Shown here: piece by piece, positions 1 to 39,188 of the stretch | Numbering within the stretch: the stretch's first letter is position 1 | Layout of the letters: each line of letters begins with the position of its first letter | From: Nocardiopsis sp. | GTDB lineage: Bacteria > Actinomycetota > Actinomycetes > Streptosporangiales > Streptosporangiaceae | Direction of reading: 5' to 3' | Length of the DNA: 39,188 nt | Assembly: GCA_021154785.1 (NCBI GenBank) | Contig: JAJKHX010000443.1 | Span: 1 to 39,188 of the forward strand | Made by a program: the position numbers and the translations under genes | The notes under the pieces: model-generated | What the model was told of the DNA's origin: nothing | The model's database searches: none | Seen by the model: the letters and a program-made list of their open reading frames with translations, nothing else

Positions 1-90
1 ATCACCCTCGAGGAAGTCGGCGCGGCGCTGGCCGCGATGGACGGGCCAAGCACGACGGCCGGGTTGACGGTCGCCAGTCTGGCGGGCTGA
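1..90 (+). CDS. C-terminal end of a possible medium-chain dehydrogenase (partial)
   Basis: The first 29 codons are open in frame 1 and end in TGA at 88-90; the rest of the gene lies upstream of the window. The visible tail contains ITLEEVGAALAAMDGP, which resembles the last helix and strand of zinc-type or quinone-type medium-chain dehydrogenases (a V/ITL-E/D-E-V-P-AAL pattern before the closing strand). That match is weak and from memory, so the family is a guess. Codon use is normal for the window, which supports a real reading frame. The reverse strand of the same bases lies next to an M1 peptidase remnant. Confidence 0.35.
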   Translation: MTLEEVGAALAAMDGPSTTAGLTVASLAG

Positions 91-95
91 CCGGC

Positions 96-272
96 GGCGC
101 GTAGGACGCGGAAGAAGACGGGGTCGCCGACCCGCACCCGCAGGGCTTGCAGGGTCATCGCGCCCCGGCTGTAGACGGCGGTGGCGAACAGGTCGGTACG
201 CGGCGGCCTGGCGGGCGCGGAGGAACGGGCGGCTTCGAGATAGCCGGCCGCGTCGGCCGAGCCAGGCCTGAC
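96..272 (-). pseudogene. M1-family aminopeptidase remnant
   Basis: Read on the minus strand, one open frame encodes about 59 residues containing LFATAVYSRGAMTLQALR followed by VGDPVFFRVLRA. This is the signature that follows the catalytic domain of M1 (PepN-like) metallopeptidases, where the usual form is LFD-AVY-RGAMTLQALR. The HExxH zinc motif, the rest of the N-terminal domains and the C-terminal helices are all absent, and there is no start codon or ribosome site in context. It is therefore a shard of a gene of several hundred codons. It fills most of the otherwise empty 91-327 interval; I see nothing else there. Confidence 0.6.
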
Positions 273-327
273 CCCGAGCAGGCCGAGTGCCTTGCGTGCC
301 GTGAGCTGACTAACCGAGTCCAGGCCC

Positions 328-1023
328 ATGGCGGCCAGGATCCGCGTGTCCGGCATCGGCGCCATCGCCCACGACCTGCGCACCCCGCTGTTCACCCTGC
401 GCGCCTACCTCGACGGTCTCGGCGACGGCCTGGCCACCTCCCCGCAGAAGGCTGGCCGGTATCTTCAGGTATGCCGCAGCAGCGCGAACGCACTGGACCG
501 GCTGGTCACTGACCTGTTCACCTACGCGCGGATGGAATTCCTCCACGCCGCCGCCCAGGCGCACCTGCCCCGAGCCGACGCCAAGCACATCACCCTGGCC
601 GTCACCGCCGCCTCCTGTTGCCTCACCGGCGACGAGCACCTGCTGACCAGGGTGATCGGCAACCTTCTCGACAACGCCCTGCGGCACACCCCCGACAGCG
701 GCCGCATCGACCTGCATTGCGCCCGCGCGGAGGCCGAAGCCGCGTTCGTCATCACCGACTCTGGCCCTGGAATCGCGCCCGCCGACCTGCCCCACCTGTT
801 CACCCCGCTGTTCCGGGGCGAGACATCGCGCAGCCGCGGCACCGGGCTCGGCCTCGCCATCGCTCAGCGCATCGTCCGCGCCCACCACGGAACCATCACC
901 GCCTGCAACATCACCCCGCACGGCGCCCGCTTCACCGTACGCATCCCGACCGGAAACCCGCTTTCGGCGGAGCACGGCGAGCAGGCGGGATCAGCGCCGG
1001 GGCAGCCGGACGGGAGCAGGTGA
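328..1023 (+). pseudogene. Truncated sensor histidine kinase with internal deletions
   Basis: The 231-codon frame carries an HK transmitter: AHDLRTP with phospho-acceptor His15, the N box GNLLDNALRHT (Asn112, Asn116), the G1 box DSGPGI near 144-149, and GTGLGLA near 171-177. These would bind ATP and autophosphorylate. What is missing points to decay. There is no transmembrane sensor. The first residues MAARIRVS look like the last residues of a HAMP linker that runs straight into the H-box, with a few residues lost. Between ARMEFL (69-72) and AKHITL (85-90) the stretch is about 20 residues shorter than in related kinases. No response regulator is adjacent. The frame is still open, so a soluble fragment could be made. 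Confidence 0.6.
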
Positions 1024-1054
1024 CGGAGCCTGTCTTGCGGGGTATGCAGGCCAC

Positions 1055-1273
1055 ATGGCAGACAACATCTACTCCGTCAGCGAGATCGTCGGCTCCTCCA
1101 CCGAGAGCGTCGATGATGCGATCAGGGGAGCCGTCTCCCGGGCCGCGAAGACCCTGCACAACCTCGACTGGTTCGAGGTGACCGACACGCGCGGCCGGAT
1201 CGAGGAAGATGGCCGCTGCCGCTTCCAGGTCACGCTTAAGGTCGGCTTCCGGCTGGACGAGCCGCCCGGCTGA
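1055..1273 (+). CDS. Dodecin family flavin-binding protein
   Basis: This 72-residue protein matches the dodecin family over its whole length. It has the IYSVSEIVGSS first strand, the helix with AIRGAVSRAAKTL, then the NLDWFEV strand with Trp39, which stacks on flavin in this family, and the closing VTLKVGFRL strand. Dodecins assemble into hollow dodecamers that store or buffer riboflavin, FMN or coenzyme A in the cytoplasm. ATG at 1055 gives the usual N-terminus. No strong Shine-Dalgarno is visible; the next gene begins 4 nt after the stop, so the two are probably co-transcribed. The many flavoenzymes in the window fit a flavin-storage role, but that link is inference. Confidence 0.93.
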   Translation: MADNIYSVSEIVGSSTESVDDAIRGAVSRAAKTLHNLDWFEVTDTRGRIEEDGRCRFQVTLKVGFRLDEPPG

Positions 1274-1277
1274 CAAG

Positions 1278-2066
1278 ATGGGCGGCATGCCCCGTTCCGC
1301 GCCCAGGCATGACCGCGACGCCGGCGGTCCCGCCGAGCTGCTGGCCGCGAAGGCGGCGCTGCGGCAGGAGGTATGGACCGCGATGCGCGCGGCCAAGGTG
1401 GCCCGGTTCCCGGGCGCCGCCGGGCGCATCCCGAACTTCACCGGGGCCGAGGCCGCCGCGGAACGCCTGCGCGCCCTGCCCGCCTGGACGGGCGCGGGCA
1501 CCGTGAAGTCCAACCCGGACTCCGCCCAGTGGCCGGTGCGCCAGCGTGCCCTGGAGGACGGCAAGATCGTGTACATGGCCGTGCCGCGGCTGGCCGAGCC
1601 CGAGCCGTTCTTCGCCCTCGACCCGGCTCACCTGGCCGAGCCGCCGCGCAAGGCGGCCTCGATCAGCGGCGCGACCCGCTCGGCGCGCCGGGTGACGCTG
1701 GCCGAAGTGTCCCCGGTCAACCTGGTGGTGATGGGCTGCGTGGCGGCCGCCGAGGACGGCGTCCGGCTGGGCAAGGGCGGCGGGTTCGCCGACCTGGAGT
1801 TCGCGCTGGCCACCGCGGCCGGCCTGATCGGGCCGGATACCGTCTGCGTCACCACCGTGCACGAGCTCCAGGTCCGCGCGGCCGGGACCATCCCGCTGAC
1901 CAGCCACGACGTGCCGCTGGACTTCATCGTCACGCCGGACCGGGTGATTGAGTGCCGCCGGTCCGGACCGCGCCCGGCGGCCAGCATCGACTGGGACGAC
2001 CTGACCGAGGAGAAGATCGCGGCCATCCCGCTGCTGGCCGCCCAGCGCCCGCTGGCTCAGCGCTGA
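1278..2066 (+). CDS. 5-formyltetrahydrofolate cyclo-ligase family protein (MTHFSD-like)
   Basis: The protein has 262 residues. RIPNFTGAEAAAERL (50-64) and VRLGKGGGFADLEFA (162-176) are typical of the MTHFSD-like branch of the 5-formyltetrahydrofolate cyclo-ligase family (PF01812); the second is the phosphate-binding loop that in classical enzymes reads GRLGRGGGYYDR. The family uses ATP to convert 5-formyl-THF to 5,10-methenyl-THF. Whether this branch keeps that activity is less certain. The start is ATG 1278 (or ATG 1287), 4 nt after the dodecin stop; neither has a strong ribosome site. It converges on the damaged nucleotidyltransferase gene, leaving only 5 bp between the two stops. Confidence 0.8.
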   Translation: MGGMPRSAPRHDRDAGGPAELLAAKAALRQEVWTAMRAAKVARFPGAAGRIPNFTGAEAAAERLRALPAWTGAGTVKSNPDSAQWPVRQRALEDGKIVYMAVPRLAEPEPFFALDPAHLAEPPRKAASISGATRSARRVTLAEVSPVNLVVMGCVAAAEDGVRLGKGGGFADLEFALATAAGLIGPDTVCVTTVHELQVRAAGTIPLTSHDVPLDFIVTPDRVIECRRSGPRPAASIDWDDLTEEKIAAIPLLAAQRPLAQR

Positions 2067-2071
2067 CTGGT

Positions 2072-2895
2072 TCAGGGCAGGGAAGCCCAGAAGTCTAGGT
2101 AGCTGCGGTGCAGCCAGCCGTCGACCCAGCGGCGGTCCGGCTGATCGGGGACAGCAGCGCTGTCCCGCAGCCGCGCCAGCCGGGCCTCGGTCTCCGAGAT
2201 CGCGTCGAGTACCTCGGCGAGAGTCCGCTCGCCCCGGCGGATCGAGCGCAGGTACTCGCGGGGCGGCCCGGGGACGGGCAACGTGATGCTCCCGGTGGTG
2301 AGCAGCTCGATACGCTGCAGCCCGAGGCGCAGGGCATGCATGGCGTACTTGGTGTCATACCCGTGGATGGCCACCAGCTCGGGCCGGTTGGTGTGCGCGC
2401 CCGATTGCCCTGTCATCGCAGCCTTCTGGCCGGTCAGGTAGCCGAGGTACCGGGCGGCCGCCAGCCGGGAGACGAAGCGGTGCGCATTGGCGGCCAGCTC
2501 GGCGCCGGCCTCGTTCCGGAACACGACCTCCTCGTCGGGCACGAACAGCACCAGCAGCACGGTCGGGTTCCCGGCCAGCGCCAGCCGCGCCCACTTGCGC
2601 GCGGAGTAGATAACGACATCGAGGTCGCCGGCGCCGGACCGGTTCGCCACTCCGCCGGGGCGGTCCCAGGCCGTGTGCCGCTCGTACTGCTCGAAGCGCA
2701 CCGAAGGGCTCTCGCCCCGGATGCCAGCCGGAACGCGGGCCAGCCCGGTGACGAACGGCGGCGGCTCCAGGCACAGGCCCAGCTCGTCCCGGTCGTCTTG
2801 CCCCGTCGATGGCGGTGCCGTGCAGGCCGGAGCCGACCTGGACGCGCAGGATCAGGCCGGCCTCGGCGATCCGGCGCGGGCGGGCGGACAGTCAC
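2072..2895 (-). pseudogene. Frameshifted nucleotidyltransferase (RlaP/COG3541-like)
   Basis: The downstream 209-codon frame (2701-2072) encodes RFEQYERHTAWDRPGG, GAGDLDVVIYSARKWARLA and HTNRPELVAIHGYDTKYAMH, typical of the DNA-polymerase-beta-superfamily nucleotidyltransferases linked to RNA repair (PF10127). The N-terminal part lies upstream in a different frame: RVQVGSGLHGTAIDG, then after one base is skipped QDDRDELGLCLEPPPF. The shift is at a GGGG run (CCCC at 2801-2804 on the plus strand) where GGG would restore the frame. It separates the GSG loop from the DxxD metal-binding residues. A second lesion is implied because that frame is closed by TGA at 2892-2894, while a plausible GTG start at 2895 is in another frame. 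It is either a real pseudogene or holds two sequencing errors. Confidence 0.7.
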
Positions 2896-2909
2896 GGCCC
2901 CTTTGTATC

Positions 2910-3034
2910 GAACGGCCTGGGTGCACGCCACTCAATAACGATTTCCCGTTCCGGAATGCGGCGCGGCGGTTACAGTCCGGTTTTGCGCTTCCTGTGCCGA
3001 ACGACCGAGGTGCACGCCGCCGGATAACGATCTC
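2910..3034. repeat. Two 36-bp imperfect direct repeats, 89 bp apart
   Basis: Copy 1 (2910-2945) and copy 2 (2999-3034) share GAACG, GGTGCACGCC and ATAACGAT in the same order and spacing, with differences mainly in the five bases after GCACGCC. Copy 2 encodes the unusual tail of the nitrilase-family protein; copy 1 lies just past that gene's stop, in another frame. The conservation is therefore not due to coding. Possible explanations are a small repeat element, a duplicated regulator site upstream of the broken nucleotidyltransferase gene, or an old local duplication. Confidence 0.5.
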
Positions 3035-3891
3035 TGCTGGCCGGCGAGCGTGGCACTCAGCCGGGCGTACAGCTCGGGGCGGCGGTCGGCCAGCAGGTCG
3101 TTGTTCTCGGATACGCGCTTGTTCCTGGCTCTGGGCAGGTCGCAGTCGGCGGTGAGGACCGCGGGCCGGTCGGCGAGCACCGGGCCGGCCAGCAGGTAGC
3201 CCTCCGGGCTGGCGATGAGCGAGCCGCTGATCCAGGGCACGCCGCGCTCGACGCCGCACCGGTCGCATACCGCGACGAACACGCCGTTGCTGGCCGCCGC
3301 GGCCTGCGCCTTGACCACCTCGGCGGGCCGCTCGCCCTCCGGCCAGCGGTAGCCCGGCCAGTTGACCGGGGCGGTGATGACATCGGCGCCTTCCAGGGCC
3401 GCCAGCCGGGTCCACTCCGGGAACTCCAGGTCGTAGCAGACCATGACGGCGACCCGGCCGGCCTCGGTGTCGACGACCGGCGGGGCGGCGTCGCCAGGGG
3501 TGAAGACGAATTTCTCCTTGTCCCACAGGTGCGCCTTGCGGTAGACCGCGCGGGTGCCGGACGCGTCGACCAGGGCCGCGCTGTTGTACACGAGACCGTC
3601 GTCGCCGAGCTCGCAGAAGCCGCCGACGATCACCAGGCCGTGCTGGACGGCCAGCGCGTGCCACTGGTCCAGGGCCGGGTTGCCCGCCGCGGGCGCGGCC
3701 AGCCCGCGCGCTTCGGCGGCCGGGTCCTGGGGTGCGAAGACGTAGCCGGAGTCGGACAGCTCGGGCAGCACCACGAGCCGCGCGCCCGCGGCGGCCGCCT
3801 CGGCTATGGCGGCCGCGGCGGCCTGCCGGTTGGCGTCCGGCTCGGCCACGGCGATCGCGAGCTGGGCAACCGCGATCTTGGTGGGGTCCAC
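2932..3891 (-). CDS. Nitrilase-superfamily carbon-nitrogen hydrolase
   Basis: The 319-residue protein carries the complete nitrilase triad: Glu44 in VVLPELSDSGY, Lys119 in YRKAHLWDKE and Cys152 in VMVCYDLEFPE. These enzymes form a thioester with an amide, nitrile or carbamoyl substrate and release ammonia. The family is clear; the substrate is not, though omega-amidase-like or aliphatic amidase activity is plausible. GTG 3891 has GGAG about 9 nt upstream and gives a normal N-terminus. The domain ends near ATLAGQQ. About 33 further residues are not family-like and are read through the 36-bp repeat, so the original stop may have been lost. It is divergent from the FAD enzyme at 3969, 77 bp away. 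Confidence 0.85.
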   Translation of the reverse strand: MDPTKIAVAQLAIAVAEPDANRQAAAAAIAEAAAAGARLVVLPELSDSGYVFAPQDPAAEARGLAAPAAGNPALDQWHALAVQHGLVIVGGFCELGDDGLVYNSAALVDASGTRAVYRKAHLWDKEKFVFTPGDAAPPVVDTEAGRVAVMVCYDLEFPEWTRLAALEGADVITAPVNWPGYRWPEGERPAEVVKAQAAAASNGVFVAVCDRCGVERGVPWISGSLIASPEGYLLAGPVLADRPAVLTADCDLPRARNKRVSENNDLLADRRPELYARLSATLAGQQRSLSGGVHLGRSAQEAQNRTVTAAPHSGTGNRY

Positions 3892-3968
3892 TATGCGTAC
3901 TCCGTTCGCCCGGGATAGGACTATGGAGACAGCATCCCTTATTAACAGCTGAGGAAGAAGGGCGGACC

Positions 3969-5609
3969 GTGACCGGACGCGCGGATGTCGTGGTGGTGGG
4001 AGGCGGGCACAACGGGCTGGTCGCGGCGGCCTACCTAGCCCGGGCAGGGCTGACCACGGTGGTATGCGAGCGACGTGGTGTCACCGGTGGCGCGGCGGTG
4101 AGCGAACACCCGTTCGGTCCGGATTTTACTGTGACCTCGCTGTCCTACGTCGTCTCGCTGCTGCCGCCGGATCTGGTGCGGGACCTTCGCCTCGAGCAGC
4201 ACGGATACCACGTGTTCCCGCAGGGGCCCTATTTCGCGCCACGTGCCGACGGCCGTGCCTTGCGGCTGCCGCACGATCCGGCGCAGCGGCACGCCGAGAT
4301 CGCGAAGTTCTCCGCCGCGGACGCCGACGCCTATCCCCGGTACGAGGCACATCTGGCCGGCATCGGCAAGGTGCTCGGCCCGCTGCTGGAGCAGATCCCG
4401 CCGAAGCTCGGGTCGCGCCGGCCGCCGGACCTGCTGCGCCAGGCGCGGCTGCTGGGCAGCCTGCGCGGCCTCGACGAGCGCGGCGCGGTCGACGTGACCC
4501 GGCTGCTCACCGGGAGCATCGCCGACCTGATCGAGGAGTACTTCAGCAGCGACGCGATGCTCGGGCTGCTGTCGGTGTCCGGGGTCATCGGCACCTGGGC
4601 CGGGCCGCGGTCGGCCGGGACCGCCTACGTGATGCTGCACCACCACATCGGCGAGACCGACGGGGCGGCCGGTGCCTGGGGTTTCCCGCGCGGCGGCATG
4701 GGCGGGGTGTCGAACGCGCTGGCCCGGGCGGCCCGGATGTTCGGCGCGCAGATCCGGACCGACGCCGAGGTGGCGCAGATCCGGACCTCCGGCGGCCGGG
4801 TCACCGGGGTCACGCTGGCCAACGGCGAGGCCATCGACGCGCCGCTGGTCGTCACCACGGCGCACCCGCAGATCTCGTTCCTGCGGCTGCTCGATCCCAA
4901 GGAGCTGCCCGACGGGTTCGTCGCCGACATCCGCGGCTGGCGCAGCCGCAGCGGCACCGTCAAGATCAACCTGGCGCTGGACCGGCTGCCGGTCTTCACC
5001 AGTAACCCGGAGCCCGAACCGCAGGTCTACGGCGGCACGATCGTGCTGGCCGAGTCGCTCGACGACATCGAGAACGCGTTCCAGCAGGCCGTCGCGGGCC
5101 GCCCGGCCGAGCTGCCGTTCGCCGACATCTGCATCCCCAGCGTGTTCGACGACTCGCTGGCCCCGGCGGGCAAGCACGTCATGTCGATGTTCACCCAGTG
5201 GGTGCCCAGCGGCTACGCCGACAAGCCGCACGAGGAGGAACTCGAGGCCTACGCCGACCGGGTGCTGGCCCGGGTGGAGCGGGTGGCGCCCGGGTTCACC
5301 GGCTCCGTGCTGCACCGGCAGGTGATCGGGCCGCACACCATGCAGGAGGAGTACGGGCTGGTCGGCGGCAACATCTTCCACGGGGAGCTGTCGCTGGGGC
5401 AGATGTTCCACGCCCGGCCGGCGGCCGGCTACGCCGACTTGCGGACTCCGGTCCGGGGGCTGTACCAGGCGGGTTCGGCTACCCACGGAGGCGGCGGGGT
5501 CACCGGCATCCCCGGCCGCAACGTGGTCCGCCAGATCCTGGCCGACCGGCGCGCCGACCGCTGGCGCCGCCGGGTGCCCGGCTCCGCCAGCAGGCGGGCT
5601 GGCGCCTGA
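3969..5609 (+). CDS. PYROXD2-like FAD-dependent oxidoreductase (phytoene desaturase superfamily)
   Basis: GTG 3969 follows GAGGAAGAAG and gives 546 residues. The N-terminus VVVVGGGHNGLVAAAYLARAG is the dinucleotide-binding fold of FAD enzymes, followed by CERRGVTGGAAV, where FAD ribose is bound. The C-terminus has GLYQAGSATHGGGGVTG and PGRNVV, which close the FAD site in the CrtI/PYROXD2 group. Length and motifs fit NAD(P)/FAD-dependent desaturases and saturases such as PYROXD2 or retinol saturase-like proteins. No other carotenoid gene is nearby, so I do not call it a carotenoid enzyme. It is cytoplasmic or peripheral to the membrane. It converges on the acyl-CoA synthetase. Confidence 0.85.
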   Translation: MTGRADVVVVGGGHNGLVAAAYLARAGLTTVVCERRGVTGGAAVSEHPFGPDFTVTSLSYVVSLLPPDLVRDLRLEQHGYHVFPQGPYFAPRADGRALRLPHDPAQRHAEIAKFSAADADAYPRYEAHLAGIGKVLGPLLEQIPPKLGSRRPPDLLRQARLLGSLRGLDERGAVDVTRLLTGSIADLIEEYFSSDAMLGLLSVSGVIGTWAGPRSAGTAYVMLHHHIGETDGAAGAWGFPRGGMGGVSNALARAARMFGAQIRTDAEVAQIRTSGGRVTGVTLANGEAIDAPLVVTTAHPQISFLRLLDPKELPDGFVADIRGWRSRSGTVKINLALDRLPVFTSNPEPEPQVYGGTIVLAESLDDIENAFQQAVAGRPAELPFADICIPSVFDDSLAPAGKHVMSMFTQWVPSGYADKPHEEELEAYADRVLARVERVAPGFTGSVLHRQVIGPHTMQEEYGLVGGNIFHGELSLGQMFHARPAAGYADLRTPVRGLYQAGSATHGGGGVTGIPGRNVVRQILADRRADRWRRRVPGSASRRAGA

Positions 5610-5645
5610 TCGGTGCGCGATCCCCGCGCGGTGACCTGACCGGAG

Positions 5646-7205
5646 CTATCCAGGCCGCCCGGTGCCGGGTCCAGCCGCAGGACCGGGCGGCCACAGCGGG
5701 TCGCGGAGCGCCCGGCGCAGCACCTTGCCGACGGGGGACACCGGGATCGCGTCGACCACCCGTACCGTCTTGGGGACCTTGTAGCCGGCCAGGCGGGTGC
5801 GGACGGCCTGCCGCAGTTCGTCCTCGCTGGTGCTGACGCCGGGGTGCAGCGTGACAAACGCGGTGACCGCCTCGACCCAGGTGTCATCGGGCGCACCCAC
5901 GACAGCGGCGCCGGTCACCGCCGGGTGCCCGAGCAGTGCCTCTTCCACCTCCCGCGGGTAGACGTTGTAGCCGCCGGTGATGATCATGTCCGAGGACCGG
6001 TCGACCAGGGTCAGGTACCCGCGGTCGTCCGTCCGGGCCAGGTCGCGGGTGCGGATCCAGCCGTCAGCCGTGATCGTCTCGGCATTAAGGCCGGGCGCCT
6101 CGTGATAACCGGCCATGCCGAAGGGGGCGCGTACCCGCACCTCACCCACCTCGCCGGCGGCCACGGGGGTTCCGTCCTGGCTGGTCACCGCCACTTCCGC
6201 GTCGACCGAGGGGTGGCCGCAAGTCCCGAGCAGGCTGGGGTCGCGGTGGTCATCAGCGTCCAGCACGGCGATAGCCAGCGGCGCCTCGGTCTGCCCGTAA
6301 TACTGCACCAGCCGGTGGCCCCACAGGCCGAGCGCCTGCTCCAGCACCGGCCGCGGCATCGGGCTGGCGCCGTAGAAAGCGGTGCGCAGGCGAGAGACAT
6401 CAGCCCGCTCGGCGGCACCGGAGGTGACGAGCATCCCGAGCATCGTCGGCACCAGGTTGATCTCGGTGGCCCGGTACCGGGCCACGTCATCGAGGTAGGT
6501 CTGCGGGTCGAAGCCCGGAAGGACCGCGGCGCAGCCGCCGCGGAGCCAGTACGGCAGCACGAACGTCCCGCTGGCATGGATCAGTGAGGCCGCGTGCAGC
6601 ATCACCGAGTCACGGCCCGGGGATACCAGGTTGGCCAGGACATTGGCGGTAATCGCCGCCCAGCTCGCCTGGGTGTGGACCACCGCCTTGAGCACCCCGG
6701 TGGTCCCCGAGGTGTAGATCACCAGGACCGGGTCACTGGCCGCGGCCGGCACCCGCGGGTCGGCAGCGGATGCCCGCGCCATCTCCGCCAGCAGGTCCAG
6801 CGCGTCAGCCTGCGGTGCCGGCCCCAGGCTGGCCAGGACCAGCCCGTCTAGCCGGGAAGCCAGCTCGGCCGCCCGCCCGGCTTGCGCCACGTCGTGCACC
6901 AGCAGTCGCACGCCGGTGGCCGCCAGCATCCGGGCCTGTTCGTCCGCCGCCAGCCTGACGTTCAGCGGCACCCGCACGGCACCAGCCTTCACGCAGCCGA
7001 AGTCGACCGGGACCGACCACAGCCCGTTGCCGATCAGCAGCCCGACCCGGCCGCCGCGGGCCACGCCGAGCCCGGCGAGCACATGCGCTATGCGGTTCGC
7101 CGCCGCATCCACCTCGCCGAACGTCAGCGACTGGTCCCCGCAGACCACCGCCGTACGCGTCGCGTGCCGGGCCGCGCCGCGGCGCACCAGGTCTACCGTC
7201 AGCAC
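5646..7205 (-). CDS. Class I acyl-CoA synthetase (AMP-forming)
   Basis: The 519-residue protein has all core motifs of the ANL superfamily: the P-loop VIYTSGTTGVLKAVVH (163-177), YYGQTE (A5), the hinge region GWIRTRDLARTDDRGY, YPREVEEALL, and the catalytic lysine K494 in SPVGKVLRR. It should activate a carboxylate as an acyl-adenylate and transfer it to CoA. Overall pattern and length match FadD-like medium- or long-chain acyl-CoA ligases, but the substrate cannot be read from sequence. ATG 7205 gives MLTVDLVRRGAARHA, a normal start. It lies downstream of the TetR gene on the same strand with about 39 bp between, so it may be co-transcribed with it. Confidence 0.9.
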   Translation of the reverse strand: MLTVDLVRRGAARHATRTAVVCGDQSLTFGEVDAAANRIAHVLAGLGVARGGRVGLLIGNGLWSVPVDFGCVKAGAVRVPLNVRLAADEQARMLAATGVRLLVHDVAQAGRAAELASRLDGLVLASLGPAPQADALDLLAEMARASAADPRVPAAASDPVLVIYTSGTTGVLKAVVHTQASWAAITANVLANLVSPGRDSVMLHAASLIHASGTFVLPYWLRGGCAAVLPGFDPQTYLDDVARYRATEINLVPTMLGMLVTSGAAERADVSRLRTAFYGASPMPRPVLEQALGLWGHRLVQYYGQTEAPLAIAVLDADDHRDPSLLGTCGHPSVDAEVAVTSQDGTPVAAGEVGEVRVRAPFGMAGYHEAPGLNAETITADGWIRTRDLARTDDRGYLTLVDRSSDMIITGGYNVYPREVEEALLGHPAVTGAAVVGAPDDTWVEAVTAFVTLHPGVSTSEDELRQAVRTRLAGYKVPKTVRVVDAIPVSPVGKVLRRALRDPLWPPGPAAGPGTGRPG

Positions 7206-7244
7206 CGCGTCTCCTATCGTCCAGCCGGAACCGCCAGCACGACC

Positions 7245-7910
7245 CTAACTGCACACAGGTTCAACTGCCGCTAATTCAGCGAGGTGGAGGCTGCCGGGGA
7301 TGGCGTCGATGGCATCGTCGAATCGCTTGAGCAGTGCCTGACGGCCGCCGCTACCTCCGTTGCGGACCCACTGGCGGCCAGCGATGCTCCAGGCGGCGAC
7401 AGCGAGCTCGGCCAGGATGTAGGGCCGCAGGTCGTCGGGGTCGAGGCCGAGCCTGCCGCCGAGAGTGCCGGCCACCTGGCCTTTGATGGTGGCCCGGTAG
7501 TGCTCGACGTAGGCCAGAAGGGCGGGCTCGCTGGCGATGAGGCGCCGGGTGGCGAGGAAGCGCTCGTCCCAGCCGTCGTCGAGGCCGGCCGCCGCCGCGG
7601 CCAGCGTGTCGTGCAGTCCGGCGAGGACGGCCCCGGAAAAAGGGCGCTCGGCGAGAGCGGCCAGGTACGCGGTCCACAGTTCGGCCTCGGCCTCGATGCC
7701 CGCGGCTTCCTTGGCCGGGAAGAAGCGGAAGAACGTGCTCCTGGACACCTCGGCCGCGTCGGCTAGCTCGTCGATGGTCGTGGCGTCGAAGCCCTTCTCG
7801 GCGAAGAGCCGCAGCGCGGCGCCGGCCAGCGCCCGGTGGGTTCGCAGCTTCTTCCGCTCGCGCAGCGGAAGCGATCTGTCCGCGGTGGCCTGGCTCATGC
7901 CGGCCAGCAT
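7245..7910 (-). CDS. TetR-family transcriptional regulator
   Basis: The 221-residue protein has an N-terminal TetR helix-turn-helix: RTHRALAGAALRLFAEKGFD, then TTIDELADAAEVSRSTFFRFFPAKE (about 44-68). The variable C-terminal half would bind a ligand. It is divergent from a hemerythrin/DHA2-exporter operon, and the gap holds repeated TTGGCACT/AGTGCCAA half-sites, so it probably represses that operon and itself until an effector, likely an exporter substrate, is bound. ATG 7910 is chosen; ATG 7898 would shorten it by 4 residues. A TATTAA -10-like box ends 10 nt before ATG 7910. Confidence 0.92.
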   Translation of the reverse strand: MLAGMSQATADRSLPLRERKKLRTHRALAGAALRLFAEKGFDATTIDELADAAEVSRSTFFRFFPAKEAAGIEAEAELWTAYLAALAERPFSGAVLAGLHDTLAAAAAGLDDGWDERFLATRRLIASEPALLAYVEHYRATIKGQVAGTLGGRLGLDPDDLRPYILAELAVAAWSIAGRQWVRNGGSGGRQALLKRFDDAIDAIPGSLHLAELAAVEPVCS

Positions 7911-7937
7911 ACCACCATGTTAATACTCAGGAATGTT

Positions 7938-8004
7938 TGGCACTGAGCCTTAGTTTCAGCTTGACAATAAATAGAACTGAGTGCCAATCTCGACTGAGTG
8001 CCGT
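7938..8004. promoter_or_regulatory. Divergent promoter with three TetR-type half-sites
   Basis: TTGGCACT (7938-7945) is mirrored by AGTGCCAA (7981-7988), and a third related half-site AGTGCCG lies at 7998-8004. TTGACA at 7962-7967 is a good -35 for the hemerythrin operon, with the second half-site just upstream of where the -10 should fall. No strong -10 hexamer is visible at the right spacing. The placement fits autoregulated TetR control of both genes. Confidence 0.5.
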
Positions 8005-8040
8005 CAAGATCGGGATGGCGGCTTAACGGAGGAGAGACCG

Positions 8041-8685
8041 ATGAGTTCCAGGCTCGACATGAGCACGATGCTCACCATTCATGCCGCCCTGCGCCGTGAT
8101 CTCGAGCAGGTGGCGCGGATCGCGAGCCGCCGCGACAGCACCGACGTGACGCGGCTGCGAGCGGCCCGGGGATGGCAGCAGTTCAAGAAGTTCCTGGTCG
8201 TCCACCACCAGGCCGAAGACGACGTGCTGTGGCCGGCGCTGCGCGCCACGGTGGCGGGCTCCCCCGACCAGCTGGCGCTGGTCGATGCGCTCGAGCAGGA
8301 GCATGCGGTCATCGATCCGCTGTTCCGGGCGGCCGGCGAAGCCGCCGGATCACGGTCCTTCGGCGACGTCGTCGACGAGCTCGTCACCAAGCTCGGCGGA
8401 CATCTGGCCCACGAAGAGTCCGACGGGCTGGACCTGATCGACGCCTCGCTGAGCCTGGCCGACTGGCAGCGCTTCGGGCGGGTGCACGGCGAGCGGCTTA
8501 CCGGCGACGCCGCAACCTACATGCCATGGCTGCTCGACGGGGCCGGCCCCCGGGTCGTGGCGGCGTTCCTGGCCAACATCCCCCCGGCGCTCGCGGCCGC
8601 GTACCGCGGGCAGTGGGCGTCCGATTACGCCGCCTTGCAGCTCTGGGACGCCATGGACGCGCCCAGTGGCGTCAGCGGCAGCTGA
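8041..8685 (+). CDS. Hemerythrin HHE domain protein
   Basis: ATG 8041 has GGAGG about 9 nt upstream; the 214-residue product contains the spaced iron ligands of a hemerythrin HHE domain: His14 in IHAALRRD, His55/His56 and Glu59 in VVHHQAEDD, His88 in LEQEH, and His121, His124 and Glu125 in HLAHEE. Such four-helix proteins hold a di-iron centre and sense or carry oxygen, nitric oxide or reactive oxygen species. It is the first gene of an operon with the DHA2 exporter 12 bp downstream, opposite a TetR gene. A role in sensing or countering oxidative stress during export of a toxic compound is inference. Confidence 0.88.
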   Translation: MSSRLDMSTMLTIHAALRRDLEQVARIASRRDSTDVTRLRAARGWQQFKKFLVVHHQAEDDVLWPALRATVAGSPDQLALVDALEQEHAVIDPLFRAAGEAAGSRSFGDVVDELVTKLGGHLAHEESDGLDLIDASLSLADWQRFGRVHGERLTGDAATYMPWLLDGAGPRVVAAFLANIPPALAAAYRGQWASDYAALQLWDAMDAPSGVSGS

Positions 8686-8697
8686 GGAGGCAGAGCA

Positions 8698-10152
8698 ATG
8701 TCGTTCCCTGACACGATCGGCGCGCCGGAGACCGGCGCCCCGCCCGCCGCGGGCCGCAAGCTCGGCCTCGCCCTGCTGGTGATCGCGACGGCGCAGCTCA
8801 TGCTGGTACTCGACGACACCATCGTCAACGTCGCCCTGCCCACTATCCAGCGCTCACTTCATGTGCCGGCCTCCCACCTCAACTGGGTCGCAAGCTTCTA
8901 CGCCCTGACTTTCGGCGGGCTGCTGCTCGCCGGGGGGCGCGCGGGCGACCTCTTCGGCCGGCTGCGCATGTTCCGCGGCGGGCTCGTCGTCTTCGCGGCG
9001 GCCTCGATGGCCGGCGGCCTCGCCTCCGACAGCACCGTCCTCCTCGTCGCCCGCGCGGTACAGGGCTGCGGCGCGGCGATCGCCGCACCCGCGGCGCTGT
9101 CCCTGGTGACCACCACCTTCCCGGCCGGCCCGGAGCGGACCAGGGCGCTCGGCGTCTACGGCGGGATGGCCGGGCCGGGGTCCGTGCTGGGCCTGCTGCT
9201 CGGCGGGACGCTGGTCGAGTACGTCAGCTGGCGCTGGGTTCTGTTCATCAACGTTCCCATCGCGGTCGCCGTCCTGCTCGCCAGCCGGATCCTGGTCTCC
9301 GGGGACCGCGAGCACGGCCGGCTCGACCTGATCGGCGCACTGACCGCCACCGTGGGCACCGGGTCGATCGTCTACGGCCTCACCAGCGGCAGCACGAACG
9401 GCTGGGGTGACCCCGTGACCCTCGCCTGCCTCGCCGCGGGCGCCGTGGTGCTGGCCGGGTTCGTCGTGCGGGAGCGCAGCTACCGCACGCCACTGGTGCC
9501 GATCGCGGTCGTGCGCGACCGCAGCCGGGCCGGCGCCTACACCGTCATGCTGCTCCTGGGCGCGGGCATGCTCGCCATGTTCTACCTGCTCACGCTCTAC
9601 ATGCAGATCGTGCGCGGCTACGCGGCACTGCACACCGGACTCGCCTACCTGCCCGTCATCGTGGGCACCGGGGTCGCCGTGGGCGCCGCCCCGCGCCTGC
9701 TCATGAAGGCGCCCGCGCGAGCGGTCATCGCGGCCGGCCTGATCCTCTACGCGGGGGCGATGCTCTGGTGCGCGTCGCAGCTGACCCCGGCCGCGGACTA
9801 CTTCGCCGTGATCCTTCCCGCCCTGCTCGTCGCGGGCATCGGCAGCGGGCTGGTCTTCGTGGCCGCGACCGCGGTCGCCGTGCACGGCGTCGCCCCGCAC
9901 GACAGCGGCGCCGCGGCCGGCCTGCTCAACGCCGGGTTGCAGGTGGGTGCGGCGCTCGGGCTCAGCGCACTCGCGTCGATCGCCGCCACCGTCACCCGGA
10001 ATCACCAGACGGGTCACACCGTGGCGGCGGCGCTGACCGACGGGTACGCGTCCGGCCTGGTAGTCGCCGCGGTATTCTTCGCGGCGGGCGCCGTCGTTGC
10101 TCTCGCGACCGTGCGGACCCGGATCACCGGGCCGGAAATGACGATCTCCTGA
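8698..10152 (+). CDS. DHA2-family (EmrB/QacA) MFS drug exporter
   Basis: The 484-residue protein is strongly hydrophobic, with about 14 predicted membrane helices. It has the family signatures LDDTIVNVALPTIQ in helix 1 and GGRAGDLFGRLRMF after helix 2, plus GGMAGPGSVLGLLLGG (motif C, an antiporter signature). It should export hydrophobic or cationic drugs in exchange for protons. ATG 8698 is preceded by GAGGAGG. Its position behind the hemerythrin gene and opposite a TetR gene is the standard layout of a substrate-induced efflux operon. Confidence 0.93.
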   Translation: MSFPDTIGAPETGAPPAAGRKLGLALLVIATAQLMLVLDDTIVNVALPTIQRSLHVPASHLNWVASFYALTFGGLLLAGGRAGDLFGRLRMFRGGLVVFAAASMAGGLASDSTVLLVARAVQGCGAAIAAPAALSLVTTTFPAGPERTRALGVYGGMAGPGSVLGLLLGGTLVEYVSWRWVLFINVPIAVAVLLASRILVSGDREHGRLDLIGALTATVGTGSIVYGLTSGSTNGWGDPVTLACLAAGAVVLAGFVVRERSYRTPLVPIAVVRDRSRAGAYTVMLLLGAGMLAMFYLLTLYMQIVRGYAALHTGLAYLPVIVGTGVAVGAAPRLLMKAPARAVIAAGLILYAGAMLWCASQLTPAADYFAVILPALLVAGIGSGLVFVAATAVAVHGVAPHDSGAAAGLLNAGLQVGAALGLSALASIAATVTRNHQTGHTVAAALTDGYASGLVVAAVFFAAGAVVALATVRTRITGPEMTIS

Positions 10153-10204
10153 CGGATCGCCAGATTCCCCCTGCCGCTGACGTGTTCGTTCTTACACTGC
10201 GGCC

Positions 10205-11164
10205 ATGGTGCACGGGCGGCACGGCCGCGGGGGCGCACGCTGGCCGCTGCTCGGGCTGGGCGGCCTGGGTGCCGTGGCCGCCGTGATCGTCGTCGCGCTC
10301 GGCATCGGCCAGATGACGGGCGGCCCGGCTTGCGCGTCGGTCGTGCCTGCGGTCGCGACGACCGCGGGGACCGCCACGCACTACGTGCTCACCGGCACGG
10401 GCAACTGTTCCTATCCTTCCCCGCCGGCCGACGGGCTGTTCGTGGCCCTGTCACCGGCCGAATACCACGGCGCCGCGGCGTGCGGTGGCTACGTGGAGGT
10501 CAGTGGCCCCAAGGGATCGGTCCGGGCCGAGGTGATCGACCAGTGCCCGCCCTGCGCGGCTGGGCACATCGACCTGAGCGAGGCGGCGTTCGCCCGGATC
10601 GCTCCGCTGTCCGCCGGGATCGTTTCCGTCACCTACCGGGCCGTTGCCGATCCGGCCCTTCCGGCACCGGTAGCGCTGCGGGTCAAGGAGGGTTCGTCGC
10701 GGTACTGGCTGGCGCTGCTGGCCATGAACACGGGGAACCCGCTGGCTTCGGTTCAGGTGGAGAGCGCGGCGGGTGGCTGGCGGGATCTCGTGCGCGCTGA
10801 TTACAACTACTGGATCGCGTCGCCGGGGGCGGGGGACGGCCCGTTCACCGTGCGGCTGACCGACACGGCCGGCCACCAGGTCACGGTGCGCGGCGTCACG
10901 CTCGAGCCTGGCGTTGTCCAGCAAACGGGAATCCGGCTGTATGGCGCGGGTAGTGCCGCGTCGCCGGCGTCGCCCGTGCCGGTGTCCTCGGCGCCGCGGG
11001 CGACCGCGAAGGCGTCGCGAGCAGCACGTCAGCGGGTGGCGGCGTCGGTGCCGGGGCCGGCTAGCTCGGCACCGGCGGGTTCGGCGCCGGCCCGGGTCCC
11101 CAGCCAGGCACCCGCGGCACAGGAGGACGCGCCGCGCAGCCCCTCCGCCGCCCCGAGTTGTTAG
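10205..11164 (+). CDS. Secreted bacterial expansin (EXLX-like)
   Basis: Residues 13-36 form a signal peptide or signal anchor. Residues 54-147 match the expansin D1 double-psi barrel, with VIDQCPPC and HIDLSEAAF; Asp112 and Asp123 align with the two conserved aspartates of Bacillus EXLX1 (Asp71, Asp82), while that protein's Tyr73 is Cys here, as in other actinobacterial and fungal homologues. Residues 149-246 match the D2/CBM63 cellulose-binding domain, with aromatic residues Trp168, Trp192 and Trp203. Expansins loosen cellulose and xylan without hydrolysis. A tail of about 70 residues rich in Ala, Pro and Ser follows; it may be a wall-spanning linker. The stop codon overlaps that of the convergent pseudogene. 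Confidence 0.85.
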   Translation: MVHGRHGRGGARWPLLGLGGLGAVAAVIVVALGIGQMTGGPACASVVPAVATTAGTATHYVLTGTGNCSYPSPPADGLFVALSPAEYHGAAACGGYVEVSGPKGSVRAEVIDQCPPCAAGHIDLSEAAFARIAPLSAGIVSVTYRAVADPALPAPVALRVKEGSSRYWLALLAMNTGNPLASVQVESAAGGWRDLVRADYNYWIASPGAGDGPFTVRLTDTAGHQVTVRGVTLEPGVVQQTGIRLYGAGSAASPASPVPVSSAPRATAKASRAARQRVAASVPGPASSAPAGSAPARVPSQAPAAQEDAPRSPSAAPSC

Positions 11165-12064
11165 CGACGCTGCCTGATGCGCCGGCCAGCCGACGATAAC
11201 AGGTCGATGACGATCTTGCCGTGCACGTGCCGGCCGGCCTGAAGCTCGACCGCGGCGCGGATCTGCCCGACCGGGAAAGTTGCCGCGATGGGCACGCGGA
11301 GCTGGCCCGCCGCGACCAGGCGGGCAATCTCCTTGATGGCGCCGGGGGCGGCGTTCGCGCCGTTGGCCGGCGTGATCCCGTCGACCTGGGCAGCGATGGT
11401 GGTGACGCGCTCGTCCGGCACGCCAAGTTCTCGGGCCGCCTGTACCGTGTCCGTCCCGTAGAGGTCGATGGCCGCAGTGACGCCGCCGGGAGCCAGGGCA
11501 CGGATCCGGCCGACCAGGCCGTCCCCATAGGCGACCGGCTCGGCCCCGAGGGCACGCAAGGCACCGGCCGACGTCGCCCGGGCCGGGTTTGACGACGGCG
11601 AGCGCGGCGGCGGCTGTGCATCCTGCTATAGCGAGGGTCGCGGCGGTGCGGTCGTCGACGCCGCCGGGGGTATGGTGCGCGTCGCCGCCCGCCGCGATGG
11701 TCCCTGCCACGTCTATCACCACGTAGTCGGCGACCGCGCGGGACAGGGCGCCGCCGAATACCCGGTCGCCGGCCGCGAACTCGGTCACGCCGTCGCCGGC
11801 CTGGTCCACGACCCCGGCATAGTCGGTTCCGAACCCGGACGGCAGGCTCAAGCCGAATCGGGTGGCGGTCTGTGCGTCGGAGGTCATGAACCAGTCCATC
11901 GGGTTCAGTCCGGCCGCGGTGACTCGCACGCGGATCTGCCCCGGGCCGGCCTGCGGCGCGGGTACCTCGCGGAGGTTCAGGACCTCGGGGCCGCCGAACG
12001 ACTCGAGCCGGACCGCCCGGCTCGTGGTCGCCGACGGGCCGGCGCCCGGTTGCTGCGTGCTCAT
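11161..12064 (-). pseudogene. Quinone oxidoreductase-like MDR gene with internal deletion and frameshift
   Basis: ATG 12064 has GGAGGAG upstream and opens a normal MDR/quinone oxidoreductase N-terminus: AVRLESFGGPEVLNL, VRVTAAGLNPMDWFM, GTDYAGVV, then ALAVVKPGPGD. After this, near 11570, the expected TVLISGAAGGVG core that binds NADPH is absent. The sequence continues in another frame with LRALGAEPVAYGDGL, AAIDLYGTD and HVHGKIVIDL, the normal C-terminal half. The lesion removes roughly 30-40 codons and changes the frame, so no working reductase can be made. The ribosome site and both halves look fresh, which suggests recent decay. Confidence 0.75.
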
Positions 12065-12104
12065 CTGTCTCCTCCGGCGGCGAATAACGGCAGCGAGAAG
12101 CGGA

Positions 12105-12581
12105 CTATTTGATGGACGGCCTCCGGCCTGCACCCCTGAACAGCGCTAACCCAGGATTATTGAGTGCTTGGTCGACCCAGGTCCGCAAGGTGGACAGCGG
12201 GACGGCGCCGGTCTGGCGGGCGGTTACCTGCCCGTGGCGCAGGACCAGCAGGGTCGGGATGGCCTGGACCGCGAAACGCTGGGAGATTTGCGGGGAGGTG
12301 TCGACGTTGACCTTGACCAGCTTGATCTTTCCCGCCAGGTCGCGGGCAAGCTGCTCGAGCGCGGGGCTCACCGTGCGGCAGGGCCCGCACCAGGGCGCCC
12401 ATAGGTCGACGACAACGGGGAGCCTGGCGGCCTCGGCTACCTCGGCGAAGGTGGAGTCGTCGGCGTCGGCCATCCACGGCAGCGGCTGATGGCACTTGCC
12501 GCAGCGGGGCGTCCCGGCCGCCGCGGCCGGCACCCGGTTAGCGGTACCGCAGTGCCCGCACCGGACAACCCCGCCTGTCAT
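12105..12581 (-). CDS. TrxC-type thioredoxin with N-terminal zinc ribbon
   Basis: The 158-residue protein starts with two CxxC pairs (Cys8, Cys11, Cys27, Cys30) of the zinc-binding head seen in thioredoxin 2. The thioredoxin fold follows, with WAPWCGPCRT (Cys65, Cys68) as the redox centre and the cis-proline loop AIPTLLVL. It reduces protein disulfides in the cytoplasm; TrxC-type proteins are often tied to peroxide stress and zinc. ATG 12581 gives a normal N-terminus. The 41-bp gap to the upstream pseudogene on the same strand suggests an old thioredoxin/quinone reductase operon. Confidence 0.92.
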   Translation of the reverse strand: MTGGVVRCGHCGTANRVPAAAAGTPRCGKCHQPLPWMADADDSTFAEVAEAARLPVVVDLWAPWCGPCRTVSPALEQLARDLAGKIKLVKVNVDTSPQISQRFAVQAIPTLLVLRHGQVTARQTGAVPLSTLRTWVDQALNNPGLALFRGAGRRPSIK

Positions 12582-12687
12582 GGATCCACTATCCCACGCC
12601 TGGGTAGCACCGCCACTGACCGGGAGGAACGGATCCGCGACCTGGTCAAGCCGGGAGGCCGGTCGCCGCGCCCCAGCTTCCCGGCCT

Positions 12688-12729
12688 CTGAAACGATTTC
12701 AGCGAAGGTGGATACCTGGTGGCTAGGGT
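12688..12729. promoter_or_regulatory. Palindrome and leaderless -10 box upstream of the 12736 gene
   Basis: CTGAAACGATTTCAG (12688-12702) is a palindrome with 6-bp arms and a CGA centre. TAGGGT at 12724-12729 fits a TANNNT -10 and ends 6 nt before the GTG start at 12736, which has no ribosome site, so transcription probably begins at or next to the start codon. The palindrome sits where a repressor would block the -35 region. Its binding protein is unknown. Confidence 0.4.
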
Positions 12730-12735
12730 CGGATC

Positions 12736-13656
12736 GTGCTTGCGCTCACGACGGTCTCTGCCGCTCCGCATGTCCTGCTCACCGAGGTACCCGATCCTCG
12801 GCCGCTGCCCGATCAGGCACTGGTCCGGGTCCGGGCATCATCGCTCAACCGGGGAGAGGTCCTCGACCTGCCGAAGATGGCCTCGGGGACGGTGGCTGGC
12901 TGGGATGTCGCCGGCGTGGTCGAACGAGCGGCCGGGGACGGCAGCGGGCCGCCGGCGGGGACCCGGGTGGCGGGGCTGGTCCGCGCGGGGGCGTGGGCGC
13001 AGCTGGCCGCGGTTCCGGTCAGCCGTCTGGCGGCGGTCCCGGCCGGCGTTTCCGACGTGCAGGCCGCGGCCCTTCCCACCGCCGGGCTGACCGCTCTGCG
13101 GGCGCTGGCGATCGGGGGCCTGGTGCTCGCTAAGCGGGTACTGGTCACCGGCGCGACGGGCGGCGTCGGGCGGATGGCGGTCCAGCTCGCCCATGCGAGC
13201 GGCGCCCACGTGACCGCGCTGGTCCGCGATGCCGCCGCGTCCGGCGAGCTGATGAGCGGCCTCGGCGCCGCGGCCGTGGCCGAGGATCTCGGCGGTGAGT
13301 TCGATGTCATCATCGACGGCGTCGGCGGGGCCGCGTTCGGGCTTGCCATCGGGCACCTGCGCCCGCGCGGGGTCGTGGTGAACATCGCGACGCCGGACGA
13401 CGAGGAACTGGTCAGCTTCCGGGCCGGGAGTTTCGACCGTGCCCGCGGCGCGACCATCTATACGCTGAACCTTCCGGACGAGCTCGCGTCGCATGCCAGC
13501 GGAGCGGATGATCTGGCGCGCCTGTGCGCGCTGGCCGCCGGCGGACGGCTCGATGGCCAGGTTGAGCTCCAGTGCTCATGGCGCCAGCCGGGGCCCGCGA
13601 TCGACGCCCTGCTGAACCGCCGCATCGGCGGTAAGGTCGTACTCCACGTCGACTGA
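12736..13656 (+). CDS. MDR-superfamily NAD(P)-dependent quinone reductase-like protein
   Basis: The 306-residue protein has the MDR N-terminal GroES-like fold ([25 protein letters not shown]), and a Rossmann fold with [16 protein letters not shown], the AxxGGVG motif for NADPH. It lacks the structural zinc cysteine cluster, so it belongs to the zinc-free quinone reductase group. It should reduce quinones, enones or aldehydes with NADPH in the cytosol. GTG 12736 matches homologue starts and probably has a leaderless transcript. It is divergent from the thioredoxin gene, and is an intact counterpart of the broken reductase at 11161-12064, although the two are not close copies. Confidence 0.88.
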
Positions 13657-13660
13657 GCCG

Positions 13661-14056
13661 CTAGGGAGTGACGGGCCGCCAGGAGGTGCCGGTCTCCCGT
13701 TCGAACGCCGGGCGCGTGGGCGCGGTGTCGTAGAAGATGTGCAGCGCCGTGATCAGGCCTTCCTCGTCGAGTTCGAGCATGTCGACGCATTCGAAGTCGG
13801 CCGGCGCCCCGGAGGCCAGGGTCCAGTTGAACTGGAACCAGATACTGGCCAGGGGGCCGTCCTGGGTGACACCGCGCACGCGAAGTTCCGACCGGCCCGT
13901 GTCGGCGAGCAGCCTCGGGTAGAACTCGGCCGCCGGCAGCGGCCCGTACAGCGGGGAGCGGACGATCGCACCCGGACGGAACAGCGAGAGTATGGCCGCC
14001 AGGTCGCCGCGCTCGAGGGCGGCGAGATAGTCCGAGGCTAGCGTGCGCGCGGTCAC
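13661..14056 (-). CDS. SnoaL/NTF2-like small protein
   Basis: The 131-residue protein has the cone-shaped NTF2/SnoaL fold pattern: a starting helix ASDYLAALERGDLAAILSLF, then PGAIVRSPLYG, IWFQFNW and the final strands with DMLELDEEGLITALHIFYD. This fold hosts ketosteroid isomerases, polyketide cyclases and many uncharacterised binding proteins; no catalytic residues can be assigned. Its GTG start overlaps the stop of the upstream TetR gene as GTGA (14053-14056), so the two are translationally coupled and probably sense or handle the same compound. Confidence 0.78.
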   Translation of the reverse strand: MTARTLASDYLAALERGDLAAILSLFRPGAIVRSPLYGPLPAAEFYPRLLADTGRSELRVRGVTQDGPLASIWFQFNWTLASGAPADFECVDMLELDEEGLITALHIFYDTAPTRPAFERETGTSWRPVTP

Positions 14057-14730
14057 GAGCGTTCCGCGATGAGGACAGCCAGGCCGTCGAGGATGCGGTC
14101 GAGCCCGAACTTCCGCGCGTTGTCCGCCAGGGACGGGGCGGGACCGCTCAGCGCCTGGTTAAGCTCGGGGAACAGCTCGGCGTGGCCGCGGATCTGCCCG
14201 GCCAGCTCGCCGTCCCCCGACCATGGCTGGGTGCCGGCGGTGGCCATCGACTGCGTGTTACGGACGTGCCCGAACAGGAGGAACACGGCAGCCAGCCGCT
14301 CGTCGCCGGTCAGGCCGGTCCCGGCGAGCGCGGCCACCGCGCTCTCGACCCAGCCGGCTTCACGCGGGCCCATGACGCGGCTCCCCACGGTGACGACGGG
14401 AATCCAGGGATGCCGCCGCCAGACATCGGCGAGCTGCCCGGCGAATGCCTCCAGCCGGGGCCGCCAGCCACCGGGCACGCCGCTCAGGTCGGGCGGTTCC
14501 GCCACTGCCAGGTCGATCATGATGCTGAGCAATTCGTCCTTGCCCTGAACGTAGCGGTACAGCGCCATCTTGGTGAAGCCCAGGTCGGCGGCGACCCGCT
14601 GCATGGAAACCGACTCGATGCCGTCGGTGTCCGCGATATCGATGGCCGCCTTGGCGATCCCGGACAGCGTCAGCACGACACGCGGCTTGCTCTTCTCCCG
14701 CTGCTCGGAGAGGTCCCACAAACTTTTCAT
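14053..14730 (-). CDS. TetR-family transcriptional regulator
   Basis: The 225-residue protein has an N-terminal HTH with VSMQRVAADLGFTKMALYRY at about 40-59, in the style of the TetR_C_1 (PF02909) class, and a helical C-terminal ligand domain. It is divergent from the collapsed FAD oxidase gene, and the gap has a perfect GTGTCCT/AGGACAC palindrome. It probably represses itself, the coupled SnoaL gene and the divergent operon. The original target enzyme is the oxidase, now lost by deletion, so the circuit may today control mainly the DHFR-family gene. Confidence 0.9.
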   Translation of the reverse strand: MKSLWDLSEQREKSKPRVVLTLSGIAKAAIDIADTDGIESVSMQRVAADLGFTKMALYRYVQGKDELLSIMIDLAVAEPPDLSGVPGGWRPRLEAFAGQLADVWRRHPWIPVVTVGSRVMGPREAGWVESAVAALAGTGLTGDERLAAVFLLFGHVRNTQSMATAGTQPWSGDGELAGQIRGHAELFPELNQALSGPAPSLADNARKFGLDRILDGLAVLIAERS

Positions 14731-14775
14731 TTCCAGCCTCTTGTCACCCGGACTCGATGTGTCTAGCGTACATAA

Positions 14776-14810
14776 AGTGTCCTAAGGACACAAAATCTCC
14801 ATAGGACACT
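14776..14810. promoter_or_regulatory. TetR operator: palindrome plus extra half-site
   Basis: GTGTCCTAAGGACAC (14777-14791) is a perfect palindrome with 7-bp arms and one central base. A third copy of the half-site, AGGACACT, follows at 14803-14810. The cluster lies between the TetR gene (start 14730) and the divergent gene at 14830, where it would control both. Confidence 0.65.
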
Positions 14811-14829
14811 CGGCCTTCGGGGGTTCGAG

Positions 14830-15213
14830 ATGAGCACCATGACCACATCAGCCAGCGTCATGACGAGGGACAGAATCAGTTCCGCACTGGACGGCCAGCT
14901 GCTGGTACCGGGCGCGGCCGGGTATGACGACGCCCGCAGCGTGTGGAACGCGCTGGTGGAACACGGTGCCGGGACGAGCTGGGACGACCCAGCCAAGGAC
15001 CAGGCCCGGATCGGCGCCCCCCGGCGCTGCGCCGCCGCCCTGGATCCCTACGTCAGCGGGGCGTACGTCAACTTCGTCAACGACGAAGGGGCCGAGGGGG
15101 TGCTCCGCGCCTACTCAGCGGAGAAACTCACCCGGCTGACGGCGGTGAAAGACGCTTACGACCCGGACAACGTGTTCCACCTCAGCCACAACATCAAGCC
15201 CGCGGCGCGCTAG
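14830..15213 (+). pseudogene. FAD-linked (BBE-type) oxidase reduced to 127 codons
   Basis: The first 40 or so residues (ISSALDGQLLVPGAAGYDDA, then RSVWNAL) are the N-terminus of a berberine-bridge-type FAD oxidase. The remainder (LDPYVSGAYVNFVNDEG, YDPDNVFHLSHNIKP) is its C-terminal BBE domain. About 300 central residues, with the FAD-binding loop and substrate domain, are missing, yet the two ends are fused in frame near VEHGAG/TSWDDPA. The product cannot bind FAD in the usual way. ATG 14830 follows a G-rich run. It still leads an operon with the DHFR-family gene 31 bp downstream. Confidence 0.75.
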
Positions 15214-15244
15214 CGCCCGGGACCGCCATGAAAAGGAGATCACG

Positions 15245-15847
15245 ATGGGAAAGATCGTCGTCACCGAGTTCATCACGCTGGACGGGATCATCGAAGATCC
15301 GGGCGGCGCTGAGGGGACCCCGAACGGGGGCTGGAGCTTCCGTTCCCCGGCCCCGGACGCAGAGCAGTTCAAGTTCGAGGAGCTGCTCGCCGCCAACGTG
15401 CAGTTGATGGGGCGGGTGACCTACGAGGGCTTCGCGGCCGCCTGGCCGGCCATGGAGGAGACCACCGGGGAGTTCGGCAAGCGGATGAACAGCATGCCGA
15501 AGGTGGTCGTGTCGACCACGCTCACCGACCCGGCGTGGAAGAACACGACCGTCATTTCCGGTGACGTCGCGGCCGAGGTAGCCAGGCTGAAGGCCCGGTA
15601 CGAGGGCGATGTGCTGGTCCCGGCCAGCGCCACGCTGGTGGACACGCTGCGCGAGCATGACCTGGTGGATGAGTACCGGCTCATGGTCCACCCGGTCGTA
15701 CTGGGCAGCGGCAAGCGCCTGTTCAAGGACGGGGCGGCCGGCACCGAGCTGGCGCTGGCCGACTCTCGCAAGGTGGGGCCGGACGTGCTCCTGCTGATTT
15801 ACCGGCCTGCCAGCCGGCCAGGACGCGACGACACCCCGGCCAGCTAG
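15245..15847 (+). CDS. Dihydrofolate reductase-family (RibD C-terminal) protein
   Basis: The 200-residue protein has the RibD_C/DHFR-like fold: KIVVTEFITLDGIIEDPGG, a middle helix with LMGRVTYEGFA, strand KVVVSTTL, and VHPVVLGSGKRLF before the last strand. In actinobacteria this large group is annotated as DHFR-family reductases, but most members have unknown substrates and do not replace FolA. It should bind NADPH. AAAAGGAG lies 8 nt before ATG 15245. It sits downstream of the collapsed FAD oxidase and probably remains under the TetR operator at 14776-14810. Confidence 0.87.
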   Translation: MGKIVVTEFITLDGIIEDPGGAEGTPNGGWSFRSPAPDAEQFKFEELLAANVQLMGRVTYEGFAAAWPAMEETTGEFGKRMNSMPKVVVSTTLTDPAWKNTTVISGDVAAEVARLKARYEGDVLVPASATLVDTLREHDLVDEYRLMVHPVVLGSGKRLFKDGAAGTELALADSRKVGPDVLLLIYRPASRPGRDDTPAS

Positions 15848-15862
15848 TCGCCTAGCGCCGGG

Positions 15863-16891
<1,029 letters not shown>

Positions 16892-17025
16892 GGCGCGGGG
16901 GCCGAAGGTAAGGTCCACGCCAGTGGAGAACAGCAGGGAGCGGCGCATTCTTCCGGCCGCCGGCGCAGGTGAGGGGACCGGGGCGGGGACGGCACCCGTT
17001 CGGTAAAAATCTTTGACAAGCATGC

Positions 17026-17047
17026 TTTGCAAACGAGTCTTTGCAAA
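17026..17047. promoter_or_regulatory. Paired TTTGCAAA palindromes upstream of the LLM gene
   Basis: TTTGCAAA occurs at 17026-17033 and again at 17040-17047, 14 bp centre to centre, next to AAGCATGCTT at 17018-17027. On the minus strand, TTGCAA followed after 17 nt by TTTTTA could serve as a promoter for the LLM gene. AT-rich sequence is rare in this window, and the spacing puts both palindromes on nearly one face of the helix. No dedicated regulator is adjacent. Confidence 0.45.
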
Positions 17048-17054
17048 TTTAGGG

Positions 17055-17299
17055 CGGCGGAAGTCCAGTGTCCGCGACGCCTCGTTCAAGATCGCGAACG
17101 GCCGGCGCAGGTCGGCTTCGGCGAAGTCGGTCCGTCCCTCGGGCGCGCTGATCAGCAGCGCGCGGGCGTGGGACAGCACGATGGGGTCATGGTCGACGTA
17201 GACGACCCGGGACTCCGGCGCGACCGACTGGGCCACCTCGTGGATGTTGCTGCTGGCCGGCATGCCGGTGCCGATGTCGAGGAACTGGCGCAGCCCGGC
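17055..17299 (-). pseudogene. SAM-dependent methyltransferase remnant (DUF574/PF04672)
   Basis: On the minus strand, directly after the TAG that ends the phosphoesterase gene and in the same frame, the sequence reads [20 protein letters not shown], then [17 protein letters not shown] and [15 protein letters not shown] and VYVDxDP are the SAM-binding motifs of the large actinobacterial PF04672 family. Both ends of the roughly 270-residue family protein are missing. The shard runs into AT-rich promoter-like DNA and is open through to the LLM gene. Confidence 0.75.
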
Positions 17300-18067
17300 C
17301 TAGGGCTCGGCCGCGGGGCGGCCGTCGCGGGGAGCGAAAGCGGCGAGGGCCTCGGCGTCGGTGGCCCGGGAGTACAGGAAATAGTCGGTCCATTCGACCA
17401 CGTCCGGGTAATCCGACTGGTCGTGGATGGCGGCGCGGGCGGCCTCGATGTCGTAGCCGGTGCGGCGCAGGGTGACCGCGCCGTCGGCGAGCAGTGCCCA
17501 GTGCGCCCCGGCCCGGCCGTAGGGCATGCCGACGCTGCCCGGGTTGACGATCAGGCGGCCGTGCGCCAGCCGGGTGAACGGCATGTGCGTGTGACCGCAG
17601 ACCACGGTCATGGCCTGCTCGGGCAGCCCGGCGAGGATCTCGGCCCACCGGTCCAGGCGCGAGTCGACGACGACGACCTCCTCGTCGTCGCGCGGGGTCC
17701 CGTGGCAGAACACGACGTCGCCGAATCCCGCTATGTCCAGCGTGACGGGGTGGGGTAGCCGGGCCAGCCAGTCCACGTGTCCGGCGCCGAGCTGGCGGGC
17801 CGCCCAGGGCGCGATCGGGTCGCCGACGTCGTCGGTCTCGCCGCGGGCGAGCTCGGCCAGCTCGCGGTCGGCGTTGCCGCGCACCCAGGTGACCCAGTCG
17901 CCGAGGGCGAGCAGGCAGTCGAGGACCGGAACGGGCTGGGGTCCGGCGGCGATGTCGCCGGTGAGCACGATCCGGTCGGCGGCCTGGACGGCGGGCTCGG
18001 CCAGTACCGCCTCGAGCGCGGGCAGCACGCCGTGGATGTCGGACAGCACGGCCGCGGAAGAGATCAT
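17300..18067 (-). CDS. Metallophosphoesterase (YfcE/MJ0936-like)
   Basis: The 255-residue protein has all calcineurin-like phosphoesterase blocks: SDIHG (Asp10, His12), LTGDIAAGP (Asp38), VRGNAD (Asn65), VFCHGTP and CGHTHMPF, which together hold two metal ions. It should hydrolyse phosphodiesters or phosphomonoesters in the cytoplasm; the substrate is unknown. ATG 18067 is the start that gives the DIHG motif at the N-terminus; longer readings in this frame shadow the VOC gene. The stop directly abuts the methyltransferase shard, so its last residues could have been altered by that junction. Confidence 0.9.
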   Translation of the reverse strand: MISSAAVLSDIHGVLPALEAVLAEPAVQAADRIVLTGDIAAGPQPVPVLDCLLALGDWVTWVRGNADRELAELARGETDDVGDPIAPWAARQLGAGHVDWLARLPHPVTLDIAGFGDVVFCHGTPRDDEEVVVVDSRLDRWAEILAGLPEQAMTVVCGHTHMPFTRLAHGRLIVNPGSVGMPYGRAGAHWALLADGAVTLRRTGYDIEAARAAIHDQSDYPDVVEWTDYFLYSRATDAEALAAFAPRDGRPAAEP

Positions 18068-18092
18068 CTTCCCTACGGTAGCGGGCGGGATG

Positions 18093-18614
18093 CTACCTCT
18101 TCGTCGCGTTCTTCGCGTCCTCGCGTTCTTCGCGCTCGAGCCGCTCGGCGGTTTCCCGGGGATCGTGGATGGTGGCGGTCTGCCCCGGGGCCACGTCGGT
18201 GTGGTGCGCGATGGTGTAGAAGCGCAGGGCGTGGCCGTCCGGGTCGAGGACCTCGGGCAGAATCCAGCCCAGGCTCGCCCGGTGCACGCCGAGGTGCGGC
18301 TGGCCGAGGCCGTCCAGCTTGCGGGCGAGGGCGTCCATGGCGGCCTTGTCGGGCACGCCGATGGCGAAGTAGTCGAACCCGGCCGCCGCCCGGGCCCGGT
18401 CCGGATCAAGCCGCAGGCCGAGGTCGGGGCCGCCGGCGGGATGCACCAGGGCGAGGCCCATCAGCGTGCCCTTCTCGACGAACTCGACCTGGACGTCGTA
18501 ACCCAGGCGGCTGCGGTACCACTCCAGCGACCGGGTCAGGTCGGTGACCGGCAGCTTGAGGTGGTGGACGCCGGCCAGGACTGGCGCATCCGGGTCTGTT
18601 GAGGTATCTGACAT
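18093..18614 (-). CDS. VOC-family (glyoxalase/dioxygenase-like) protein
   Basis: ATG 18614 is preceded by GGAGGGGG. The 173-residue protein has the paired beta-alpha-beta-beta-beta units of the vicinal oxygen chelate fold: VHHLKLPVTDLTRSLEWYRS in the first, FDYFAIGVPDKAAMDAL in the second, and EVLDPDGHALRFYT at the end, where the metal-binding Glu normally lies. Activities in this superfamily include glyoxalase, fosfomycin or bleomycin resistance and extradiol cleavage; none can be picked here. The last 40 residues are charged and Arg/Glu-rich. It is controlled from the divergent region shared with the TetR gene at 18666. Confidence 0.85.
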   Translation of the reverse strand: MSDTSTDPDAPVLAGVHHLKLPVTDLTRSLEWYRSRLGYDVQVEFVEKGTLMGLALVHPAGGPDLGLRLDPDRARAAAGFDYFAIGVPDKAAMDALARKLDGLGQPHLGVHRASLGWILPEVLDPDGHALRFYTIAHHTDVAPGQTATIHDPRETAERLEREEREDAKNATKR

Positions 18615-18644
18615 GGCCCCCTCCAATACAGTGGTGAAGTACTT

Positions 18645-18663
18645 GTTGCAGTTATACTGCAAC
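18645..18663. promoter_or_regulatory. Perfect 19-bp TetR operator over a leaderless promoter
   Basis: GTTGCAGTTATACTGCAAC is a perfect palindrome with 8-bp arms around TAT. It contains TATACT (18653-18658), an ideal -10 box lying 7 nt before the TetR ATG at 18666, which has no ribosome site. Repressor binding would cover this promoter directly and lies about 31 bp upstream of the VOC start on the other strand. Confidence 0.75.
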
Positions 18664-18665
18664 GT

Positions 18666-19325
18666 ATGACCTCTGACGTCAATCCCCCGGCTTCGGGAGG
18701 CACGCTGCGCGAGGCGCAGACGGCGCTGACCGAGCAGCGCATCGTGGCCGCGGCGACCGAGTTGTTCCTCGCCGACGGCTACGTGGCCACCACGCTGGAG
18801 GCGGTGGCCCGGCAGGCGCGGGTGGGGGCGCGGACGGTGTACGTGCGGTTCGGCACCAAGGCGGCCCTGTTCAAGCGGGTCGTCGACGTGGCCATCGTGG
18901 GCGACACCGAGCCGGTGGCCGTGCTGGGGCGGGACTGGATGCAGCAGGCCCTGACCGCTCCGACGCTGGCTGAGCGGCTAGCGGCCTCGGCGGCGGCCGG
19001 GCGGCAGATCATGGAGCGGACGGGAGCGCTGTTCGGCGTAGCGCAGCAGGCGGCGGCGGTCGAGCCGCTGATCGCGGCGTTCTGGCAGCAGGGCCGCTCG
19101 CAGTTGCGGTATGGGCAGGAGGTGTTCTGGACTCGTTTGGCTGAGGACAGGCTGCTGCCGGCCGGGACTGACCTGGCCTGGCTTATCGATACCGCCAGCG
19201 TGATCTCGGCGGCCGAGACTTACTTGCTGGTCACCCGCATGTTCGGCTGGGGGCTGGACGCGTACCAGGAATGGCTCAGGCTGACCTTGAGCCGCCTGGT
19301 CACGCCGGGCGACGGGCCGGGCTGA
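18666..19325 (+). CDS. TetR-family transcriptional regulator
   Basis: The 219-residue protein has the TetR HTH: RIVAAATELFLADGYVATTL followed by AVARQARVGARTVYVRFGTK (about 43-62). The rest is a helical ligand-binding domain. The gene is divergent from the VOC gene, and its start lies 3 bp from a perfect palindrome, so autoregulation and control of the VOC gene are likely. Bases 19239-19264, encoding MFGWGLDA near the C-terminus, recur almost exactly at 21104-21129. Confidence 0.92.
   Translation: MTSDVNPPASGGTLREAQTALTEQRIVAAATELFLADGYVATTLEAVARQARVGARTVYVRFGTKAALFKRVVDVAIVGDTEPVAVLGRDWMQQALTAPTLAERLAASAAAGRQIMERTGALFGVAQQAAAVEPLIAAFWQQGRSQLRYGQEVFWTRLAEDRLLPAGTDLAWLIDTASVISAAETYLLVTRMFGWGLDAYQEWLRLTLSRLVTPGDGPG
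19239..19264. repeat. 26-bp direct repeat, copy 1 (inside the TetR gene)
   Basis: ATGTTCGGCTGG, then a variable purine-rich centre, then GCTGGACGCGTA. It differs at one base from 21104-21129. The two copies bracket the XRE and SDR genes. Confidence 0.7.
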
Positions 19326-19385
19326 TGCTTGCGGCGCGGACATCGAAGTCGCCGGGTGTGGTCTTTTAAGTGAGCGGTCGCACCC

Positions 19386-20234
19386 TTAGCTAGGGTTGAG
19401 GCTCTCGGTTCCGAGCACGTTCAGCAGGGCCAGGGCTTCGGCGCTGCGGGATCCTTCCGGGGCGCTGTACAGCACGAGGTGCTGGTCGCGGTCGGTGAGC
19501 GTGAGGGAGTCGCAGTCGACGGTGACCTCCCCGACGACCGGGTGCCGGAACGTCTTGGTGAGCGTCGGCGCCGCCTGCACGTCATGCCGCTCCCAGAGCC
19601 GGGCGAAGGCGGGGCTGCCGTCGCGGAGTTCCTCGATGAGACCGGTTACCGCCGGGTCCGCCGGGTACCGGGCGAGGGTGGCGCGGAGCTCCATGACGAC
19701 GTGGTGCCGGAACTCGGCGGCGTCGGAGATCCCGTACAGCGGCGCGTCGGGTCGCGCCGGGCCGAGGAACGCCCGGCGGGCGAGGTTACGGTCCCGGGGA
19801 GCGAGCCGGGCGAAGTCCTCCATGAGCGCGGCCGCGAGGTCGTTCCACGCGAGCACCTCGAACGTCGAGGACGTGACGAACGCGGCGGTCTGCGGGAGCC
19901 GCCCGAGGAGGGCGAGGATGCTCGAGCGCACGTCGCGGCGGTGCCGCCCGGTCCGGGCCGGCGCGGTGCCCGCCAGGACGTGGAGGTGATCGGACTCCGC
20001 GTCGGTGAGCCGCAGCGCGCCCGCGATCCCGGCGAGGACCTCGCCCGACGGCCGCGGCGCCCGGCCCTGCTCGAGCCGGACGTAGTACTCGGTGGAGATG
20101 TGCGCGAGGACCGCGATCTCCTCGCGGCGCAGCCCCGGGGTTCGCCGCCGCGATCCGGAGGGCATACCGACGTCCTCCGGGCGGAGCCGCTCGCGGCGGC
20201 TGCGGAGGAATGCCCCGAGCTCTTGCTTGTCCAC
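19386..20234 (-). CDS. XRE-family regulator with MmyB-like ligand domain
   Basis: The 282-residue protein has an N-terminal HTH: RRRTPGLRREEIAVLAHIS, then TEYYVRLEQGRAPRPS, the signature of the large actinobacterial helix-turn-helix/MmyB group. The C-terminal domain (FEVLAWNDLAAALMEDFARL, HPVVGEVTVDC) has a PAS-like fold in this family that can bind a fatty acid or similar lipid. GTG 20234 fits homologue starts, although GGAGG lies only 1 nt away, too close for a normal ribosome site. It is divergent from an SDR gene; this XRE/SDR pairing is common in actinomycetes and implies local control of the SDR. Confidence 0.9.
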   Translation of the reverse strand: MDKQELGAFLRSRRERLRPEDVGMPSGSRRRTPGLRREEIAVLAHISTEYYVRLEQGRAPRPSGEVLAGIAGALRLTDAESDHLHVLAGTAPARTGRHRRDVRSSILALLGRLPQTAAFVTSSTFEVLAWNDLAAALMEDFARLAPRDRNLARRAFLGPARPDAPLYGISDAAEFRHHVVMELRATLARYPADPAVTGLIEELRDGSPAFARLWERHDVQAAPTLTKTFRHPVVGEVTVDCDSLTLTDRDQHLVLYSAPEGSRSAEALALLNVLGTESLNPS

Positions 20235-20319
20235 ACCTCCAGTCTGCCCGCTGGGCGGCCGCGGACCCTGGTACCGCTTGTGCCTGGATCCGGATCCCGG
20301 CCGCCGTGAGCCTGGTGGC

Positions 20320-21102
20320 ATGACCAGCGACATCCACACCACACCCACCGGCCTGCTCACCGGCAAGGTCGTGTTCATCACGGGCGCCAGCCGCGGCATC
20401 GGAGCGGCGGCGGCCCGGCTCTTCGGCCGCGAAGGCGCCGCGGTCGTGCTCGCATCCCGGAGCGCCGGCGCTCTGGACCGGGTCGTCGCGGAGGTCCGCG
20501 CCGACGGCGGCGTCGCCGACGCGGTTGCCCTGGACCTCGCCGACCGCGCGAGCATCCGGGCGGCGGTCGATCGCGTGGAGAAGCTGCACGGCCGGCTGGA
20601 TGGCGCGTTCAACAACGGCGCGGCGATCCAGCAGCCCGGCCCGCTCGACAGCACGAGCGAGGAGGACATCGACGAGCAGTTCGCGGTGAACTTCCGGGCG
20701 CACTGGACCGCCATGACGGCCGAGGCGGCGCTCATGCGGCGGGACGGCGGCGGGGCGATCGTCAACACCTCGAGCATCGGCAGCCGCCAGGCGAACCCGG
20801 AGCTCCCGGCCTACGGCGCCATGAAACGCGCGCTCAACAGCATCACCGAGACCGCGGCGGTGACCTGGGCTCCGCACGGCATCCGGGTGAACGGCATCAC
20901 GCCGGGCGGCACCGCGACGGAGATGATCGACGCCTGGGAGGCGGCCACGCCCGGTGTCGTCGAGCGCATCAACGCGGCGATCCCGCTCGGCCGCATGGCC
21001 GAGCCCCGCGAGGTCGCCGAGGTCGCCGCCTGGCTGCTCAGCGACCGGGCGTCGATGGTGACCGGCGCGATCGTGCCGGTCGACGGCGGCGCGGGTGCCT
21101 GA
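20320..21102 (+). CDS. Short-chain dehydrogenase/reductase (SDR)
   Basis: The 260-residue protein is a classical SDR: TGASRGIG (21-28) for the NAD(P) phosphate, a catalytic Ser near 151, and YGAMK with Tyr165 and Lys169. The PGGTATEM segment after the active site and the closing VPVDGGAGA are normal. The usual NNAG is NNGA here (98-101), a mild variant. It should oxidise or reduce an alcohol/ketone; the substrate is unknown. ATG 20320 has a weak GGTGG upstream. It is divergent from the XRE regulator, with 85 bp between. Confidence 0.92.
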   Translation: MTSDIHTTPTGLLTGKVVFITGASRGIGAAAARLFGREGAAVVLASRSAGALDRVVAEVRADGGVADAVALDLADRASIRAAVDRVEKLHGRLDGAFNNGAAIQQPGPLDSTSEEDIDEQFAVNFRAHWTAMTAEAALMRRDGGGAIVNTSSIGSRQANPELPAYGAMKRALNSITETAAVTWAPHGIRVNGITPGGTATEMIDAWEAATPGVVERINAAIPLGRMAEPREVAEVAAWLLSDRASMVTGAIVPVDGGAGA

Positions 21103-21103
21103 A

Positions 21104-21129
21104 ATGTTCGGCTGGGAGCTGGACGCGTA
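21104..21129. repeat. 26-bp direct repeat, copy 2 (after the SDR stop)
   Basis: One base differs from 19239-19264. Read in the matching frame it gives MFGWELDA and then TAA, the same peptide as in the TetR protein's C-terminal region, so it looks like a scrap of a TetR gene stranded after the SDR gene. Confidence 0.7.
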
Positions 21130-21130
21130 A

Positions 21131-21700
21131 CTAGTCGCCGGGGCGGGCGGCTAGCGACAGCACGCAGGGGCGCAGCAGCCCGATGACCCGCGCCGGGTCG
21201 GCGGTGGCGAGTTCACCGGACTTGATGAGGTGCCGGGAGACCGTGATGCCGAGGGTGATGGCGCTGATCAGCGCGGCCCGCAGGTCCGCGTCGGCGGCGG
21301 GGATGGCCTGGGCGATCTGTGCCTCGTAGCGGGCGATGCCGGCGCTGGCGGCGGTGGCGGCCTCGGGATTGGTCAGCATCGAGCGCAGCAGGGCCAGCGA
21401 CGCCACGTTCGGGCTGGCGAGCCGGTCGGCGAGCGCGGTGAGAATCTGCTCGGCTGCCTCCGCCGGCGTCCCGCTGACCTCGGGGACGGGGGCGGCGTCG
21501 ATCACCCGCCGGTACAGCTCCTGCTTGGACCCGAAGTAATGCATGACCAGGCCCGCGTCGACTTCCGCGGCCGCGGCCACCGCCCTGATGGTGGCCCGCT
21601 CGTACCCGTCCGCGACGAAGACCCGGGAGGCGGCGTCGAGGATGCGCGCTTCGGTGCGCTGACGCTGCTCGGCGCGCGAACCGGGCCGGGGAGTGGTCAT
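21131..21700 (-). CDS. TetR-family transcriptional regulator
   Basis: The 189-residue protein has the HTH: ARILDAASRVFVADGYERAT, then IRAVAAAAEVDAGLVMHYFG (about 39-58), followed by a compact ligand domain like that of TetR_C_17-style proteins. It is divergent from the NTF2-like gene at 21798. The gap has a sigma70-like promoter for that gene with the palindrome TGTTCAATGAACA just downstream of the -10, a position where a bound repressor would block transcription. Confidence 0.92.
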   Translation of the reverse strand: MTTPRPGSRAEQRQRTEARILDAASRVFVADGYERATIRAVAAAAEVDAGLVMHYFGSKQELYRRVIDAAPVPEVSGTPAEAAEQILTALADRLASPNVASLALLRSMLTNPEAATAASAGIARYEAQIAQAIPAADADLRAALISAITLGITVSRHLIKSGELATADPARVIGLLRPCVLSLAARPGD

Positions 21701-21718
21701 CGTTTGATTCTACGCGTG

Positions 21719-21760
21719 TTGACTGACGGCCAATTTGGTTCTACGTTTGTTCAATGAACA
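21719..21760 (+). promoter_or_regulatory. Promoter with overlapping TGTTCAATGAACA operator
   Basis: TTGACT (21719-21724) and TACGTT (21742-21747) are spaced by 17 bp and give a good sigma70-type promoter for the NTF2-like gene. TGTTCAATGAACA (21748-21760) is a perfect palindrome with 6-bp arms directly at the expected transcription start. A related half-site, GTTGAAC, follows at 21764-21770. TTCTACG occurs twice upstream, at 21707-21713 and 21739-21745. Confidence 0.65.
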
Positions 21761-21797
21761 CTCGTTGAACGAATCGTCCTGGTCAGAAGGGAACGTC

Positions 21798-22223
21798 ATG
21801 CCATCCGCCACGCCCGCCGATGTCCTGGACCAGCGCCGTCACCTGCTCCTGAGCGGGGACATGGACGGCTTCGCTGACCTGTTCGCGCCCGACGGGGTGA
21901 TCGAGTTCGCCTTTCACGGACCGTCCGGCACGCCCGTGCGCATCGAGGGCCGGGAGGCCATTCGCGCGTACTCCCGCCGGTTCAAGGCGTCGCCGCTGCG
22001 GCTAGAGGACTTCGAGGTGGTGGAGGTTCATCAGACCCAGGACCCGGAGGTGGCGATCGTGGAGATGCGGTCGACGGCGACTCTGACCACGACGGGCCGG
22101 TCGCTCGCGACGACGTCCATCCAGATCCTCCGCATCCGGGATGGCCAGATCGTGCTCTTCCGCGACTTCGCCGACCCGCGCATCCTGGAAGACACAACCG
22201 GGGAACCTCGTGCTGGAAACTGA
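21798..22223 (+). CDS. NTF2-like/ketosteroid-isomerase-fold protein
   Basis: The 141-residue protein has the NTF2-like pattern: LDQRRHLLLSGDMDGFADLF, then PDGVIEFAF, REAIRAYSRRF, AIVEMRSTATL and the final IQILRIRDGQIVLFRDFADP. Proteins of this type act as isomerases, dehydratases or binding proteins; FRDFADP near the end is common in actinobacterial members of unknown function. AGAAGGGA lies before ATG 21798. It is probably derepressed by the ligand of the divergent TetR. Its transcript would run into the hairpin at 22251-22308. Confidence 0.85.
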   Translation: MPSATPADVLDQRRHLLLSGDMDGFADLFAPDGVIEFAFHGPSGTPVRIEGREAIRAYSRRFKASPLRLEDFEVVEVHQTQDPEVAIVEMRSTATLTTTGRSLATTSIQILRIRDGQIVLFRDFADPRILEDTTGEPRAGN

Positions 22224-22250
22224 CGCCGGTGCCCCTCAGCGGTCGCTGAA

Positions 22251-22308
22251 ATTCAGTGGTTGTGGCGTTCTACCCTCTCTAATCGGTAGGGTGTCACAAC
22301 CACTGAAT
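22251..22308 (+). terminator. Long 58-nt hairpin, probable terminator of the NTF2-like gene
   Basis: The arms ATTCAGTGGTTGTG (22251-22264) and CACAACCACTGAAT (22295-22308) are perfect complements. Pairing continues inward for ten more pairs (22265-22274 with 22285-22289 and 22290-22294) if G-U pairs are allowed, leaving a 10-nt loop. All four wobble pairs work only in plus-strand RNA. There is no U-tract. It lies between two convergent genes 198 bp apart. The rest of 22224-22421 shows no gene. A miniature mobile element is the alternative. Confidence 0.5.
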
Positions 22309-22421
22309 CAAATGGTACCCACGGGATGGGTGAGGCTATGGCGGCGCCGCAGCCGTGCGGCAGGACGATAGGGCCGGTTGATGATCCGCTGAGGCCTGTT
22401 TCATCATCTAGAGGACACGCT

Positions 22422-23051
22422 TTAGTGGTGGACGGCGACGAGCAGGGCGGCGTAGGCGCGGACCAGGGCGGCGTGTTCTAGCGGGAGCAGCTCGCTGTCG
22501 GGCTGGCAGCCTTCTTCCACCCACTGGTCGGACAGTTCCATCGCCGTGGCCCGGTGCACGGCGGCTGGGCGCAGGGTTTCCTCCGGGTCGCCGTACAGGT
22601 AGGTGTAGAGGCGGACCAGCGCGTCGACCAGTTTGTCGTGGGAGCGGCCGGGCTCGTGCTGAAGCTCGCGGTGGACGCGCCACCAGTCGACCTCGAGCTC
22701 GGCGGCCCTGGCCGGGTTGGCTGGCTCCCCGTAGGTGAGGCGGACCAGGCCGTAGAAGCGGCGCATGCAGGCGCGGGCGCGCTTGGGGTGGTTGTCGGGG
22801 TAGGGCGCCCACAGCTGGTTGGCGCGGAGCACCAGCCAGGCGCCGTGCACGGTGCGGAGCCAGTCCATGCCGAAGCCCAGCCGGACCAGGCCGAACGAGG
22901 CGCGCAGGACCTGCGGCCACTTGCGCAGGTAGTAGCCGGTACAGGCGCGGTACTCGAGGTCGGCGAGCCGGACGGGATCGAAGGACCGAAGCCGCGTCGG
23001 CGTGCCCGTGCTGACCTTGCCCGTGCCCAGGCTGATCTTGCCAGTGCCCAT
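22422..23051 (-). CDS. Conserved actinobacterial protein of unknown function
   Basis: I do not recognise a named domain, but blocks such as LRSFDPVRLADLEYRACTGY, MDWLRTVHGAWLVLRANQLW, PYPDNHPKRARACMRRFYGL and LVRLYTYLYGDPE look like a conserved, helix-rich family seen in many actinomycetes. No signal peptide or membrane helix is evident. The N-terminus contains a short tandem repeat, GTGKISL/GTGKVST/GTPTRL, encoded by 21-bp units. ATG 23051 is chosen; ATG 23063 and GTG 23078 are in frame and possible. It follows the TetR gene closely on the same strand, so both share the promoter at 23691-23718. Confidence 0.75.
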   Translation of the reverse strand: MGTGKISLGTGKVSTGTPTRLRSFDPVRLADLEYRACTGYYLRKWPQVLRASFGLVRLGFGMDWLRTVHGAWLVLRANQLWAPYPDNHPKRARACMRRFYGLVRLTYGEPANPARAAELEVDWWRVHRELQHEPGRSHDKLVDALVRLYTYLYGDPEETLRPAAVHRATAMELSDQWVEEGCQPDSELLPLEHAALVRAYAALLVAVHH

Positions 23052-23092
23052 GCGCACGATCATGCCACGGCTGACCACGGCTCATGGGCAGC

Positions 23093-23653
23093 TCAGGCGG
23101 GTGGCGGGGCTGCCGGTAGCTCCAGGGCCAGGCGGAGCCAGCGGAGGAGCTCGGCGAAGTCGGCGTCGACGACGGGCTGGTCGTGCTGGCGGAACCGGCC
23201 GGCTGCCTCGCTGACCGCGAAGCCGAGGACGGCGGTGCTGATCAGGCGCTCGGCCCGGGCGATGCCGGCCTCCGGCAGGCCGCCCGCGCGCAGCGCGGCG
23301 TGGATCGCGGCGCGGGCGGCGCGGGCGGCCGGGGTGACGGCCGGGCGGGTCAGCAGCAGCGGGAAGGACGCGGGGTGCCGCCGCGCGACCTCCCTGATCC
23401 CGGCGGCCAGCGCGGTCAGGCGCTCCTCCCAGGGCATGCCGTCCGGCGGCAGCGGGCACTCCCTCAGCAGGACCTCAACCAGCCCGTCGAGCAGGGCGTT
23501 CTTATCGTCCACGTGCCGGTACAGGGCCATCGGGGTGACGCGCAGCTGGCGGGCCACGGCGTGCATGGTGACCGCGTCCAGGCCGTCGGCGTCGGCCAGC
23601 CGCAGCGCGGCCGCCAGAACCGCTTCCCGGCTGATCTGAGCTGCGCGTCCCAC
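23093..23653 (-). CDS. TetR-family transcriptional regulator
   Basis: GTG 23653 has AGGAGG 10 nt upstream and gives 186 residues. The HTH reads AVTMHAVARQLRVTPMALYR (27-46), like the TetR_C_1 tetracycline-type group, followed by VDDKNALLDGLVEVLLREC. It is divergent from the ATP-grasp gene and followed at once by the conserved gene at 22422. The gap carries a 28-bp imperfect palindrome. It is the likely repressor of all three genes. Confidence 0.92.
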   Translation of the reverse strand: MGRAAQISREAVLAAALRLADADGLDAVTMHAVARQLRVTPMALYRHVDDKNALLDGLVEVLLRECPLPPDGMPWEERLTALAAGIREVARRHPASFPLLLTRPAVTPAARAARAAIHAALRAGGLPEAGIARAERLISTAVLGFAVSEAAGRFRQHDQPVVDADFAELLRWLRLALELPAAPPPA

Positions 23654-23690
23654 GACGGTCAATCCTCCTGGTAACCTCTTGCCCTTCAAA

Positions 23691-23718
23691 GTATATACCG
23701 TATGCTTACGATATATAC
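23691..23718. promoter_or_regulatory. 28-bp imperfect palindrome between TetR and ATP-grasp genes
   Basis: GTATATACCGTA (23691-23702) is mirrored by TTACGATATATAC (23706-23718) with few mismatches. It is the only AT-rich stretch nearby and overlaps the expected promoters of both divergent genes; TATACT on the minus strand (23695-23690) can serve as the -10 for the TetR gene. The start of the ATP-grasp gene lies 20 bp downstream. Confidence 0.6.
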
Positions 23719-23737
23719 AAAACGACGGAGGCCCGGG

Positions 23738-25105
23738 ATGCTGATCTTGCTGAGCGACGGGGCCGGGCTGACCTCCCGGCAGGCGGCGACGGTACTGGCG
23801 CGGGCCGGGCACCAGGTCGAGGCGCTGTCCCCGCGCGGGCTGTGCCTGTGCCGGATGACCCGCCACGTGCGGCGGGTGCATGACGTCCCGCCGGTGGGCC
23901 GGGACCCGTTCGGGTGGCTGGACGCGGCGCTCGGCATCGCCGCGCGCCGCGGCGCCGACGTACTGCTGCCGGTCCAGGAGCAGGTCGCGGTGATGGCGCT
24001 GGGCCGGGACCGGATCGAGGCGGCCGGGCTGGCGACCGCGGTGCCGTCCTTCCAGGCGCTGGCGCAGGTCCAGGACAAGGTGTCGGCCCACCGCACGCTG
24101 GCCAGGATCGGGGTACCGCAGCCGCCCGCGGTGATCGCCGCCAGCGCGGCGGAACTGGCCGACGCCGCGGCCCGGCTGGCGGCGGGCGGCGAGGGGACGC
24201 CGCTGAGGCTGCCGGCGTTCGCCAAGACGCCGGTCGGGACCGCGTCGGCGGGGGTGCGGCGGGTGAGCTCACCGGAGGAACTGCGGCGGCTCGCGGCGGA
24301 CTGGGACGGGCAGGACGCGTTCGGCCAGGGGGGCGTGCTGGTGCAGCAGCCGGTGGCCGGGCCGCTGGTCATGGTCCAGTCGGTGTTCGCCGGCGGCGAG
24401 CTGGTCGCGTTCGGAGCCTGCGAGCGGGTCCGCGAGGGCTCCGCGGGCGGATCCAGCCACAAGCTCGGGCGGCCGTGGCCGCAGGCACGTGAGCACCTGG
24501 CCCGGCTGGGCGCGGCCCTGGGCTGGCACGGCGCGCTGTCGGCCGACGTCATCGACGGCCCGGACGGCCCGATGTTCATCGACATCAACCCGCGCCTGGT
24601 CGAGCCGGCCAACGCGCTGGCCTGCGGCGTGGACCTGACCGGGGCGCTGGTCGAGGTGGCCATGGCGGGGCCGGCCCAGGCATCGGCAGCAGGGCCAGGC
24701 ACGGTACGACCGCAGCCGGACGGGGCGCCCGGGGCGCGGACCCACCAGCTGCTGCTGGCGGTGCTCGGGGCGGCGCAGGGAGGGCGGCGCCGGGACGTGG
24801 CCCGCGAGCTGGCCGACGCCGCGCGGCGACGCGGGACCTACCGGGACAGCCAGGAGGAGCTGACGCCGGGCGGCGGCGACCTGCTGGCTCCGGTTCCCGT
24901 CGCGGTCGCGGCGCTGGCCACGCTGATCTCGCCGCCGGCCTGGCGGTGGTTCGTGGGCGGCAGCGCCGGGGCGTACTCGCTGACCCCGGCCGCGTGGGGT
25001 GAGCTGACCGCGACGGCCCGGGCGCTGGTCGCGCCCGGGCCGCAGGCGGGCCGGAGGGGAGGTCATCCCGGCCGGCCCGGGGATCAGGAAATCAGCCTCC
25101 GCTGA
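23738..25105 (+). CDS. Orphan ATP-grasp ligase
   Basis: GGAGG lies 7-8 nt before ATG 23738; the product has 455 residues. Residues 1-110 form a pre-ATP-grasp domain. VQDKVSAHRTLARIGVPQPP (111-130) begins the ATP-grasp fold, FAKTPVGTASAGV holds the phosphate-contacting lysine, and LSADVIDGPDGPMFIDINPR (267-286) gives the Mg-binding Asp270, Asp282 and Asn284. It resembles carbamoyl-phosphate-synthase-type ligases that join a carboxylate to an amine via an acyl phosphate. A roughly 150-residue C-terminal part is not recognisable. No peptide precursor or partner ligase is nearby. It overlaps the convergent binding-protein gene by 14 bp. Confidence 0.85.
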   Translation: MLILLSDGAGLTSRQAATVLARAGHQVEALSPRGLCLCRMTRHVRRVHDVPPVGRDPFGWLDAALGIAARRGADVLLPVQEQVAVMALGRDRIEAAGLATAVPSFQALAQVQDKVSAHRTLARIGVPQPPAVIAASAAELADAAARLAAGGEGTPLRLPAFAKTPVGTASAGVRRVSSPEELRRLAADWDGQDAFGQGGVLVQQPVAGPLVMVQSVFAGGELVAFGACERVREGSAGGSSHKLGRPWPQAREHLARLGAALGWHGALSADVIDGPDGPMFIDINPRLVEPANALACGVDLTGALVEVAMAGPAQASAAGPGTVRPQPDGAPGARTHQLLLAVLGAAQGGRRRDVARELADAARRRGTYRDSQEELTPGGGDLLAPVPVAVAALATLISPPAWRWFVGGSAGAYSLTPAAWGELTATARALVAPGPQAGRRGGHPGRPGDQEISLR

Positions 25106-26396
25106 CCTGCTGGACTCCGGATATCGTGCCCTGCGCGGTCTGCAAGGCCGAGTTCACCGACGAGGTGCCGGTGATCGCGGACTGGATCGCGGTCCAGATG
25201 GCCTGCGACACCTTCGGGTAGTTGGCGCCGTACTCCGTGGTCCGCGGCCGGGCGGTCTGGGTCTCCTTGGCGAAGACGGTGTACTCAGGCCCGCCCTTGA
25301 GCACCTGGTCGGTCACCGCGGGCTTGGTCGGCAGGTAGTACATGAGCGAGGTGACGTGCGTCATCACGTCCGGCTGCTGCATACCCTGCACCCACTCCCA
25401 GGCGAGCTTCTGCTGCTCGGTGGAGCCGCCGGCGCCCATGTCGACGGTCTCCCCGCCGAGCGGCGCGATCACAGTCTGGCCGGCCTTGTCGGTGGGAATG
25501 GGCACGATCCCGTACTGGTCGTTGTACTTCCAGCCCTTGGCGTTGAGGTCGGGGAAGATCCACGGGCCGTTGACCATCATCGCGGCGCGCCCCTGCGTGA
25601 ACTGCTGGGTCAGGTCGGGGGATTGCCCCCAGTTCAGCACGGACTTGGAGGCCGAGCCGTCCTTGACCATGTTGACCCACAGCTGCAGGGCCGACGCGAA
25701 CGAGGGCGTGTCCACCTTGGTCAGGCTGGCCCCGTTGCTCCAGAAGAACGGCTCGAGCTGCCAGGTCGACTGCTCGTCGGCGGTCGCGTCGAAGGCCATC
25801 CCGTAGACCGGGGGCTTGGTCAGCTTCTTGGCGTCGGCGGCCAGTTCGTCCCAGGTCGCGGGCGGCTGGAGGCCAGCTGCCTTGAGCATCGCCTTGTTGT
25901 AGAACAGGCCCACCGAGTTCGTGCCGATCGGGTAGCAGTACTGCTTGCCCTGGTAGGTACACTCCTTGATCGCGCCGGGGTAGTAGCCGCTGGTGGTGAA
26001 CCCGGGCAGGTCGTTGAACGCGCGCAACTGGCCGGTGGCCGCGACCTGAGCCACGTTCGGGTTGTCGAGCAGGACGAGGCTCGGCATGTCGCCGGCGCTC
26101 GCGTCCTGCAGGACCTTGGTGATCAGGTTCGCGAAGGCGACCGCCGTCCGCTTCACGGTGACGCCGGGGTGCTCCTGCTCGAACTTCTTGTTGTACCAGT
26201 TCAGTGCGGTGTTGCCGCCGCTCGAGGTGAAGTAGTCGAGCTCGGTGATGGTGGTCTTGCCGTTGCTGCTCTCGCCTCCGCTGCTGCCCGACGAGGAGCA
26301 GCCCGCGGCGGCCAGGGCCAGCACGACCCCGCCGGCCGCGGCGAGACGCCACCGGGCTCTGCGTCTAGACGGCTTTCCTACCGTGAAGGCCCGCAT
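25092..26396 (-). CDS. Sugar ABC transporter substrate-binding lipoprotein
   Basis: The 434-residue protein has an Arg-rich N-terminus, a hydrophobic core and the lipobox LAAAGC with Cys33 as the lipid anchor. A Ser/Gly linker and a type 1 extracellular solute-binding domain follow (ITELDYFTSSGGNTALNWYN, NSVGLFYNKAMLKAAGLQPP, GRAAMMVNGPWIFPDL, all usual for oligosaccharide binders). It would catch a sugar outside the membrane and deliver it to the two permeases encoded upstream. GGAGGA precedes ATG 26396. It is last in the operon, an uncommon position for the binding protein. Confidence 0.94.
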   Translation of the reverse strand: MRAFTVGKPSRRRARWRLAAAGGVVLALAAAGCSSSGSSGGESSNGKTTITELDYFTSSGGNTALNWYNKKFEQEHPGVTVKRTAVAFANLITKVLQDASAGDMPSLVLLDNPNVAQVAATGQLRAFNDLPGFTTSGYYPGAIKECTYQGKQYCYPIGTNSVGLFYNKAMLKAAGLQPPATWDELAADAKKLTKPPVYGMAFDATADEQSTWQLEPFFWSNGASLTKVDTPSFASALQLWVNMVKDGSASKSVLNWGQSPDLTQQFTQGRAAMMVNGPWIFPDLNAKGWKYNDQYGIVPIPTDKAGQTVIAPLGGETVDMGAGGSTEQQKLAWEWVQGMQQPDVMTHVTSLMYYLPTKPAVTDQVLKGGPEYTVFAKETQTARPRTTEYGANYPKVSQAIWTAIQSAITGTSSVNSALQTAQGTISGVQQVSGG

Positions 26397-26451
26397 GATT
26401 CCTCCAGATTTTCTGCATTTTCTGCGCTGGCCGGCCGCAGGGAGCGGCGGC

Positions 26452-27279
26452 TTATCCTTTGACTGAACCGACGGTGAGGCCGGCCGCGATATATCGCTGG
26501 GCGGCGATGAGCATCATGGCCGCGGGGAGAATGGCGAAGACGGCGAGCGCCATCGCCGCGCCCAGGTTCTGGGAGAACACTCCGATGTAGTTATAGATGC
26601 TGAGGGTGATCGGCTGGAGCGTGCTCCCGTTCAGCAGAGTGAGCGCGAAGATGAAGTCACCCCAGCCGTTGAGGAAGGCGAAGAGCGCGACCGTGATGAT
26701 GGCCGACCGGCTCATCGGCAGGACGATCCGGACGAACGTGCCCCATTCGGTAGCGCCGTCCACCCGCGCGGCCTGCAGCACGTCGGTCGGCAGGCCGAGC
26801 ATGAAGGCGCGCATGACCAGGATGCTGAACGGGACCGCGTAGCTCGCGTCGGCCAAGATCAGGCCCGGGTAGGAGTTCAGCAGGTGGAGCTTGTGGTACA
26901 CGACGAACAGGCTGTTAGCGATCACAATGGACGGCAGGATCTGCGCGACCAGCAGCGACGCGACGACGGCGACGGTCGCCCGGAAGCGGTAGCGGGCCAG
27001 CGCGTGCGCGGCGGGCAGCGCGATGGCCAGCGTGAGGAGCGCGGTGGCGAGGCCGATGATCAGGCTGCTGAGGATGTGGCCGCCCTGGGTCGAGATGACC
27101 GTCCGGTAGTTGGCCAGCGTCGGCGTGGGCGGGAAGAAGTTGTAGTGCGAGCCCAGCAGCTGGTCGTTGTTCTCGAACGAGCCGACAATGACGGCGTAGA
27201 CCGGGAAGAGCAGGATCGCCAGGGCGATCAGCGCCGTAATCCCGGCGATGGCCGCGGTGAACCTTCGCTGCATGCCCAT
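26452..27279 (-). CDS. Sugar ABC transporter permease, MalG type
   Basis: The 275-residue protein has six predicted membrane helices and the EAA loop LQAARVDGATEWGTFVRIVLP, which docks on the ATPase; the first helix, FPVYAVIVGSFENNDQLLGS, is typical of MalG-like (CUT1) subunits. It pairs with the MalF-type subunit encoded just upstream, whose stop lies 1 bp from this ATG (27279). No ATPase gene is present; in actinomycetes a shared MsiK-type ATPase usually serves such importers. Confidence 0.94.
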   Translation of the reverse strand: MGMQRRFTAAIAGITALIALAILLFPVYAVIVGSFENNDQLLGSHYNFFPPTPTLANYRTVISTQGGHILSSLIIGLATALLTLAIALPAAHALARYRFRATVAVVASLLVAQILPSIVIANSLFVVYHKLHLLNSYPGLILADASYAVPFSILVMRAFMLGLPTDVLQAARVDGATEWGTFVRIVLPMSRSAIITVALFAFLNGWGDFIFALTLLNGSTLQPITLSIYNYIGVFSQNLGAAMALAVFAILPAAMMLIAAQRYIAAGLTVGSVKG

Positions 27280-27280
27280 G

Positions 27281-28255
27281 TCACGCCTGCCTCAGTGAAT
27301 CGCGGTTGAGCCTGATGTATACCGGTGCGACCAGCAGGGCGATGATGAGCAGCACGGTGTTGAGGGCGGCGCCGGCGCCGTAGTCGAACTGCTGGAAGGA
27401 CAGGTTATAGGCCCAGGTGGCGATCAGCTGGGTGGAGTTGGCGGGACCGCCCTGGGTCAGGCTGATGACGATGTCGAAGACCTTGACCGTGAACACGAAG
27501 CCGAGGACGAAGGTGACCTCGATGACCGGCCGGATGACCGGCAGCGTGACCCGGACCAGGCGCTGCCAGGGGCTCGCGCCGTCGATCATCGCCGCCTCCT
27601 TGAGCTCGGGTGGCACGTCTTGCAGGGCGCTGAACAGCAGCACGGTGAAGAACGGCACGCCGAGCCAGATGTTGGTGATGAGCACGGTCACGTAGGCCCA
27701 GCCGGGCGACAGCAGGTACCCGATGGGCGCGTGGATCAGGTGCACGTCCAGCAGGATCTGGTTGATCGCCCCCGCCTCGAGCTGGAACAGGAACCGGAAG
27801 ATGAAGCCGGTGACCAGGAACGGCAGCAGCCAGGGCACGATGACCAGCGAGCGGGCCAGCTTGTTCAGCGGGAACCTGAGGCTGAACAGCAGCGCCAGGC
27901 CGAAGCCGATGAGGAACTGGAAGAGCAGCGACAGCACGGTGAACGACAGGGTCCGGATCAGGGCGCTCTGCGTGATCGAGTTCAGCAGGGTGACCTTGTA
28001 GTTGGACAGCCCCGCCCACGGCGCGAACAGGCTGGCGATGGTGGCCGGCGTGGTCTGCTCGAAGGACAGGATCAGGTTGTACAGGACCGGCACCACGAAC
28101 GCGAACAGGACGTAAAGCCCGGCCGGGAGCAGGAACGCCAGCCGGGCGGTCCGGCGGTAGCGCGCCCGGCGGTCACGGCCGGCCGCGCCGGGCCGCCCGG
28201 CCGGGCTGGCCGGGCGCGGCGGCTCGGTCCGGACACTGGGGGCAGCCGGGTTCAA
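27281..28255 (-). CDS. Sugar ABC transporter permease, MalF type
   Basis: The 324-residue protein starts with a Pro/Arg-rich cytoplasmic tail, then six membrane helices beginning AFLLPAGLYVLFAFVVPVLY. The EAA loop is KEAAMIDGASPWQRLVRVTL, characteristic of CUT1 MalF-like subunits. The start is TTG 28255, which overlaps the GH31 stop as TTGA, so translation is coupled to the glycosidase. The tight coupling indicates that the imported sugar is the substrate of that enzyme. Confidence 0.94.
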   Translation of the reverse strand: MNPAAPSVRTEPPRPASPAGRPGAAGRDRRARYRRTARLAFLLPAGLYVLFAFVVPVLYNLILSFEQTTPATIASLFAPWAGLSNYKVTLLNSITQSALIRTLSFTVLSLLFQFLIGFGLALLFSLRFPLNKLARSLVIVPWLLPFLVTGFIFRFLFQLEAGAINQILLDVHLIHAPIGYLLSPGWAYVTVLITNIWLGVPFFTVLLFSALQDVPPELKEAAMIDGASPWQRLVRVTLPVIRPVIEVTFVLGFVFTVKVFDIVISLTQGGPANSTQLIATWAYNLSFQQFDYGAGAALNTVLLIIALLVAPVYIRLNRDSLRQA

Positions 28256-30270
28256 GCCGATTCACCCCCAGCGGAGCTGATAGAACCGAGCGGGCCGAAC
28301 GGGCTGACGTTCCCGCGCACGTACACCGGGATCAGCTCGAGCGGGGCCGGCGCGGTGATGCGGCGCCCGCCCTCGACTGGTTCCCCGGTCCAGGCGTCTC
28401 GCCACGATCCCGGCGGCAGGTACAGTTCCCGTTCCCGGGCGCCCTCGGTGATCACCGGGGCGACCATGATGTCGTCGCCGAACATGAACTGGTCCTCGAC
28501 CTCCCAGCAGGCGGGGTCGGCGGGGAAGTTCAGGAAGAGCGGGCGCATCGGCGGCAGGCCGGTCTCGTGCGCCACCGTCATCTGGTCCATCACGTACGGC
28601 CGCAGCCGTTCCCGCAGGAACATCAGATGCCGGATGATCTCGTATTCGGCATCGCCGAACGCCCATACCTCGTTGGCCGCGCCGGTCTGCTCCGAGCCCA
28701 CCAGGGTGCCCGGCTGGCGGATCCCGTGCAGCCGGAAGACCGGGCAGAACACGCCGAACTGGAACCAGCGCACGATGAGCTCGCGGAACGACGGCGAGTT
28801 GATGTCGCCGCCCTTGAACCCGCCGATGTCGGTGGTCCACCAGGGGATGCCGGACAGGCCGATGTTCAGCCCGGCCGGGATCTGCCGGCGCAGGTCCTCG
28901 AAGGTGGAGTCGATGTCGCCGGACCACACCAGCGCGCCGTACCGCTGGCTGCCGGCCCAGGCGGACCGGCACAGCAGCACGATCTCCTGCTCGCCCTCGG
29001 CCAGCATGCCCTCGTAGAACCCGCGGGCATGCAGCATCGGGTAGGCGTTGCCGACCTCGAGGCCGGGGCCGATGTGGTAGCGGAGGTTGTCCGGCTGATC
29101 GGGCACCAGCTCGGGCTCGCAGGCGTCCAGCCACCAGGTCCTGATGCCGTACTTGAGGTAGTTGCCCCTCACCTTGGACCAGATGTAGTCGCGGGCCCGC
29201 GGGTTGGTGGCGTCGTAGAAGGCCATCGGCACCCGCGCCGTCGAGCCCCGGTCCCAGATGGCCAGCTGCAGGCCGAGGCCGCGCTCGTTCGCCACGAGGA
29301 GCCCGAGGTCCGCCATCTCGGCGTAGTTCTCGCTGGCCGGGTTGACCGTCGGCCAGATGGACACCATCAGCTTGATGCCGAGCTGGTCGAGCTCGGCCAC
29401 CATCGCGGCTGGGTCGGGCCACTCGTCCGGGTCGAACTTCCAGTCGCCCTGGCGGGTCCAGTGGAAGTAGTCGATGACGATGACCGAGACCGGCAGGCCG
29501 CGGCGCTTGTACTCGCGCGCCACCGCCAGCAGCTCGTCCTGGGTCTTGTAGCGGAGCTTGCACTGCCAGAACCCGGACGCCCACTGCGGCAGCAGGGGCG
29601 CGCGCCCGGTGACCCCGGTGTAGGCGCGGACCAGGGCGGCCGGCTCGGCCGCGGCGGTGATCCAGTAGTCCCACTGCCGGGTGGCCTCGGACACCCAGCG
29701 GGTGGCCGTGGTGCCGAGCTCGACCCGGCCGATCCCGGGATGGTTCCACAGGAAACCGTAGCCCCGGCTGGACAGCAGGAACGGGATGGAGACCTCGGTG
29801 TTGCGCTGGATCAGCTCGACGACCGCGCCCTTCTGGTCGAGGCGGCCGTGCTGGTGCTGGCCGAGGCCGTAGAAGCGCTCCCCGTCCCGGGCGCCGAACT
29901 GCACCTCGAACCGGTGCATCCCGCCGGCCGCGGAGGAGTACCGGCGGGTCGGCGGCCCGGTGAAGTGCGGGGTCGTCTCGGCCAGCAGCTCGGTACCGGC
30001 GGCGTCGGTGAACCTGAGCTGGCCCGCGGCCGAGATCTCGGCGGTCAGGCCGCCGTTGGTGAGGCGCGCCGATCCGTCGCCGATCTCGATCGGGCCGCCG
30101 GCTCCGGTCGCTGGTGAGCCGGGCACGAGCGCGCCGGGCTGGTCGTCGCGGATCTTCTCCCACAGCGTCCCGCGGACCCGGAGGCTATCCGGGCCCCACG
30201 GCTCGATGCGGACGGTCTCGTGCCCGCCCCGCCACTCGAGGGCCTGGTCATCACGCGTGAAGACACCCAT
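28252..30270 (-). CDS. GH31-family alpha-glycosidase
   Basis: The 672-residue protein matches glycoside hydrolase family 31: an N-terminal beta-sandwich with RFYGLGQHQHGRLDQKG, then the barrel with LPVSVIVIDYFHW, the nucleophile Asp382 in TWWLDACEPE, and the acid/base Asp452 in VWSGDIDSTFEDL. The family cleaves alpha-glucosides, alpha-xylosides and related sugars; the nucleophile context is not that of classical maltases, so an alpha-xylosidase or another alpha-glycosidase is possible. No signal peptide is seen, so it acts in the cytosol on imported sugar. ATG 30270 is chosen because GGAGAG precedes it and the promoter lies at 30320-30349; the longer reading to 30342 would start upstream of the -10 box. 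Confidence 0.9.
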   Translation of the reverse strand: MGVFTRDDQALEWRGGHETVRIEPWGPDSLRVRGTLWEKIRDDQPGALVPGSPATGAGGPIEIGDGSARLTNGGLTAEISAAGQLRFTDAAGTELLAETTPHFTGPPTRRYSSAAGGMHRFEVQFGARDGERFYGLGQHQHGRLDQKGAVVELIQRNTEVSIPFLLSSRGYGFLWNHPGIGRVELGTTATRWVSEATRQWDYWITAAAEPAALVRAYTGVTGRAPLLPQWASGFWQCKLRYKTQDELLAVAREYKRRGLPVSVIVIDYFHWTRQGDWKFDPDEWPDPAAMVAELDQLGIKLMVSIWPTVNPASENYAEMADLGLLVANERGLGLQLAIWDRGSTARVPMAFYDATNPRARDYIWSKVRGNYLKYGIRTWWLDACEPELVPDQPDNLRYHIGPGLEVGNAYPMLHARGFYEGMLAEGEQEIVLLCRSAWAGSQRYGALVWSGDIDSTFEDLRRQIPAGLNIGLSGIPWWTTDIGGFKGGDINSPSFRELIVRWFQFGVFCPVFRLHGIRQPGTLVGSEQTGAANEVWAFGDAEYEIIRHLMFLRERLRPYVMDQMTVAHETGLPPMRPLFLNFPADPACWEVEDQFMFGDDIMVAPVITEGARERELYLPPGSWRDAWTGEPVEGGRRITAPAPLELIPVYVRGNVSPFGPLGSISSAGGESA

Positions 30271-30319
30271 GTCCCACAGCTCTCCATCGGGCCGTTTAGG
30301 CAAGGCTTTTCCAAACCGG

Positions 30320-30349
30320 ATGCTAGAACCGATTCGTTCCAAGCGTCAA
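30320..30349 (-). promoter_or_regulatory. GH31-operon promoter with LacI-type operator in the spacer
   Basis: On the minus strand TTGACG (30349-30344) and TAGCAT (30325-30320) are 18 bp apart. The spacer contains GAACGAATCGGTTC (30339-30326), an imperfect palindrome with GAAC/GTTC ends like LacI-family operators. TGCTAGA (30321-30327) and TCTAGCA (30352-30358) form a wider inverted repeat around it. A bound repressor would exclude RNA polymerase. Confidence 0.6.
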
Positions 30350-30404
30350 GGTCTAGCAGCACTTTTCAGTAGATGAGGTGTTGCGACAGAGTACGAAAGG
30401 AAAC

Positions 30405-30434
30405 TTCACAAACGACCTTTTCCTCACCTATACT
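30405..30434 (+). promoter_or_regulatory. Promoter of the LacI-family gene
   Basis: TTCACA (30405-30410) and TATACT (30429-30434), 18 bp apart, form a near-consensus sigma70 promoter. The transcript would start near 30441, leaving a leader of about 85 nt before ATG 30526. AGGAAA (30398-30403) and TTTCCT (30418-30423) form a small inverted repeat around the -35. Confidence 0.55.
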
Positions 30435-30525
30435 CAGGCGATCAGATCGCCCGCGAGCAGCCAGGCCCGGTGCTGACGAACAGTGCTGACCAACAGGGGC
30501 CTTCGACCAGAGGGAGGCGACCGCG

Positions 30526-31554
30526 ATGCCTCCTGGCAAGTCTCCTGCGACCATCAGCGACGTGGCCCGCCTGGCGGGCGTGTCGCCGGGCACGGTGTCC
30601 AAGGCGCTCAACGGGCGCGGCGCCCTGTCGCACGGCACCATCGCGCGCATCCAGCAGGCCGCCGAGCAGCTCGGCTACCAGCCGAACGCGCTGGCCCGCG
30701 GGCTGCTGGCCGGCCGCACCTTCACGGTCGGGCTGATCACCACCGACAGCTTCGGCCGGTTCAGCATCCCGGTGATGCAGGGCGCCGAGGACGCGCTCGG
30801 CCCCGGGCGCATCTCCGTCTTCCTGTGCGACAGCCGGGACGACCAGATCCGGGAGCAGCACTACCTGCGTACCCTGCTCGAGCGCCGGGTCGACGGCATC
30901 ATCGTGACCGGCCGCCGCCAGGACCCGCGCGAGCCGATCGGCAGCGACATACCGGTCCCGGTCGTCTACGCGATGACCTCGTCCACCGACCCCGCCGACC
31001 TGTCGCTGGTCCCCGACGACGCCGAGGGCGGCGCCGACGCGGTGCGGCACCTGCTCAGCACCGGGCGCACCAAGATCGGTCACGTGACCGGCCCGCGCTC
31101 GTTCCTGGCCTCCCGGCTGCGGACCCAGGGCGCGGAGGAGACGCTGGCCGCGGCCGGGCTCGAGCTGGCCACGGGCGGGCCGCTGTACGGCGAGTGGACC
31201 GAGGAATGGGGCCGCCAGGCCACCGACGCCCTGCTCCGCGCCGCCCCCGACCTGGACGCGATCTTCTGCGGCAACGACCAGATCGCCCGGGGCGTGGCCG
31301 ACGCCGTGCGCGAGGCGGGCCGGCGGGTGCCCGAGGACATCGCGCTGGTCGGCTTCGACAACTGGGAGGTCATCGCGGCTGCCTGCCGGCCCCCGCTGAC
31401 CACGGTGGACATGAACCTGCGGGAGCTGGGCCGGATCGCGGGCGAGGAACTGCTGGCGGCCATCGACGGCCACCCGAGCGCGGGCATCCGGCGGCTGCCG
31501 TGCACGCTGGTGCTGCGGGAATCGAGCCGTCCGCGGCATGCTGCCCGGACCTAG
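30526..31554 (+). CDS. LacI-family transcriptional regulator of the GH31/ABC operon
   Basis: The 342-residue protein starts with a LacI HTH, ATISDVARLAGVSPGTVSKA (8-27), and the hinge helix NALARGLLAGRT. The periplasmic-binding-protein-like domain follows (VGLITTDSFGRFSIPVMQGA, DAIFCGNDQIARGVADA, LVGFDNWEVIAAACRPPLTT). It should repress the divergent glycosidase/transport operon and release DNA on binding the sugar or a product. GAGGGAGG precedes ATG 30526. The 255 bp between it and the GH31 gene hold the promoters and operator listed separately. Confidence 0.93.
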   Translation: MPPGKSPATISDVARLAGVSPGTVSKALNGRGALSHGTIARIQQAAEQLGYQPNALARGLLAGRTFTVGLITTDSFGRFSIPVMQGAEDALGPGRISVFLCDSRDDQIREQHYLRTLLERRVDGIIVTGRRQDPREPIGSDIPVPVVYAMTSSTDPADLSLVPDDAEGGADAVRHLLSTGRTKIGHVTGPRSFLASRLRTQGAEETLAAAGLELATGGPLYGEWTEEWGRQATDALLRAAPDLDAIFCGNDQIARGVADAVREAGRRVPEDIALVGFDNWEVIAAACRPPLTTVDMNLRELGRIAGEELLAAIDGHPSAGIRRLPCTLVLRESSRPRHAART

Positions 31555-31645
31555 GGCCGCCCGCACGTAGGCACGCACGGACCGGTGCGGGATGACCAGC
31601 CCCGGTGACGCTGGCCGGGCCCGGGACGCTGGCGGCGACCGGGGC

Positions 31646-31683
31646 GGCGCCGTTATCGGGCGCCGTTATCCGGCGCCGTTACT
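31646..31683. repeat. Three tandem 13-bp repeats
   Basis: GGCGCCGTTATC occurs at 31646-31657 and 31659-31670, and as GGCGCCGTTACT at 31672-31683. The last copy contains the TAA stop of the DUF2237 gene (31679-31681, minus strand). The unit includes the palindrome GGCGCC. The repeats lie in the 124-bp gap between two converging genes and may help end transcription, or be simple slippage. Confidence 0.6.
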
Positions 31684-32071
31684 CATCGAGGGCGGCGGCG
31701 TCGGCGGGGACGTCGACGGAGTACTGCCGCAGGATTTCCAGCGGGACGATCTCGAGCGCGCGCTCGTGGGTCGAGGCCAGCACCACCGGGGCGGCGGCAC
31801 CGTCCTTGTGCGCCTGCAGCCAGTTGGCCGCGGTCACGCACCACCGGTCGCCCGGTACCAGCCCGGGGAACCGGAACTGGGGCATCGGCGTGGCCAGGTC
31901 ATTGCCGATCCGGCGCTGGTGCTCGAGGAACTCCGACGTCACCACCGCGCAGATGGTGTGGCTGCCCAGGTCGTCCGGGCCGGTCATGCAGTACCCGTCC
32001 CGGTAGAAGCCGGTGAGCGGATCGGTGCCACATGACTCGAGCTCGCCGCCGAGCACATTACGGTCGCTCAT
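31679..32071 (-). CDS. DUF2237 family protein
   Basis: The 130-residue protein matches DUF2237 (PF09996) along its length, beginning NVLGGELESCGTDPLTGFYR, then DGYCMTGPDDLGSHTICAVV and GDRWCVTAANWLQA. Conserved Cys and Asp residues are kept, but the function of the family is unknown. ATG 32071 gives the usual MSDRNVLGG start. It is divergent from the Rieske oxygenase gene with 84 bp between; the operator there lies at the far side, so this gene may be expressed independently. Confidence 0.9.
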   Translation of the reverse strand: MSDRNVLGGELESCGTDPLTGFYRDGYCMTGPDDLGSHTICAVVTSEFLEHQRRIGNDLATPMPQFRFPGLVPGDRWCVTAANWLQAHKDGAAAPVVLASTHERALEIVPLEILRQYSVDVPADAAALDE

Positions 32072-32119
32072 GCATTGCAGTATCCGCACCGTGACCGCCG
32101 GTCCGCAAGATCACGTGCC

Positions 32120-32172
32120 TGGACAGGTCCCGGCGGGGCGTTTAGTCTTGACTGTATGGTCAGTCAAGACTA
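32120..32172 (+). promoter_or_regulatory. Leaderless Rieske promoter with a 12-bp-arm operator spanning the start codon
   Basis: TGGACA (32120-32125) and TAGTCT (32143-32148) are 17 bp apart, and the -10 ends 7 nt before ATG 32156. TAGTCTTGACTG (32143-32154) and CAGTCAAGACTA (32161-32172) are perfect complements; the 6-bp spacer contains the ATG. The inner 20 bp, TTGACTGTATGGTCAGTCAA (32148-32167), reappears with three changes at 35081-35100. A bound regulator would cover the -10, the transcription start and the first codons. Confidence 0.8.
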
Positions 32173-33364
32173 TCGTTTCCGTCCCTCCGCTCCTCCCCCG
32201 GCGCCGCTCGATCGCGGTGAACTCGGGCTCTCGCTCCGCCCGTTCGGTGAAAGCCGGATGCTGCCGCGGGCGGCGTACGTGGACCCCGCCGTGTTCGGCT
32301 GGGAGCAGCGGCACTTCTTCGGCGGCGGCTGGATGTGCGTGGCGCGCAGCGAGCAGCTGCCGGAGCCCGGTGACCAGCGCGCCGAGGCCACCGGCGAGGG
32401 CGGCGTGCTGCTGGTCCGCGGCGAGGACGGCGAGCTGCGGGCGTTCGCGAACAGCTGCCGGCACCGCGGCCACGAGCTGCTGCCGTGCGGCCAGGGCGCC
32501 CAGGGCAAGGCGATCATCTGCCCGTACCACGCCTGGACCTACTCGCTGGACGGGTCGCTGCAGGGCGCCGCGGGGTTCAGGAAGCAGCGCGGCTTCGACT
32601 TCAGCGAGTGGGGCCTGAACCAGCTGCCGGTGACCGAATGGCACGGGCTGGTGTTCGTGGACGGCTCCGGCGGCGCGGGCTACGGTTCCGGGTCGCTGAC
32701 CGAGGCGCTGGCCAAGCTGGACGAGATCGTCGCCCCGTACGAGCCGGAGCGCCTGGTGACGGCCGGCGGGCACCGCTACGACGCCAGGGCCAACTGGAAG
32801 ACACTCACCGAGAACTATCACGAGTGCTACCACTGCCCGTCCATCCACCCCGAGCTGTGCCAGGTCAGCCCGCCCCAGAGCGGCGAGAACTACGCCGCCG
32901 ACGGCGCCTGGATCGGCGGCTGGATGGACCTGCGCGACGGCATGACGACGATGTCGCTGACCGGCGCGAGCGACGGCGTGCCGCTGCGCGGGCTGGACGC
33001 CCACGGGCTGCGCACCGTCGTCTACATCAACATCTTCCCGAACGTGCTGCTCAGCCTGCACCCGGACTACGTCATGACACACCGGCTGATCCCGGTGGCC
33101 GCGGACCGCACCACGATCGAGTGCACCTGGGCCTTCGCGCCCGAGGCAGTGGCCCGGCCGGACTTCGACCCCAGCTACGCGGTGGAGTTCTGGGACATCA
33201 CCAACACCCAGGACTGGGCCGCGTGCGAGTCCGTGCAGCGCGGGCTGTCCACGCCGCACGCCACCCCCGGGCCGCTGTCGCCGTCCGAGGACGCGGTCTA
33301 CTCCTACGTCACCTGCCTCGCCCGGGGCTACCTCGGCCAGTCGGTCTGGAGCCCGGTAGCGTAG
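32156..33364 (+). CDS. Rieske non-heme iron oxygenase, alpha subunit
   Basis: The 402-residue protein has the Rieske cluster ligands Cys101, His103, Cys122 and His125 (SCRHRGHE, IICPYHAWTY), and the mononuclear iron site Glu223-x2-His226-x4-His231 in NYHECYHCPSIHPEL with Asp353 in TQDWAACESVQ. NYxECxHCPxxHPEL is also typical of the branch with glycine-betaine, carnitine and stachydrine oxygenases, which act on N-methylated compounds, as well as of some aromatic ring oxygenases. It needs a reductase, which is not in the window. ATG 32156 has no ribosome site and is probably leaderless. The GPx gene starts 5 bp after the stop. Confidence 0.9.
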   Translation: MVSQDYRFRPSAPPPAPLDRGELGLSLRPFGESRMLPRAAYVDPAVFGWEQRHFFGGGWMCVARSEQLPEPGDQRAEATGEGGVLLVRGEDGELRAFANSCRHRGHELLPCGQGAQGKAIICPYHAWTYSLDGSLQGAAGFRKQRGFDFSEWGLNQLPVTEWHGLVFVDGSGGAGYGSGSLTEALAKLDEIVAPYEPERLVTAGGHRYDARANWKTLTENYHECYHCPSIHPELCQVSPPQSGENYAADGAWIGGWMDLRDGMTTMSLTGASDGVPLRGLDAHGLRTVVYINIFPNVLLSLHPDYVMTHRLIPVAADRTTIECTWAFAPEAVARPDFDPSYAVEFWDITNTQDWAACESVQRGLSTPHATPGPLSPSEDAVYSYVTCLARGYLGQSVWSPVA

Positions 33365-33369
33365 GCCGC

Positions 33370-33861
<492 letters not shown>

Positions 33862-33883
33862 GTGGCCGTTCGGCGCCAGCGGG

Positions 33884-35038
33884 TCAGGCGAGCTGGGCGG
33901 GGCCGCGTTTGGTCATCTGGCGGGCGATGATCATGCGCTGGATCTCGCTGGTGCCCTCCCAGATGCGCTCGACCCGGAGCTCGCGGAAGAAGCGCTCGGC
34001 CACGTTCTCGCGCATGTAGCCGCGGCCGCCGAACACCTGGACCGCGCGGTCGGCGACCCGGCCGGCCATCTCGGAGGAGTAGAGCTTGGCCATCGAGCAC
34101 TGCGCGTGCGAGATCTTCACGTCGGCGCCGCGGTCGATGCCGCGGGCCGTCTCGTAGACCATGGCGCGGGCCGCGAACAGCTCGGTCAGGCTGTCCGCCA
34201 GCATCCCCGCCACCAGGCCGTACTCGCTGATGGGCTGGCCGCCGACCACGCGGCCGGCCGCGAACGCGGTCATCTCCGCGGTGAGCCGCCCGGCCGCGCC
34301 GAGGCAGCGGGCGGCCACCATCATCCGCTCGAACCGGAACCACTCGTACGCGAAGGCCATCCCGTCGCCCTCGGCGCCGACCAGGTTCGCGGCCGGGACG
34401 CGGACGTCTTCGAACGCGACGATCGGGTGGTGGTGGCCGATCGTGTGCGAGTACTCCGGCGTCCGCACCACCCGGACGCCCGGGCTGGGCAGGTCGACCA
34501 GGAACATCGCGTGCTCGCCGCTGGGCAGCTTGCCCTGGAAGAACGCGTAATCAGCGGCGTTGTAGGAGGTCACGTGCCACTTGACCCCGTTGAGCAGGTA
34601 CTCGTCGCCAGCCGGGACGGCGGTCGCCTCGATCGCGTCGACGTCGGAGCCCGCGCCCTCCTCGGTGATCGCGTAGCACTCCTCGCGCTCCCCCGCGATC
34701 GTCGGCCGGACGTAGCGCTCGAGCTGGTCCGGGGTAGCCACGGCGGGCAGCCAGGACGGCGGGGTGGTCGCGACCCAGCCCAGCGCGTTGGTCACGCGGC
34801 CCATCTGCTCCTGGACCAGTACCTGCTGGAGTGCGCTGCAGCCGCCGCCACCGAGGTCGCTCGGCATGTTCGTGGCCGTCAGGCCGAGCTCACGGGCGCG
34901 CTTGGCGTGGGCAGCGGTGACGTCGGGCGGCAGCTCGCCGCCGGATCGTTCGGCTTCTTCCTCGAACGGGATCAGCTCGTCCGCGAACCCGCGGGCCCGC
35001 GCCTGGATCTGCAGATCATCATCGGTCAACCCGTACAT
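33884..35038 (-). CDS. Acyl-CoA dehydrogenase
   Basis: The 384-residue protein has the ACAD fold: CYAITEEGAGSDVDAIEATA binds FAD and substrate, VQVFGGRGYMRENVAERFFR lies in the helical domain, and RIWEGTSEIQRMIIARQ contains the catalytic base Glu361. It should introduce a 2,3-double bond into an acyl-CoA and pass electrons to ETF. The acyl group is unknown. It is divergent from the DAO-type gene; the operator at 35081-35100 is 43 bp upstream of its ATG (35038). It converges on the GPx gene with 22 bp between. Confidence 0.93.
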   Translation of the reverse strand: MYGLTDDDLQIQARARGFADELIPFEEEAERSGGELPPDVTAAHAKRARELGLTATNMPSDLGGGGCSALQQVLVQEQMGRVTNALGWVATTPPSWLPAVATPDQLERYVRPTIAGEREECYAITEEGAGSDVDAIEATAVPAGDEYLLNGVKWHVTSYNAADYAFFQGKLPSGEHAMFLVDLPSPGVRVVRTPEYSHTIGHHHPIVAFEDVRVPAANLVGAEGDGMAFAYEWFRFERMMVAARCLGAAGRLTAEMTAFAAGRVVGGQPISEYGLVAGMLADSLTELFAARAMVYETARGIDRGADVKISHAQCSMAKLYSSEMAGRVADRAVQVFGGRGYMRENVAERFFRELRVERIWEGTSEIQRMIIARQMTKRGPAQLA

Positions 35039-35080
35039 GCGGCGGTACCTCCAGGCGCCAGCCCTGTCGTGCCCGGCTTA

Positions 35081-35100
35081 TTGACTGAATGTTCAGTCTA
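35081..35100. promoter_or_regulatory. Second copy of the Rieske operator, in the ACAD/DAO divergent promoter
   Basis: TTGACTGAATGTTCAGTCTA matches the site at 32148-32167 in 17 of 20 positions and contains the perfect 16-bp palindrome GACTGAATGTTCAGTC. It lies 42 bp from the ACAD start and 22 bp from the DAO start, so one protein dimer could control both. TTGACT at its left end could be a -35 for the DAO gene. Confidence 0.75.
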
Positions 35101-35122
35101 TGCCAGCATCGGTTCTGTGCCA

Positions 35123-36325
35123 ATGACTGAAACCGCTGATGCCGTCGTGGTGGGCGGCGGGACGATTGGCGCCTGGTGTGCCTATTTCCTGCGCCAGGCC
35201 GGGCTGGGCCGGGTCATCCTGCTCGAGAAGGGCATCCTCGGCGAGGGTGCCAGCAGCCGCGCGGCCGGCGTGGTCCGGCTGCAGGGCGGCACGCCGGCCG
35301 CGGTGCGGCTGAGCCAGTGGTCCCGCGCCTTCTACCTGCGCCAGCGCGACGAGATCGGGACCGACTCCGGCTTCACCGAGCAGGGTTACCTGCTGCCCTG
35401 CTTCACCGAGGCGGAGGTGGCGGCCGCCCGTTCGCGGATGGAGATGCAGGCCGCGCTCGGCCTCCCGGTGCGGTGGCTGAATCCGGGTGAGGCGGACGCG
35501 GCCAACCCGGCGCTCGCGCCCGGCCAGACGCTCGGCGGCACCTTCTGCGACCAGGACGGGTTCATCGCGCCGCCGCGCAACGTCGCCGCCTACACGGTGG
35601 CGCTGATCCGCAGCGGCGTCGAGGTCCGCGAGCACGTGGCTTTCCTGGGCCTGGGCGGGGACGGCACTCGTTCGGCTGAAGGGTCTTCGGCTGGCTCGGT
35701 CGAGACCAGCCAGGGGCGGATCAGTGCCGGCCTGGTCGTGCTGACCGGCGGGCCGAAGCTGGCCGAGGTCGGCCGGCGGGCCGGCCTGCGCATCCCGGCC
35801 GGCGGCGTCCGGCACCAGGTGGCGGTGACCGAGCGCCACCCCGGCCTGGACCCGGCCCGGGTGCCGATGGTCTTCGACCTGGCCGAAGGACTGTACTGGC
35901 GGCCGGAAGAGGGCGGCCTGCTGTTCGGCATGAGCAACCCGGACGAGCCGCCCGGCGACAACCGCGAGGTGGACGAGGAGTACCTGGCCACGATGCGGAC
36001 CCGGATGGCCGCGCTGGTCCCGGCCACCGCCGGGCTCGGGCTGCGCCGGGTCTGGGCCGCGACCATCGACTACACCTCGGACCACATGCCCATCATCGGC
36101 CGCGCGCCGGGGCTCGAGCACGTCACGGTGGCCGGGGCGGCCGGGGCCGGCATGATGTGGGGCCCGGGCCTGGCCCGGGCCACGGCGGACGTCGCGCTCA
36201 CCGGCGCCTCCGACGTGCTCGACACCTCAGGGCTCGGCCTCGACCGCTTCGACGAGGCCGGCCGCAGCCGCCTCGCCACCGACCCCATCGCATTGCCTTT
36301 CCCGGAGAGGATCGCATCATCATGA
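35123..36325 (+). CDS. DAO-type FAD-dependent oxidoreductase (sarcosine oxidase-like)
   Basis: The 400-residue protein has an N-terminal FAD fold, DAVVVGGGTIGAWCAYFLRQ, the EKGILGEGASSRAAGVVRLQ loop, and a C-terminal block, TIDYTSDHMPIIGRAPGLEH then AGAAGAGMMWGPGLARATAD, as in the DAO superfamily (sarcosine, dimethylglycine and D-amino acid oxidases, and the sarcosine oxidase beta subunit). It should oxidise a secondary or tertiary amine, or an amino acid, at a C-N bond. ATG 35123 is chosen; GTG 35117 is in frame. The cupin gene overlaps its stop as ATGA, so the two are translationally coupled. Confidence 0.88.
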   Translation: MTETADAVVVGGGTIGAWCAYFLRQAGLGRVILLEKGILGEGASSRAAGVVRLQGGTPAAVRLSQWSRAFYLRQRDEIGTDSGFTEQGYLLPCFTEAEVAAARSRMEMQAALGLPVRWLNPGEADAANPALAPGQTLGGTFCDQDGFIAPPRNVAAYTVALIRSGVEVREHVAFLGLGGDGTRSAEGSSAGSVETSQGRISAGLVVLTGGPKLAEVGRRAGLRIPAGGVRHQVAVTERHPGLDPARVPMVFDLAEGLYWRPEEGGLLFGMSNPDEPPGDNREVDEEYLATMRTRMAALVPATAGLGLRRVWAATIDYTSDHMPIIGRAPGLEHVTVAGAAGAGMMWGPGLARATADVALTGASDVLDTSGLGLDRFDEAGRSRLATDPIALPFPERIASS

Positions 36326-36678
36326 TCACCGTTACCCCGTACCTGGCCGCCGCGGCCGACGCCAAACTCGAGGACTGGGGGCCGCTCGAGGAGGCCCTGC
36401 CTAATCCCGGGGGCGAGCCGATGCAGACCTCGGGCATCACCTTGTGGTCCGGCGAGGGCGCCCAGGAGGCCGGCGTCTGGGAATGCACGCCGGGCCCGTC
36501 CCGGTGGAGCCTGGAGGACAACGAGTTCGTGCACATCCTGTCCGGCCGGATGACGGTCACGCCGGACGGCGGCGAGCCGGCCGAGATCGGCCCGGGTGAC
36601 ACCGCCGTCTTCCCCCGCGGCTGGGCCGGCACCTGGCAGCTCCACGAGACCATCCGCAAGCTCTACGTCCTGTTCTGA
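36322..36678 (+). CDS. Cupin_3-type cupin (EutQ/ureidoglycine aminohydrolase-like)
   Basis: The 118-residue single-domain cupin has GVWECTPGPSRWSLEDNEFV, HILSGRMTVTPDGG and PAEIGPGDTAVFPRGWAGTW, a DUF861/PF05899 pattern seen in (S)-ureidoglycine aminohydrolase and EutQ-like proteins. The HxH metal motif is not obvious; Glu and His in the NEFVHI strand may act instead. It could release ammonia from, or bind, a product of the FAD enzyme. ATG 36322 has GGAGAGG upstream and overlaps the FAD gene stop by 4 bp. Confidence 0.87.
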   Translation: MITVTPYLAAAADAKLEDWGPLEEALPNPGGEPMQTSGITLWSGEGAQEAGVWECTPGPSRWSLEDNEFVHILSGRMTVTPDGGEPAEIGPGDTAVFPRGWAGTWQLHETIRKLYVLF

Positions 36679-36748
36679 CCGTAAGTTTCTGAAAGTTCCG
36701 GCCGCCCCCGGCCGCCGGCCGCGACAACGTGATCGATAACCTGAAGGC

Positions 36749-37777
36749 ATGGAATATCGGACGCTAGGAAGCAGCGGCTGCGCCGTGTCGAGCCTGTGCC
36801 TGGGCACGATGACGTTCGGGGCCGAGACCGACGAGCCAGGATCGCACCAGCAGCTCGACCGCTTCATCGAGGCGGGCGGCAACTTCGTGGACACGGCCGA
36901 CGTGTACGCCGGCGGCCGGTCCGAGGAGATCATCGGCCGCTGGTTCGCCGACCGCCCGGCCGACGTCACCGAGCCCGTGGTGCTGGCCACCAAGGGACGG
37001 TTCGGGTCGGGCTCACCGAACGCGGACGGGCTGTCCGCCCGCCACCTGACCCGCGCGCTGGACGCCTCGCTGCGCCGCCTCGGCCTGGACTCGGTCGACC
37101 TGTACCAGGTGCACGCCTACGACGCGCTGACGCCGGTCGAGGAGACGCTGCGCACGCTGGACCGGTTCATCCAGGCGGGCAAGATCCGCTACTACGGGCT
37201 GTCCAACTTCACCGGCTGGCAGCTGACCAAGGCCGTGCACCTGGCCCGGGCGCTGAACGTGGCCGGGCCGGTCACCCTCCAGCCGCAGTACAGCCTGCTG
37301 TCCCGGGAGATCGAGTGGGAGATCGTGCCCGCCTGCCTGGACGCCGGGCTCGGCCTGCTGCCGTGGAGCCCGCTCGGCGGCGGCTGGCTGTCCGGCAAGT
37401 ACCAGCGCGACCAGCGCCCGGCCGGCGCCACCCGGCTCGGCGACGACCCGAACCGGGGCATGGAGGCCTACGACCGGCGCGGCACCGAGCAGACCTGGAA
37501 CGTCATCGACGAGGTGCAGAAGATCGCCGAGAGCCACGGCGTGTCCATGGCCGAGGTCGCGCTGGCCTGGGTGACCGCCCGGCCCGCGGTCACCTCCACC
37601 ATCCTCGGCGCCCGGACGCTGGAACAGCTCGAGGCCAACCTGGGTTCGGCCGGCCTGGAGCTCACCGCGGCCGAGACCGCCGCGCTGGACGCGGTCAGCC
37701 ACCCGGCCGTCGCCGACTATCCCTACGGCGAACTCGGCGAGGACCAGCGCTCCCGCACGCTGCCCAACAGCGGCTGA
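36749..37777 (+). CDS. Aldo/keto reductase
   Basis: The 342-residue protein has the AKR catalytic tetrad Asp48, Tyr53, Lys82 and His122 in NFVDTADVYAGG, LATKGRFG and LYQVHAYD. The C-terminal STILGARTLEQLEANL binds NADPH, and the length fits the AKR11/AKR12-type, YhdN-like group. It should reduce an aldehyde or ketone in the cytosol. It follows the cupin gene by 70 bp on the same strand, so it may belong to the same unit as an aldehyde-clearing step, but the gap allows its own promoter. Confidence 0.92.
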   Translation: MEYRTLGSSGCAVSSLCLGTMTFGAETDEPGSHQQLDRFIEAGGNFVDTADVYAGGRSEEIIGRWFADRPADVTEPVVLATKGRFGSGSPNADGLSARHLTRALDASLRRLGLDSVDLYQVHAYDALTPVEETLRTLDRFIQAGKIRYYGLSNFTGWQLTKAVHLARALNVAGPVTLQPQYSLLSREIEWEIVPACLDAGLGLLPWSPLGGGWLSGKYQRDQRPAGATRLGDDPNRGMEAYDRRGTEQTWNVIDEVQKIAESHGVSMAEVALAWVTARPAVTSTILGARTLEQLEANLGSAGLELTAAETAALDAVSHPAVADYPYGELGEDQRSRTLPNSG

Positions 37778-37811
37778 GCGCATCGGTTTTCAGGCTGAGG
37801 CGCGGAGTGGG

Positions 37812-38051
37812 TCAAGGGCTGGCGGGGCCGCCGCCGCGGGCGGGGGAATCGAAGTCGCCGGTGCCGTCGGGGGTGCCGGCGCCGTGGTGGCCGGGGTAAG
37901 AGTGCTGGCCTGAGGCGGGGACGAGCTGGGGGTGCCCGTCGCCGCGGGACAGCTGGCTGATCTTCAGGTAGCGGACGATCTCCCGCCACTGGCTGGCGGC
38001 CACGATGACGACGGAAGCCGGGATCAGCAGGCGGAGCGCTTTGCGGGCCAT
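37812..38051 (-). CDS. Small membrane-anchored protein of unknown function
   Basis: ATG 38051 is preceded by GGAGG about 10 nt upstream. The 79-residue product has a short hydrophobic helix, LRLLIPASVVIVAAS (6-20), then WREIVRYLKISQLS, an amphipathic segment like that of the small DUF6893-type actinobacterial proteins (RYLKI). The rest is a Gly/Pro/His/Asp-rich tail (GDGHPQLVPASGQHSYPGHH) that is probably disordered. I do not know its function. The ribosome site and codon use support a real gene. Confidence 0.7.
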   Translation of the reverse strand: MARKALRLLIPASVVIVAASQWREIVRYLKISQLSRGDGHPQLVPASGQHSYPGHHGAGTPDGTGDFDSPARGGGPASP

Positions 38052-38145
38052 AGTGTGTTCCCTCCGTTAATCGCAGCCTTCCCGTGACCAAGGCGGCCAA
38101 ACAGGGCATTGATTCGTTACCAGGTGCCGGGTGACGCTAAATGTC

Positions 38146-39126
38146 ATGGTGTGGCGGATCCATTTCAGCCCGGACGACCTGGACCGTATCCAGCTCCGGC
38201 CGACACTGGGGCCGCTGGCCGAGACGGTGCTGGCGGTGGGGTTGCTGCGCAACCCGGAGCAGCCGCGCACGCTGCTCGGCGAGTGGCGCGGCCAGGTCCA
38301 GGACCGGATCTCGCTGCGGGCGCGGCCGCTGATGGCGCTGATCCCGCCCGGCTGCATGGGCGTGGACCTGCCGACGCTCACCGGGGAGACCGCCACCATC
38401 GAGCAGGGCGTCAAGGCGCTGCTCGAGGTGCCGCGCGAGCACCTGCTGGTCGAGATGGCCTACACCAACCGGTGGAACCGGCTGTCCCCGGCCGCGTGGG
38501 CGCTGGCCGAGCCGGGCGCCCGGCCCGACCTGGCCGAGGCGACCGAGGCCGCCTACCGCGACCTGATCCAGCCGTTCTGGCACCGGATCCGGGCCAGCCT
38601 GCACGCCGAGCAGGCCGCCCGCAGCCGGACGCTGGCCCGCAAGGGCGGCGGACAGCTGCTCGCCTCGCTGCAGGGCCCGCGGATCCGCTGGCGGCCGCCG
38701 GTGCTCGAGATCTTGAAGCCCAGCCACCTGGACATGGAGCTGGAGGGCCGGGGCCTCGCGGTGATTCCCTCGGTGTTCATCGGCAAGGAACCCAGCCTGC
38801 ACGAGAACCCGAACGACTGCACCGAGACGCCGCGGCTGATCCTGCCCGCGGCGGACGCCGGGCGCGCGTGGCTCTGGGAGCGCCGCCGGTCCCCCGGCGC
38901 GGCGCTGGCCGCGCTGGTCGGCCGGAACCGGGCCGCGGTGCTGGCCAGCGTGGCGGACGGCTGTACCACGACCGAACTGGCCCGCCGGGCCAACATCTCG
39001 CTCGCCGCCGCCAGCCAGCACGCGTCGGTGCTGCGCGGCGCGGGCCTGATCGCCAGCCTGCGCCAGGGCGGCGCGGTGCTGCACGTGCTCACGCCGCTCG
39101 GCGCGGAGCTGCTGCAAGCCAGCTAG
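38146..39126 (+). CDS. ArsR-family winged-helix regulator with a long N-terminal domain
   Basis: The 326-residue protein ends with a winged helix-turn-helix, GCTTTELARRANISLAAASQ then HASVLRGAGLIASLRQGGAV (about 270-320), of the ArsR/HTH_20 type. The N-terminal 250 residues (WRIHFSPDDLDRIQLRPTLG, PLSADVPTL-like TL segments, RIRWRPPVLEI, GLAVIPSVFIGKEPSL) match a common actinobacterial ArsR-associated domain of unknown ligand. No metal-binding ELCVCDL motif is present, so it is not a classical metal sensor. ATG 38146 is preferred; GTG 38131 would add five residues. Confidence 0.87.
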   Translation: MVWRIHFSPDDLDRIQLRPTLGPLAETVLAVGLLRNPEQPRTLLGEWRGQVQDRISLRARPLMALIPPGCMGVDLPTLTGETATIEQGVKALLEVPREHLLVEMAYTNRWNRLSPAAWALAEPGARPDLAEATEAAYRDLIQPFWHRIRASLHAEQAARSRTLARKGGGQLLASLQGPRIRWRPPVLEILKPSHLDMELEGRGLAVIPSVFIGKEPSLHENPNDCTETPRLILPAADAGRAWLWERRRSPGAALAALVGRNRAAVLASVADGCTTTELARRANISLAAASQHASVLRGAGLIASLRQGGAVLHVLTPLGAELLQAS

Positions 39127-39179
39127 CTGAGAGTCCGGGCCGGGGTGCCCGCGGCGGGCGGATGGGTCATGATCGGAAC

Positions 39180-39188
39180 ATGACCGTC
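39180..39188 (+). CDS. Possible start of the next gene (cut by the window edge)
   Basis: ATG 39180 opens three codons (M-T-V) before the window ends. GGAAC lies just upstream, but no clear ribosome site is seen. It is listed only because the position, 53 bp after an ArsR-type gene, suits a downstream target; it could be chance. Confidence 0.2.

Follow-up and report, generated by a model that had tools for sequence, protein, structure and literature searches.

Why does the start codon of a Rieske oxygenase gene in Nocardiopsis sp. lie in the middle of an inverted repeat, and is that repeat to be read as DNA, as RNA or as an accident? We examined the gene within a stretch of 39,188 nucleotides, referred to here as the window (L, G and C numbers are our handles for loci, genomes and contigs). 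The arms of the repeat, TAGTCTTGACTG (32143-32154) and CAGTCAAGACTA (32161-32172), pair at 12 of 12 positions, and the 6-bp spacer between them, TATGGT (32155-32160), holds the Rieske ATG, confirming the original prediction; a scan of 31800-32500 returned it as the sole inverted repeat. The Rieske protein scores below the cutoff of its best NCBIfam match, the GbcA equivalog NF058607 (173.8 bits, cutoff 670), and is only a Rieske oxygenase of the general GbcA kind, not a GbcA equivalog. Its upstream neighbour, a DUF2237 gene (31679-32068), is on the opposite strand. A glutathione peroxidase-like frame, read from the sequence, lies after the Rieske gene at about 33379-33861, and similar frames are found in L007 and L147.

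Table 1 Features at the Rieske start and at related sites in the same genome. Positions are those of the window unless a contig or locus is given.
Feature	Position	Strand	Remarks
-35-like hexamer TGGACA	32120-32125	+	Spacer of 17 to the -10
-10 hexamer TAGTCT (TANNNT)	32143-32148	+	7 nt between its end and the ATG
Full 12-6-12 perfect inverted repeat	32143-32172		Each arm conserved except for its outer 5 bp
Putative operator TTGACTGTATGGTCAGTCAA	32148-32167		Conserved part of the repeat
ATG start codon and predicted transcription start (A = +1)	32156-32158	+	Pyrimidine at -1
Rieske oxygenase alpha-subunit gene, GbcA-like	32156-33364	+	402 aa plus stop; PF00355, PF00848
Acyl-CoA dehydrogenase-like gene, putative regulon member	33884-35038	-	Like gene beside operator in L147, L148, L149
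Second putative operator TTGACTGAATGTTCAGTCTA	35081-35100		Between two divergent genes, acyl-CoA dehydrogenase-like (-) and DAO-type oxidoreductase (+)
DAO-type FAD oxidoreductase gene, putative regulon member	35123-36325	+	Like gene beside operator in L147, L148, L149
EutQ-like cupin gene	36313-36678	+	Downstream of the oxidoreductase
BetI-like TetR gene	C269:9364-10017		Separate contig from the Rieske gene
Third putative operator	L086:10090-10109 (G000:C269)		Between BetI-like tetR and CrtO-like FAD oxidoreductase genes

The repeat by itself is weak evidence, because comparable palindromes arise in random sequence: of 200 copies of the window generated by a first-order Markov model, 27 held at least one perfect palindrome with 12-bp arms (spacer 0-10), and none held one as AT-rich as the Rieske repeat. 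The window has a second palindrome of this kind (25014-25042, 5-bp spacer), which is GC-rich and perhaps a terminator. Upstream of the ATG, moreover, the Rieske frame continues without a stop as far as a TTG at 32075, and the ORF alone is therefore no proof of a start at 32156. These two points would fit a chance palindrome, with the true gene start or promoter elsewhere, for example at the upstream TTG, a reading that comparison with homologues makes extremely improbable. The site recurs at the corresponding place in 20 distinct homologues, and this conservation is strong evidence. Of 297 genomes of the order, 11 contain the exact 18-mer TGACTGHATGDTCAGTCA (0/297 for the reversed pattern as control), and in each of the 11 the Rieske ORF begins at the ATG within it. 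In L097, L089, L094 and L096 the frames above the ATG run into a stop within 3 to 21 codons, and the TTG would come before the conserved promoter. Chance is excluded by the count of exact sites, their coincidence with the ORF start and the alignment of the operator loci.

The homologous loci were fetched from named genomes and 80 were kept, with a site of at most one mismatch at the Rieske start in L006, L007, L008, L009, L010, L013 and L037. The 20 distinct operator-bearing starts comprise 17 intact and 3 degenerate sites (L011, L015, L032), counted as 19 in the alignment plus L092 and leaving out the duplicates L087 (= L009) and L089 (= L008). Across the phylum, the exact 18-mer occurred in one of 396 sampled genomes, which was the genome itself. 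The exact element is rare and clade-bound, though two operator-bearing loci, L010 from an Acidimicrobiaceae MAG and L019 from Kineosporia, fall outside the family.

The alignment also defines the extent of the site. The conserved core is a 20-mer, TTGACTG-TATGGT-CAGTCA(A/G), comprising about 7 bp of each arm, and the outer TAGTC/GACTA match is peculiar to this genome among the loci compared. Conservation at 20 Rieske starts supports the proposal of a putative operator with the start codon in its spacer; as to its length, it stands as a 20-mer and not as the 30-mer of the full repeat. The original prediction had also placed the -10 box in the left arm. This holds for the 12-bp arm of this genome, which spans the box solely through the non-conserved outer extension, but not for the conserved 20-mer, which overlaps the box by one base (its last T) and otherwise begins just downstream of it. 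Mycobacterial L015 and L032 retain the left half-site, the -10 and the ATG, with a degenerate right half-site. The Rieske start of L032 lies about 40 bp past a permease gene on the same strand.

Promoter elements accompany the site throughout. A TANNNT hexamer ends 6 or 7 nt ahead of the ATG in all 19 operator loci scored, which supports a promoter of the leaderless type, and 18 of the 19 have, at a spacer of 17-18, a -35 that agrees with TTGACA in four or more of its six positions (in two only in L013). In L007, absent from this scripted scoring, the -10 was read by eye as TAGGAT. In L015, L019, L032, L088 and L097 the operator lacks its first T; there the -10 is shifted by one base, which keeps its end on the initial T of TGACTG. 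There is no Shine-Dalgarno sequence before the ATG, the bases there being those of the promoter and operator themselves. We infer transcription to start at the A of the ATG from the spacing to the -10 and from the pyrimidine at -1, with 17 of the 19 Rieske sites having T there and the other 2 having C; the +4 base is G in 12, A in 4 and T in 3. Mapped starts in Mycobacterium tuberculosis prefer a pyrimidine at -1 and T at +2, according to the available portion of that study (PMC3898074).

A candidate repressor is encoded elsewhere in the genome, on contig C269. The protein has both a TetR-type DNA-binding domain (PF00440, 43.0 bits, cutoff 24) and a BetI-type C-terminal domain (PF13977, 80.1 bits, cutoff 27), as does the protein from L010, and is below the BetI equivalog cutoffs (TIGR03384, 72.1 vs 201.3; NF001978, 65.4 vs 118). 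An orthologue, as one match at E 1e-15, is present in 11 of 11 exact-site genomes (60-73% identity in the other ten), whereas no match at E 1e-40 was obtained in 44 genomes without the exact site, the negatives being picked by hand from 40 genera and the positives chosen for having the site. Each of the 11 genomes has an operator ahead of its TetR gene: nine of them, by script, at 68-212 bp from the match, G272 with 2 mismatches in its site, and G266 at about 180 bp, placed by coordinates. The scripted scan returned no site for L105, where the wrong strand was probably taken (the TetR match contains a stop). In L010 the operator separates the Rieske gene from a downstream TetR gene whose product is 53% identical to the C269 protein, and a TetR of 39% identity is encoded within the Rieske locus of L019. 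A palindrome common to the promoter region of the TetR gene itself and to its putative targets is in keeping with a TetR-type operator. In this genome, the link between repressor and Rieske gene is drawn from shared sites and co-occurrence, because the two genes are not adjacent.

The shared sites are not confined to these two genes. This genome contains two more, each with one mismatch (the second and third operators in Table 1); at the third, the start of the CrtO-like oxidoreductase is preceded by CGGAGG. Allowing at most one mismatch, the symmetric operator GACTGAAYRTTCAGTC matched 33 sites, against 1 for the control, in the 11 exact-site genomes, with none in G272. Genes beside or near the operators include a PotABCD-kind ABC transporter, a class III aminotransferase, a cupin and a CoA-ligase-like gene, of which the ATPase and the cupin were classed by profile, and the aminotransferase, permease and ligase were named from reading the sequence. 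The company of a GbcA-like Rieske oxygenase, a DAO-type oxidoreductase and a Pot-like transporter suggests a role for the putative regulon in amine or quaternary-amine breakdown. Upstream of the aminotransferase gene of G270, two operators lie side by side (L147:1060-1098).

The aminotransferase was considered as a second gene that starts within its operator, with M-L-S-Q in L147 and L032 and M-F-S-Q in L150, and was set aside. Among the seven loci compared, the operator contains no ATG in L014 and L149, where the start lies downstream; in L015 and L151 its ATG opens no long frame; and L147 and L032 have a purine-rich Shine-Dalgarno-like stretch before a downstream in-frame start. L150 is ambiguous. 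A TAGACT hexamer is part of the operator at the aminotransferase sites and at that of the C269 oxidoreductase, where a Shine-Dalgarno-like stretch precedes a translation start further downstream. In several of these sites the operator-borne TAGACT is likely to be the -10, which would be a use of the same operator in another register.

The centre of the site distinguishes the Rieske gene from the rest. A symmetric centre, AAYRTT, is found in 16 of 18 non-Rieske sites with at most one mismatch among the matches listed (G290 is not among them). The Rieske sites depart from this consensus with their pyrimidine at -1, which is what a transcription start at the A of the ATG would predict. The same discrepancy, TATGGT against AAYRTT, could mean that the operator serves a different regulator, either another TetR or the LacI-type protein encoded at 30526-31554, whose gene ends only about 600 bp upstream; moreover, the pairing of this TetR with the Rieske gene is drawn from sequence. 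We consider a different regulator unlikely, given that the TetR accompanies the exact site in every genome that has it and in none of those picked without it, that its own upstream region bears the same half-sites and that it adjoins the Rieske gene in L010. No LacI-type gene was noticed next to the Rieske gene in the locus listings, which were read without a dedicated search for one.

The right half-site also has a consequence for the protein. Codons 2-4 (GTC AGT CAA) coincide with the coding right half of the operator, which would dictate them in this genome, in support of that part of the original prediction. Proteins from intact-operator loci open with M-(V/I/F)-S-Q, followed by a variable linker. 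All 16 loci scored have AGT as codon 3, whereas in the rest of these genes AGT accounts for 15 of 375 serine codons; the 16 loci are related and do not count as independent events. None of 22 operator-less homologues yielded M-(V/I/F)-S-Q from any start candidate, a comparison confounded by descent as these homologues are mostly below 60% identity; several of them show a Shine-Dalgarno-like stretch. In G229 (L153), which is 70% identical and in which no TetR was detected, the Rieske protein opens with M-T-S-Q. A -10, a start of the leaderless type and, as codons, the right half-site ATGACCAGTCAA are retained there, and the left arm is lost. This start looks like a relic of the operator. Since the right half-site is kept here without the left arm, the N-terminal codons can persist without an operator.

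The repeat had further been proposed to act in RNA, with read-through transcripts from upstream folding it into a hairpin that hides the AUG, in addition to its role as an operator. RNA spanning 32137-32178, if transcribed from upstream, would fold at -21 kcal/mol (z = -7.5 against shuffles), but such a fold comes with any perfect palindrome, and the outer 5 bp of the stem are not conserved, leaving about 7 bp that are inseparable from the symmetry of the DNA. An mRNA from the conserved promoter would have the AUG as its first codon and so lack the left arm, and RNA beginning at the AUG has no significant structure (-4.5 kcal/mol, z = -0.7). The hairpin would require a transcript from upstream, of which the window gives no sign; its nearest upstream gene is antiparallel. 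Read-through is possible in mycobacterial L032, from the permease gene described above, yet the right arm has decayed in L015 and L032, the loci where it is likely. The analysis gave no support to this part of the original prediction, and we judge dual control to be very unlikely.

We return to the repeat as DNA. It is highly probable, in our view, that a BetI-like TetR repressor uses it as operator, and that this operator lies over the start point of a leaderless promoter of the sigma-70 type. TGGACA and TAGTCT would be recognised by RNA polymerase, which would start at the A of the ATG, 7 nt past the -10, and the resulting mRNA would begin with AUG and be translated without a Shine-Dalgarno site. 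A bound TetR dimer would cover about -8 to +12, occluding the start point and the -10 and blocking the polymerase, until a ligand, probably an amine or quaternary-amine metabolite, releases the repressor and permits transcription from the A of the ATG. The site, its position, the promoter elements, the joint occurrence with the TetR gene and the constrained codons can be read from the sequences themselves, whereas binding, the direction of control, the point of transcription start and the ligand are what we infer from them. Since the right half-site is coding, it would fix the N terminus as Met-Val/Ile-Ser-Gln, which is joined to the conserved enzyme by the variable linker.

A wider generalisation appears reasonably likely, with somewhat less assurance. 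A single 20-bp element, whose symmetry axis lies within 2 bp of +1, may combine the functions of a repressor operator, a transcription initiator and a leaderless start codon in Streptosporangiaceae-like, Kineosporia and Acidimicrobiaceae genomes. Repressor recognition would then dictate residues 2-4 and override codon choice, with the centre retuned at -1 and +4 for initiation. If true, this would be a natural case of one short stretch of DNA under the three constraints of protein binding, transcription start and coding. It can be tested without changing the protein, as synonymous changes at AGT and CAA are predicted to impair repression. A start-site annotation for a clade of Rieske enzymes and a consensus operator for a BetI-like regulon would also be gained, together with a warning that N-terminal conservation can stem from a DNA-binding site and not from protein function.

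Repressor genes can have leaderless transcripts, as do tetR of Tn1721 and lambda cI. Both are named as the first leaderless genes in the available text on AcuR of Rhodobacter sphaeroides (PMC3017554). There, a TetR-family repressor acts on a leaderless acuR-acuI-dddL operon, and an inverted repeat with a 6-bp spacer, TAATAGAC-n6-GTCTATTA, overlaps the promoter of an mRNA that begins at AUG. However, that text puts the repeat upstream of acuR, where it overlaps the promoter, and does not describe the start codon as part of it; the half-sites differ, and the leaderless gene is the regulator itself (PMC3017554). The leaderless Zur targets of Corynebacterium glutamicum are likewise actinobacterial, start at the A of the ATG and have an operator over the core promoter, but Zur is a Fur-family regulator with a 21-bp box in which the portion of the paper available does not place the start codon (PMC2823685).

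Two further systems resemble the Rieske site through the regulator or its target. BetI shares the C-terminal domain PF13977, and its box, given as ATTGACG-CGTCAAT in the accessible part of the source, has the TTGAC/GTCAA half-sites found here (PMC12442346). The half-sites are 2 bp apart in the betI box, in contrast to 10 bp at the Rieske start, and the protein described here is far below the BetI model cutoffs. In M. tuberculosis, the Rv3160c-Rv3161c system pairs a TetR-type repressor with a Rieske-type oxygenase and has a palindrome near the -10 region, whereas its repeats begin at -29 upstream of the operon, are other palindromes and are not said to contain the start codon in the sections of the report available (PMC7810876). 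A start codon inside a TetR operator was not described in the literature searched, parts of which were available as excerpts. Within those sources, the kind of control proposed here is already known, whereas we did not encounter in them a start codon placed within the centre of the operator and conserved as such.
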